The notes under the pieces are model-generated. The model searched no databases. It was not told the origin of the DNA and worked only from the letters and a program-made list of their open reading frames with translations. From Halichondria panicea (taxonomy: Eukaryota > Porifera > Demospongiae > Suberitida > Halichondriidae): a stretch of 64,000 nt of DNA. Of the stretch, positions 1 through 64,000 are shown piece by piece (position 1 is the stretch's first letter; each line of letters begins with the position of its first letter). Made by a program: the position numbers and the translations under genes. Location of the stretch: contig NC_087377.1 of assembly GCF_963675165.1 (NCBI RefSeq), forward strand, positions 1,203,501 through 1,267,500. The letters are read 5' to 3'.

Positions 1-1060
1 GGTTGGACATGGTCACATGGACGCATATTTCAGTCTTGTTAAATTGACCAGGATTGGTTGGGAAGCGGTGACCACCTGGCAAATAGAAACCATTCTAGTG
101 TCTGTTGTTTTGTCACTGCTCTGCACATTGTGTGTGGAAGCCATAGTGGAAGGCGTGGGAAATAAACTGTGTGAACACATTGTACACTAGCTGACATAAT
201 AACAGGCTCAATCCTGTAGAATGGAATATCAGTAGAGCATACCTTGAGAGATTTCTGTTGTATGGTTATACATGTACCTCCACACACACACGCACACACC
301 CTCACACACACCCACTCCCCTCTCACACACACTCACACCGCCCACACCACACACACACAGGCAACCAGTTGCGGGGACAACACGACGCGTACCAACGTAC
401 AAACGTCCAAGTACACTCAAGTGGTTATATTCGATCATGTCACTAGAAGAAAAGCATAAACTGAACATTCACCAGGTACCAGGTACCCTGTACCCTGTAC
501 TCTGCACCCTGTACTATACACAGTCAGTTGTTTGTTATGTAAAAGCTCTTATTATAAATTATTTCACATGTACTGTTGGCATCATTTTCACTTCCTATAA
601 TTATAATTGCTACTATTTTTAAAATTTTTTTAAAATTAATTGACTCAAAGTGTTAAAAATGCATCCCCTTGGCTTTGTGTCTACGTACGTCATTATTTTA
701 CAATCTACGACTATTAGTATTGGCACATGGTTCGATTGTCTCTTCACAAATTAATAACCTAAGAATAAGAAGTCTAATTTTAGTGGTGTCAGATTGTATT
801 AGCCACTGTGTTTATGTGTTTGCCTGATAAGGTTGGCTGATTGGAATGTCTGGCTGGCTGTGTTTTCACATGCTTCTGGAATCACATGAATCAGGTACAT
901 TGTACATGTGTACACTTCCTTAAGTACTGCATATTATTGGCCTGAGATGATTTTTGTCAATTTAGGGCTTGAGACAATCATTGTAAAGCACAGCCGGTTG
1001 TTTTTCAGATGGCAAATATGAAAACATTAGTCACAAGAATGTGAGACATGTGTGTGTCAT
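1..1060. other. Intergenic, no gene seen
   Basis: AT-rich DNA with a CA-rich microsatellite block at about 280-356 and short CCTGTA-type repeats near 475-520. Open frames through the CA block encode only His/Thr or Cys/Val runs and are not genes. I see no splice-flanked coding segment here. Confidence 0.6.
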
Positions 1061-1064
1061 AGTA

Positions 1065-1265
1065 CCGTATACCGTATTACTACTGGTGAAAAACCTTCAC
1101 GAATGAGCTAAATCAGCAGAAAATTTCACGCTTTGCGATTTTCTGATAACAAGGATCTTGTGTAATTACCAGTACCAGTTTGCAATTTTATTTTTGTAAA
1201 GTGATCAACGCTTGCTAAGTTCATGTTTTGATGCTCGCAAAACATTCTAGTAAAAACAGTTTCGT
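1065..1265. repeat. Dispersed TIR repeat, family B, copy 1
   Basis: The left end reads ACCGTATTACTA followed by a GGTGAAAAACCTT segment. The right end carries GCAAAACATTCTAGTAA, which is the inverted counterpart (TTACTAGAATGTTTTGC). The internal sequence (AAGTGATCAACGCT, GATGCTCGCAAAAC) recurs at 23975-24190 and about 27115-27345, and a shorter copy is at 13308-13400. It is probably a non-autonomous DNA transposon; no coding capacity is seen. Confidence 0.7.
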
Positions 1266-1844
1266 ATCTACATGTAGATGTATAAACTATTTTCCATTTC
1301 CATTTGCTAGAATGTTTTAGCATTAAAAAAGCAATTTACAAGTTTTGATCATTTTACCCAAAAAATATAATCGTACGAAAAACCTGAACTGTTATGATAT
1401 CACGAAACTTACCAGATTGCAAACGTCAAAGGAGTCAACTTTTCTGCTGATTTTGCTCATTCGCAAAAGGTTGTCAAGAACAAAACATTCTAATGTTGAT
1501 GGTTTACGTTCTATGAACTTGTTACGTGCCAATCTTGGTTAGTAGATTAGTTCCCATAAAGTTACGCTTTAGCAACCACACTATTGCACTCCTTAGCAAC
1601 CACGCTCGGACTAAATTGGATTATCCGTATTTTAATCTAATAAATAAACCGCGTGTGCTAGCAACAGAAGTCCCTTATCAGAGCACATGTCATAATACAG
1701 TTAATGAGATAGATACCATCTGCGGTGGTCTAGATTCATAGAAATTGAAATTTTTTGACTATCAAAAGTACACGTTAAGTAGGTAAACAAATTTTAATTT
1801 AGATTTATAGATTTGATAAACAGACAGAAGTTCTTTATCAGTAA

Positions 1845-2100
1845 TACTGTAGATAAACTTTTGCGGGACTGCCTTTAGAAAGGTTTTGCGAATTTAAATT
1901 TCACAAAATAGCAGCCTTTCTGCAGTATGCATGCGATTTTTAATTCGTGGGTATAAATTGCGGTACATGCTTAATCAGGGAAAACCACGAGCATTTTTAT
2001 ACCCTCGAAATATACCCGCTATACGGTTTCTACCTATACCGTATAGCGGGTTATTTTCGTATGGTGGAAATTTTCGTTCATAATCTTGTAGAGCATCATA
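1845..2100. repeat. Dispersed TIR repeat, family A, copy 1 plus partial copy
   Basis: The segment ends in ATACCCGCTATACGGT and resembles, in reverse complement, the copy at 30841-31028: both share GGTACATGCTTAATC, a GCATGCAT core and CCTTTAGAAAGGTTTT-like sequence. Directly after it, a second terminus (ACCGTATAGCGGGTTATTTT) starts in the opposite direction near 2037. Further copies sit at about 13118-13305, 53438-53632 and 62765-62955. Confidence 0.7.
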
Positions 2101-2200
2101 CGGAAATTATTCTACCGCAACAGGTTCTATGTCACTATCCTGTACAGTATAAAATATGGGTAGAATAATAATTAATTATTACCTGCTATTCGGTAGTTTT

Positions 2201-2723
2201 GGCTTGATTTTCTGAAAAAGAAGGTTTTAAAATATGCATTTTATAGTACTGTCTTTTTTGCTGCACTATGTACGTAGAACAACACTAGCTATTGGTAGCA
2301 AGAGTGAAAAAAGAGCTCGGTTTTTTTAACATTTCAGTATGGTTGCCTGCATGACTGATAATTTTTAGATCAGAAACCGTCGAAATTAGATCATTTTAGT
2401 TGTGGTAACAAATTGATTTTGAGCTCACAAAATTTCCTCACACACTTGAGAATGGGTCATTAGCATACTATCAGTTGCTTAGCAACAACCCCATTTAATT
2501 AAGATTCATTACCATTGTAATTCTTAGAATAATCGTTTTCAAGAGAAGATTGTATAGGAATTTTATGGGAATTTCGCGGCTCATTGATTGCGTTACTTTA
2601 GCTTAATTGCTCTTGAGTGTAATCCAATTATACCAAAAATACAATATTATTATTTGCACTTCTATTACTTACGTATTTCCAGTTTATGATCAATATCAGT
2701 TCTGAATTTTGGTTTTGCAAATA
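2201..2723. other. Intergenic, no gene seen
   Basis: AT-rich sequence with no long frame, no splice-flanked coding segment and no repeat structure that I could define. Confidence 0.5.
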
Positions 2724-2951
2724 TACAGTGGAACCCCTCTATAACGGACACCTTTGGGGAACAATATTTTGGCCTTTATACAGAGGTGGCCTTTATACAG
2801 AGGTGGCCTTTATACAGAGGTGGCCTTTATACAGAGGTGGCCTTTATACAGAGGTGGCCTTTGTTGAGAGGTTGTTTTGTACACAAACTGTTCATTTGGG
2901 ACCTGGGTGCCTGGCCGTTATATAGCAACTGGCGGAGGTGGTTCCACAGTA
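2724..2951. mobile_element. pogo/Tc1-like MITE with internal minisatellite
   Basis: The left end TACAGTGGAACCCCTCTATA matches the inverted right end (TACTGTGGAACCACCT in reverse complement). TA dinucleotides at both ends are as expected for Tc1/mariner/pogo elements. Between the ends lies a tandem array of an 18-base unit (TGGCCTTTATACAGAGG plus one base) in about five to six near-identical copies, at about 2771-2866. The frame across it gives a repetitive peptide but is not a gene. Superfamily assignment rests on the CAGTGGAACC terminus and is tentative. Confidence 0.7.
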
Positions 2952-3193
2952 TATACATAGATCTATAATAAGCGGGTGATTGCAAATATCAAGCTTGGTG
3001 ATCCAACAATGTGCAAATAGGAAATTTACTTCTTCAAGCGGGTGGCAGAACATTTCAAGCTGGTTAACCCGCTATACCCTGAAATAAAATAATATTATAC
3101 GGCTACCTAGTATATGTTGTGGTTTGAATCTTTCGAACTTCTTCGACAAGAAAACATGCTTGCACTTCAATGATCCTTGAGCAGCTGTAGCAG

Positions 3194-3195
<2 letters not shown>

Positions 3196-3224
<29 letters not shown>

Positions 3225-3225
3225 T
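3196..3225. repeat. (CA)n microsatellite
   Basis: Uninterrupted CA dinucleotide run of about 28 bases, followed by ACCGTATACCTCG. Confidence 0.9.
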
Positions 3226-3837
3226 ACCGTATACCTCGCTGCGCATGCGCAACCGAGGCATAACTATAGTTTTCTATACCACATTCTGTGACAATTAATT
3301 TGTAACAAAACATCTGCTCCTGAAGTTGTTGCATTCAGTAGCTACCTGCAATGTTTAGAATTGTTACCATGTTAGCTCATTTCAAATCAACGAACCCCCT
3401 GCGGCAAAGGGCGTCAGCTACGAGTCTAATTGTCTTGGATTAACAACAAAAAAACAACAAATTATACGCATTCTTGTAGCTATGTGATTGGTGCAATCAG
3501 AGGTAATTATATTGGGCTGGATTCTATCACGTTTCGGCACTATATACACGCCCACACACACACGTACACTCCACAGGTGGTGGTGTTTGTGTGTTTAGTG
3601 GAGGGCCGTGTTGTGCCAACACTGGATTAGCTGGCACAATTGAATGACCTAGTGTGAAAATTTTAAAGCCTCTGACAAATATTGCAAAGAATGCACGTAG
3701 CAACAACAACTCTGCATTTAGCGTGATTATTCCACACATGACGTCAGTATCGGTGATGTTTCACACCATGTAAGGTTGCTAGAGGTCAGAGTGCAGCCCT
3801 ACAGCCGCACATTCCTAGTCCATTGTTCACACACAAC

Positions 3838-4040
3838 CACATCCTTAACCGGGATGTGCCCCAAAATTTTTCGGAGTTGGTTATTTTTAATCCTTACACA
3901 ATCGCATAAATTTGCTTCTTTTTTAGTAAACCTATATACATGTACATGTAAAAGGTGGTTAGTACCAACCACCACCACCGACCAGTGTGGGCACATCCCT
4001 GTACATGTACTTGAACACTTATTACACACACACCTCCGGT
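3838..4040. repeat. Dispersed repeat, family D (inverted copy at 60.3 kb)
   Basis: The stretch with ACCACCACCACCGACCAG, GTGTGGGCACATCCCTGTAC and TGTACTTGAACACTTATTAC reappears in reverse complement at 60275-60350 with only isolated differences. The flanking CCCCAAAA...TTATTTTTAAT and ATAAATTTGCTTCT segments also have counterparts at 60395-60455. So the shared unit is roughly 200 bases. Nearby (4080-4215) are short degenerate repeats of AGGTCAGAGTGCA. Confidence 0.75.
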
Positions 4041-4215
4041 CCCCACATGTATCCCTGTACATGTGTCCAAGTCATTATACAGACAATGTAAGGTGCCTAC
4101 ATAGAGGTCAGAGTGCACCCTCACATCCGCTAACTATAGGTCAGAGTGCAACCCCTTGTAACCGCTAGCTAGGGGAGGTCGGAGTACAATCTCGTAGCCG
4201 TACATTCCTAGACCG

Positions 4216-6250
4216 TATGCTCACATCCTTATGTAACTATCCAAGCCCCCCTCAGGCCAGGATATTCACAATGGCTAGCTCATGTCTGTGGCTTTAGAGC
4301 CGATCACCACTAGAATGTCGGTAAGCCCACAAACTGCTGGTATTTATACACCGAAAGCTATGTGTAGGTGTACAAGTTGAGCATGTTGTAATCTTATGGA
4401 TGGTCATGAAAATCCCTCCAGACATGTAAACACAGAGTGTGTGGGTGTACGCAGATGTTTAGTGGTACACAATGGAAGGTGATAATTTCATTTCAACTGT
4501 TACTAATTGTTTATGACTAGCCCCGACAGTGGGCGTCCTGTCTTGGTTCTTAACCGCTGTGCAAGTTTCATCATGCTTGGTTTGTGGCCTAGCGTACTAT
4601 TATACGGCTTGCTACCCTAGGCTAACCGCTAACCGTCTGTTGTTTACCAGTGCCAAGACTCGGTCAATGGATTGGAATTCAAATGCTCAGGTCTGGAAGC
4701 AACCGGAGGGATGGTAATTAAATTAGAACGTCCCTTTTCGTCTAAACAAGTAGCCCCTCTGCGTACGCTGGCATGCCCCTGGGACCAGGGCGTTCTTCTA
4801 TTGTCTTTTAATGTTTCGTACAATTACCTAAATTTGGGATATTTTCCGCAAGGGTAGACAACACAAGTGATGAGGCAATAGTTGTGTGTGTGGCTAATAC
4901 CAGCGTTGCTCCCATGCACATGATAGAAGGGTGTGTTTTATATCCTATATCCTATAGTATTATTTGTTGAGAGATGTTGATCTAAACACACCATCTTATA
5001 GTGCACATAGCTCTACCAAAGATAATGGATACTCTTAGTTATGTGCTATTAGCGAATACATGTACATGAGGCGATTGATTCAAGAATGATTTTATTGAAA
5101 TTGTTTACTTAATTTAAGTTGTGGGTAATTAAAGTTACGTACCTGCCTGAACACCACACACACACCCATCCCTAACCCTAGTCTACACTTCCCTAGAACA
5201 AAACAAACAAGAAAAGGTCAGCGCATTTTTTAATGTCATTATATTGACATTGAAAGTATGTACATGTACATATACTCTAAAGATGTGCTGAAACTGCAGA
5301 CGTAGGCTATCATGTGTGTGCATGCACAGCTCTGGTACGTCATTGGCTTAAATTTGTTAAAACCCTGGGTTATTTTAATGATGTAATTTGTTGTTGATTT
5401 GCTGACTGCGTCCAAGAGAGGAAATAGTGGTTTAGCTTTGATACACCTTTAGTGGTTGTGTATGTGTAGTCTAGACTCTTGCTGAGCTAGAGGGGAAGTG
5501 TGAGCATTGAGTGCAGCATGTGTCACTACTAACTACCTCACTAACTAACTAGGGGGACAGTTGTGAGCTTCATTGTAAGAATTCGTCGAAATTGGGTTAA
5601 AAAATACCCCATCTCCAGACTGCCTCTATTACAGTGTTTTGAGCTGGGTTCTGTATGAGTATGCTTTGCATCTCTGGGGCAAATTTTGCACTCACTTTTA
5701 ATCAATAGACAGAATGCTAGTACCTGCAGTGTGTAGGCTAGTGTACAGAGCCTATAGTGTGGTCCCACTGTGTACACGGTCGACTAGTGTACAGAGCCTA
5801 TAATTATATAGTGTGGTCCCACTGTAGCTAGTGGTTGACTTACTAATACAGTTGCATTTCTAGTGAGGTGAAAGGGGCCAGTTGCAGTAACAGTTTACAC
5901 AAGCCTAATAAAACAGCTCAGCCCAAACTAAACCAGGGCTACCTGTACTGAAATGTACGTTGCCCTGACTTGAAGTAACATCAATTCCACTTGATGAGGA
6001 AACAATCATTCCAGCTGCACTGTGGTATGTGCATGACTTGTGTTTGTGCAATGTTGTATAATTATGTTGAAAGTGCTGTTACAACAGTTTCATACCAAAC
6101 ACAACAAGCCACCGCCCACTCAATGACAGGCTATAGTAAACACCCGCCCACACACTTGACATTAGGCCATACTGTACATAAACAGTATTATAAATATGTA
6201 CAGCAAACACACAACAGTGCTAGTAGCTACACAACAAATTAAAGTGGGTT
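4216..6250. other. Intergenic, no gene supported
   Basis: A frame at 4672-4857 (61 aa) lacks recognisable features or splice partners and is not called. Around 5735-5835 a short element (AGAGCCTATA...GTGTGGTCCCACTGT) is present twice in tandem; a related copy is at 31390-31430. Otherwise nothing is seen. Confidence 0.5.
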
Positions 6251-6254
6251 AGAA

Positions 6255-6292
6255 CACACACACAAACTTAGGCACACACACACATTCCCCCC

Positions 6293-6334
<42 letters not shown>

Positions 6335-6449
6335 CCCCCCCTATACACACACACACACATTCCCCTCTATACACACACACACACCACCATCCCCCCCCAC
6401 ACACACACACACATTCCCCCCTATACACACACACACACACATTCCCCCC

Positions 6450-6480
<31 letters not shown>

Positions 6481-6519
6481 CACCCCACACACACACACAC
6501 TCCCTCCCCCCACACACAG
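6255..6519. repeat. Compound CA microsatellite/minisatellite
   Basis: CA runs are interrupted at regular intervals by CATTCCCCCCTATA-type spacers, giving a higher-order minisatellite. The frames on either strand encode only low-complexity peptide. Confidence 0.9.
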
Positions 6520-7167
6520 CACAGCACACTAAATAGAGCTGTTCTTGTGGAGTATAATTATAAGCAATACTACATGCAGGTCTTTGTCTCCATTGCAGCA
6601 AAGGTGTGGTGGATGTTGAGGTATATACATCGGTCACTACCTAACACTGCGTGGAAACGTTGTTTACTTCCTCAATGGAAGCTAACAAATGATAGGAACG
6701 GCATATGCATTTACTTTCTGGTTTTTCTCGTAACTTGTGCACGCACACGCACCCCTGTAACTGTAACTGTATAATTATTATGTTGCCTTATAAGGAGAGA
6801 TCTCTACCTGCAAAAAAAGACTGTACATTGGAGCTTGTGTTGGCCTGCTCAGCTGCAATAGTGGTGCCAGAGGAGGTACAACAAGCAGGAGCAGTTAGCT
6901 ACAGTGAGCTGTAGTTACATTCCAGTTCACATGTAGGTTTGTTAAATCTGAGCCAGCTAATAAACTATTGCTCCTGCATGTCATACTTCCTTTGGGTGGC
7001 CTGGGTGGGTGGCATACTGTACCAAAAGTAATAGCCACAATAATAAATTCTTTATTAATTTTGTTGCACAGCAATTCCATATGCAGCATTTATTTATCTA
7101 GTAGAATGTTGACATTGACTTATGTACCTCGTCTATTTCTGAAAAGCACCTTTAATACGTGTATATA

Positions 7168-7660
7168 GATCTGCAGGTGTAAAACGGCTGCAAATTAGAG
7201 CTACTGTATTATCATTATCATTACTTACTGCCAGAGTGTGAACAAAAATCAAAATCGTATTTAAAGGAACCCATACTGCACATGCGCATACACGCACACA
7301 GCGAGTCTATGCGCATGCATCTTTACAGATATGCATGTGCAAAACGGCTGCAAATTGGAGCTTCCGCAGTACATACTGTATATAGTACCGTACTCACCCA
7401 GCCAGTGTGAAAAACAAATCACTGCCAGATTTATTCAAAGGAACCCATGCATAGTATACTCTGCGCACACACACACACAGCGAGTCCTTGCGCATGCGCG
7501 CCCCTACAGATATGCAGGTGCAAAACGGCTGCAAATTGGAACTACTGTAATATCATTACTGGTCAAGGGCATGGATAGAATAATAACTATCTATGGTGTC
7601 AAGGTGACCTACAAACCACCCAAATAGCTGCCAGACTAGTTCAAAGGAACCCATGTCCAT
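7168..7660. repeat. Three-unit tandem repeat upstream of TGF-beta gene
   Basis: Units of about 160-180 bases start near 7168, 7326 and 7506. Each contains AAAACGGCTGCAAATT, a CA stretch followed by GCGAGTC, a GCGCATGC palindrome and TTCAAAGGAACCCAT. The array ends about 170 bases before the TGF-beta TATA box, so it may fall in the regulatory region of that gene; that role is inference. Confidence 0.8.
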
Positions 7661-7789
7661 AGATACAAAAGACAAGAAGCTGTGGGCACCATAAGAATGT
7701 AGGGTTAAAACTTCACAAGCTTCTTTTATTTCCCTCATCTATTTTGGGACACATTAATTTTGTGCTTTGCGAGCAGCCCCACCCATTTA

Positions 7790-7797
7790 TGACGTTA
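7790..7797 (+). promoter_or_regulatory. CRE-like half site
   Basis: TGACGTTA lies about 35 bases before the TATA box of the TGF-beta gene. It resembles an ATF/CREB site by sequence only. Confidence 0.3.
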
Positions 7798-7830
7798 CCT
7801 CATAATTGAAATTAATTATAGCTCATTACC

Positions 7831-7837
7831 TATAAAA
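7831..7837 (+). promoter_or_regulatory. TATA box of TGF-beta gene
   Basis: TATAAAA lies 53 bases before the first in-frame ATG (7884) and 92 bases before the preferred one (7923). A start site about 30 bases downstream (near 7860) would include both ATGs in the mRNA. Confidence 0.6.
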
Positions 7838-7922
7838 TCGACGCTTCGAAAAGCCTCAAGCAAGTCGAGAGCAATCTGCGCACATGTTCAGAGCTACTTT
7901 AGCAGCAAGCAAGCAAGCAGCC

Positions 7923-9274
7923 ATGAAGAACTCCCTAAGTATCATCGCAGTGATTGTATCACTAAGCCTAGTAGCGCAACCCAAGCCACTCAACATGAAC
8001 AAGAGGGAAACAACGCAGCAGCAAGCTGAATATTTTATTCCAAGCAACGAGTCCGGCTCCCGCTATATACTGGATATCTTCAACAGCCTGTCCAACAACT
8101 CTATTTCAGATCCTATCACATCTCAGGCCAACACTATTAGATCTCTGAAAAACGTGGCTCCAGGTAATGAAAAATTATCATCCAGTATCTATGCAATATC
8201 TAGCTTGCAGCATGCAAGGTTTATTATAGCAGGAGATTTTTTTGTACCATAATTACGATACTGTACAGCTGGTAATTTTCGTCGGTGCAAATTTTCGTAT
8301 AAACTAATTTCAAATAATTTCGTACATCTCAGGATAATTAACGTTGAACCAAGACAATACAAAATATACGAAAATTTCTACCGTACGAAAATAACACCGC
8401 TCTGCGTATAATTATAGTTTAATATTTCCCTTTCTAGAGAAAATGAACGTAATGATATTGCGGCTACACTAGCCAATAGCCCGAGGGGGGGGGGGATGGG
8501 GGGGTGCTTGTTTAGGCGACCCTCTCATACTAATCTGTTACGTAACTAGACTAGCATACCAACACTATATACTTCGTGTTGCTGAAGAAAATAAATGACT
8601 ACAAGTCGAGGAAAGAAATAAAACTGATGCTGCTTCGTTATGTTGTGTGGCTTCTGTTAGTTGGTTGTCATTGAAGTCTCAACTAGCAGTCCTGTGAAGT
8701 ACTGCAAGTATTTAAAGTGGTTGCCCTGCGAATATTGATCTTAGATTTAATTAGGTGTTATGCAGGAAGACCTTTGAAAAGCTTGGGTGACAAGCTATTG
8801 TGGTTGGTGTGATGAATGACTGTGGTGTACTACTCAGCAGCTGTACTCCAGTATCAGACCACACTATTGTGTAGAGCCAGGCTCTGTCTAGATCTGTGTG
8901 TACACAACCAAAGAAGCTTTGAAGCTTGTCTCCTTGGTTTAGACACAAGCATGAAGCTGTAGTTTACCATTTAGAGCTTGAACTTGTAAAGTAAACGTTT
9001 TAGTGCCGTACTACACAAGATAGTATAGGTCAGATGCAGCCTGTTTTGCAATTCACGATTATAACCTTTTCCAGTGTTAGTTTTTGCAGGCTTCTAATAA
9101 CAGTTCAGACTGGATGGGGTGCAATGTGTACCTCCTCCCGTATCCTTGGTCTCCTGATAGTGTGTGTGTGTGTATATGTTCTTGTTATCAGTTATTAGTT
9201 GTGGAATACCTGTGGTAGCCTGTTCTCCATGTTGTTTATGCTGTATCCACCCCTCTCTCACACACCCCTCACAC

Positions 9275-9324
<50 letters not shown>

Positions 9325-11231
9325 CTAGCTGTAATCTATTCAACTTCTCACTGTCTGGGATCGGGGACTCTGAGTACGCCATAGGATCTGACCTCTATCT
9401 CTACATGACTCGACAACACACGTTCACGGAGAGACTAACTATAGAGATCCGTAAATTCAAACAAGAAGACGATGTAGAAGATTTTATAACCTCTAAAGAG
9501 ATTCTACCGCTCAAGGAACCTGGCTGGCTCAAATTCCCTATGCAAGCTTACTTATCTGAGCTAATACCAGAGGGTAAGTACACACACACGTAGGTCCTAC
9601 TGATAATTATTGATGCATTCAATTTCCAATTAATTTGGTAGCTATCTTTGAGAGCCGTTGATTTTTGTTTATATTGCAATAAAAGAAATGTAGCTCTCAG
9701 AATTACCTTTACAATGCACAAATTTTAAGGCTAGAATTCAGCTTGTTAGTCATCTCAAAAAATTTACGAAATGCCATTCTTTAGTTTTGTGAGTGGACAG
9801 TGGTTGACTAGCAATACTGTACGTGGTGTAACTTGTGAGCAGTTGTGCTTCCTTGCCAAGAGAATGCTTTGAAGCCCACTAAGAGTTGACTAACTTGATC
9901 TCTTTCAAAGACCTCCATAGCCAGAAGATCATTTGTACAGTATTTGCTCAGCCATAGCAGCGTGTGCTTCTTGGCTGTTAACATCTCATGATTGCATTGC
10001 TGGCAATTATTCTATCCTAGACAATTCTCAAATATAGACAATTCTATGATGATTATTTGGCATGTTAATGAAAGGCACCCACACACACACTCACACTCTC
10101 TCCCCACACACACACTCACACAGGCAAGATGCACGCTTTATTGCGAGTCATCATCAAGGGTCAGGATCAGGCCCCGCTAGACTGCAATGATGGTCCTATC
10201 AGCTTCGTCTACTCCCAGGTTGAGCTAGACCGCGCCCCCTATCTCACACTCTACTCATACGATCACAGAATAGAGAAAATCGACTACACAGCTATCCTCA
10301 AGAAACTGGAGATAGAGAGAGTGGTGAGTAAGCTTCACAATGACAGCAGCTATGTGGCGTACTAGCTTACTTAAACGTAATTTGTATTGATGGTACCCCT
10401 ACGTAGATTTGCTAGCAGAGTGTCATACAGGGGGGAAGGGGGATATCCCCCTCTAGCTCCAATCCCCCCCCCCCAAATTTGCATTCATGTACTGGTTGTA
10501 TGACTGAGTGCTGGACATTTTTTACATACTAACAGGGTATTGAAATAACCAGTTAATTTTCTGGTTACTTTTCTTATTTCCCCCTCTACTTCAAAATCCT
10601 GTATGACACCCTGGAAGTTATAAAATTAATTAAGGCAAAGAAGAATCATCCCATTAATTTTATGTTATTATCCTCCAAGTACTGTAATCCCAATAGTTGA
10701 TGCAAAGCCTAAGAGATCATTCTGTCAATAACACTTGGTAGTAGTAGGTGCTGTACGTCTTTCTAATCATTGATTATGTTTTTTTTGTTCCCCTCCATAC
10801 AGGATGATGACATTACTTCCCCAACACGTACCAATGAGCGGAGGAAAAGACAGAACGAACCGGCCTGTCAACTGAACGATCTTAAAATCCCCGCTGACAA
10901 AATCCCAATGTCTGCAATTTTGGAAGGTGCTACTATTCTTATGCCCTCGGAAGTCAACCTGGGTATATGCGGTGGAGTGTGCACAAATACACTACCAAAA
11001 GAAGATGAATTAAAGCACTCACTGTTAGCCCACTACCTTCTCTCCACCAACGGGTTTTCATACCCTGATGGCAGGGTGTCCCAGTGCTGTGCTCCAGTGT
11101 CGTATGCATCACAGACGTTTCTCATAAGGACACCAGACGACAGAATTGATCTTATCAATCTGCTTCACATGCGAATCGCCAAATGTGTCTGTTTAAATAT
11201 TGTACATTTAAACGGCGGTGCAGGAAGATAA
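7923..11231 (+). CDS. TGF-beta superfamily ligand, complete, 4 exons
   Basis: Secreted growth factor precursor whose dimer binds type I/II receptor kinases. Exons: 7923-8163, 9322-9573, 10124-10323 and 10803-11231, all GT-AG with phases 1, 1 and 0; total 373 aa. An upstream in-frame ATG at 7884 would add 13 aa, but the ATG at 7923 has the better context (AGCCATGA) and directly starts the hydrophobic signal peptide (MKNSLSIIAVIVSLSLVA). The prodomain fills residues 20-247, with a furin site RRKR at 244-247. The mature part (248-373) has all seven cystine-knot cysteines: C253, then CGGVC, CC and the final CVC; after the last Cys there is an unusual short Gly-rich tail. Acceptors of exons 2 and 3 are formed by CA microsatellites. 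Whether it is BMP-like or TGF-beta/activin-like cannot be told by eye. Confidence 0.95.
8250..8405. repeat. Family A-like repeat in TGF-beta intron 1
   Basis: Intron segment with TTTTCGTCGGTGCAAATTTTCG at the left and TACGAAAATTTCTACCG at the right. It resembles termini of repeat family A but is more diverged. A poly(G) run follows at 8484-8502. Confidence 0.4.
9274..9320. repeat. (CA)n forming a splice acceptor
   Basis: A CA run of about 44 bases reads straight into the AG acceptor of TGF-beta exon 2, so the repeat replaces the usual pyrimidine tract. Confidence 0.85.
10412..10615. mobile_element. hAT-like MITE, family C, copy 1
   Basis: Termini GTGTCATACAGG (left) and CCTGTATGACACCCTGG (right) are inverted. 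Inner sequences (GGATATCCCCCT near the left end, CCCCCTCTACTTCAAAATCC near the right) are shared with the copy at 62158-62385 in opposite orientation. It sits in intron 3 of the TGF-beta gene. Confidence 0.75.
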
Positions 11232-13100
11232 AACTTTGCAAGTTTGGCTCCTTCCTACTAAATCATTTTTTTATTCCTGCTAGCATCAATTAATTACTGG
11301 GTACATTGATTCGTGAATGTCCAACTACATGTACAAAACTACTCACTTTCACTTTGTACAGCTCCTTAAATTGTTGTAACTAACTTATTCCTTCCAGCCA
11401 CCATTATTTTGTACTACCTTGTATATGTGTCCACCTGCACTCGTACCATCATGTACAGCAAACAACCTCGTTTCTCTCACTATAATTATTATGTGTACTG
11501 ACAGGTTTTTTTGGTTGTTTAAAATTTTGTGCAAAATGTATCTTATTTTGACAAAAAACTACTTATTCTGAATTGTGAAATTGTGTTTAGTGCTTGAGAA
11601 ATACATACATAGCGCTGTATGGATTATAATTCTTATACAGTATAATAATATTATAGATTACTAAGCGTATAATAATAGAGGGGTATAGACAGCATAATTT
11701 ATTAAAGGCACCAACTGAATTAATTTGTGGCATAAAAAGAGGGAGCTGGGTTTCAGTATACGAATTGCAATTGCACGAAGATACTGCAGGCTACTGAGAG
11801 AGGTGACCTTGTGTATACATGCATGTGTGTTGCATGGTGGCATGGATTAATGAGATTAGGGGTGGTGGTTTGGATATCAGTGCCGGGACACCACATATGC
11901 AGCCCAGGAATGCGGCCACTATAATAGCTAGCTGCCTGTGGCTGTAGCCTGAGGGCACATCTGTTGATAGCGTATATACTGCAAACATGAATGCCACACT
12001 CTATAGCTCGATTAATAATCAATAGGCAAGTAGATCTAGTCACTTCAAAGCATTTCGTTGCTTGCCTGTTCTCAAGCATTAATTATTATTCATACATTTA
12101 TAGACTGAGCTAATGGAGTAATTAAAATTAATGTACACACTATCCTAGCAGCATTCTGGACATTCTAAGCTGACCCAACTTCATCTTCTTTACAATCATA
12201 ATTACAATGGCTCACCCAATAAATGGCAATAATTACAGCAAGCTAGGGGATTAATTTATATGCGTTAACGTGAGACACGACAAACATAGACTGGACACAA
12301 TCGCACCAATAATTCAATTAATTAATTTTGTCCTACATGAGGGTCCAATTATGAAAAGCATTAGCGGGTAATCTAACACCGGTGTGTACGTGTGTGTGTG
12401 TGTGAGACATGCATGCAGCTGGCCTGCATTGCTCACTAATTATAATGATTATTATAATTATAACGTATGCAAAATACTATACCTTAGGGACAGTGGTATA
12501 TACCACAGTCTACCACTATAATTATAGCTCAGTGGCCTAGCTGCAGGCATACCATAGTTGATACACACATGCGTCCGTGTTTAAGTTAATTGGGACAGAT
12601 CGAAAGCAATCGCTAATTTAAACACAATTACTTGATAGGCCTTTTCGGTGAAATCCGTGCTATAATTAATACTGCTCATGCATTATGTTATTTTTAATGA
12701 AAACAAGCTCAGTATACAATTGCAATGTAGCTAGTAATAATCTTTCTTTGAAGTTGGGCCAGAACTTCAAAAGACAGCAGCGTTAATTACTATAGAGTGA
12801 ATTTGGCATTGCACAAAATGATGTTTCATAAACAATAATAATTAATGTATGCATGGAATAAAAACAGTGCGTGCTCCAGTCAATGGCTATGTAACTAAGA
12901 AGTGCTTTGATCAGTGTATTAGGTTCATCCTGCCCACCATGTACCTGCATGTAGTTACAAGTGTGGAAATAGAGGACACTTAAAAACAGGAAAATGAAGA
13001 CAATATTCCCATATATAGCAACACAATTATGCAGTCTCTACAAAGTCTGAACGTGCACATATTTCAAAGGGTTTCAATGATATAATTATGTCTGTATTAT
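11232..13100. other. Intergenic, no gene seen
   Basis: Very AT-rich, with many TAATTATAATTAT-type runs. Frames at 11661-12079 (-) overlap each other and lack features. At about 12600-12645 there is one copy of the AAGCAATCGCTAATTTAAAC repeat (family E). Confidence 0.5.
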
Positions 13101-13117
13101 GTCCCCAAAATTTAATA

Positions 13118-13400
13118 CAGTATAGCGGGTTATTTTCATGAGGTAAATTATTCGTTATTTTCGTGGGCAATTAAGCTGACCTCCACGAACCCCGCTACAA
13201 CGTAGGACCGGAATGCCATGCAATGAAGTAAAACAAAATAATTATACTCATGAAAAGCACCGCGTCCGAGTTTACCCCACGAAAATTACCCGCTATACAA
13301 TACACCGGACGTATTACTAGAAATGTTTTGCGAGCATCAATGAGCAAATTACACTTGTATTGATCGCACTTGCAGAAATAAATTGCAAAAGGTGGTGTCA
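13118..13400. repeat. Family A copy followed by family B partial copy
   Basis: TATAGCGGGTTATTTTC (near 13122) and its inverted partner GAAAATTACCCGCTATAC (near 13286) bound a family A copy. Immediately after, CGTATTACTAGAAATGTTTT begins a short family B fragment. Confidence 0.65.
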
Positions 13401-13760
13401 CAACAGATGCCATTCAAAAACAGGAAATAATGAGACACTATAAATATTTCCATAGCAACATTATAATCAAACCTATTATGTCTACAATGAGCTACAGTAC
13501 GTTGCACTGAATCACTAAAACACATACCGTACCGGGTAATCTTTTATTGGTGATTTTTGTACCAACCACTATAAATAAATATTCGTACAGCTTAAAGTGG
13601 CGACGTACTTGGTATACTTATACATTATAGTACATTAATTAAAATATGCAGTTTGCAATTTCGCAGTTTTGTTAATTTAGCTTAATAATGGTTTTTTAAT
13701 AATTTATGGACCATACCAAAATAATCTGCTATGGTACACAGAAGACAATTCTCACATTTT

Positions 13761-15418
13761 TTAGATGGTGATTTCAATCGGCATGACAATCATCTGGTCC
13801 CCATGACAAATCATGACATCACATGAGAATGGTTTGCTCCCTCCAAACAAATTCTGTACTTCAAATGTCGACTCTCTAACTTTCCGACTGAACAAATCCT
13901 GTGAAAAAAATAATAGCAAGGATTTACATCAATGTAGCATGAACTTTAAATTACGCAATCATTATAGCCTGCACTGCAATACATGCATCACACCACACAC
14001 ACCCACCCACACCACACCCACTTTTCATACCTTTTGTGTACTTCGTATTACGCTGAATCCAAATTCCAAATCTTCGAGTGACGTTGCCACGGTGAAGTCA
14101 TCACTAGATGCGGACACATTATCGTTTCCATGGAGCTCGTCACATTCCAATAGAGTGAACGATTCTATAGCCTTCAGCGAGACCAGGTCCTGTAGAGGAA
14201 AACAATCGCTAATTTAAATTAAACACATCATTATTTTGATACGCCTTTCAAAGAGCTTCAAAATGCGTTCAATCCCAGTTAAGTTATTGACCACCAAAGC
14301 AGCAACTTTTCAATATTCACAATGCCTGTGCTTTTCTGAAAACAGGGCCCCAAAGCATTTGCTAAATTCATTTGATACATACCTTTCAACGAGCTAGGAT
14401 ACTGATAGTATACTGACTAGTACACACAGAGGATTGCATAGTATCCTGACTAGTATACTGACCTTGATAAGTTCGTCGACAGTCTCCACTAGACAAACTT
14501 GCAGAATAAAGAAGCTTCTCTTGATCGAGTAGAACACAAGAGGTATGTAACTGCGAGGGCCGTCTGTAATCTTATTGGTCGGCGCATCTTCAGTTGGTTG
14601 CTATGGACATTAAAACACATAATCAGTTATGAGACATTATAGTAGAACTACAGGGCCATAATTTGTCATTTTTCGGTCTTGGATTTACTAAAAGTTAAAA
14701 AAGACAATTTAAATCTCAAATTTTGTCGGGACCATACGTACTTGTATTTGTCAGCTATGGTATTCGGTCAAAATAATTATGGCAAATTCTGCCATCTCTC
14801 AAATAACTTTGATGGTACCATATTTTGAGAGGTCTCTTTCTAAGCTTTCAGAAAATCATTATAAAGTCATTGAAATTGGATCCACAGAATTCAATTTGCA
14901 GCTAAAAAAGTCACCGAACCATTCATTGGAACGAGCTGGAGTACAACACTCAAAATTCACTATGCACTATGGTACTCATAATTATCATCACACCCTCACA
15001 CCTTAGTGACGGCGTCTGAACTGGTTGAACCGGTTTCCTTGAACTCTAGTTGGAACTCTCCGATATCCACTCCATTATTCACTCCGTCCACACACAGAGT
15101 CTGTGTTTCCCCCAGCCCTGGACTAGCACCGCTGGTATAGCCCGTATCGTTGGACTCTGTACTGTGCCGATCATGTGATACGTTGCCGTGGGATACGTTG
15201 CTCGGGATTATACGAGCAGTCATGTGACTGGATCCTTTTGTTACACGGCCGATAATTTCTTTAAGTCCTTTGTCGCTTGGTGATGGCGGTGGTATTTGGG
15301 TTTCAGTAGGGTTAAACATTTCGGGTGGTTCGACTAGTATGTCGTCCAGCGAGTTTCTGGATTCGTAGCAATCACTAGGTGGGCGGGCACTGTGGGTGGA
15401 GTGTGTGTGGTGTGTGGG

Positions 15419-15469
<51 letters not shown>

Positions 15470-16525
15470 AGGAGTGTGGTATGTACCGGGAGGATGGAGT
15501 GTGTATGTGGAGTGTGTGTGTAGGCGGGCACTGTGTGTGAGGGGTGAGCATGAGTGACCTACTAGAATACTTACGGGAGAGTATCGAATGGTTGCTCAGA
15601 CAGTCCAGTGTTCCCCCTCACACTGGGAGGTTGTGAGGAGGCTCTCCTGCGTGAGGTATCATCATCACAGCCCTCTCTTACACCACCGATCACCACCTGC
15701 ATGGAGTAATGTCCGTCAGTACACCCACACACACCCACGCCCACACACACCCACGCACACACACACACTACACTTTCATAATTACATAATTGAAATTGAA
15801 TACAAACTATCTCAAAGATAGCTACGAGTTCATTGGAAAAGTTTTTTTGCCCGGCCCTTGAATGAAGAAATTTTCAGGAATAAAAAGAGCTGAATATTGA
15901 TAACGCAATTATTAAGTCTATAGCATTAAAAAAAAAATTATTATTGGTGGTAATTGAAGCTCAAAGCTAGGCAGTCATCAAAAATTACATTGAAGATTAT
16001 AGCATATTTTGTGCTAATTACCTTTGAGTATCTGTTTGCTCTGGGGATGAGACTGCTGCCGGCATTATAGTCAGAGGGTCCAAAGGTCATATCCTTTGCA
16101 ACAGGGCTCATATCGAACATGTTGCCGGATTTCTTTACATGCTCTTCACTGATATCCAGAGCAGTGCTGTGTGTGTGTGTGGGCGTGTGAAGTGTGTGTG
16201 TGTGTGTGGGCATGTGTGCATGGGCGTGTATGTGTGAGGTGTGTGTATATAAGAAAGCACTACTATTACAAATGCTGATTTAAACCACCGTATACCACAT
16301 AGCAACGGGCAACAAGGAAGCTACTAGTAGCTGAGTGTTTCATAAAACAGTGTGTTCATGCAGTCAATTAATGTATTTAACTGACCCATTAATGACAGGG
16401 GTCCCCTCGTCCCCACTGCCCCCCTCCCTCTTGTCATCACCCTCGTCCTCTGAGTCCGAGCCTTTGTCTTCAAATAACGGCTGCTCAGGACGTAGAGTAA
16501 TCTTGCGGTACCTGAGTGTGTGTGT

Positions 16526-16575
<50 letters not shown>

Positions 16576-16576
16576 G

Positions 16577-16608
<32 letters not shown>

Positions 16609-19600
16609 CGTGTGTGTGTGTGTGTGTGTGTGCGTGTGTGTGTGTGCGTGTGTGTGTGTGCGTGTGTGTGTGGGTGTTTGGAATTAAACTGTATGCTTGC
16701 TATTTATTATTATCTGCCAACTGAAACCTGGGTCTCCGACACATTTTCGTGAGTGTGGGTGGGGGTGTCATGTGATTATCATGTGATAGTACATACCTGA
16801 ATGATCTCTTCATGTTAGAGTGAAGATGCAGTGCAGCGGACCGATCACTACCACCACTGAGACTGGGGTTAGGGGTCGACTGAAATGGAAGTACAATGCA
16901 CGTGTAATAACTACAAGAACGTTTAGTGAAAAAGAAAAATTAATAATGCACATGCTATAGAATAGTAATAGTTTGTACGTTTCACTCCCATTACAATGTA
17001 CATACATACTACGTAAGCAAATACACAGTTTGGGATGAAGTATATAAAAACATTTCTAATGGAAAAACACAGTGAGGATTAGTATAGGAAGAAAGAGGAA
17101 AGTATGCATACACAGCAACATACAATATAATTATACAGCGGTTTTTTATCATAATTAGAACACAAAGTGCAATTAACTCTACTATAGGCCTCACATAGGT
17201 GGTGGTGGTTGGTTGCACACGCCCACTCTTCACAGTCCCAGTCTTGACAGCCATGCCACGATGCAGTGATCCTGGCTTCTCCACAAATCCCACCGTCTGC
17301 ACAAGGATGGTAATAGGAATGCACGTTCATTTGGAAAGCACTAGAGTCGTCTCTGTAACTAGAGTTCTGGTGGGCCAAATTATGACTTGCTGAAAGATCT
17401 TTCAGATGGTATGCTCAAAGTTGGAACAGGCCATAATTTCCTATTTAAATTTTCAGGGAAAAACCATGGGCTATAATAGCCTACCGTAAACACACGCCCA
17501 AAAATACCAAAATAGACAGTTAATTATTATTAACACATCATCTGAAAGGCACTGTTATGTTAAAAAAAGAACGTTTTTGGATAAACGGAACTCCATTCAA
17601 AGATGCTCTATTTTAACGCTATATACATATATACCTTTTCTTTCTTTCGTTTTGGACTGCCTCCACTCTTGGCTGGCTCAACGATCTCCACGGTAGGTTT
17701 GGAAGACACAATAAAGTAGCCCTCCTTGGTTCGTTTGGCGGTTGCTAGGAAACCAGTGGGCGGGGGTACACGATTGGGGATCACTGTTACATAGCTAACG
17801 GGACGTACGTGAGCTGCAGAATAAAATAAAAGTTTTAATTTTAATAATTAATCAAGAGTATGATTTATAATGGACAGAGAGTATCAAACGTAGGCATACT
17901 GTACATCAGATGTATGCGGAGAGTAACGTGACTTCCTGTATCTGTCACGGGCTTGGAATTTGCACACTGACCAATCCAAGTGTATAGGTGAGGTACAGGG
18001 GCATAGGAAGGGGACTGGAGCCCCCCATCTTTCTAGCCTTATCAAGCGGCTCTATAATTATGTAAATTGCTTCCTATACCACTAATTCCAAGCTTTTGAC
18101 GGACACAGGAAGTCACGTTACTCTCTGCATACATCTGTATACCTACGGTCGATAACTACATACTCTTGGTAATATGCACATTAGTTACATAGTGACCGTG
18201 TGCGTGGGTGGGAGGGTAGTTACCTGGTGACGGTGTGGCTGACGTTGTACTGTACTCGCTGCATCGTGACTCACACTCAACGCTGACATCTGATTGGCCG
18301 GATGCTCTGAGATTAACAGTTTCGTTGCTGTTCCTCCCGAGATTTGCCAGAGAAATACCACTACCCTATAAGAAGATGAATATAAAAAGTCAAGCTAAAA
18401 CCCAATATTTTTAGCAATCGCTAATCATTTGAAGAAGTCTTTCAAAGAGCTACAAAATACATTCTTTAGATTTGTAATTGGACAATCCTAACTCAATTTA
18501 TATTGACTTATCAAAGATATAATTATATAGCTTCCAAACAGCTAATATTTGGAGAAATCACTATAAAGCTACATGCCTTTCAAAAGAATTGGCCTGAAAA
18601 AAATTGCTAATTAAATTGGACAATCCTAACTCAACTTACCCATTAAAGATAGCTACCAAATGATTTAGCTATAGTTGCTTTACCTTGGGCAGTGTTCCAT
18701 ATAGTTGTTGCTGTGGTGATCCGAGAGCATTGCGTGCCTTGGGCTTGACACGATGAACAGCAGGCTTGTCACGTGACTTCCTCAGGCCAATGTCCAGTAC
18801 CTCTATTGTCTCCCCTGTACACAAAGGGTTAATAATAATAGGGGTTAAACATGCTACCAGGAGTACATATAGCGTAAAAGTTACCTTATAGCAATCAGTA
18901 TACAGTACAGTTATGTTACTGAATGTTGTGGGTGTGGATCAACATTTTAACAAATCACTATTGCACAATGTTTAGTGGTAATCACCATCTTGGCTCTCAA
19001 TGTCTTGTCTACTAAGTAACTATTATTAGGTTTGAACTGCAACCAAATCAAATAAGGCATGCATGTACTGCAAGAGATCGCTAGTATTAGCCACTGTATA
19101 GCAAACACACATTGTCACAGCTATAGGAGGATCCAGGCTCATTAAAATAACGATATCTAGAGACTACACCTATGAAATTGCAATGACTTGCAGTGACCTT
19201 GTGGTAACACTGTGTATGCACTGTAATAATTAAACAACAATCTGCTCTATTGCATGTACTATAGGAACTGAACAAAACACAAATTTCTGTATAATTGGGC
19301 CATCTGCATGTGGCTGCATGCCAGGGAATGTTCTTTGTACACTTATTTAGTGTAGACCGCTAGTTATGGCAACGGCGAGGTTGTGTCCATGTATGAATGA
19401 ACGCTCCCAATAAGCACTTAGAGACCATGTTTGAACAGTGGGGAGTACCACAATACGCTATTGTCTCCAAGCAGATCAACTAGACACATCAAGATATCTG
19501 AAAAATGCTCAGACAACAAACAACACGTTTGTGTTGTTGTTCTATTGGCCCAGTGAACTAGCTATTACTATCACTGCTATTCCTGAAGTGACACAGTGCT

Positions 19601-21393
19601 TCAGTTCTATTGAAACCTTGCATTGTGTGTGTGTTACAGTTCATAGACATAGAGCTTCATCTGAATAACAGTATTTTGGCTAAGTATAAACATTTCCCAG
19701 TTGATACGTACTATCAGTCTGTGTGTAATAGTTGTGACATGCACGAGTGTCACATGCATGGGATATATTGGCTCAGTAGTGACTTAGACCCGAGGGTCAA
19801 TGTGTGCGCATGAGTACGTGAAGCTGTGGCACAGTGTTTCCTTTGCCATCTCAGAGGTCAAAATGCAACCAAGAGTGCATGGTTCTATATACTGCATGCA
19901 GACTAGATCTATACTAATAGCGATAATTATACCACTGTCTAATTGTCCATTGCTATGCTTCTAAAGAGTGTACTGTGCCTAGCAGTGTCTCACACAAACA
20001 GGAAACGTATATACAGTAGTACAATATAAACAAACACACAAACATTCCCCCATGGTCGCTTACTTGGAGCAAGTATGAGCATAATTAGAGGTGAGGAAAT
20101 TTAATAGCACTTATTAGTAGGATTCTAAAAGAGGCTGTAAAATTATGACATTGCTGTTAATAATATTTAATAAGGCTCTGTTTATCAATAGCATGCAGCA
20201 CAGAGTATAATCAAGACTGTGCGCTATGTACACTGTATACTGTACAATAGCAATCAACTGTGTTTTGGCTGCATAGAAGCCAGAGGACAGACCAGTCTCT
20301 AGCTGATGTGTTCATACAACACACATTCTGTGTTGAGACTGACAAGCTGCATTGTTGGGTTACACCTCTCGACACAGAGCACAATAGACAAAAGAGCTAT
20401 AGCACAGAGTCTAATCACAGGGCTCACATGCACTCAGACTGGTGATATTTCGCTAACTCGGAAGCTATCTTTGAGATTAAAATGCACACTGTATTTATGT
20501 GCTTGGAACTATCGATGCCTAAAACCATGATTGCCTTTGTATTGAGTCAACACGGAGCACAATAGACAATAGAGCTAGCACAGAGTCTAATGACAGGGCT
20601 CATAGTTGGGTCATCATCGCCCAGTTTCCGTGAAACAAAATGCACTCAAGTTGGTGATTTCTCAGAAAACCACTAAATAAATTCGGAAGCTATAGAATAA
20701 AATACATTGTGTATATTATGCGCTCCTGGAAATAGTACCCAAAACCATTATTGCCTTCACATAATAATGATGATAATACTGTCTATAGTACAACACAGTA
20801 GAGCTATAGCACAGAGTCTAATAACAGGGCTCACACGAACTCACCTTCTTGAGCATTCTTTGTCTTCTCCAGTAGATAGGACCACTGTAACATGAGTGGG
20901 TCAGACGGAGCAGCAAAGAAGAACGTTCGCTTGAAGGTCCCTATACTGAGTATATGCTGCTGATTCTTGTACTCCAGTCCAATCTCCAGGTTGATGCAAC
21001 TGCGTAGGTCGATGACACGTCGAGGAGATTTGTGGGACAAAGCTGCCTTGCGTGTTTTGAACGTCTCCAATGTTCTATTGGCCCTCAGCACGATGTAACG
21101 CTCGTGCCATTTCTAAGCAAGAGAGGCAATAAACAACCAAATAAAGCATTTATTTACTAGCCATAGTGCATGCTTGTAATTAAAAATTTAGGGAGTGTAA
21201 CAGTTTTTGGCCGGCACACCGTTACAAGGCTATGTACAGCACAGCACTATTGTCCACCTACTAGGGCATGTTGACTACACACACACACCTTTCGGCCTCT
21301 TCTGTTTAGTGGAGGAGCTTTCAACAGGTTGCCAGCAAATATGCTCTCCTTTGAGCTTGAGTTGATCTCCACGGTGGCTGCCACACTTGACAT
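13761..21393 (-). CDS. PH-domain adaptor-like protein, complete, 14 exons, 736 aa
   Basis: Exons (5' to 3', minus strand): 21393-21289, 21112-20845, 18814-18684, 18365-18224, 17813-17635, 17296-17195, 16879-16797, 16511-16386, 16166-16022, 15696-15575, 15374-15002, 14600-14463, 14189-14031, 13898-13761. All have GT-AG ends and compatible phases, and the sum is exactly 737 codons. Residues about 19-120 form a pleckstrin-homology domain: FAGNLLKAPP, then KKWHERYIVL, a TLETFKT strand, and FFAAPSDPLMLQWSYLLEK with the invariant helix Trp. This resembles GAB/DOK/IRS-type docking proteins that bind phosphoinositides. No PTB domain is visible. The rest is polar and probably disordered: KRKK-type basic patch near 270, an acidic Ser/Glu/Asp stretch near 353-373, Pro motifs near 495, and a more ordered C-terminus (about 605-736) that I do not recognise. 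A weak likeness of residues 217-260 to the start of MABP domains was considered but is not claimed. Confidence 0.85.
14205..14275. repeat. Family E repeat in an intron
   Basis: CAATCGCTAATTTAAATTAAACACATC followed by CTTTCAAAGAGCT. The same motif occurs at about 12600, 18410, 23590 (inverted) and 60985, often in or near introns. Confidence 0.6.
15415..15469. repeat. (TG)n microsatellite in intron
   Basis: Long TG run between two exons of the PH-domain gene. On the gene strand it is CA-rich, upstream of the acceptor at 15375. Confidence 0.85.
16515..16674. repeat. (TG)n/(CG)n microsatellite in intron
   Basis: TG run with a central CGCGCGCGCG block and scattered TGCG interruptions, starting four bases outside the acceptor of exon 8 of the PH-domain gene. 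Alternating purine-pyrimidine tracts of this length can adopt Z-DNA; that is inference. Confidence 0.9.
17889..18152. mobile_element. TIR MITE in intron of PH-domain gene
   Basis: The left arm holds AGATGTATGC and GAGAGTAACGTGACTTCCTG, the right arm the inverse (CAGGAAGTCACGTTACTCTC, GCATACATCT). Both continue inward to CTTGGAATT/AATTCCAAG. The arms are about 60 bases with few differences. The centre holds CCCC/CCCCATC stretches and no frame. Confidence 0.8.
20372..20838. repeat. Three-unit tandem repeat beside exon 2 of PH gene
   Basis: Units beginning near 20372, 20552 and 20790 share AGCACAATAGACAA, AGAGCTATAGCACAGAGTCT and ACAGGGCTCA. The first two also share TCGGAAGCTAT and AAAACCAT.ATTGCCTT. 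The last unit ends next to the splice donor of exon 2 (20845-21112), so the array lies within the intron. Confidence 0.75.
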
Positions 21394-22230
21394 GCCTGGA
21401 GGATACACACAGGTGCAGAATGTGAACAGCTGAAATTGAATCTTCTTGAGTGATAATTCAACAGCTTCAATATATTGAAATAGCAGGTTAGTTCCAAAGT
21501 GTAAGTCAGAGCCAGCCTAACTCAATCTAACCAAATTACTGATACAATGACATAACATGTTATATGTGTGACAACATTGCATTTACACTCTCCCTGTAGA
21601 CAACGTAAAATAATGACAAGCTTCCTATACGTGACACGTTCACACATGCTACTCTTGTAGGTCTTGGAAAATGAAACTGTGATCGATGTGTTAGAATACA
21701 CATAAAGCTATTCCTAGTATTACATGAGAGACTCTATATCCCATGGAATAGTGCTTCTTTTGTTGGCACACACTTCAGCCAAACTGTCCTTTATTGTGGC
21801 CTATCACTGAGTTAACTTCCAGGTACAGGTAATACAATACAACCACTTAATTGGTACCTGTATCTACATCTTAGCTGGTTAGTTGCTAGTACTGTATGCA
21901 TTGTACTAGCTGTACTGTGTATGGCTGCACAGTGTAATAATAATTATGTGTGTGTGATTGTACAAGAAATGACAAAGCTAGTATATACTGACTTCAACCA
22001 ATCCACTCACCTGTGTGCACACTCCAGGTAGTAGGTTGAGAGATAGCTGTTGTGATAGTAATTTTATGGCTCGGACAAGCGTTCAGGTTGCTTGTCTCAG
22101 CTTTGTCTTGATATGACTGAGTTCCTCTACTGAAACCTTTTAGTAGGTGTGCTTATGCGCATGCGCTTTGATAGGCAACGATAAAGATAGTCTCATGAAT
22201 CAGCCGCACCTTTTGTGTCCGGACACCAAA
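21394..22230. other. Upstream region of the PH-domain gene
   Basis: No coding segment is seen. The promoter of the PH-domain gene should lie here or in an upstream 5' UTR intron. No clear TATA box was identified. Near 22210-22232 there is a short near-palindrome (CTTTTGTGTCC/GGACACCAAAAG). Confidence 0.4.
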
Positions 22231-22241
22231 AGTATGGGTGA

Positions 22242-23042
22242 TTCTAGCCTCGACCCCCGGCCGATCCGTCTCCAATTGAACGCTAGGTCGCCTACTAGGC
22301 CTGGTATTGATTGTATTTGGGCGTGATCTGGGCGTGGTTTTTTAATACATAAAACAAATTGACTGGTGGTACAACAAAAAATGAATCCTCCAACAGTGGT
22401 CTTCAACAACAGCCTCTGGGGCAGTATACAGCAGGAAATACTTCCCAGAAGACACTTCTTTGGCAGTGGCAACCAAATCTTTGTCGATTCCTTTATTGCT
22501 ACTGAGGATGGCAGCAGAAACACCTCTATTGTTTAGACTCCTGATCTGGTCAATCATGAGTCTCATGATGAGAGATACAAGGGGAGAGACAATTAACAAG
22601 AACAACACTTTTGTCAACAGGAGGAGCCTTGGTCCTACCTAGCTTGTAGTCCATTAAAAAGGGTAGCAACTGATATAGCAGAGAGACTTGCCATACCCCG
22701 TTGGGAACCAGATAAACACGTCCCTTCCCTCAAACAGGAGCTTGAGAGCCTGGGCCTGTTCTGCCATGAGAGTGAGGCCATCTTGCTTCAAACAAGACAA
22801 CGCGTTGCATGCCATAGCTAGCTATAAATTGAGAACATGACACGGAGTTAAATTACTGTAACTTTTACGGGAGTAAAATGCCTCTACGTACACCTTTAGT
22901 ATTACAGAAAAAAAGCAGGAAACAAAATGTAAAGAATCACTGCTTTTGTTTCCGGTTCCTGCCACGCCCAGATACAATCAATACCAGGCCGTATTTTTCA
23001 ACTTTGTTCTATTAAAAAAAAATCGGCCTGGGACCAAGGCTA
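22242..23042. mobile_element. TIR element containing RecQ-like helicase fragment
   Basis: The left end has CTAGCCTCGACCCCCGGCCGAT and, further in, GGCCTGGTATTGATTGTAT at 22298. The right end carries both in reverse complement (ATACAATCAATACCAGGCC at 22972-22990, then ATCGGCCTGGGACCAAGGCTAG ending near 23043). The two-block inverted repeat therefore encloses about 630 bases that hold the helicase fragment. I do not know the superfamily. The element ends about 120 bases before the start codon of the GTF2H5 gene. Confidence 0.75.
22340..22815 (-). pseudogene. RecQ-like DNA helicase fragment, frameshifted
   Basis: Read from 22815 leftwards, the frame opens MACNALSCLKQDG and soon gives the Walker A region WFPTGYGKSLCY. 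It then breaks: continuing the helicase reading (QLLPFLMDY) needs a one-base shift, and a second shift is needed before IVSPLVSLI. The third segment (IDQIRSLNNRGVSAAILSSN, then YFLLYTAPEAVVED) corresponds to motifs Ia-Ib of RecQ/SF2 helicases. The DEAH box and all later motifs are absent, so only about 150 residues remain. It sits inside an inverted-repeat element and is probably a captured or retained gene fragment, not functional. Confidence 0.75.
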
Positions 23043-23163
23043 GGGTGATTTGTGAGACTACTATTAATTTGTGAGACTACTATAATGCGTTTGTAAGTTG
23101 ACGTTCCTTACCAATTCTCAGGAATACAGATATTCTGTGGTGTTTGCGTTCACTTGAAGAGAG

Positions 23164-23921
23164 ATGGTGAATGTTGTAAAAGGCCTGCTTGTGAAATGGT
23201 AACTTGGATAGATTAGCCTTCAATATTAAACCCTCTGGCCTGAATTCCCATTTGAATGTATGCTCAGAAACCATAATTAATTTTTTATAGATCTACTTAT
23301 TTAATATTCACAGCAGTGACTCGGCTATCAAGCAGTATATATTACACCTGGATCAGAAGGAATCACTGGGACGAAGGTACGTCGAAAAGTAGCTAGTCTC
23401 GCAGGCCACCCTCCTCTTCCAGATGAAACGGCTGCACTGTAATACAGTCGCAATAAATGTTTGCTGGGTAGCTACTATAACTAGAATCTAATTACTCTGA
23501 GCATTATTTTCATGGCACTCATTTATTCCACCATGCGCATGCCAATCGGTCTCACTAAGCCGTGCGTTAAATCCCCCATCATTAATTTTAGTAAACATCA
23601 TTGCACATTATTAATTTTTGTAGCTCTTTGAAAGGCCTATCAATTAATTAGCGATTGCTTTTGGGCCCAAACCTTCTGTTTATAATTCATGCCCTAGGGA
23701 TTTTTCTGTTTCGGAAGTTATCTAAATGAATCCTTTTTTTTAGAATTGATGCCCTTTTGATTATCCCTATGTACTTCCACTGCAGGTTCATACTACAAGA
23801 TTTAGACGAACTCCATGTGTTTGTGGCTCTCGATGTTGCTAAGCAACTACAACAAAAGATTGACGAACTTATGGAAAAAAACTCGTACTCCGAATTTGAT
23901 CAACAAAACAAAGGAAAATGA
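23164..23921 (+). CDS. GTF2H5: General transcription factor IIH subunit 5 (TTDA/Tfb5)
   Basis: Smallest core subunit of TFIIH, which stabilises the p52-XPB module in transcription and nucleotide excision repair; nuclear. Three exons: 23164-23198, 23314-23376 and 23786-23921, all GT-AG with phases 2 and 2; total 77 aa (the human protein is about 71). The protein begins MVNVVKGLLVKC, matching the family's MVN-LKG-L-C start. It continues SDSAIKQYILHLDQ and then FILQDLDELHVFVALD, the diagnostic FIIQDIDDTHVFV-like stretch, and ends with a DELMEKNSYSEF helix. The first exon is only 35 bases, which explains why frame scanning misses the gene. The start lies only about 120 bases from a transposon end, so the promoter must be compact or overlap the element. 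Confidence 0.93.
23590..23665. repeat. Family E repeat, inverted copy
   Basis: Contains AGCTCTTTGAAAGGCCTATC and ATTAGCGATTGCTTT, the reverse complement of the family E motif. It lies in intron 2 of GTF2H5. Confidence 0.6.
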
Positions 23922-23974
23922 ACACTTTTAATTATCATTATTCAACTTCCCTCTAAAGCAGTGTTATAAAAATA

Positions 23975-24190
23975 CATACCGTTATTATAAATATTAATTT
24001 TTGCTGGTGAAAAACCTTTTGCAATTGAGCAGAAAAATATCACTTACAATCTATACCATTGCATTCTGGCAAGGATTGTAAATACCGGCATATACTATTT
24101 TAGGCTCTGCGATTTTATTTTGCGAAGTGATCAACACTCTCAAAGTTTGCATAATTATGTGATGCTCGCAAAACGTTCTATAGTAATACG
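23975..24190. repeat. Family B repeat, copy between GTF2H5 and secreted gene
   Basis: GGTGAAAAACCTTTTGCAA, TGCGATTTTATTTTGCGAAG, TGATCAACACT and GATGCTCGCAAAACGTTCTA correspond in order to the copy at 1065-1265. Confidence 0.7.
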
Positions 24191-24370
24191 GTTGTCACTG
24201 TCGGTGTTTTTATGCTTTGATGTCTATAGTGTTTTGTCGTGTCTTGTTTTGTTGTGGTAGTATCATTGACAACAGTTTGCATGGGTGGAGGTGTTTTAAT
24301 GGTATACATTATAGGTGATAATAAATGAATATGGACTAAACAACATCGTAATTGTGTGTATACTGGCGGG

Positions 24371-24404
24371 TATATAAGAGGTTCTGTACACAGTTGGTGT
24401 CAGT
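24371..24404 (+). promoter_or_regulatory. TATA box and initiator-like site
   Basis: TATATAAG starts at 24371, and TGTCAGTA lies about 28 bases downstream (near 24398), a spacing typical of TATA-Inr promoters. The first ATG follows at 24423. Confidence 0.6.
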
Positions 24405-24422
24405 AGAGCTGTTTCAGAGTTT

Positions 24423-25709
24423 ATGAGCAAAATGAAGGGCCTAAAACTTCTCTTAATGTTTGCAATAGTTCTGGTTGTTGTCGAAGCTAAGAAGACTTCT
24501 AGACTTGTACTAGTGTCCCCAGATTCAACCATGGAAAAGGATTTAGTATCCAGCTTCAAAGAACAAGGATTTGATGAAGTGGACATGATCAATATGAGAG
24601 ATTATGGGAACGAGTTTCAATTTCGATATAAAATTATAACCAAGCAACCAATATGGAAAGCATACTTAATCCTACCACAATATGTCTACCTCAACGGATC
24701 TGTGAGATATTTCGAAGAGTTTCGAGATTTTCGAATTTTTTGCAAGCGGAGATCTGTAATTATCGAAAGCAAGCGAGTCGGTTTATTTCATGTTAGTGTG
24801 CTGACGAAACGAAATGGACAACGCGGAAAACGTGCGCTAGCTGTGGACAACATGATTCTTAACGCTGGAATGACTACAGGCTGTCAAAATGTTTGTGATG
24901 CAAAGAAAAAAACGTGCCCGAAAGAATCCTCCAAACATCTCCCCCCTGCTACATTGGAGTGCCCTCCGAATAACGAGTGCAATATTATATCACATGATGC
25001 CTCCATCTATAACACATCTTCTGGAATAGTCGTGCAGCCGATTGGAAATGCACAAGTTGTGAAAACATGCGATGAGTTCATAAAAGTGGTGATGGATAAA
25101 TTCGCAGCGAAAGGCGGTAAAGTTGCCGTATATTTGGATGCTCACGGTAACCATGGTATATTTGCAATTGGAGTGTATGGTGGTAAACCAGAACTGGTGT
25201 TTAAGGGCAGCGCTTGCTATAACAAGATGTGCATGGAGCTCAAGGATAAGATAAGCACACTGACACTGTTCACATGCAGCACGGCAGGTGGTACAACTGG
25301 ACCACCATTTCTGCAGTGTTTGGCGAATTGTTTGAATGCGAATGTTAAAGCTTGGAAGAAAGCAGTGTCAATACAAGCAGCTTGGAACACTACTGATGTG
25401 ACCTCTATCAAGTGGTCTACCCCACGTAATTATTCGACTCCTTGCGAAGCTAACCCCTCACCAAGCCCGTCCATCACACCCTCCACACCCACACCAACGC
25501 CCACACCATCCACTCCCACACCAAGCCCGTCTACCACCACCACATCCACGCCCACATCATCCAGTACTTATACGTTCACATCCGAGCCCATGTATTCCGA
25601 AGAGCCCACAACCGTCACCGAGTACACTGAGACACCAACTGAATACACCTACTCCGATTATTTGTACACAAGCCCACCAGCTGAAGATTACTATGACTAC
25701 GCTTATTAG
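24423..25709 (+). CDS. Secreted protein, possible clan CD peptidase-like domain, single exon
   Basis: Intronless 428-aa frame with its own TATA box and a poly(A) signal. Translation could start at 24423 or at the ATG at 24432, whose product opens directly with a signal peptide (MKGLKLLLMFAIVLVVVEA). Residues 25-140 form an N-terminal region ending in basic RGKR near 134-137, a possible proprotein cleavage site. Residues 150-345 are cysteine-rich. They contain KVAVYLDAHGNHG (H241, G242) and, 40 residues later, STLTLFTCSTAGG (C285). A hydrophobic strand before His-Gly and another ending in Cys is the hallmark layout of clan CD cysteine peptidases (caspase, legumain and gingipain types). A Pro/Ser/Thr-rich linker follows (345-395), then a Tyr/Glu-rich tail with no membrane anchor. 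The peptidase reading is inference from motif spacing; I cannot name a family. Confidence 0.85.
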   Translation: MSKMKGLKLLLMFAIVLVVVEAKKTSRLVLVSPDSTMEKDLVSSFKEQGFDEVDMINMRDYGNEFQFRYKIITKQPIWKAYLILPQYVYLNGSVRYFEEFRDFRIFCKRRSVIIESKRVGLFHVSVLTKRNGQRGKRALAVDNMILNAGMTTGCQNVCDAKKKTCPKESSKHLPPATLECPPNNECNIISHDASIYNTSSGIVVQPIGNAQVVKTCDEFIKVVMDKFAAKGGKVAVYLDAHGNHGIFAIGVYGGKPELVFKGSACYNKMCMELKDKISTLTLFTCSTAGGTTGPPFLQCLANCLNANVKAWKKAVSIQAAWNTTDVTSIKWSTPRNYSTPCEANPSPSPSITPSTPTPTPTPSTPTPSPSTTTTSTPTSSSTYTFTSEPMYSEEPTTVTEYTETPTEYTYSDYLYTSPPAEDYYDYAY

Positions 25710-25875
25710 AAACGACCAATGATATTATTTTGAACTAGAATTATTATGTGTAGCAAACTTAGTAGTCTGAACTCTGAACTACAATTGTTGTAAGTACTAA
25801 CTTACGTACATGGTTGAACAATAATTTTTTATAGCAAAAGCTGAACCAACAGAAATTAAGTATAATAGACACACA

Positions 25876-25881
25876 AATAAA
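25876..25881 (+). terminator. Poly(A) signal
   Basis: AATAAA (within AATAAATAAATAAG), 167 bases after the stop codon of the secreted gene. Confidence 0.6.
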
Positions 25882-26000
25882 TAAATAAGTACAGTACACG
25901 TATTATCTGCGTACATGTGTTGCTCGCTATAAAACTGCTGTATATATATACAATGTATAATTCGCACTGGGTGAGGAGGTTTATAAAAATTAATAGTAAG

Positions 26001-29000
26001 CTACTTGTTGAGTAAGTCTCTAGCAGAGTGTTGTCCGTGTATAACCTTCATCACTCGTATTCTCTGTATCCTGGACTTTATACCGAGCTCTTCTTTCAAT
26101 ACTTCATCATCAAACTCCAACAGAATGTCTCCAGTGACCAGCTCTCTCTCCAAGTGCTCCCGGTACTGGCCCAGGCTCATGGCATCGAATAAAGCACATA
26201 CCTATAGATCCAGAATTAAATCGATGGAACATAATTATTAGCACAGTAGATTTCAACTTGGTGTATATAGTCAAATGCCATTAATTGAATTAGGAAAGTA
26301 AACACAAGTGGATGGCTGCAATATTGATTAATCAACCCATTACTATGGCCATCCAGTATAATGCATTATGTCTGTATGTGCAAGCATACTTATTGGATAT
26401 ATTCAGGTAGTGTGGGGGACACACTGTACACACGTTTAGGGAAGACATTACCACTCTCTCTCTACAAAGAGCATGTACTCAAACACTAGGGCAATAATCA
26501 CTGTGTGTTGCTATGGCTCTCACAAGTGTCAGTATGGGATTAGAGGAGATAATGGAAAGCAAGGGACGGCAACACATGTTATGTAATCGTGCTTGCTTAG
26601 ATCAAAGCTTTGTGTTGAGTACACACACACACACGCCCACTCACGCACACACCTGCTCTATACTGAGTGTGGAGAGGTAGGCTTTATTGCTCTCCTCAGT
26701 AGAACCTTGTGTAGCAGCCTGATCTTCTGGTATAGCAGACTGAGGGGGCGTGGCTACTATTGCCTGGAGCTGTGACTCCATTGCCTCAAGCTTAGTAGTC
26801 AACTGTGTCAGTGTGTCCTGCACCCTGTGAAGAATAAGACAAAGCAGTATTTCAAATAGTTTAAAATCTTAGTACAGTAAACTGTGTATGTTTATTTGTC
26901 TAATGCAATTATGGTCATGACAATTTACGGTTGGTTGCTTCTACATAATTATTATAGCTAGAGCATTCAACTAATTTGGGCCAAAAATAAATCACTGAAC
27001 TAAGCTAGTTTACAGCACACCATACATGATTATTGTACAGAGGGAGAATGAGTAGAAAGAAAGGTGGAGACCAGTACAAGTGATGGGGAGCAGTGGGAGA
27101 AAATTATGATACCATAATAATTTATTACTAGAAAATGTTTTGGGTGACAACCTTTGCAAATGAGCGAAATCAGCAGTAAAGCGTTCTGTACTGTATTCTG
27201 GGCTATGAAATTAGCAGGGGCGATTCCAGGGGGTGGTTTTGAGGGGTTGAAGCTAAAGTGTCATTACCATTACCAGTTTAAATCTTGCGATTAAAGTAAA
27301 GTGATCAAAGCTCGCAAAGTTTGATGTCCACAAAATAGTTTACGTTACTTGCTTACTTGGTTATATCTGGAGAAGGTTTCTGCGCAGTCTCCATGGACGA
27401 TATCCTCTCCTCTATGCTGGTGGTGGTCGCTTGTAGGTCTTCCATCCAGCTCGTGAGTCGTGGATCAGCGCACATGTCGTCATAGCTGTCGTGTTGCCCA
27501 TAGCGACCACCTCGTCGTGTGTTCCCGTTGAGAAGGTGAAGCCCTACAGTGTCGTACCTGAGTGGAGGGAAATGAATTTGCCATTAAAAGTAAAATTAAT
27601 TGTACTGTGAATTAACAGAAAAGTTGTACTGTACTTGTTCTATAAGCTATTAATTGCAGAGCTGATATTTATTATATTACACTTGTACCCCCTTAACTTG
27701 CTTAATTCTGTACTAACTATCACAGGGAAAATATTTAAATTTCCTGATATACAGTGCTGCCCTTAAAATCTGCACATTTCCTGAAAAATGGCAGGTGTCC
27801 TGCAACCTACTTACAAAGGATAGTGCAGGACATGTGTAAGATTCATAAAGGAAAGTCTACAGGAAATTTTGCACTATCCTGAAAGTATAGGAAATTTAGA
27901 TATTTTTCCTGTGTATACCCCCCTTCGCTTATTTAAATAAGGCAACTTTATGCTGAACCTCTCCCCGGCATCCTGTACTCCATATAAGGTAACACAGTAC
28001 AGTACTAACTACCTGCATAAAAGTAATGCTTCCACTCACCCGCCCATTTCATCTTCCTCTGCTAATCCGTTTCCATTCTCCTTATGATCGCGTCCGATAT
28101 CAAAATACGTGGAGTTATTCAGTTGAGAATGGGAATCATTCAAATGACCAGTGGAAGTGACAAATTCCTGTGAGCGTTCGACAACATTGCCCAGCACATT
28201 AACTGTGTCATCATATAAATGGTCGGAGTCCTCTGAATGGGCATCGATATCGTGCAGCTCCTTCGTAACAGCCACAGTGTCGTCGTATGTAGGTTCTGGT
28301 TCCAATAACGCAAGGTCTGGTTCCAATACCGTATCAGTATCGATTCTCTGTGATGAAGTTTGCACCACTGCCACTTCTAATGATCGCATGTCATCATCCA
28401 TCGGTAGGTCGATTAGTTCACTTGTGGAGAAGTCGACTGCCTCCATTGGGATTAGTTCCAAGTTTTCGTCGAATGGTGCTGATGATGCGACCAATGAGGT
28501 TTCAGTGCTGCACTCTACCATGGTAACCACTCCAGTTACAACACCTGCAGAGAGGATATAAAATATTGCTTGAGTACAATCATACTGGAGCTGTACTACA
28601 GTTTTTGTACTTCTAAGCACATCTTTCAGTAAAAATCGGACTCAAGTTATGGCAATTAATTGAGTTCCCGAACTATTTATTAAACGGAGAGGGGGTTGTA
28701 GTTAACAGCTATAACTCTAGTATAATTATTGATCTAATATCAACATAAAAATACTTTTCATTGCATTAAATGCATTATACTATTAAAGATGTATTAATAA
28801 TAATTATTATGGTTTGTGACACGTACCTAGTTGATCAGTATTGGACCCAGTCTCCCCGGCCGAGTACAGTACAGCTCGCACTGGGAACAATGGTTGAGGA
28901 ACAAACGCTATAATCTCAGGGAAATGTAACCGCACCAGCGAGGGCTTAGTTGAGAAGTACCCACAACAATCCTCCGGTAGCACTTTCTCAGTCTTGCTCG

Positions 29001-30729
29001 TCATACTAAACACTTTCAGGCCCTTCTTCCCTTTAAAAAGCGTCCGATGAATTTGCTTGACAATAAAAATCTCGTTTTCCTCGACAATGTATTTGCCATC
29101 GTTGGTCCGATCTTCTTGCGTAGAGCAGATGACTTTGGGTAACGAGTGGGCGGTCGTTATATCCGCGATACTTTTAAAGACGTGACCTTCTAAACCTTTA
29201 ACGTCGCTGTGGGTTGGGTTGTATATGAGACCCACTTTTTGTGTAGAGTCGAGTGGAATGCGATGAACGGTACCACTGTCAGCTTTAACCGTCACCACCT
29301 GGAATGGAAAATGGTTAATTATAGCTAATACTTCAAGATCTACGTACACAATTAATTATCCCTGTAAAAATAGTAATACGCAATTACAATTATAGATTCC
29401 ACACTTGGATGAATTTTGTTTGGGCAAGTATAATTATTGCAATTGTTCCTAGTTCAAGTTAGCCAATGAAGCTAACTATAATAATTATTATTATAATAAT
29501 TATAACACTACTAATAATTTTGAAATTCTCTTAATTAGGATACGTACCTTAGTCTCCTTCACTGAGTGGATATCGTACACATCGTTGGTGGACATGTTCA
29601 CGTCTGAAGCATCATTACAATATCCTTGTAGCACTCTGAAACGAATTGGATAGCAATCGGAATATCTCTTCAACGCCCCCTCGAGGGTGGAGTCAGTGGG
29701 TGTGGTCACTTCACTCGTCCTACGGCTCTCATTACTAGTGGGCGTGTACGTTCTAGCTGGTAAAGGGGGAGGAGCTTCAACACTAGCGGCAGGAAGGCTG
29801 GAAATCGAATCGCTTAGTTTACTGGTATCGGCTTCGCAAGTTGTTGGTTTCAACTCAGAGTATGTTTCAAAATCATCCAATACCATCACACCACTAATTG
29901 CAAGGGGCGTGGTTTGCACAGTTGGTGATAATATAGCGTGCTGTTCTGTTGGTAGCGGCGGCAGCTCTCTGTTCTTTATATCAGAACCCTCAATGTTTGA
30001 CCTGCTTTCTCGTGAAGACAATACTGGAGTAACCGCTCTCTCTTGAGGCAAAGAGGGCAATTCTTTCTTCAGTTTGTTGGCCATTTCATCGAATTTCGAT
30101 CGGCTAGCTTCTGTGCTTTTCAGTGGTCTTTCTTTCGGAGGTGGTGTGGTGGATGCAGTTAGTTCCATTCCTGGCAGTTTCCATAAACCACCACCTCGTA
30201 CCTCACTCGTTGGTTCATCTTCTAAAACATTCACCGATAATCGTTTGCTACTGTCTCTCTTTTTTGTGGTTTTTAGTCGTTGTAAAGTTAAAGAACCGCT
30301 TGTCAGAGCACGCTTCAATCGCGACGGCTTGTTCGGAGGTTTAGGTTTCTCTTTCTTACCATCGCCTGTTTTACCATCATTCTCTGTGCTGCTTTTGTTG
30401 ACATCGTCTTCAGGTTTAGTGTTTATATTGATTTCTTGTGAGGAGTGGGAAAGTTTCTCCTTTGAGCCACTGTGGCTAGTATCCACGCTGAGTGTACTGC
30501 TTGCTTTCGAACTATTCCCACTTTCGCTAATGGGGGCATTTTCAATTGATGCTGTTTCTATCTCTTCTGTCAGTGGTAGTGGTGGTGGTGGTGGGGGGTC
30601 TTGTTTTGTCTCCCTGGGTGGTGTCTTTGAGGCTCCGTTGGCATTGGAGGGTGTGGCCTTGTTGCTAGGTAACAGCGGAGGGAGGGGTGGTGGGGGTGGA
30701 GGGGTGAACTTCTTTTTCAGTAGAGGCAT
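26001..30729 (-). CDS. GAREM-like adaptor: proline-rich, CABIT and SAM domains, 910 aa
   Basis: Exons (minus strand): 30729-29548, 29298-28827, 28544-28040, 27557-27357, 26824-26653, 26201-26001; phases 0, 1, 2, 2, 0; 911 codons with stop. Residues 1-355 are low-complexity with polyproline runs (TPPPPPPLPPLLP, PPPPPPLPL) suited to SH3/WW partners and basic patches. A CABIT domain spans about 360-535: it opens YPIRFRVLQGY and carries the core LP-x4-G-x-F motif as LPEDCCGYF (501-509). Then comes an acidic segment with Tyr-Asp-Asp sites (PTYDDTV, HLYDDTV), possible SH2-ligand tyrosines. A short coiled-coil-like exon follows (TQLTTKLEAMESQLQ). The C-terminal SAM domain is about 848-905 (MSLGQYREHLERELVTGDIL...LGIKSRIQRIRVMKVI). 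CABIT plus SAM is the GAREM layout (Grb2-binding regulators of Erk/MAPK). In vertebrate GAREM the CABIT is N-terminal, so the long proline-rich head is different. An AG acceptor sits two bases before the ATG, implying a 5' UTR exon further upstream. Confidence 0.87.
27115..27345. repeat. Family B repeat in GAREM-like gene intron
   Basis: ATTACTAGAAAATGTTTTGGGTGA, AAATGAGC.AAATCAGCAG and AAGTGATCAAAGCTCGCAAAG match the copies at 1065 and 23975. It lies between exons 4 and 5. Confidence 0.65.
27755..27925. repeat. Imperfect inverted repeat in intron
   Basis: Segments ATTTCCTGAAAAATGGCAGG...GGATAGTGCAGGACA and TACAGGAAATTTTGCACTATCCTG...TAGGAAAT are partly inverted copies of each other. Probably an old MITE; ends are not defined. 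Confidence 0.4.
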
Positions 30730-30840
30730 ACCTGCATGTACTCTTGTGTGTGCATGGTATAATTGATGACATCATTATTATACCATAATAATAATAGTGT
30801 TTAATTTTTATAAACGCAACGTGCATTGACAGCATTAAGC

Positions 30841-31028
30841 TACCGTATAGCAGGTATATTTCGAGGGTATGGTTTTAGCGGATTAAGCATGTACCGCGAA
30901 TTAAATATTGCATGCATGCATGCTGCAAAAAGGGTGCTTTTCCACGAAAATTTAAATCTGCAAAAACCTTTCTAAAGGCATTTCCGCAAAAATTTATACC
31001 CTCGAAATAATTATACTCGCTATACGGT
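30841..31028. repeat. Family A repeat, well-preserved copy
   Basis: TACCGTATAGCAGGTATATTTCG at the left and CTCGAAATAATTATACTCGCTATACGGTA at the right form the terminal inverted repeat. The interior has GATTAAGCATGTACCGC and a GCATGCATGCATGC palindrome. It lies upstream of the GAREM-like start codon, where a 5' UTR exon or promoter would be expected. Confidence 0.75.
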
Positions 31029-31029
31029 A

Positions 31030-32590
31030 TTTGGGGTTGCAAAAGCAATTGGTACAAGCTATAGGCATGCTGTCTGCTAACAGAGGGGTCCGCTATAACT
31101 GTATATTCATGATAGTACATGCAGGCTATATCTTAATAATTATTAGAGCGAAAGCCTAATAATTATAGCATGCTCATCATAATAATTAATTATTATGTTT
31201 ACGAGGCCACTTATAATTATTCATTGACTTACAATTATTCATTGACAGTACACACACTGAGAACGGGCTATATTCATGACTGGTGGTTTGTGTATGTGAA
31301 CATCTGCTATCCCACCCAAGCTGGACAATAACTACTCAATGGGGAGTACAAAATAGGCAAGCAGTAAGCAGAAATGCTACTCTTATTGACTGTGTAAGAC
31401 TAGTGTACAGAGCCTATAGTATGGTCCCACTGTAAACACTGCAAGTTCCTCCTCTTTGACCTAGCTACCTTTGTGTTTTTGTCTAATGCCTTCTGTTTGT
31501 GACCAATGTTCATTCATACGGAATTTGAATGTTTTAGATATGGCAGGGTTATATCCCAAACGAAGTCATAAGCAACTCATTTCTGATAAATATCGATGCT
31601 CCGAGTACAACAAGTACAACAATCTATGTCTGGGTATACACAGAATAACCAGTGTACTTAACAACATAATCATCAGGGTCAATGATATCACGTCACATTT
31701 CAAAAGTGACGTACGTGAAAGAGTTTGTACACATCCCAGAAATATCATTCTGAACACAAACCACCCGTTAACTTTTTCTAAAACTAAGCGCATGCAAATA
31801 CACTTCAACAATAATTATAGCTATACGTATACTTAATTAAGAAGGCTCTAGCCATCAATTAATTATCAATGTATAAATTACTAACTTGAGTGTTTCTTTG
31901 TGCTGTTGGACAGTCAGAAAACCTCTGCTAGAGTCTGTACAGAATGTCACAAGGTAGCTACCTCAGCCTCAGGGCTTGTATTATAGAGACACAGTGTGGT
32001 TGCTACACATGAGCCCCTCCCCCTTTTACTGCACAGAACTGCTAAGTCAGCAATAATAACACTATGCTAGCTAATATGTTATAATTATAAGATGCATCAT
32101 CGATTGATTTAGCATGCTTTATGTTACTGAACAAACAGGTTTTTAGTTGGCAATAATAACCCTATAGCTACCAATTAATGCTTTAACATAATTATACATG
32201 CGAACTTTGCAAGGGTTGATCAATTCGCAAGCTTTTAGCGAATTTGTTAACACTAAATACTTAGTCAACCAGATCATATAGTCAAGTGCATCATTACCCT
32301 AACCTTCCTTCCAGGGTCGCCCAAGAACAATGCAGAGTGAGCCTTTAGTTACAGCAGCATACGTAGAATGCCAATTCTGCATGTGTGTATTTGGTACATA
32401 CTTGCACGAGAGTATAATTATGCTAGCACTCGTATAACATGCACACAGGATATTGTTACAATTATATATAATTATCCCACCACCCATTGCATGAAACAAA
32501 ACGAAGTTAGATCTCACTCTTGAAGAATCCATTTGTTACATATTATTTTTAACTGAAAGAAACTGAAAAAATGTCCCCTCAGTGTACTCG
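31030..32590. other. Intergenic, no gene supported
   Basis: The 121-aa frame at 31471-31836 (+) and its 81-aa opposite frame have no signal, domain or splice partner. Many AATTATAATTAT runs. Nothing else is seen. Confidence 0.5.
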
Positions 32591-32639
32591 CAGAGTGTCA
32601 TCAAATAACTCTGTACATCGCGGTTGTGTTATTGCTATG

Positions 32640-32812
32640 AGGAACTAGCTGACAACCTCAGAGCAAACCTCGATACGAAAATTAAGGCCTTCTAAATTAT
32701 ATAAAAAGATGTGAGCATGGAGAACAGACGCCATACGATGAGCAGTGTGCTGGGAAGATGGCCATGGCATTTGTTGATAGCCACGGCACTGGTCAAGAGC
32801 TACTTGTCGTAT
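32640..32812 (+). pseudogene. Unidentified exon-like fragments
   Basis: One frame reads EELADNLRAN near 32640; a related peptide, HEELADSLRATIDK, occurs at about 37958-38000. Another reads EQTPYDEQCAGKMAMAFVD and ends at a donor-like GTATGT near 32809. The recurrence suggests duplicated exons from one ancestral gene. I do not recognise the family. Confidence 0.35.
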
Positions 32813-33717
32813 GTATGTGTAGAAAGTGATATAATTATAGAAATTGCTGAATGTACATAATTATACACTTCAGCACTGTATGTGTTTCATCTACAAGATG
32901 GGTGTATTGTCAACGCCAATGGCTGTGGACTGGGAGCGGCACACATGTCACAGTTTGTGTGTACCTAATGAAGGCAGCCAAACAATTCTCTCAAAAGCAA
33001 CCAGGTACAATAATCTGTTAGTAAAACTAAAAGCTAGCTATTAGTAGCACCCGAGGTGCTTTCATTCTTTTTGTTTTCACTCCAAATCACTTAATTAATG
33101 GTTGTTTCAATGTTTCATGTTTCAATAAAATGTTAAAAATATGGATGATTTCAAGGTCTTTGGCTTCTAGGTGTGAGCTGGAGAGCTGTGAGAGACACCA
33201 GTTGACAGAAAAAGGTTGTATCCGTCCTTCAATGTATGAAGCGCCGGCAACCCAACGCGAAGCTGTTGTGCCTCCAATGTTATATGCAGGCAACGAGAAG
33301 TGTTAACGTTGACTAGGTAGCCCTATATATAGTAAAATACCAGTATAACGTCTGGTTTGATGTCTGGTCAGGTGTTCATTTTGTCTATAAAAGTCACTTT
33401 TGTTTTTATTATTTTTTTGTCCTGATGAATCGCTCAATGCGAGGAAAAGCTTTGACAATAAAAAGACAATTAAACAAATTGAAAGCGACTCTATATATAG
33501 CCATAGCCTTAGCCAGCTCACAGCTATTTACCTAAATTACCGTCAGTATAATCCCTTTCATAAGCTTATAGCTCCTGAAACAGCATGTTTCTAAAATACG
33601 TGTGTTTCTCGCATAATAATGTTTGTTAATTATTGTATTATTATAACGGTTAAGAACGAATACGACAAATATACGCGTAACTATTTGTAAGTCACTTCAC
33701 AATGCTCCCAATTTAAA

Positions 33718-33872
33718 ATGAAACAAGTAAGCAGTATACTGTTGTACGTCTGTATGTTATTATGTTCATCCTCCGTATATAGAAGGAAGTACGGACCAAG
33801 ATAATGTTTTAGAACTTGATCCTCTTCTAATAAATCGACGTTCTCAGAACAAGCAAACACGGGAAGGTAAAA
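33718..33872 (+). pseudogene. Signal-peptide exon, frameshifted
   Basis: ATG at 33718 opens MKQVSSILLYVCMLLCSSSV, a good signal peptide. The frame then stops soon after (YRRKYGPR-stop). Shifting by one base gives EGSTDQDNVLELDPLL and INRRSQNKQTREG before a GGTAAAA donor-like site. It may be the first exon of a secreted, perhaps collagen-like, protein of the kind whose fragments lie downstream. Broken as it stands. Confidence 0.4.
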
Positions 33873-34404
33873 TTATTAATTATAATTAAATTATTTGTGC
33901 CGTGCTATCGAACTGGCTGGCAGACTTGTGATTCCGTTCAGAATAGCTGGTAATATAGAGCTTAGAAATTATGTGTGCAGTATACAAGTATTGAGACAGA
34001 GTGGTTGGTTGGTAGTGCCGTTCAGTCAGATAGACATTTGTACTCTCATTAAATTTATAGGCGGAGTTTTGTTGGTTAATATGTCCACATACAAGAAGAC
34101 AACATTCAACATTTTCGGGGAATACCCCAACATCCGTCTCAATCTAATAATTGTTCTCTAGCTCGTCTTTGGAATGTTAAAAACTTTCATATTCAACATT
34201 TTTGCTTTTCGGGGAATGTCTAAAACAAAAAAAGTGTAAAGTGTGAAGTGTACAGCTCACAGCTTTCTCTGCCTATTCGCCAGGTGGGTGTATATGGATC
34301 ATGACTGATGATGCAGATCAATTCTATTCGGCATGGGTTGGTTGGGGCCAAAAAAGCTTCTATACTAAAATTTTTGTAGGGTACTACTTACGCATGGGTA
34401 CACA

Positions 34405-34610
34405 TTTTTGTGAATGAGGTAATGACGGCCCACCAGGTCCCGGAGGACACTGCATGGCTCAGGTCAACCACGTGTCAGGGGCAACGACGGCCTGCGAGGA
34501 GCACGGGATTTCCAGGTATACTCAGAGCAGGTCCAAGACGATTTCCTGGTCTACGTGGTCATTATAAAGAAAGTGACGAGTATGTAATGACCAAGACTCA
34601 CTCAGGTGAG
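34405..34610 (+). pseudogene. Degenerate collagen-like exon
   Basis: Gly-X-Y signatures appear in alternating frames: GNDGPPGPGG, then in another frame GNDGLRGARD, and in a third STGFPGILRAGPRRFPGLRG. This fits a collagen-like segment carrying small indels. An unbroken 92-aa frame crosses it, but the triple-helix pattern is not kept in any one frame. Confidence 0.45.
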
Positions 34611-35139
34611 CAACAGTTCATCTATCCTACTCGAGGTTTAGGAGATGAAGACTTTTACTTTCCACAGACGAGTAAGTTGCAGCAATGATTATGCAAGCAG
34701 TGTGCAAAGATATAATGTCGAGATGCTGGTTCCAGAAAGCGATCTCTTTCAGAGATTGATCCTCAAAATAGAGCTTACAATAATTATAACTATATTCTGT
34801 TGACCTCTGCACAAATTTGTTGATACAAAAAAATATATATTATATTCCAGTATAATTATAGCCAACACGGACGATTATATCTAACCAACAGAAATGTAGT
34901 GGTTAGCGTATGGGACCTCTCTTCATAACAAATAATTATGTTATGAACAGCAATAATTATATAATTACATAATACAACAATAATTATTATTAAGTTCTTG
35001 GCTGGCATAATCTACCAAGGCCTATTTATTGGATCTAGCATTTCCTCCATTGCTGTCCAACATGGGCTACGTCAACACACCAATGTCATCCTGCATCTAT
35101 TTTATATTCTCTAGACACTCAGGGCAAAAATCAATAGAA

Positions 35140-35560
35140 AAATTAAAATTCATGGATCCGTTGATTGTGGCGTAAGTTTGAAATCAATTTGTGGTAGCAC
35201 ATGTGTCAGTCAGTGTGACTGTGTCAAAATGTATCAGAATTCTGGCAAACAGTTACTACCACCTGTTCTGTTAATTCTTTTACATTCCTAGAATTGTGGC
35301 AAGAGCATAAAAACCGGAAAGGGATACATAAAGCATATCTTGACACATAGGGATGAAAATATAAAACCTGTAAGTCATTTTGCATCTCAAATACACACAT
35401 CCTTCTGTTTCCATGATTTCACTTTGGCTATACATGTATATTGTCTATACTCTCTGTTGTGATCAGTCTATCTGGTCTGTTTTGTTGTTAGCAAGGACAA
35501 AGTGATTGTTATGATTGTGGCTTAATTTGCAAGGACACTCTGGCGCGCTGCAGAGGAGGT
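35140..35560 (+). pseudogene. Short Cys/His-rich exon-like fragments
   Basis: Near 35290 a segment reads NCGKSIKTGKGYIKHILTHR and ends at a GTAAGT donor. Near 35497 a second reads QGQSDCYDCGLICKDTLARC. The spacing recalls half a zinc finger, but pairs are incomplete. No gene model can be built. Confidence 0.3.
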
Positions 35561-35865
35561 TGGACACAATCTTCTTCTTCTTCTTTGTAGCCCCTAACTA
35601 AAATCATCGCTACCTTTGTTTATGTAGAGAGTACAGTCACATGCAGATGACTCAGAGCCTGTTAAACTGACGAGAGCGTCCCAAGAGTAAATGTCCCTAG
35701 TTTATGCAGAGAGTGTTGTCACTGATGACTCTGCTCCAAAGTCCTCAAAGTGAAATAACGCCCCAGTCCTGGTTACGGCCGGCATAAATTATTGGAATCA
35801 GCAGTTAATACGAATGAAGAGGTGTTATACAATACATTTTATTGTTTGCCATGCATGTTACATTG

Positions 35866-36295
35866 CAAGCGGCTCGAGACATAACTAACGGCAATGTCGT
35901 TCAATTCTCCCCTGGACACGCCCTAGAAGTTGGAGTTAGGCGCAAACTCACCACCCATCTACAGGCCTGCCGCTCCATAGGTGTAAACTTCATTCCCATC
36001 TGGCCGAAACACTAGGAGGTCTAGGCGAAGAAGCAATCAACATCATAGATGCCATCAACCGGAGAGAAACCATGACACATTCCTCATCCTCCACCAAGAA
36101 GCATCTGTTTCATCGCCTGGCCATTGCACTTTGGAGAGGAAATGCCTGCCTGTGGCTTCATCGCCAACAAACTTTACCTCCTTCAGAGGATGGTATCCGC
36201 TAATCTGTATGCCCCCCCCCTCTTATCTTTTGGTCTGTTGCTTTTGTATTGTCTGATATTACATGAAAAAAAAAAGAAAAAAAAAAAAATCTCAA
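35866..36295 (+). mobile_element. 3' end of a retroelement with poly(A) tail
   Basis: The frame from 35874 gives ARDITNGNVVQFSPGHALEV and VRRKLTTHLQACRSIGVNFI. A one-base shift then leads to LAETLGGLGEEAINIIDAIN and HLFHRLAIALWRGNACLWLH, ending EDGIR-stop near 36203. This C-terminal module is one I associate with reverse-transcriptase ORFs of invertebrate retroelements. A 28-base A-rich tail (36265-36292) follows the stop, consistent with insertion of a 5'-truncated transcript. The frameshift marks it as dead. Confidence 0.65.
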
Positions 36296-37079
36296 AACAA
36301 AAAAATTTTTTTTATACTATTATGATTTTATTATGCTCACATTAAAGAACTATTTTAGACGATCTGAAGGTACATTATAAACCCTCTAACGTCACCTGAA
36401 GGAAGCAGTTCAATAAGTAAAGGAGGATATAAAGAGCAGATTACGGGACTACAATCAAAACAAAAGCAAAAATACGACATGGTTTGGAGCAAATGCATGG
36501 AAGTTCTAACCTGTATTTGAAGTACAAGAACCTACTTTCATCCTTGTTTGAGCCAAGCATTCTCAGCAAAGGTAACGTTGTGAGAAGAACTCCTTGAATC
36601 AGAGTATTACAAGTTCAAGAGGTCTATAATTATAGGTTTCAGAGAGGCAACTGAGATATACGTACTGTACAGAGATGAGTTCGGTATTCGCATTGTAATG
36701 CTGACGTATGCTTTCCAACAGGGTTTGTCCAAATAGTTACGGCTCACATTCTTCCTGTTCTTTATTTTGCTGTTGCAAAGACCATTCACAATTACACGAT
36801 TGTCCAACGGTGTTCCTTTAATTAAGCTAGCTACTGTTGTACGAATAGATATACGCAGCTAATAAATATTTTGCTGTTACGCAGATAATTACACGTAAAT
36901 ACTTAAAGGGAGAACTGGAAATTATGAAAAATGTTAACACAATAATGTCGTTGAGTATTATTATTGATTCCTGCCAAATTCCAGGGAAATCCAAAAATGT
37001 CCTGTATATGATCATGCATGGATGGAGACTACTGTTGATCATGGATGGACTACTCTTGGTAATTCTATTCCTATTCAGG

Positions 37080-37320
37080 ATTTCAAGAAACGGCTAGTCG
37101 ATCAAATAATCAAAGATGACGTGAGTTCGGGTTGATTCATTTATGCAGTCCTCAGTAATCCTATTCAGGACTTCAAGCAGCAGCTACGGTTGAAAATGGG
37201 TGATAACTTCCCAAGCTGTTTACAACGTGCTGTTGTCGCACCTTCCTTGTCTATTGAAACAAGAATAAGGCATTTGGATAAAGAAAAATGTTACCTATGT
37301 TGCCCTGTGAGTTTGAGAAT
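37080..37320 (+). pseudogene. Duplicated short exon fragments
   Basis: Two segments each open with ATTCAGGA.TTCAAG. The first is DFKKRLVDQIIKDD with a GTGAGT donor near 37120. The second is DFKQQLRLKMGDNFPSC, continuing to RIRHLDKEKCYLCCP with a TGAGTT donor-like end near 37310. They are tandem copies of an unidentified exon. Confidence 0.35.
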
Positions 37321-37344
37321 ACAACCGATAATTAGGAGAGTGTA

Positions 37345-37470
37345 CTGTTGATCATGGATGGACACTACTGTTAATCATGGATGGACACTACTGTTGATCA
37401 TGGATGGACACTACTGTTGATCATGGATGGACACTACTGTTGATAATGGATGGACACTACTGTTGAGAAA
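37345..37470. repeat. 23-base minisatellite
   Basis: Just over five copies of a unit CTGTTGATCATGGATGGACACTA with one or two substitutions each. A single stray copy lies at 37027-37050, about 300 bases upstream, so the array probably expanded from that sequence. Confidence 0.9.
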
Positions 37471-38282
37471 CACTAGCAAGTCCTTTGTTAGATTATAACA
37501 CTGAATGCGATTAGAAAGAATTTATAATTCATTGTGACCGTACTGCGAAGAGTACGTCAAAACACCTCAGGTACACACTTTAATGCTGATTTTCAGTTGT
37601 AGATGAACTGTCAACAAAGCTACATACATATTACTGCAATAGACATGCACTGTAAAAGGCATAGCTTATATACGCCTACTATAGCGTATCTTTTCATTAT
37701 TATAAAAGGCACAAGACAACCGAAACATAAAAACATGCAGTGGCTCTGTGGAGTAAGTTAGTTAATTTTGTGTTTACTACTAGATAAGTATACCACTGTC
37801 ACTAAATGGTGAGTGGTTGGCACAAGACATCAGGCGGTACTTATCGTGCATGGTTGTGTTATTGCAGAAGTATATGATTATCTTCAATCACTGTTGTGTC
37901 CCTTACAAAGGATAGGAGACAGTTGTACACCACGGACACGAAGAACTAGCTGACAGCCTCAGAGCAACCATCGACAAAAGTTCACTCTTACCAAATTATG
38001 AATGCCGGTTGTTTCTGTATGAATGGAATTAGTGCGGAGGACCAGCGAGTGGGTCTGGTAGAGGAGCCATGATACAGTAATTTCCTATTGGGTAAGTACA
38101 CAAACATGCTCTGTAGAGAAGATATGTCGTAATTTGCATACGTTTCTGTATCATCTGTCACACAAAAATACCCCTCCCACGTCTGCATGTGTCAGGGTTG
38201 CCGCTCAAATTGGAGAAACATCCAATATTTTCTCTTTTCGCGGAATGTCTAAAATAATAATTAAGAGTAGAGCCCACAACTT

Positions 38283-38640
38283 TATATCCCTTGTCAGACA
38301 GGTATGTCTCCCAGGCCGGCCTCTGTGCACCAACATGGTTACTCCCTATAGTAGACCTATTCTATAGTGGGTGGAAGCTCATGCAGTTGTCCCCACCCTC
38401 GACCTTACTTTCGCGATCACTTAACAGCTAGTTACTTATCACCACATCACAGGATCTAGAAGCTGCAAATTGAGAGATGCTGCAGGTGCAGAACTGGCAC
38501 TTGTCAGTCGTGCGTGTGCAAGAAGGGAGGCAGGCCCTTTACAAACTGTCTCCCAGGGCCTCTGTGTGCCAACAAGGTTAGTCCCTGTATCCGATGGCTT
38601 GATAAATTATAAACGTAATAATTAGATTTGTTGACTGTAC
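38283..38640 (+). pseudogene. Cys-rich exon, copy 1 of a tandem segmental duplication
   Basis: Near 38475 the frame reads RCCRCRTGTCQSCVCKKGG, followed by CLPGPLCANK and a GTTAGT donor-like end. A partial copy of the second half (QVCLPGRPLCTNM) is at about 38298. The pattern C-C-x-C-R-x-G-x-C-x-x-C resembles cysteine-rich N-terminal modules that I associate with transposon ORFs of sponges and cnidarians; this is recollection, not a search result. The flanks (GGGTGG...CCCTCGA and CTTGATAAATTATAAA) are duplicated near 39.3-39.5 kb. Confidence 0.5.
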
Positions 38641-38922
38641 ACAAATGATGAAAAAGAAAAAAGATCAAATTCTCTTTAGGCCATAATTATGTAATGTATG
38701 TAATTGGGAAGCGTTATTGCTTAATCACAGTCACTGTCACTTGGACAAGGCTTGGACAAGGCTACGGGGTTCACAGTGCAGCTAATTATGGTAATATGTA
38801 AGTACTGTATAAGGTTAGCATAATTATAATTATGCTGATCTTTGGCGGATTTTCTCACAGTTACTTATTGATTGAATGGCAGGGAATACTCAGACCATCG
38901 AAAGAATTGCAAGTTGATATAC

Positions 38923-39119
38923 CTTAAGGTTGGTATTATTGGCGGGTACTAATTTTAGCGGTTTGAAATGACTAGACTGGCGACGCCTCAATATTACTCT
39001 CTAATTGTACGTAATGCTGACGTGTTTGTATTATTAGCGAGTGGTTGATTTAGCGAAAAAATGTCAATTCGCTAAATTCGCTAAAATAACAACCCGTTAA
39101 TAATACCGACCTTAAGGTA
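38923..39119. mobile_element. MITE with 38-base TIRs ending CCTTAAGG
   Basis: The left end CCTTAAGGTTGGTATTATTG continues to CGGGTACTAATTTTAGCG. The right end is the inverse, CGCTAAAATAACAACCCGTT leading to ACCGACCTTAAGG. TA lies outside both ends, compatible with a TA target duplication. About 195 bases, no frame. Confidence 0.85.
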
Positions 39120-39323
39120 AATAATTATGCTATTATTATATACTTGCGATGAGCTCCTCAATCAGAAAGTTTCAGTTCCGCTTCTTTGTAGGACACATAG
39201 ATGACGATAGAGCGCTAATTGAAGCGAAGCTATCAAAGGACCGATTGGTGAGTAACTTAGCATCCGATGACTTGATAAATTATAAATGTAATAATTAGAT
39301 TTGTTGAATGTACACAAATTAAA

Positions 39324-39530
39324 GATGTCAACCGCGAGATGCTGTAGATGTAGAACTGGCACCTGTCAGTCGTGTGTGCCAGAAAAAAGGCAGCCCCTGC
39401 ACATACTGCCCCCCAGGGTCTTCGTGCACAAACAAGGTTAGTCCCTATATAGTAGATCTATTCTAGTGGGTGGGGGGAAGCAGTTAATTGTCTCCACCCT
39501 CGATCTCACTTCCGCGATCACTTTAAATCA
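39324..39530 (+). pseudogene. Cys-rich exon, copy 2
   Basis: ATGTCAACCGCGAGATGCTG opens MSTARCCRCRTGTCQSC at 39326. A frameshift follows, since the related downstream VCQKKGSPCTYCPPG is in another frame. The 3' flank (TAGATCTATTCTAGTGGGTG...CTCGAT.TCACTT.CGCGATCAC) matches the flank of copy 1. Confidence 0.5.
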
Positions 39531-39814
39531 ACTAACGTAAATGTTGATTATCTTTTTAACATTAGTATAATTATGTATTAGAAAATGGAAATAGCGAAAA
39601 AATAATTGAAATAATTATCAAAAACGGTACCTTTATAATTATTATCACCGTGTTATCTTATTCTATTGTTTTGGAACTTCTCCAACTTGTTTGGTTTAAG
39701 AGGCCCGAACTACCGTAAAAGCTGGTCTTTAAGTGCATGTCGACCCATATGCGCATATGGTTGCTGGTTTTTCCCTTCTATCTAATGGGTTTATCTTTTT
39801 TTTATAGTGATTCT

Positions 39815-40290
39815 TCTCCAAGACATGGTAAGAGTGGCGCTCGGTGAAATTGCAGAAAGAACGGACTGTGTACATGGAAACCCCCTCTTGGAGGGTGAAG
39901 AGAGAGTCTGTGTAACTCAACTCACAAACGGAGAACTTAGACGTGACGGGTATGACATTGAGGAGGGTGGATTTTGTAGTTGTACTTATTGTGTTTCATT
40001 TTGGCTAGTTGAGTTTACCATTGTTTATTCCATTCCTAAAAGGCATTAACAAAATTGAACAATAGTTATGTACTGGGACCCCATGATGGAAATGCTGTGC
40101 TTGCAAGAGATATGAAGGTACGTTGGGGTAGAATGGTAACTGCTTATATAGAAAACGGGATTGCCGTTTCTCGTTTCATGCCTTTTTTAACGTACTTAAC
40201 CACCTTTGCAGCAAACCACAATGAAGCCCTGAAAACAATGGGAGAAGAGGAATTCAAGAGGGGCTTGGCACTGACTAGGTAGCCTTATAG
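39815..40290 (+). other. Unidentified open frames
   Basis: Frames at 39807-40049 (80 aa) and 40055-40282 (75 aa) have reasonable composition (for example LGEIAERTDCVHGNPLLEGE) and end near donor-like sites, but I recognise no family. They may be further exons of the same duplicated set. Low confidence that they are expressed. Confidence 0.3.
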
Positions 40291-41339
40291 TAAAATACTA
40301 GTATAACCTGTTTGGTTGTCTGGTTTGATGTCTGACAACTGCTCTACTGTTTGGTGGCTTCGCGTTGTGCTGAAGTTGTTTGACTGGTGAGTAGTTTGTT
40401 CATAGTGGAAAGTATGCCATTCCTTGAAGAGAAACATGTGCAACTTTTGAGATCAGGCGGCCTTGTTGGAAAAGTGCGGCTTTCCACTGATATGTCTCAA
40501 GATGACTATAAATTATGGCCACAGTGTCATCACATCCAAGGGTATAGGTGGGTATGCAGAAGCAAAGGAAACACAACATTTTTTGTAAGACAGAGTCTTG
40601 ATACCTAAATCAGACGCGTGAGCAGAGATATAGAGCAATCGCCTAAGGTACATAAATACTTCCTAAGATGAAGACTTATACTGACTGAACTACTTCTATA
40701 TGCAGACGAGTGCACGAGTTGCACAGATATACAAGGAGTTGCTGTAATTTTCTTACACTTTGTGGTGTAGTTCAAAAAAGTTCGAAATATGGAAAAAGAC
40801 GAAGTTACAGTAGAAATCTAAAAGTTGAACATTATAAATTATAAATGTCAGGCCATATTAGGATGCCAAGTTGTATTACCATCACTAGGCACTTGTGAAA
40901 AGAAAATTAAAGAAACTGCATGCTATGCAGGTCATCAAGAGATTGCGACTTACTTGAGGAGGTTCGATGTAGCACTGGTAAGTGAGGTTGTTATAATTAT
41001 TTGTATATTAATAATTGGTATATTGGTAGACCTATAGCGAAAAAATGTTTAGAGATAAATTGCAAATTTGCTATACCATAAATGTTATTATTATAATAAT
41101 AAGATCAGGGAGAGCAAGGGTGATGCTGCCAAACTCGGATATTAATTTTGAAAAGAGTAAATTATACTGTCAGAAATGTGCTTGCTTGCATATAGCACAG
41201 CGGGCAGTGAAGAAATATTTCTTTTTACAAGAATAAAGATCTATTAATTATAAATTATCACTCTACTCAAGAGGTTAAGTATTTACCCTAGTTCATTATG
41301 ATGCCAAATTTAAAAGCTCTTTACTGTGTACACTTTATA

Positions 41340-41394
41340 CTATAGACAGTTTAAAAGAGACGCGTTCACAGGGTGGAAGAATTTATGCAGGCAA
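41340..41394 (+). pseudogene. Duplicated short exon, copy 1, interrupted by retroelement
   Basis: CAGTTTAAAAGAGACGCGTT reads FKRDAFTGWKNLCRQ. A second copy at 43281-43333 reads FKRVASCTGWKNLCRQ and is followed by a GTAACT donor. In copy 1 the similarity ends exactly at that donor, where retroelement sequence begins. Confidence 0.55.
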
Positions 41395-42966
41395 CAAAAT
41401 CTGCCCAATCCCAAAGAAGGGCGACCCCCATCTTGTAGAAAACTTTAGGCCCATCTCTCTTCTCCCAATTATATCCAAAGTCTTTGAAACTATCATCTAC
41501 AAGAAAATTATTACATTCGTGAGACCAAAGATAACATGCCAACAATTCGGGTTCCTAAGAAACCGATCATGTCTTTCTCAATTAATCCTATTCTTTTCCC
41601 AAGTTTTTGACAACATAGAAAACCGAAAACCTACAGATGTCATCTACCTAGATTTTAAGAAAGCTTTCGACACGGTCCCACACAATGAGCTGTTGCTAAA
41701 GCTTTGGAAGACAGGCATCACAGGCCCTCTTTGGCTGTGGTTTAAATCGTACCTACATGACAGGATACACTTCACAAGTGTTATTAATACTCCATCCAAC
41801 TACTTACCAGTTATGTCAGGAGTTCCGCAAGGAAGCATCCTAGGCCCACTGTTATTTATTATTTTTATCAATGACCTACCGGAGTGCATCTCATCTGCCA
41901 ATCCATTTCTATTTGCGGACGACACAAAGCTAGTAAAGTGCATCACTTCTACGGAAGACCAATTGGAATTACAAACAGACATCAACCAGTTGTCATCCTG
42001 GTGCACTACTTGGAACATGCAACTCAATGAAGGAAAATGTAATGTGCTGCGCATAACTCATCCTAGCTGGCACGAAGACAACCCTAATACACTCTACTCA
42101 ATCCACAATTCTCACCTTAACTTTGCTACAAAAGAAAAAGACCTAGGCTTGTGCATAGCCAACAACTTCTCCTGGTCACTGCATTATAACCTCATATCGT
42201 CTAAGGCCTACCGAGCTCTTAACCTCATCCGACGGACGATTTCAATGAAATCAGAAACCAGCACAAAAAAATCGTTATATATAACCCTAGTTAGATCCCA
42301 GGTCACCTACTGCTCCCAAGTCTGGAGACCAAATTTGATCAAGGACATTCAAAAACTAGAAAGAATCCAGAGGAGAGCCACCAAATTCATACTCAATGAT
42401 TACTCAAGCTCATACAGATCAAGGCTGTCCGATTTGAAGCTACTACCTCTAATGTACTGGTTTGAAATACAGGACATAATGTTTCTAGTAAAGTCACTAA
42501 AGGAACCCTCGGACAACTTCAACATAAGAGATCACATCAAATTCGTTACTGGTCGCACCCGCTTCAGTTGCAACAACAAACTCACTGTACAAGCCAATCA
42601 CTACAGCGCAAGCAGACACTTCTACCTCAATCGTATCACAAGGTTATGGAACTTGATGCCCACTATGCTGATGGATATCAGTGCACCACTAACTTCAACA
42701 AAGAATACACTCCACCATTACTTCTGGGAGCACTTCAAACAAAACTTTGTCTCTGACATCCCATGTACCTACCACTTAATGTGCCCATGCAACAGATGCT
42801 ACACACGTAATTATAGCTAGCTTCACATGTAATCATTAAATTATCCAGCTGTGTCGCTCAATGCGGCACAGTCTGTCAGCTATAGTCTTTGCTACAACAA
42901 TCACTTGTTTTTATATCATTCACGTTACAGGCTGTAAAGTCTTAATAATAATAATAATAATAATAC
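41395..42966 (+). mobile_element. 5'-truncated non-LTR retrotransposon (CR1/jockey-like)
   Basis: A frame continuous from 41402 to 42820 encodes about 470 residues of reverse transcriptase and its C-terminal part. It opens CPIPKKGDPHLVENFRPISL. Motifs in order: GFLRNRSC, IYLDFKKAFDTVPH, SGVPQGSILGPLLF, and the catalytic PFLFADDTK with the paired aspartates intact. It ends with a TYHLMCPCNRCY Cys motif. The endonuclease domain is missing, as expected after 5' truncation. The 3' terminus is a (TAA)n tail at about 42942-42966, typical of CR1/L2-type elements that end in short repeats rather than poly(A). No stop or frameshift is seen in the retained part, so insertion is fairly recent. Target duplications were not found. 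Confidence 0.9.
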
Positions 42967-43280
42967 ATACAATAATGTGAGCGTGTGATTGGTCCGTTTA
43001 TATTTACTGCCCGCTGTGCTATATGCAAGCATGCAGCTCAACACATTTCTGACAGTACAATTATAAATTATCACTGTGCTCGTGTCACAAAAGAGTTTGT
43101 ACTTGGCCGCTCATTTCGACAACCTGGAAATGTTCACGGGGACTCACTCCTGCTGAACAAATCAGTTTTTAAACAGCACAGATAGCTGAGTGCTTGTCCC
43201 TGTGGCAGAGAACTATAATATGGCTCTGTCATGCATGACATCGTTATAATTATACGCTTCAGCTACAGGCAATCTCCTCT

Positions 43281-43333
43281 AGACAGTTTAAAAGAGTCGC
43301 GTCATGCACAGGGTGGAAGAATTTATGCAGGCA
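43281..43333 (+). pseudogene. Duplicated short exon, copy 2
   Basis: See the copy at 41340. Here the exon GACAGTTTAAAAGAGTCGCG...GCAGGCAA is followed by GTAACT, a usable donor, and by normal intergenic sequence. Confidence 0.45.
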
Positions 43334-43489
43334 AGTAACTCGGAGGCTGCAACTTACAAAGCTCTTGTGAAGATTATCAAAATTATAATTATTGTACTAC
43401 CTTCAAAGCTATACTCAAAGGTTCAAATTTCGATGGATACACTCTTGAGGATTGAGTAAATATGACATTGCTATATAGTGAAGTGTTCA

Positions 43490-43690
43490 ACTCATGCAGG
43501 CAGCCTTCGCCCTAATCCACTCAACGTCAAGTTCCTGGCCTGGCAACTGCGGGACTTAAGTTTCTGTCGGTGGAATAGGAATCGAGTATTCCCTATTATT
43601 CCTCCCATTGGTCCCATTCCTCTAGGTGCAGTAGGTCCACCAGGGGCACAGGGACAACAAGGCCCAATTAAGTACTGTATAATATCCTGA
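43490..43690 (+). pseudogene. Collagen-like exon, copy 1
   Basis: The frame reads LNVKFLAWQLRDLSFCRWNR, then PIIPPIGPIPLGAVGPPGAQ and a few more Gly-X-Y triplets, then stops (KYCIIS-stop). The copy at 44640-44921 shares the LNVKFLAWQLRD..FCRWN.NRVFPI block and has a longer collagenous part. Sequence after the stop (43681-44040) is duplicated at 46275-46690. Confidence 0.55.
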
Positions 43691-44379
43691 ACATAAAGAC
43701 GATCATTTCCTTCAATTCCTCTTGAGTGATGGAAGATATGAACATAAACTTTCACGTGTAGCGCATTATTTGTTATGTAAGCCCAATAAAAATCCAAATA
43801 AATATCGAGTTTTTAACTGCGCTTCAGTGTTTGCCAATCTCTACACTAACACATTACAATGTACAGATCCTGCCTTCTACTAGCTAGCATACCTGAATCA
43901 AATAATAAAAATTAGTCTCCGGTAAAGTTCTTGCCGTAATTATTATTTCTCCCCATCAACAAAATCTTTTTCTCACAAACACCATAACACACAGCGGAGA
44001 GGTTGTGCAATAATCAAAATGTCCATGCCTGCACGATTGTAACTCAGTTTAAAGTTATGGCCAAAGCAATTAGTTAATTCCCCTAATTTTCACTAGCCTA
44101 GCACAAGAGTCAATTTGAAAGGAGACAACAACATACCAGATCACTTCAGTTGGAAGGCAGAGGTTTGGTACTACCAAGTCTTTGGAAAGCGACCCATGCA
44201 CACGCAGGACAGTCCATTCCTAATTGTGTTTCAAGGTATGCTTGACTTTTGGTCTTGCCTTATTGTGGCCTTAATCGGCCTGGTCTCGAGGCTAGGCATG
44301 CCTGTGGTTAAGGTTCTAGCCTGCGCCTGTGGTTGCTCAAGCGGTTGTGGTTCGAATTCGGTGGTTGTGTAGCTGCAGA

Positions 44380-44450
44380 ATTCAAGATGTCGAGATGTTG
44401 CAGGTGCAGGACGGGTACCTGCCAACATGCGATTATGGCTATAATTATAC
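44380..44450 (+). pseudogene. Cys-rich exon, copy 3
   Basis: ATGTCGAGATGTTGCAGGTG opens MSRCCRCRTGTCQHAIMA at 44386, the same N-terminal module as at 38475 and 39326, then diverges. Confidence 0.45.
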
Positions 44451-44637
44451 ATGTACCTGCCAAAATTAGGACAGGAAATAGGAAGGAATTTTTGTTATGG
44501 TATTAATAGCTGTTACTCTCGCTTGCCAATAAAGCAAATTTCACTAATCACATTTTTTTTCTAACGTGACAAAACAAGACTAGTCATAATTAAGTTGTTT
44601 CGTAGCTGACATAATTATAATTTCTTTCTATACACAG

Positions 44638-44921
44638 ATGCCGTTCTCTTACAAGGGGGAGAATGTCCCAGTCTGGCTTTAAACGTCAAGTTCCTGGCAT
44701 GGCAGCTCCGGGACATGGGTTTCTGTCGGTGGAATTGTAACAGAGTATTCCCAATAGTTCCTCCCATTCCTCCAGCAGCAGGTGTAATAGGTCCGGCAGG
44801 TCCACCTGGGGCGCAGGGTCTACCTGGGGCACAGGGCATACAAGGTCCACCAGGACCAATTGCGCCACAGGGACAACAAGGCCAAAGCATATGTGACAGG
44901 GCCAATGAAAACGGACCTTAA
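44638..44921 (+). CDS. Collagen-like exon, copy 2 (partial gene)
   Basis: After a CACAG acceptor at 44637 the frame reads AVLLQGGECPSLALNVKFLA, WQLRDMGFCRWNCNRVFPIV and PPIPPAAGVIGPAGPPGAQG, with about twelve Gly-X-Y triplets to the end (GPPGPIAPQGQQGQS), then ICDRANENGP-stop. The short triple-helix segment after a Cys-containing globular block recalls short-chain collagens of invertebrates. Upstream exons with a signal peptide are not assignable with confidence; the broken signal exon at 33718 is one candidate. The last 30 bases before the stop match, inverted, 46235-46278, so the present C-terminus may come from a rearrangement. Confidence 0.5.
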
Positions 44922-45181
44922 CGCGGCAATAATTAAATTAAGCTATAGGCCAATTTAGTAGAAATGAAAAACATGGGCAAAAAATTTTTTTTTTCACAGG
45001 TGCTAACTTCAACCCTTCCTCTACCTACCTGTAAAAATTTGGGTCTCTACAAAGCTTTAAACAGGTCAAGTGTGGACGTTGAAGAAACTCACCGAACTTT
45101 CATTTTTTACAATGAAATTTACTGTCTACGTGAGGGGAAATTCCCTGGGAATTTCCCTATTATTGTTAATTATTTTTAACA

Positions 45182-46270
45182 AATAAAAGATGACAACTTG
45201 TACAGGACTATTTCATCAGCCCAGTACTTACAATCATCAAGAGGAGCCAGGTATATTATAGCTCCACTTCTTAACAAACATAATTTAGCAACAGAAATAG
45301 ATCAGAAAGAGCAGCTATCTAGCTAGCTAGCTTGGCGTAGATCCACTCTTGTTTCTTTAGATGTACGTATCCCGTGCCACTTGTCCTCATAAACACTCCA
45401 TAACAACCTACAGATAAGTAGTAAGTTAAGATAGACACAATATCAATGTCACTTACATTCTAGCCAATAGACAAGCGTTTCTCAGGCCTCCGACACTTAC
45501 CACCACCTGGGGGAACCATCAATATAAATGTTATACGACAATTCCACGCAGTTTCCTGGGCCCTCCATGATGTGATCACCCATCCCATCAGGCCTGTTAC
45601 TACTAAGCACAATGGCAGTGATACCAGTACTAAATTAAAGGAGGAAAGCTTCTTATAAGGCTACTAATAAGTTGGATCAAGCCTTAGATCGATACGGATG
45701 AATACTAAGTGAAAGACTACCTATAATAGATCACTTAGGCTTCCTTTAAGCTGTATGAAGGACAGAGACACTTTCTGTAGGCTCCATACAAGTGAGGGAT
45801 CTTTTATAAGACTGATACATTACACAGATAATAAGTACAAGCTTATAACAACACATGAGAGCTTACCATTTGAGCGACGGGAGTCTTTGTCTCTTTATTT
45901 CTTCAAAGATCCTTCCTAGGTGCCAAGCAATCCAGCTACATAGCTATACTAGCTAGCTAGAGAGTCCTAGAACGCCTAGCCTTCATCTAACTAACTTGTC
46001 TTATCCAGAACATCTTTTACTAAGCTTTATGAGTATACGGAAGTGCCCGGAAGCCAATAATTGAACTTCAATTATCATGACGTTTGAGCGTCATTTACTC
46101 AAGAGGGCGTTGCAATACCTTTGTAGCGTTCCCTCGAACATATCTCCGGAAAGAAAGTAGCTAGGAGGTCGATCTTGGTATCATTTTGAAGCTTAAAGGA
46201 CGCCCTATCCGATTCAACAATAAAAACTGATTCGAAAATGCCCGCGTTAAGGTCTGTTTTCATTGGCCCT
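45182..46270. other. No gene seen
   Basis: No splice-flanked coding segment was found. AGCTAGCTAGCT runs occur near 45318 and 45950. The minus frame at 46099-46302 overlaps the inverted duplication described for the collagen-like copy. Confidence 0.45.
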
Positions 46271-46274
46271 GTCA

Positions 46275-46690
46275 CATATATCCTGAACATAAAGACGATC
46301 ATTTCTTTAAATTACTCTTGAGTGATGAAAGATATAAACATAAACTTTTACGTGTAGCGCTTTATTTGTTACATTAGCCCGATAAAAATCCAAATCAATT
46401 GAATTTTTAACAAAAGCAGTGCAACACACTGCACTTTACTAGCCATACATAATTAAGATGCATGTCTGAATCAAATAATAAGATTAGTCTCACAACGTTC
46501 TTGCTGTAATTATTATTTCTCTATGATTACAATCCTCCCCATCAACAAATTCTTTTTCGTGGCCTTATGGCTTCCAGGTATTTCATAAAGACAAAGAAGG
46601 TACACACGGTTGAGAACGTATTTAGCACACACACCGGAGAGGTTGTGAAAGAATAGCAAGAATCAAAATGTGCACGGTCCGATAATCTGC
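46275..46690. repeat. Segmental duplicate of 43681-44040
   Basis: ATATCCTGAACATAAAGACG, CTCTTGAGTGATG.AAGATAT, CACGTGTAGCGC/TACGTGTAGCGC and CCCATCAACAAA occur in the same order in both places, with substitutions and a few indels. The copy at 46.3 kb carries extra bases near 46520-46540. Confidence 0.75.
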
Positions 46691-46699
46691 ATTGAATAC

Positions 46700-46765
46700 A
46701 ATAGGTACGGCGGGGACTGCAAATACGGCTCCAAATGCAGGTTCAGCCATGTGTGCAGTAAGTGT
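46700..46765 (+). pseudogene. CCCH-type knuckle fragment
   Basis: The frame reads RYGGDCKYGSKCRFSHVC followed by SKC. The C-x5-C-x3-H-x-C pattern resembles the zinc knuckle at the C-terminus of some invertebrate transposon proteins. Only about 20 residues are present. Confidence 0.35.
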
Positions 46766-47404
46766 CGGGAGCTCACCTAGTAACAACATGTGTAACTAAT
46801 TAAGTATATTTCACAGTCTACAGATGTTGGCATGCATTGTTTACAAATCCACCAAGGAAGGGGTTCATCCGATGGCATGTGGGGCGGAATATTGTGCCAT
46901 CGTGGTTTCTATGGTGAGCTACACATGAGGTCTAGCTTTTCAAAAAAATATAATTAATACTAAATTTGAAGTTTAAATAGACAAGGGAGTTCTACTAACA
47001 ATCAATGTCAACGGCTACAATTGGATAATAAATTAATTGACACACATACAATTATAGAGATTATCTCACACAAATACTACACATGCAGACTCACAAAGTG
47101 ATGCGTATGTGCCAAAATGGGTGAAGGAAGATCTCATAATTATTACTTTGTGAGTTACTTCTATATATTATAGTTCTGTGGGGTCATGCAAAGACTTTGC
47201 ACAAAAAAGATTTGTAAATGCCCCCTGACAACTCATGGACTTGAAAAGGACCAGCTAGAAGCAAGCATAAAACCTATACTAGGACGTCTTGGATGACATC
47301 TCAAAATTAACCTTTGAAGTTTTTGTATGGGAAAATTTATGAGCACTATATAAAGCAATTCCCAAATTTAATGTTGCAAACGACAGTAAAAGTTACGTGA
47401 CTTT

Positions 47405-47530
47405 TTTGTTTAGTTGTTTGAACAACTGTGACAGAATGGCAACTCCTACAACCAGTGCATCATACTATATACCCTCTCCTCAGGCGGCCGTAACTCGTGC
47501 TCTTCCTCCTTTCGTTTGATTGTATGACTT
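47405..47530 (+). repeat. Duplicated segment (second copy at 49805-49920)
   Basis: GTTTGAACAACTGTGACAGA, ATGGCAACTCCTACAACC and GGCGGCCGTAACTCGTGCTC occur in both. The ATG opens a short peptide (MATPTTPSVPPLLWRP in the 49.8-kb copy). Each copy precedes an exon-like fragment: kinesin here, RRM at 49.99 kb. Confidence 0.65.
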
Positions 47531-47939
47531 CTGCCAGTACATAATTATCGTGAGCAGACACCAGAAAGAACTTCAATTCAAGCGGTATATTTCCTTGTGT
47601 AGCGTGTATATTTCGAGGGTGTATGAAGATCAAGAGTAATGCATGCATCCCCTGCAGGGCCGGGCACACTCTATAATATTTGATACAGTGTGCTGAGGAG
47701 ACAGCTCAAGCATAAATTATCCCATTAATTAAGATTAGTTGATTAAGGTAAGGGCAAGTGAAAGCTATCTAATTCAATCCGTGTATACGCATTCAGCTGT
47801 TGTGCCAAGAGTAAGGGGGTGGTCTATAGAGTTCATGAACTCTGACACAGGTTTTTACCTAAATTATTCTGTTGAAAGAAAATTGTTTTGGCATGTAATA
47901 CTGTGCTGTGCTTTACCTCTCTTGTAGAATCTAATTTAG

Positions 47940-48072
47940 TCGGTGGTGGAAGGGTACAACGTGTGCTTGTTTGCCTATGAGCAGAGTGGGAGTGGCAAGA
48001 CATACCATGATCGGGGCAAAGACTCCAAGGGAGTGATCCAGAGAGTACTGTTGAAGTGTGGACTGTATGTTA
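47940..48072 (+). pseudogene. Kinesin motor-domain exon fragment
   Basis: After the acceptor CTAATTTAG the frame reads SVVEGYNVCLFAYEQSGSGK, then TYHDRGKDSKGVIQRVL. This is the P-loop exon of a kinesin, closest in my recollection to the C-terminal-motor (kinesin-14) type with EGYNVC. The usual Gly-Gln-Thr of the P-loop is Glu-Gln-Ser here, and TYTM has become TYHD. Only one exon is seen; the following 48115-48350 has several stops. Probably a pseudogene. Confidence 0.65.
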
Positions 48073-49149
48073 AGCATCTTATAAAGATCTAGTTATTAAT
48101 TTTAAAGTTGCTCTCATGCAATGGCTATTATTTGAAGGACTGGAAGAACAAGCCGTACTATAGAGCCAGCTGAGGAAAGGAGATCAATTATTATCTCAGC
48201 TAAAAGCAAGAAAATACGAATTGTCCACTGTATAAGGTTTCTAAAAGAGCTAAAAGAGAAATACCTCAAGGACAATGTCCACACAAACAAACTACCAAAC
48301 TCGCATATAGATTTGTTTCTCAGCCAGAGCGAATAGACCTTGGAACCCTGCAGATGTAACATTAATTAATTTTTATGTACTGGTGTTTTTTCAACTTGTG
48401 CTGTGCATTCTGATTGCATGGTATAAAGGACACGCACATTACCATTCTTTTAGTTCAAGATATTCTCATGATAATCTGGTTTCAATTGATTCGTTCTTAC
48501 CGCAAGGTTTCAACTCATCGCAAGTTATTTATCAGAGCCAGAGTGAACAGAAGAATGAATGGATGATGGAGTGCGTGTATAAGTTAGTGACAGTACAAAT
48601 CGTCACTGACATTCCTTTTTTTTTTTACCGTTCATCATAATTATTCTGTGATCCAAGTTTGGATTTAAGGCCATAGCAGAAACACATAGTGGAGGTTTGA
48701 AGTCAGTAAAGATAATAATTTCCTTGCAGATCTTTGCCTAAAAAAGGTTTATATAAATAAAGGATCGCCTTTGTCCCGTTTGACAATCAAGTATCGACAA
48801 TAAAAAAAATTAACGTTTTAATTAATGTGGACAAAAATTAATGGTCAAAATCAATAAAGTAGCTATTTGTATTGAACGTAGGTCTTAATTAACTCGAGGC
48901 AGTGCTATTATTAATAGTTCGTGTATATGAATATTCTGTATGAATGGATTTGCCAACTACACATTGACTGAAAGTAACGTGACTTCGAGGCAAGTGGCGG
49001 CTCCATCCAGGCGCTCTGATTGGACGCAGCTGATCATGAGACGCCATTCTAGTCTCTAATTCACAGAAATAGCAAAACATGCGAAAATAAGATTTCACAG
49101 TTTATCTTCCTAAAGGTTGTGAGCTAAAGATTAACTATTGGTTCAATAG

Positions 49150-49665
49150 TTGTATGTTGACAATTATTGTTGATTTTTTTTATTGTACAGACATACGACC
49201 ACCACCGGCACCACAGCAAGATTGAACATTGATTGATTAAAGGACCGACCACTTGAGTATTGAACTAAATCACTTGCATGTACATACATTGTTTTTAATT
49301 TGTCAAATTGCAAATTATTATGCTCAAAAGCAGTACCTTATGCTAACCCTAAAAAGTAGTACCTTCAGGACTTACCCCCTAGCTAGGCGGTACTGGCCAG
49401 ACTGCTCTTTTTTTACATGTGTTGTTAGATACGGCGGTGTCGGAGGGGAGGGTGAAGCAGGCCCTTGTACAGGATCTAGTGTGACAGTCAAAACTGACAC
49501 CATAATTACAATTACAGTGAAAAACAGTTCACAAAAAAATAATCATTTCAATAGTTGTATGCTGACAATTATCGTTGATTTTTTTATTGTACAGACATAC
49601 GACCACCACCACAGCAACCCAACGACAACGATCAGCAACACAGAGAAGAACATTAATTAATTAAA
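49150..49665. repeat. Tandem duplication of about 400 bases
   Basis: AATAGTTGTATG.TGACAATTA, TTGATTTTTTTTATTGTACAG and ACATACGACCACCACC are found at 49145-49210 and again at 49550-49610. Each ends in an acceptor-like TTGTACAG and a short Gln/Pro-rich frame. Between them a frame reads RYGGVGGEGEAGPC, weakly collagen-like. Confidence 0.6.
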
Positions 49666-49989
49666 CCTGGACCCAACACTCCAAATCACTTGTATACATT
49701 GTATTCTTGACAGTTATTTTATATGCCTCGATGCGCATGTGCAAGACCATGTATTTTACATTTTACAGTAAAATTAGGTGACTTGACTTGTTTGTGTGGT
49801 TGGTTGCCAGTTTGAACAACAGTGATAGAATGGCAACTCCTACAACCCCCAGTGTGCCCCCTCTTCTCTGGCGGCCGTAACTCGTGCTCTTCCTCCTTTT
49901 AATTGTTTGATTGTAGAGATACAATGTACCTTCTATTAAACTTAGCTAGCTTGCATGCAAATGTTTCAGGTCATTTAATTCCCTCACAG

Positions 49990-50105
49990 ACAGAGTCAAA
50001 CAAATGGTGTCAAGTCTATTTAGGAAGCCTCTCTGCTGATGTGAGCAAAGGAGACATCAGGGAGGCCCTCCATTGTTTTGGAGCAACTAGCGTGAATTAT
50101 TATTA
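49990..50105 (+). pseudogene. RRM-like exon fragment
   Basis: After the acceptor CCCTCACAG the frame reads TESNKWCQVYLGSLSADVSK and GDIREALHCFGATSV, then stops. This matches beta1-alpha1 of an RNA-recognition motif (the RNP2-like VYLGSL followed by the first helix), as in SR-type splicing factors. RNP1 and the rest of the domain are not found downstream, where a piggyBac-like element starts at 50444. Confidence 0.5.
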
Positions 50106-50443
50106 AGGATGGTGCATGGTTCGACCAATTAACTTGACAATGTGCTATACTTCTCTGTTGTACAGTGTGTGGAAATACCAGGACAGAGAGTGACGAGGGC
50201 TTAGTACCATCCCGCATGATCTCTCAGACTCACTCAAAATAATACATGCAAAGAGGCTCATCAACAATAACATGTCCCTGAAGTAACTTCCTTGAAATTG
50301 TCAACTTGGGAGCATTCAATAGTTAAGATACAATAATTATATCAATAGATACATTTATTGCAGTCTTCAGGATACACCTCACATTCGAAAATCAAGTTTC
50401 GGCCGAAAGGGCAAAAAATTGTAATTAATGGACAAAACGTAAG

Positions 50444-51200
50444 TTAACCGATTATACGCCGCAGACGCATTATGCGTCATGTCGGTATGACGCCATAGAC
50501 GCATTTTTGCGTCAACCGCAGTAATCCGGCTTCTCTCTGCTCTAAAGAAACCAGGGAGCGGCTGCTGCTATTTTAACGCTACTACTACGTCCAGTTACTG
50601 TTCAGGTAAGTATATATGCAGTCAAAACTTCCTACTGTGCAGAAAATATTTTGGCAATACACGCTTGAATATGTAGCTAGTTTACAAATTAAATATTAAT
50701 TATTGGCATGAACAAACACTATCAAAATATTATATAGAGCTACTAGCATGGCTAAGAGGCCACACTAGATCAGTGAGGAGGTGCTGCATGAAATTGTAGG
50801 CTACCCACTAGCTCTGGGACCTGCACAGATTGACATAGAAGACCCAGTAGCCAGAGTACAGCAAGGTAACAGAGATGTGCCAGTCATGGAGGGCAGTGAT
50901 GATGAGTTTTCTGATTGAGAACAGTTTGGAGAGGAGCTTGAAGGTAAATGCAACAAATAAAATGGCTTCACTCAATGTATAGAATAAAAACAAGATTATC
51001 AAATACCCGGTACAGTACAACAATAATTACAACAATAAATTATCAAAAATGTAGATCTGGATAGGACATTGACACTGCATGAGCTGAGCACTGTTGTGAA
51101 GGTCCTACCACCAACGTCAACCTTCCTGTACATGGCATTGTCTGTGCGCGTGTATGTGTGTAAGTGGATTTGTGTGTGTGTGTATGTGTGTAAGTGGATT

Positions 51201-51236
<36 letters not shown>

Positions 51237-51368
51237 TATGTGTGTGTGTGTGTGTTTGCGTACGTATGTGTGTGTGTGTGTTTGCGTACGTATGTGTGTG
51301 TGTTTGCGTGCGTGCGTATGTGTGTGTGTTTGCGTGCATGCGTGTGTGTGTTTGCGTGTGTGTGTGTT

Positions 51369-51409
<41 letters not shown>

Positions 51410-52570
51410 GTCTAACCGTGTATTCTACTCTTGACAGAGGCGACTCCAAGGTACTCCAAAAGGGACCCAGTGGCAGTGCATAGTGTGACAGCAAAGTATC
51501 AGCAGTAGCCACAGACATCAGACACTTTTTTATATCTATTGTTAGTTACGCAAAGAATTATAATCGTTACTGATGGTAAAAAAAATGTTTTTCAAGGTTC
51601 GAAGAACAAAAGGCGAGGCTATTATTTTACTATTCAAGGGCTATATAATTATAATTACATAATAGGTTATACACACGAGTTCTAAACATAATGTTGGTGT
51701 AGTCAACAAACGTAATACGTATCCTGGCTCACCTCGCTGCTACTGCCACTGTTCCTCTGTTCACTGTACATACGTGGCCCCACCTCTGATTATTGGATCC
51801 AGTCACACCTACATGTAGTGTACGTACGTACACAAAGAAGGCTAATCAATGCTGCTTAGCACTACCAATTCTAGATACAACTACTATCTACCATGTACAG
51901 TCAGTACCAGACCATAGAGCTTCTAGCAATTCTACAAACGCATGCAACAAGTACGAACAAGTACTGTAGCAACTACAACCGGTTGTATTTTTAATATTAA
52001 TTTTATGGGCATGATTTTAAATAAATTGAAGTCTATAATAGGTGATGCAGGCCCTAAAGTAGACTCTAAACATTCAGTAGTCAACATACAGCTTAGGAAG
52101 CTTGTACTCACCTTTTTACCACTGTCACTGTTTCTCTTTACACATAGCTGCCTCAGGTTATAAGCCACACCCAGTACCTTGTGCTGCACAGAAAAAGGCT
52201 AAGCAACGCTTCTCAGCACTACAAACTCTACAGCTACGTCCTATATACTTACTACAATAAGTATTAGGCTGTATGAAGCTTCTAGCGAATCTAAAAAGCC
52301 ATGTAACAAAGCAGTATTATACGTAACTACTACTTACCGCTTGACAGAAGCAGATCACAGCCAATCCTTCGAGATAGTAAGCGATTCGGGCATCATCTTG
52401 TAGATCTTTGACTGGTCTTTCTTCCTAGTCTAACTTGCACAATCAAAAGTCGAAGCGCTTTCAAGTTACGAACAGTTTTCTAAGAACTGATTAATTTGTG
52501 CATTTTTTAAAAATCAATATGGCTGCGGGGGTGTTTCCGCAACATGACGTCATGGCGTATAATCGGTTAA
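50444..52570. mobile_element. Decayed piggyBac-like element with TTAA ends
   Basis: TTAACCGATTATACGCC at 50444 and its inverse GGCGTATAATCGGTTAA ending at 52570 give 13-base TIRs flanked by TTAA on both sides, the signature of piggyBac insertion. Subterminal ATGACGCATAATGCGTC-like palindromes lie next to the left end. Near 50748 the frame reads MAKRPH-stop-ISEEVLHEIV and later VMEGSDDEFSD-stop-EQFGEELEG, an acidic N-terminal start like that of piggyBac-type transposase genes. It is broken by stops, and no DDD catalytic core is present. The 3' third contains an internal duplication of about 355 bases (51740-51975 and 52105-52340). A long TG microsatellite lies at 51133-51414. Confidence 0.8.
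51133..51414. repeat. (TG)n microsatellite with TACGTATG/TGCGTG variants
   Basis: About 280 bases of TG repeats with periodic TTTGCGTACGTATG interruptions, giving a higher-order pattern of about 30 bases. The frames on both strands are low complexity only. Confidence 0.9.
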
Positions 52571-52779
52571 GACTAGAGTGTGTGTCACGGCATGACCACA
52601 TTGACTTGGACAGAATACACTGAAAGATTATTATGGTTTGTATGGCGCTATATATACATCAGAGGTTCTTTGATAATTATATTCGCAACTATAGCAACAC
52701 TAAAATAAACACTGCGCATGCCTGCCTACACGTGCAAATACAGCTGCTTACAAAACTGCCTCATGAGGATCTACTGACT

Positions 52780-53135
52780 GCTGCTTAATTTTCGAGCCTC
52801 CCACCCCCCGAGTCTGTTACCACCATCACCTATACAACAAATTTATAGCCTCCCTCATTATAAAAGGGAGGTACGATCCATCTCTTCTAAATGCGTTACC
52901 ACCAGACACAAAAACAATACTATTTCCATCTGACAATGTGATTACCGGGAGGGGACTGAATGCATGAGGGCCTCCCAAACACTTACGTGCCTATCGTTAA
53001 CCGCGGGGGCCCCTCTCTCAGGACTCCCCCAAAACATAACCACAGTCACGGCCTCTACGGCGACAGAGTCCATGGGACACCAGCTTAGACCCGGTATATA
53101 TACCGCCAAAATGTTAATAATATCTGCTGCTTAAG
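52780..53135. repeat. GC-richer block flanked by CTGCTGCTTAA
   Basis: CTGCTGCTTAA occurs at 52782 and again near 53123 and brackets a block distinctly richer in G+C than its surroundings (for example GGGAGGGGACTGAATGCATG, CCGCGGGGGCCCC). This looks like an insertion with an 11-base direct repeat, for example a solo LTR or SINE, but I cannot classify it. Confidence 0.4.
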
Positions 53136-53437
53136 TATTGCAACACTCTTGCGACCGTATAGTTAATGGACAAAATGTAAGCTTTAAAGCACCAGAAAAC
53201 ACATGGATAGGAGAATATAAAACCAGTTATGGTAGGTAGGATTTGAAGGATACCCTTGCTGGCATACATAGAAGGGATAATGATGAGACAACAGGCAGGC
53301 TTTAAATCAACCTCAGTAGATAGCAAACACATTAAAATCGAGACAGCAATCAAAATCCATGGCGTATGCAATTACCGCGCCAATTTTTGTAACTTATTTA
53401 TCAATTGAAAACAACGTTGTCATGTATACTATGCATA

Positions 53438-53632
53438 TCGTATAGCGGGTAATGTGGGGTAAAATATTCGTTATTTCGTGGGGAAGTTGGCCTACACAAA
53501 AATTTCCCCAACGAAAACGTACGTGTGCTCACCGTAACGCATACTAACGAAATTTATACTCGCAAAAATCACAATTTCCCATTCAGTTAAAACGAATCCC
53601 ATGAAAATGTACCCACTATAATTATACGGTAG
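53438..53632. repeat. Family A repeat
   Basis: CGTATAGCGGGTAATGTGGG at the left and ATGTACCCACTATAATTATACGGTA at the right are the family A termini in inverted orientation. Confidence 0.7.
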
Positions 53633-53639
53633 TAAGACT

Positions 53640-54900
53640 TTTGCTCAGAAGCAGAGATACACACACCTGTTCACATTACTTAGCTCAGATGGCACCAATG
53701 CAAAACTGTGAAAACACTCTCAATGTAAGTACAACCAGAAGTCTCGAGGTGAGCTGCGCGTTTACCTCCTCGAGAGAAGGCCACACACTAGTACAAGAGC
53801 ACTTGTACCTCTGCTTCAGAGCAAATGAGCAAAATTAAAATTGCTTCTCTTCCAAACACTTCAAGCTTTTTAAACTAGTCCGCCAATTCTTAATTTCATA
53901 AGCTAAATGAAAACATTCTCCCTTAGGTATTACAATAGAGATATAATAATACAGTCCTACACTTTGCCCACTTTATGTGTTACCTCATTGAAATCAATTT
54001 AGCATATTTATAAATTAGGTATGGGCAAAGTGTAGTATCTGTTTTAATTTGTTTCACCTTATAATATCACAGAGCTCAGACAATGGAAGATACCAGACTT
54101 GAGTTTCATTCTGATTTCTGTCACAGATCTTGATCCTTTGATATCGTAGAAACGGGACTTACACGCATGCAGCAGTAATTCAGTCTGCAGGTGTGATGCA
54201 TGTGTAGTCAGTGGGAATCAAAGTGATAAGAACACATGCATGTTCAATGCTGTTAACAAGGCCATTGTGCAACAGAGAATTTCCTAACAGCAAAACCACA
54301 ATAGATAATGATTTCTTAAGCCTAAACTTGCACCAAGCAAGAGTACTCTTGTGTATAAATAAAACAGCCCCTTCACGCCACCTCTGTATAATGGCCAAAA
54401 CATGTATACATTTCCCACTGTGCACAAAACCCACAAGTGTGTGACTGAGGCAAAACAGTTGGTAAACCACAGACATAAGACACTACCTACTTCTCACAAC
54501 TCCAAGGCATGGGGTCAGCTTACTCAGATAACAAGATTGAATTGCAAGCCTCTGTACCAGCTATCCTTGAGATTGTAAGCAATTCCTATACTAGGTTTGT
54601 GAGGTACTACTAGTCACACAGACTGAATGTCTGGAGCTATAAGAGAGAAACTGTCTCCTCAGCGTCAGGGCAAAGTACTTAGATAGTTCTATATAGTTTT
54701 TTACATGTACTGGAAGATACACTCCAGACCTACTTTGAGTGTAACCAGTAATATATTCCCCATCCATGCACTCAGCAATACTATGCTCACCTGATGGGAT
54801 GTTGTGGGGGGGGGGCTGCATGGGGTAACTGGATTAGGACTCTCATGCAGGGGGGGGTCTTGTACACCCTTGCAGCTGGAAGGCCTGAGAGAAAAAAGGA
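53640..54900. other. No gene supported
   Basis: Overlapping frames on both strands at 54180-54476 and 54591-54907 have no recognisable features. Two poly(G) runs occur at 54804 and 54849. Confidence 0.45.
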
Positions 54901-54944
54901 TAGTCACTTATACTCAATAATTATTATAATTATTATGTTCCTCA

Positions 54945-55640
54945 CTTGTCTAATTGTGTGTTTGCTTCCAACATGCTGCACTGTTCAGTCCATCACCATA
55001 ATTATAGTGCTCGCATGCAAGCCTGCAGCAGTCAGTGACACTCTCGCTGCACGGTTCGTGTAGAGTTGAAAGATTGAAGACATCAGCTGCAAAACCACAA
55101 TAATTGTTAGCTAAATTATTGGCTATAATATTTTCCTTCACTTGTCTATTTGAGAGCTTGCTTCCAACATAATTCATGCTGCACTGTTCAGCCCATCACT
55201 CGATCACTTAGCCTCGATTCTAGGCCGCCTTGTTGAGGCCTTGAAGGAGGCTATCAATCACTGTGCTCGATCTCGCTGCATGGCATGTTCAGAAAACCAC
55301 TCTGAAAAGCACTCGACGTGTGCATGCTAGAAGGTCACAAAGGAAGTTTTAAAACCAAGTTGTCACTTAGAGTTGAAATGTGAAGACATCTGCAGAACAA
55401 CAATTAACGTTGTTAGCATGCATGGTTGCTGAATACTCTTAATTAATTATTATGCCGAATAAAAGTCCTCACTACGGTGCCTCCATGATTATGCAGAGCC
55501 AGTCAGTGACATCAATCTCGCTCGCTGGTTTGTGTTGTCACTAAGAGTTGAGACATCTGCAAACAGCAAAACAAGCAATAATTGTAATAGCTGGTTGCAG
55601 AATACAGACTGCAATGCACAGAATAATATTATTGTGACAA
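54945..55640. repeat. Degenerate tandem repeat, three units
   Basis: Units share CTTGTCTA..TG.G.G.TTGCTTCCAAC, CATGCTGCACTGTTCAG.CCATCAC, AGTCAGTGACA.T, CTCGCTGC/CTCGCTGG and AGAGTTGA.A....AGACATC.GC. Units start near 54945, 55138 and (partial) 55490. No coding pattern is seen. Confidence 0.6.
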
Positions 55641-56147
55641 TGACCTAACAGCAAAACTCATGCTTGCGCTTACTAGTTACATATACACAACTATAGGATT
55701 ATTATATTATACACAGCAATCCACTTACCAGTTGCTTGGGTGGTTGGAAAGACACCATTTTCCTCTGGTGAGTTTCTTCATCCCCACGAGGAGGTTGCGC
55801 AATCAGATCTACGCATGTGCAGAAATAGTGAGCCCCACCCCCTTCTTGTTTTTGCACACATGGACTGTTTCCCATTTTAATATAGCTTAGGCAGCTAGCT
55901 GTTGGCCTCTTCTGTACAAGCCAACTCCTGGGAGGAGTAGGTATAATGTTTGCATTCCCAAGTTGATTTTCAATAACATTGCTGCTGAATTATACAAGAG
56001 AGGGTGCATGTGATACACAACTGTTACTAGACTAATAGTTGATGGTTTCAAATGTTCAAGACTATAGACTTCAGAGAACTGATTTCTCGTTCCCTCGTGA
56101 CATTCCAGCAGCTGGCTATCTTGTTAACTGCGACTTCTCTTTAGTTC

Positions 56148-56150
<3 letters not shown>

Positions 56151-56228
<78 letters not shown>
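56151..56228. repeat. (GA)n microsatellite
   Basis: Uninterrupted GA run of 78 bases; a GA/TC tract of this length may form a triplex (H-DNA). It creates an Arg-Glu repeat frame that is not a gene. Confidence 0.95.
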
Positions 56229-56230
<2 letters not shown>

Positions 56231-56289
56231 TACCATGCAAACAATGTAGGAGGAGGGTGTAATGTGTATAGTCAATAAGTAAATTATCA

Positions 56290-57385
56290 ATTTTCAGTTA
56301 ATAAAGGTATTGACTAAATATTGACCAGGTGCATGTTTCCTTTACCATCGGGTATCCCAACTCTTTGAAATCGGATGTTCGTAGTACAACCCTAAATTTA
56401 GCTATAAAACTCTGAAAAGTACATGCACCCATTTATAATAATTATAATTATAGCTCACGCTATGGACAATTTGGGCCTGAAATAAATCACGGATCTAAAA
56501 ACACCATTTGGACGTTCCAATCACATTTATAAGGCAGACAAGAGCAATATAATATACTGTGTTTGGTCCTGCTAGCTTGGTCTAAATACAGTTACCATAA
56601 GACTTCAATTTAAAGTGACACTGTTAAATAATTAAGACCTCTGCCAGATAGGTTGCTTTTTATTTAATACAAGGCCTCATCTTCAGTGCGGCCTGGGATC
56701 GAGGCTAAAAGATCCCCTTCCTCCTTCGTTTTTGACTTGTTGCAGTTCACCCATGTAGCGTGGGTTATAAACCGGGGCTCCAGAGCTGTAGTGGGTGGCC
56801 GGGAAACTGGTCACCCACTTCCTATACTGTCTTTCATTTATGTCAGTCAGCAGCCCTGCATGGTACCTTTCATTAGGTGGCAGCCCTACTGTCTTTAATT
56901 TGAAAGTCAGCAGCCCTACTACAGTGGTAGTAGTTCCTTAGTTGCTACTGGCCAGTAGTTGTTTTTTTATAGTACTTGATTATAGTACTTCAAGTACTAT
57001 AATTATTAAAATCTCGTGCACTGTAGGTGGGTCCTACTTCTTACTGTCTTTCATTAGGCAGCAGTCCTACTTGTCTTTCATTAGTAAACAGTTTTTTTTT
57101 CAACAATTCATTGCTTTGCAATTGCTAATAACTTATAAGAGAAACAATCGTGCACATGTACGTATTGTGATTCTTGCTATTATAAACATTAGCTTAGGTA
57201 CAAGAGTCAACGTCACACAACATAAAAAATTGCGCAAGTACAAGTACATATGCCATCGCACAACAAGTCCATTCAAGGCCCATTCCATATAATCGTTCAT
57301 TGTTTGCCAACTGCACTGAAAAAGTGATATGCCTTGATTATAGAGACATGACTATTATTGGCCCACTCAAAAGGCGTCTATATAA
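56290..57385. other. No gene supported
   Basis: Contains short repeats of CAGCAGCCCTACTGTCTTTCATT between 56820 and 57090 (about five copies, degenerate). No gene is seen. Confidence 0.45.
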
Positions 57386-57390
57386 TAATA

Positions 57391-57525
57391 GTTAGAAACT
57401 GTTTAGGAGGTATCTATGGGAATTATAAGCCCAAAGGCCTGCTGTAGTATCCCGAGCGAAGCGAGGGTACTACAAGTGCCTGCGGGCTTATAATTCCCAT
57501 AGATACCGACTAAACAGTATCTAAC
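57391..57525. mobile_element. Fold-back hairpin element
   Basis: The left arm (57391-57432) and right arm (57484-57525) are 42 bases each and pair at 39 positions; both run from GTTAG at the outside to ATAAGCCC inside. The loop is itself largely palindromic (GTAGTATCC...GGTACTAC around CGAGCGAAGCGAG). The whole 135 bases could form a single cruciform or RNA hairpin. Confidence 0.85.
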
Positions 57526-57858
57526 CAGTTTAGTTGCTAGGTTTATTTCAAAAACTAACTGAAAGAATGGACGCGGACAAAGACCTAGGCCTTACACAAG
57601 CTCTTTTCTGAAGAAGTATACTGGAGCCCATAGACCCCGCCCTCTACGACATAAATGTGGAGGCGGAGCTGGCTACTAGAACAAAGAAAGGAGGAGGAGC
57701 TGGACGAGACAACAGAACAACCTGCACAATCTTTCAAAGCGAATGAAGCAAAGTGTCTGCAGGCCTCTTATCACGGCAGGTGCAGTGTACAGTTTGGATA
57801 GTGATATCTGCATAAGGTGAATAATTAGAATGGAAATCCCGGGATTGACCTGTTCAAG

Positions 57859-57990
57859 GATGCTTGTTTTGCTGACTTTCGAGTGTGCCTAGACTCCGAA
57901 ATGAAGCGCTTGCAGAGAGCTGGACTAGGGTCACAAAAGAAGGCTGAACCTCTAATACATACTCCGTGCAACTGCTGCTACTAGACAGCG
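57859..57990 (+). pseudogene. Crypton/DUF3504-like fragment
   Basis: The frame reads LFKDACFADFRVCLDSEMKR, then LQRAGLGSQKKAEPL, before HTPCNCCY-stop. The F-x(3)-R-x2-LD-EMK-L-GLG...KKAEP pattern is the start of the DUF3504/KIAA1958-type tyrosine-recombinase-derived domain, in my recollection. Only about 40 residues survive. Confidence 0.5.
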
Positions 57991-58492
57991 ACTGAACATT
58001 ATAATTTTTTGTCATTACCAAAAACAGAACAGTTACTTCTCATTGTTTTTTATACAATCTACAAAAAACATGTTTGAAAAACACAAAAATTAATAATGAA
58101 TGGTTGTTGTGAACATGAAAATTACAGGTTTATATGAGAATTTACAGGTTAATATGGGAAATATAAACCCTGTACTGACCAATCAGATTGCTGGATTCTG
58201 GGCTACTAGTAACTAAGCAAGTTTATAGAGATCCATTAGATCTAGAGAAGTGGAAAGAAAGAATGTGTGGGTGTTGATAATGACAAGAGTTCATGAACTC
58301 TTGATAATGATCAAACAAAAACAATAACACATTAACTGTGGTGACCTAGGTAACGTGTTTGATGACTAGCCTAGTAACTACACAGTTCACTAGTGAGCAT
58401 AATTATGATCAGCTCTTCAGAAGGAATATTGTACTCCTGTGTGTGTGGGTGGGTGTGGGTGTGTGTGTGGGTGTGTGGTGTGTTCACTGTAT

Positions 58493-58657
58493 CAGGGCTG
58501 TATCCAGGATTTTGAATCAGGGGGGGCGAATTGGGGAAATGAAAAATGTAGGTGGGGCGAAGTTATCAGAATTATATGCCTATTAATGAATCTGACAGAT
58601 CCTAGGGGGGGGGGGGGGTCAAAATTGTGCCCAGGGGGCCCCTCAATGCAGCCCTGT
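58493..58657. mobile_element. hAT-like MITE, CAGGGCTGTATCC type
   Basis: The left end CAGGGCTGTATCCAGGATTT and right end TGCAGCCCTG are inverted over the outer eight bases, with G-runs inside both ends. Similar in style to family C but with different termini. Confidence 0.55.
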
Positions 58658-58756
58658 ACAGTATGTTTGTGTTACTAGCGTTAATTGTATTTGATGCTTA
58701 TGTAAGACAGAAGTTCTAGCAAAAAAGTGTACATGTACTTCCAGGCCGTGTGTTAT

Positions 58757-59541
58757 TACTTAAATCAGAGATACAAAAGAAAGGGGATTGGAAATGACCG
58801 CCCACGCCCTATGTAAAAGGACTGACATCCGGTGAAGCACTCCGTGTAATTATTGCGCTCGCAAATAATTACATGGAAAAGTTTTGTATCCCTGGTTTCT
58901 AGCTCTCCTATCCACTAGAGATCACTCAGGGCCTGGGAGATACTTGAGAGAAGTAAGCTTATACCACTGACAAACTCTAAGTCCGTTGTCTTTACTCTGT
59001 TTCCAATTTTTTTGAGTTTAGCTTGAATTACTCTATGTCAACTTTTCTCTGTCCCTCCTGTGAAGTCAAAACAGCAAAGGACATTGCTTGACTTGGTTAT
59101 TATGTATCTAAGTGCTACATAGAATGGCTTCATGCTATAAATAAGCTGTACTGTTCATAAACGTTTGCAGTATAGTCCTTCAAACTGCTTTAGTATACTT
59201 TTAGACACACCACGGGCCTGTCCCTCCTACGACTTCATAGTAAAGGCTATTTCTTCTTGCATAGCATTTATTTGTCTAGTAATAGTGGCTGCATGGCTTA
59301 GTCGACTTTTTAGAGCTAAATTCTCTTTACTTTTTAGAAAAATCAACATTAAAAATGATCAATTTCACTGTTTCTATGTACAGCACATTGTAGAGCAGTC
59401 AAGACTGGTAATGAGCATGCTGACTATAAATATAATCCTTTGTAGTTTTAGCCACGCCCTATAACGCGAAATGCTTCACGCAAAAATTTCGTAAAAATTT
59501 CGTTTCCAATCCCCTTTCTTTTGTATCTCTGCTTAAATCGT
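58757..59541. mobile_element. TIR element of about 780 bases in TPRKB-like locus
   Basis: TTAAATCAGAGATACAAAAG then AAAGGGGATTGGAAA at the left are mirrored by TTTCCAATCCCCTTTC and TTTTGTATCTCTGCTTAAAT at the right, over about 38 bases with one difference. CCACGCCCTAT then follows inside both ends in direct counterpart. No transposase frame inside; the 99-aa frame at 59165-59464 lacks known motifs. Confidence 0.85.
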
Positions 59542-59609
59542 ATTAGAAACTGCCACGGTAAAAGCTCTTTGATAAAAGGATACAAAATATTGTGCTTTGA
59601 GATGGTTAC

Positions 59610-60018
59610 CTTGATTATACTCTGTGTATTATTACACGAGTGGATGCCTTGCAATGGTGTTAGGTCACCCTCAATCATGCCCAATAAATCAGACGCCTGA
59701 GTGAGAAAATAATGAATGGTTACAGGTTGTAGTGATCAAAGAAATGCATAATAGTGGAAGAAAGGGAGTGGGGAAAAAAGAATCTTTGAACGGCTCCAAG
59801 AATGTGAATTAACGCTTAGAGAGAGCCTTTGCAGATGATGTGGGTAGTGGCTAGATCGATCTAGAGGTAGTGGTATGATAAGAAATCACATTAGATTTCA
59901 GCTACTGAATGCACTAAATGCACGATACCTTTGCATCAGCCTCATTTGAATGCAGTGCCACTAGGAGAATATCTTGTGAAGTGTCTTTAATTCCCAATTT
60001 CTTGAAAGATTCGCTGAT
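59610..60018 (-). CDS. TPRKB/CGI-121-like gene, two exons identified (partial)
   Basis: Exons 60018-59929 (30 codons) and 59696-59610 (29 codons), both phase 0 with GT-AG ends. The first reads ISESFKKLGIKDTSQDILLV then ALHSNEADAK; the second reads ASDLLGMIEGDLTPLQGIHS then CNNTQSIIK. This matches, in order, the second half of CGI-121/TPRKB (ISEALKKFGI... and the ...VEG...L.N...N...V.KIYK part), the KEOPS subunit that regulates Bud32/PRPK in t6A tRNA modification. The N-terminal exons (Ser-Leu-Ile/VDPFQ and FNLSP region) and the last exon were not found in the window. The gene may have long introns holding the TIR elements nearby, or it may be a truncated copy. Confidence 0.6.
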
Positions 60019-60269
60019 CTGTACACAAAGATGTCATAATCATGATGTCATACACCATCACTGCTTACGTTCGTTGAAGGAGAGAGAGACAACATTATTT
60101 CAGAGTAGACACTTCTAGTTTTCATTTACTGGTTCTCTGGCCACTATACAGCTTTGTACACTGCACACAGAACGTGGAACGTACTAGCAACCTGTGGGAA
60201 GTGTGTGTGGGTGTGGAGTGTGTGGGTGAGTGTGTGAGTGGGGTGTGTGTGTGGGTGGAGTGGATGGGT

Positions 60270-60460
60270 GAGGGGTGTGTAATAAGTGTTCAAGTACATG
60301 TACAGGGATGTGCCCACACTGGTCGGTGGTGGTGGTTGGTACTAACCACCTCTGGACATAAAAAACCATCTAGAGTCGCACGTTAGTCTATCAAAAGCAA
60401 ATTTGTCAGGAAATTGAATATTAAAAATAGCCAGAACTTGGGGAACATTTTAGGCAGATA
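60270..60460. repeat. Dispersed repeat, family D, inverted copy
   Basis: See the copy at 3838-4040. GTAATAAGTGTTCAAGTACA, TGTACAGGGATGTGCCCACA and CTGGTCGGTGGTGGTGGTTG here are the exact reverse complement of sequence at 3962-4028. Confidence 0.75.
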
Positions 60461-60847
60461 CATGTACCTGCATCTTCCAATGCTGCAGCTAATAATTATA
60501 GCCTATGATAGCTTAGGCCATGCAAAGTCAATTTGTAGTTTCTCAGGCCCTCGCGCTTGGAAATTGGCAGCTTTACAAAAAAGTTAAATATCACGTGACC
60601 ACAAATTAAAGGCACTAAAAGAAAAGAAAAGGATAAATTTGTATGGTTTTTTGGTCATGAATATAATTATGACTAAAATTAATAAGTAAAAATTATGCAC
60701 TTCCGCTTATTGAGGAAGTTAGGGGTGTGTTTTCAATTAAAATTCTATGAATATCATTATCATTAATATTTATCAAATGCCTCAATCCGCTTGCTATTTT
60801 AGGAATAATAGCCTGAGAAACTACAAATTGACTTTGCTTGGCCTTAC

Positions 60848-61410
60848 TTGTTGTAGTCTACCCAGGGCCAATCCAGAGTGTACATTGGTAAGACTGTCAC
60901 TCATGTACAGCATGAGACGCTTCATATTCCTGCAACCAACCTAGGAGAGAGGGCCGGGGGAAATTGCTGACATATAAATTAAAGCAATCGCTAATCTAAA
61001 CACACCATTTGATAGGTCTTTCAAAGAGTAGTCGCTGGTCAATATTCTGTTCAGCGCTGGATACCTGACCACCGATAACTGTACAAGGAAAATAAATAAG
61101 ACATTATTTATAGAGATGATTGATACTAGGTGCAGAATATAATGGCTGGTAGATCCACACACCTTTCTGTACAGGATGCTGTACTCGTGGTATAGCTCTT
61201 TATGACAGGAGAGACTTGTGTTGTTGAGGTAGACCGTTAGTAATAGCAGCGCCGTGCTCGCGAGTAGCGCTAGTGCAAGTACTTTCAGTATTGATCCATT
61301 GGCTAGTGGGTAAGGATCATCAAACAAACACCTCATTTATAAATACTTCTATAAGAAGCTGCAACTGAAGTGATTCCTTACCAGGAACAATGGAAGACAG
61401 CTTGAACTCA
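60848..61410 (-). CDS. C-terminal exons of a single-pass membrane protein (partial)
   Basis: Exon 61302-61163 (phase 1 in, phase 0 out) reads ANGSILKVLALALLASTALL, LLTVYLNNTSLSCHKELYHE and YSILYRK, giving one clear transmembrane helix. An upstream exon ends at 61382 (LSSIVP with phase 1, donor GTAAGG) and joins in frame as VPANG. Downstream, a 14-base exon (TTATCGGTGGTCAG, near 61076-61063) may join 60929-60848 (NMKRLMLYMSDSLTNVHSGL then ALGRLQQ) at matching phase; without that splice the frame runs into a family E repeat and stops at about 60941. The relation to the death-domain gene just upstream is unclear: these could be its alternative 3' exons or a separate gene. No family recognised. 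Confidence 0.45.
60980..61035. repeat. Family E repeat overlapping a possible exon
   Basis: AAAGCAATCGCTAATCTAAA and CACACCATTTGATAGGTCTT are the family E sequence. Read on the minus strand it would supply the last codons of one possible membrane-protein isoform. Confidence 0.6.
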
Positions 61411-61684
61411 AATAAAATAATTCATGTCACATTATTTTATAATTAAAGGGTATATAGACAACATTGTGTCAGTATAATAATATACAGAGTCAGTTTCAGA
61501 GTCAGTTCTTTACTTGCAATGTTTATTTGTCCCCTTAATTCAAGTGAATTCCATACCTGTATGAAAACATGAGTACAGCACAAATTAAGCTATGCAATAA
61601 AACATTATTGGATCAGTAATTACTTATATTATAATAGATCATAATAATACATTAGTACACACGTACCTTGTCAGGTTCTCATGA

Positions 61685-64000
61685 TCAATTGGTGGCACTA
61701 TGAGCAACTGCAGTTGCTGTCCTCACATACTTGTCTTCAATTTCCTCGGCTACATCGTTACGTGCAACAGTAGGCCTCCTTAGACATTCACATATGTAAG
61801 GCCATGTCATCGGATGTTCTGGATCAGTGACTTCAAGACGCTTGGCTACCACCTTCATTAGGCGGCGATCGTTATGACGGTAATCATCTTCAATGTTTTC
61901 CAAAACGTTAATCTTCACTCCGAAAGCCAATCCTAAATCAAACCAATCTTTGCTTGCATTCTTGAGACTCTCGCGAATTGCTTGAATATCATCTCCAGTC
62001 AGAACAATCGACTGGTGTGTACTTCCTCCATTGCTAGTATCCTTCTCTGATGATGATCCTGCATGTACACACATGTAAAGATAATAACTCAAGAAAGAAA
62101 TTGCAAATAATTATTGTTGTGGTTAGTTAAGTCCCTTAATTGTCTATTGCATGGGCAGGGTGTCATACAGGATTTTGAAGTAGAGGGAGAAAATGAGAAA
62201 AGTACCAGAACATATTGCTAAAAAAAAGGTCAACTGTTATTTCAATACCCATGCAGCTATGGACATGCACTCAGTCATAATTGAAGGGGGGGGGGGATTG
62301 GAGCTAGGGGGATACCCCACTCACACACTCAGTCATAATTGAACGGGGGAGCTAGGGAGGGGATATCCCCCTGTATGACACCCTGATGGGCACAGCGTAA
62401 ATTATTAAATTATAATTATACCATTAAACTGTCTACACACACAATTAAAATCAGTATACAAACACATGTTTTACTGAATGTTATTTAAACTGCAGATAAT
62501 TATACCTTGTACAGTGACATCATTCTTTGGACGCTTCGACAGAGATTCAACTTCTACATCTGATGGCAATGACCTTTTACGCTGGCCTGAGGCTAGAGGA
62601 TCTGTACGTACTGTGTAGGAACAGATACAGCTAGACACACTAATATTAATGGGGAATGCCGGGCCTGTAGGAATCAAGATCATGTATATTTTCCAGACTG
62701 AAGGCTTTCAAATAATTATAGCAATCCGATTATGATACATGGAAGATAGAACTTTGTTTATTGGAAGTAAGATAGATAGTGGGTAATATTTGTGGGGTAA
62801 AAATCTATGGCATTCATTGACAAATCGAAAACGGTAATTTTTGTCTGTTATTGCCTGTACTGCATTGCATGCGTTTTGGTAAACTGTTTTCATAGGGAGC
62901 TTGCCCACGGAAATAACGAATATTTACCCCTCGAAAATTACCCGCTATACGGTAGTTAATGTAATGCACACACTTTAGTGGCCCCTATAATTATAGCAAA
63001 TAAAAAGCTTCACACATAATTATGGTATATAAATGGAATTGGGCAGTTGTAAGAGTTCTGTTGTCATTGTGGGGCAGAGGAAGTAAACACTGTGTACATT
63101 GTTATGTAAAGTTTTAATACATGTAAGTATATAGAGCTTAAATTAATGGGAGATCTACATAATTATAGATCATGCATACCTTGTACAATGACATCATTCT
63201 TTGGACGCTTTGGCAGAGTTTCAACTTGTTCGTCTGATGGCAATGACCTTTTGCGCTGTCCTGAGGCTAGAGGATCTGTACGTAGTGTGTAGGAACAGAT
63301 ATATAGTGATAACGCAGTGCTATTAAGTATGATTATGAAGAATGAAATAGCATTCACTAACTACATGTTGCGACACTTGAGCTGACTAGCTAGAGCATGA
63401 TTGCATTGCCGACCTACACACATGCCATTGAATATACTATAAGACTGGTATTATTATTATGACCTCACCTTCTAGTTTACAAGCAGAGAGCCAATCTTTG
63501 TGACCGTCTTCTAGCTCATACGTCTTCTTGCATAGAGTACACCTCATAACATCATCCTCAGCCAGAACACGAGCTGGGTGGTGGGGCACTTGGGGACTTG
63601 GACTAGAGATGGATCGCGAAATGCAGGGACACAAAAATGCAACTTCAGGATCCTCATACGCGTATTTCAGGACTTTGTAAGCAGATCGTAGACCAGAGTG
63701 AATATTTTCAAATATCAACGACAAAATTTTTGTCTGATTATTGCTGGAATGAATTTCGAGCATTGAAAACCCGTCAATTAGTGTGATAGTACAGTTTCGC
63801 TTTTGATGAATCAATTGTACAAAGTTTCTACTCGGCTGGTGAGCGTACATTTCAATTTCCCATTCACATTCTTTAATCAAGTACACTTGGAGACAGCAAA
63901 ACACTCCACAGCACTGCCAGTTGCTTTTGAAGTGTAAAACGAGTGGGATTAAACTGGTCTTAAGCAATTCAGCTCGTTTGTCATTGACTTGAGTTGATGG
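61685..64000 (-). CDS. COR-like and death-domain protein, 3' part (5' end outside window)
   Basis: Exons: 64000-63469 (open at the window edge), 63275-63180, 62601-62506 and 62058-61685, phases 1, 1, 1; 365 aa in the window, ending at TGA 61685-61687. The first exon has CGVFCCLQVYLI...W, CTITLIDGFSMLEIH and AFLCPC, then a CTLCKKTYELEDGHKDWLSAC cluster. This arrangement recalls the C-terminal part of COR domains in Roco GTPases of invertebrates. The two 96-base exons are near-copies (DPLASGQRKRSLPSD...KRPKND). The last exon is a death domain: LTGDDIQAIRESLKNASKDW, FDLGLAFGV, then HPMTWPYICECLRRP with the typical Trp in helices 1-2 and 5. ROC-COR-death architecture is known from DAPK1-type and related invertebrate proteins; the ROC part would lie beyond the window. 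An alternative donor (AAGTATGTG near 61733) might link to the downstream membrane exons. Confidence 0.78.
62158..62385. mobile_element. hAT-like MITE, family C, copy 2
   Basis: CAGGGTGTCATACAGGATTT at the left and CCTGTATGACACCCTG at the right form the TIR; ATGGG flanks both ends and may be a short target duplication. Inside are TTGAAGTAGAGGG, a poly(G) run and a local duplication of CACTCAGTCATAATTGAA. It lies in an intron of the death-domain gene and is in inverse orientation to the copy at 10412. Confidence 0.8.
62506..62601 (-). other. Tandemly duplicated 96-base exon, downstream copy
   Basis: Reads DPLASGQRKRSLPSDVEVES then LSKRPKNDVTVQ. It differs from the exon at 63180-63275 at a handful of positions. 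Phase 1 at both ends lets it be skipped or duplicated without frame loss. RKR...KRPK spaced by about 14 residues resembles a bipartite nuclear localisation signal. Confidence 0.8.
62765..62955. repeat. Family A repeat between the duplicated exons
   Basis: AGTGGGTAATATTTGTGGGG at the left and CGAAAATTACCCGCTATACGGTA at the right. It lies in the intron between the two duplicated exons. Confidence 0.65.
63180..63275 (-). other. Tandemly duplicated 96-base exon, upstream copy
   Basis: Reads DPLASGQRKRSLPSDEQVET then LPKRPKNDVIVQ, with acceptor TACGTACAG and donor GTATGC. The acceptor flank (AGGAACAG...TACGTA) is also shared with the second copy, so the duplication included intron sequence. Confidence 0.8.

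Follow-up and report, generated by a model that had tools for sequence, protein, structure and literature searches.

A predicted secreted protein of the sponge Halichondria panicea with a divergent DUF4347 domain and a clan-CD-like His/Cys pair

A His-Gly/Cys arrangement and secretory zymogens occur among the legumain, C11, gingipain, C80, caspase and CHAT families. DUF4347 (PF14252) is a domain with a fold like that of caspase-type proteases. It is frequent in bacteria, occurring there in giant surface proteins, and the long frames that carry it resemble adhesins. A His/Cys dyad has been proposed for Tce1 of Pseudomonas aeruginosa (PMC13323088), in a paper whose accessible text never mentions DUF4347 by name. 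For the snail Biomphalaria glabrata, a list of secreted proteins includes BGLB031575, a DUF4347 domain-containing protein of 24.7 kDa (PMC6744689), and a further DUF4347 protein appears in a table for a green alga (PMC10451321). Going by the accessible parts of these two sources, eukaryotes were therefore already known to have members of the family.

Here we describe a gene of the demosponge H. panicea, lying in a stretch of 64,000 nucleotides (the window, analysed as a whole) of contig C1 in a genome of 131 Mb and 39 contigs. The original prediction had marked positions 24423-25709 of the window as an intronless gene for a secreted protein, and we confirm that this feature is real.

Gene structure and predicted protein layout

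Reading of the window sequence gave one uninterrupted frame of 428 codons, in agreement with the predicted lack of introns. The features of the locus are the following.

24371-24377, plus strand: TATA box (TATATAA), upstream of the coding sequence
24400-24404, plus strand: initiator TCAGT, with A+1 at 24402 and the ATG 21 bases further downstream
24423-25709, plus strand: coding sequence without intron, 428 amino acids; an open frame with the DUF4347 match in the same frame
24423-24488, plus strand: predicted signal peptide, residues 1-22; cleavage after VVEA; hydropathy windows start at residues 4-11
24489-24833, plus strand: putative propeptide, residues 23-137, deduced from the furin-type site; without known domain
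24822-24833, plus strand: furin-type site RGKR, residues 134-137; the sole R-X-[KR]-R in the protein
25050-25355, plus strand: divergent DUF4347 / clan-CD-like core, residues 210-311, from profile, reciprocal search and model
25143-25145, plus strand: H241, predicted catalytic His, aligned to the conserved DUF4347 His
25275-25277, plus strand: C285, predicted nucleophile within C..A.G..G..F, aligned to the conserved DUF4347 Cys
25455-25568, plus strand: Pro/Thr/Ser linker, residues 345-382, by composition
25569-25706, plus strand: Tyr/Glu-rich tail, residues 383-428, by composition
25876-25885, plus strand: polyadenylation signals AATAAATAAA, with AATAAA at 25876 and 25880

The TATA-Inr promoter claimed for the gene is present, with 29 bases from TATATAA (24371) to TCAGT (24400). 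Nine such pairs occur in the 64-kb window, both strands counted, so a single pair is not rare. Using 15-residue windows and a threshold of 1.6, a single hydrophobic stretch was detected (residues 4-25), the C-terminus being devoid of any; only the N-terminus could thus serve as a signal or membrane segment. The possible RGKR processing site is present. No credible family match was obtained for the putative propeptide (best E = 0.091 in Pfam and 0.024 in the PDB). The protein contains four N-glycosylation sequons. Residues 345-428 include 24 Thr, 17 Pro, 15 Ser and 11 Tyr, and the final 43 residues 10 Tyr, 7 Glu and 3 Asp; the sequence supports the layout first suggested, a probably secreted protein with a Pro/Thr stalk and a Tyr-rich tail.

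Relation of the core to DUF4347 and to the clan CD fold

In Pfam, the full-length protein matched DUF4347 only (residues 231-314, 17.1 bits, E = 0.005), and residues 138-345, with the prepro region and the tail removed, scored 19.0 bits (E = 0.0013). Both values lie below the curated cut-off of 24.6 bits for this family, and the protein would therefore normally be labelled unknown in annotation. A search of the whole genome for the family matched this locus alone (19.0 bits, E = 0.07).

We also built a bacterial profile. At least 117 stretches were collected with YGC[ND]VA.G..G, which we take to be the motif of DUF4347. Rows were kept only if an HG- or NG-like motif lay upstream, the Trp not being a selection criterion, and 11 of the 117 were dropped (too little upstream sequence, no HG-like motif, or chance frames). 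The Pfam model scored over its cut-off in all six of the source genomes that were searched with it, with best values of 175-195 bits per genome. The profile of the remaining 106 stretches gave the sponge protein 17.0 bits (p = 2.2e-7). None of 1000 shuffles of the same protein exceeded 2.2 bits, and the runner-up among the 1140 window frames longer than 30 amino acids reached 3.5 bits. When hhalign was given the sponge protein as a profile of one sequence, it returned a weak match (probability 0.5%, E = 0.068), which counts against the DUF4347 reading, although despite this score the alignment paired H241 and C285 as expected.

The reciprocal search is a stronger test than the profile match. 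Sponge residues 200-345 alone, without a profile, were searched in six frames against 984 genomes: 292 from the phylum of a cyanobacterium, 398 from that of Rugamonas and 294 from that of a planctomycete. Eighteen matches had E <= 0.01, with about 10 expected by chance, and 12 of them were DUF4347 proteins (7/8, 4/7 and 1/3 per phylum sample). The match in the last of these lies in the starting genome already known to carry the family; the sponge domain had no match in the other two starting genomes, and the six remaining matches contained no DUF4347. Eleven of the 12 scored 117-208 bits against the profile built here, and the twelfth, L136, 35 bits against that profile and 25.5 bits in Pfam, just above the cut-off. 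A control with the reversed sequence in the 292 genomes of the cyanobacterial phylum returned four matches, none of them DUF4347, the best at E = 1.6e-4. Individual E-values are therefore unreliable at this level, and the evidence is the enrichment of one family among the reciprocal matches, not any single E-value.

The HG/C motif is also present in the 350-residue bacterial protein of L136 (1036-2085), which forms a distant branch standing alone and is the top match to the sponge domain within its phylum sample.

For the conserved columns, alignments A1/A2 were made from 60 of 62 representatives below 52% identity, L016 and L081 being left out by choice. H241, C285, A288, G290, G293 and W321 are invariant in all 61 rows (60 bacterial and the sponge), the invariance of the His being valid for those 60 rows; in the wider set it is present in 105 of 106 motif-selected domains. 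The sponge protein carries the residues that characterize DUF4347, namely the conserved H, C..A.G..G and W. Both residues of the proposed pair are where they had been described, at an interval of 44 residues instead of about 40; the interval is 43 in 73 of the 106 bacterial domains, when the HG-like motif nearest 43 is taken. The pattern HG..G-x(30-50)-C..A.G..G, written after the alignment was seen, occurred in none of 200,000 protein shuffles.

In a cyanobacterial DUF4347 of L081 (minus strand, around 649-680) the conserved His is replaced by Asn, and this domain is probably a natural inactive version.

The alignment-based model of the core had pLDDT values of 86-94 by block, with one block at 76, and matched clan CD structures by Foldseek and by structural Z, its input alignment itself carrying DUF4347. 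The best match by Z was Tce1 (PDB 9qpe chain G; Z 13.5, 3.3 A, 146 aligned residues), which was second by Foldseek E-value. In this model a strand (234-239) runs into H241-G242 and another (277-283) precedes C285, so that the His-Gly is predicted at a strand end and the Cys after the next core strand, as in clan CD. The model made without an alignment reached a pLDDT of 40 and its PDB matches were unrelated; its order of secondary structures over model residues 62-136 is like that of the alignment-based model. The fold check suggested at the outset gave clan CD matches with an alignment and unrelated ones without it. The profile check against named clan CD families was negative, Pfam giving no match to C11, C13, C14, C25 or C80 at E <= 10, a level at which HMMER filters drop most weak matches; absence of a family from the VIA-align list does not exclude it either.

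A convergent His/Cys spacing on an unrelated fold, homologous neither to DUF4347 nor to clan CD, would fit the Pfam score under the cut-off, the weak hhalign result and the unrelated matches of the alignment-free model. It is, in our estimate, very improbable given the 12 DUF4347 proteins among 18 reciprocal matches in 984 genomes, none among four in the reversed control, and a score of 17.0 bits where shuffles reach no more than 2.2. The predicted clan-CD-like pair held up, as H241 and C285 fall on DUF4347 residues conserved in 12 of 12 reciprocal matches, all with HG and C and selected on none of these residues, and the alignment-based model lies among clan CD structures. Judged from sequence, the core (about residues 211-321) is related, though divergently, to DUF4347, detectable by routes other than the Pfam cut-off, and is predicted to keep the catalytic His/Cys pair of a caspase-type fold.

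Origin and genomic surroundings

Transfer and retroposition had both been put forward as possible origins. With a GC3 of 43% over its whole length and 40% over the globular part, the gene is close to the window GC of 40%, so composition does not mark it as foreign; an old transfer is compatible with these values. DUF4347 had no match in 14 control genomes, and its absence there together with its frequency in bacteria fits acquisition by transfer, which we regard as plausible. Retroposition found no hallmark at the locus and was rejected: the downstream sequence lacks a poly-A tract, its longest run being 5 A, no flanking direct repeat exceeds 8 bases, and the gene has its own TATA-Inr.

No full-length paralogue was found in the genome by exon-by-exon scoring of the best candidates; one further weak match (E = 7.8) covers the Pro/Thr part. 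Close relatives were absent from viral contigs and genome contigs searched by pattern plus tblastn. With tblastn, phages held no relative, and plasmids gave two matches (E 0.7 and 0.8), both to unrelated genes. PHROGs, NCBIfam and PADLOC returned nothing credible (best PADLOC E 0.011, residues 37-63).

A 64-bp piece of the gene, 91% identical, lies at G000:C7:3302745-3302808 (L004 1504-1567). It corresponds to residues 118-139, spans the furin site and has an in-frame stop directly before it. It stands alone, with a dispersed repeat copy about 250 bp away, and is possibly a captured gene fragment. Adjoining it (L004 about 2440-3075) is a frame for a NACHT-type ATPase with a GNAGIGKST motif, NLR-like by eye. 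The dispersed repeat is also found directly upstream of the gene (window 24000-24193), with a copy at L004 1059-1255; it has 955 candidates, 40 of which were scored including the window copy, the others among those listed being 74-78% identical.

Neighbouring features of the window are a PH-domain exon at 20831-21112 (minus strand) and open frames of up to 423 amino acids, at 29500-30771 (minus strand). Long CA/GT dinucleotide-rich runs at 15300-16700 produce spurious His/Thr-rich frames. Elsewhere in the genome, three matches to a silicatein-like CGASYAF motif lie within 11 kb (G000:C2:656915-667884), with none in a backward control; silicatein is sponge-specific. One of them, when translated, was closest to silicatein alpha (E = 5.8e-12), ahead of cathepsins, among the best 60 of 137 PDB matches. 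This makes a siliceous demosponge the probable host.

Proposed function and comparison with known systems

We think it probable that the gene encodes a secreted, zymogen-like demosponge protein, with a propeptide removed by furin, a clan CD DUF4347 His/Cys peptidase core, a linker and a tail, which cuts extracellular proteins or itself. The signal peptide would direct the protein out of the cell, and a furin-type cut at RGKR-137 would remove the 115-residue propeptide (residues 23-137). Homology supports a freed core that would be a divergent DUF4347 domain of caspase-haemoglobinase (clan CD) fold, and likewise supports the residues H241 and C285, which may act as a cysteine-peptidase dyad. 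Judging by composition, the Pro/Thr linker may form a spacer that is mucin-like and probably O-glycosylated, while the tail, acidic and rich in Tyr, may be an anchor to matrix or partner, prone to sulfation or cross-linking. The likeliest targets, on the surface of sponge cells or in the matrix, would be extracellular proteins or the protein itself.

Less likely, though to be weighed, is a pseudo-enzyme or structural matrix protein, using the DUF4347 fold for binding and keeping the dyad as a relic, the Pro/Thr and Tyr regions doing the main job as matrix, as adhesive or as a glue of the skeleton. In its favour are the acidic tail with its many Tyr, the long, adhesin-like frames of bacterial DUF4347 and the fact that no cleavage by such a domain was found in the accessible parts of the literature examined. 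Against it, H241, C285 and the later glycines are among the few residues kept at 13-22% identity to DUF4347. An activity of the clan CD scaffold other than proteolysis appears quite unlikely; an example would be a transpeptidase or ligase, comparable to legumain-type ligases or GPI transamidase, that links the Tyr/Thr tail to partners in the matrix.

The peptidase reading extends, tentatively and with clearly less assurance, to an animal extracellular branch of clan CD peptidases, apart from legumain and GPI transamidase. Its ancestor would be a domain of bacterial surface proteins that sponges acquired, as molluscs perhaps did independently. Furin would activate the protein, and a glycosylated stalk together with a Tyr tail, sulfated or cross-linked, would tether it to matrix. 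No enzymatic test of DUF4347 was found in the accessible literature, and an animal version that is soluble and processed by furin would be a tractable means of asking whether DUF4347 is a cysteine peptidase at all. The locus also suggests that secreted members of clan CD lie under annotation cut-offs in animal genomes.

As to the proposal of an undescribed enzyme, the domain family is already known, and the accessible part of the snail report lists a secreted member (PMC6744689), while neither a sponge DUF4347 protein nor this architecture was found described in the literature searched, mostly without subscription journals. Like the sponge protein, BGLB031575 is an animal DUF4347 protein listed as secreted; by its listed mass, the one basis of comparison in that part of the source, it is much smaller, and therefore probably without a Tyr tail. 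Tce1, a bacterial type VI cargo (PA0256), likewise has a DUF4347 domain, with 14% identity to the sponge core over the structural alignment. The alignment-based sponge model predicts a clan CD fold, as in legumain (C13), C11, gingipain (C25), RTX CPD (C80), caspases (C14) and CHAT, and the protein differs from C11, C13, C14, C25, C80 and CHAT in giving no Pfam match to them at E <= 10. With bacterial DUF4347 the sponge domain shares 13-22% identity, the His-Gly..Gly and C..A.G..G..F motifs and the conserved Trp, and its His-to-Cys spacing of 44 is within their range of 38-58 residues. The bacterial domains lie in frames of 424-9825 amino acids (six genomes), whereas the sponge domain belongs to a predicted secreted protein of 428 residues that, unlike them, has a putative propeptide, a Pro/Thr linker and a Tyr tail.
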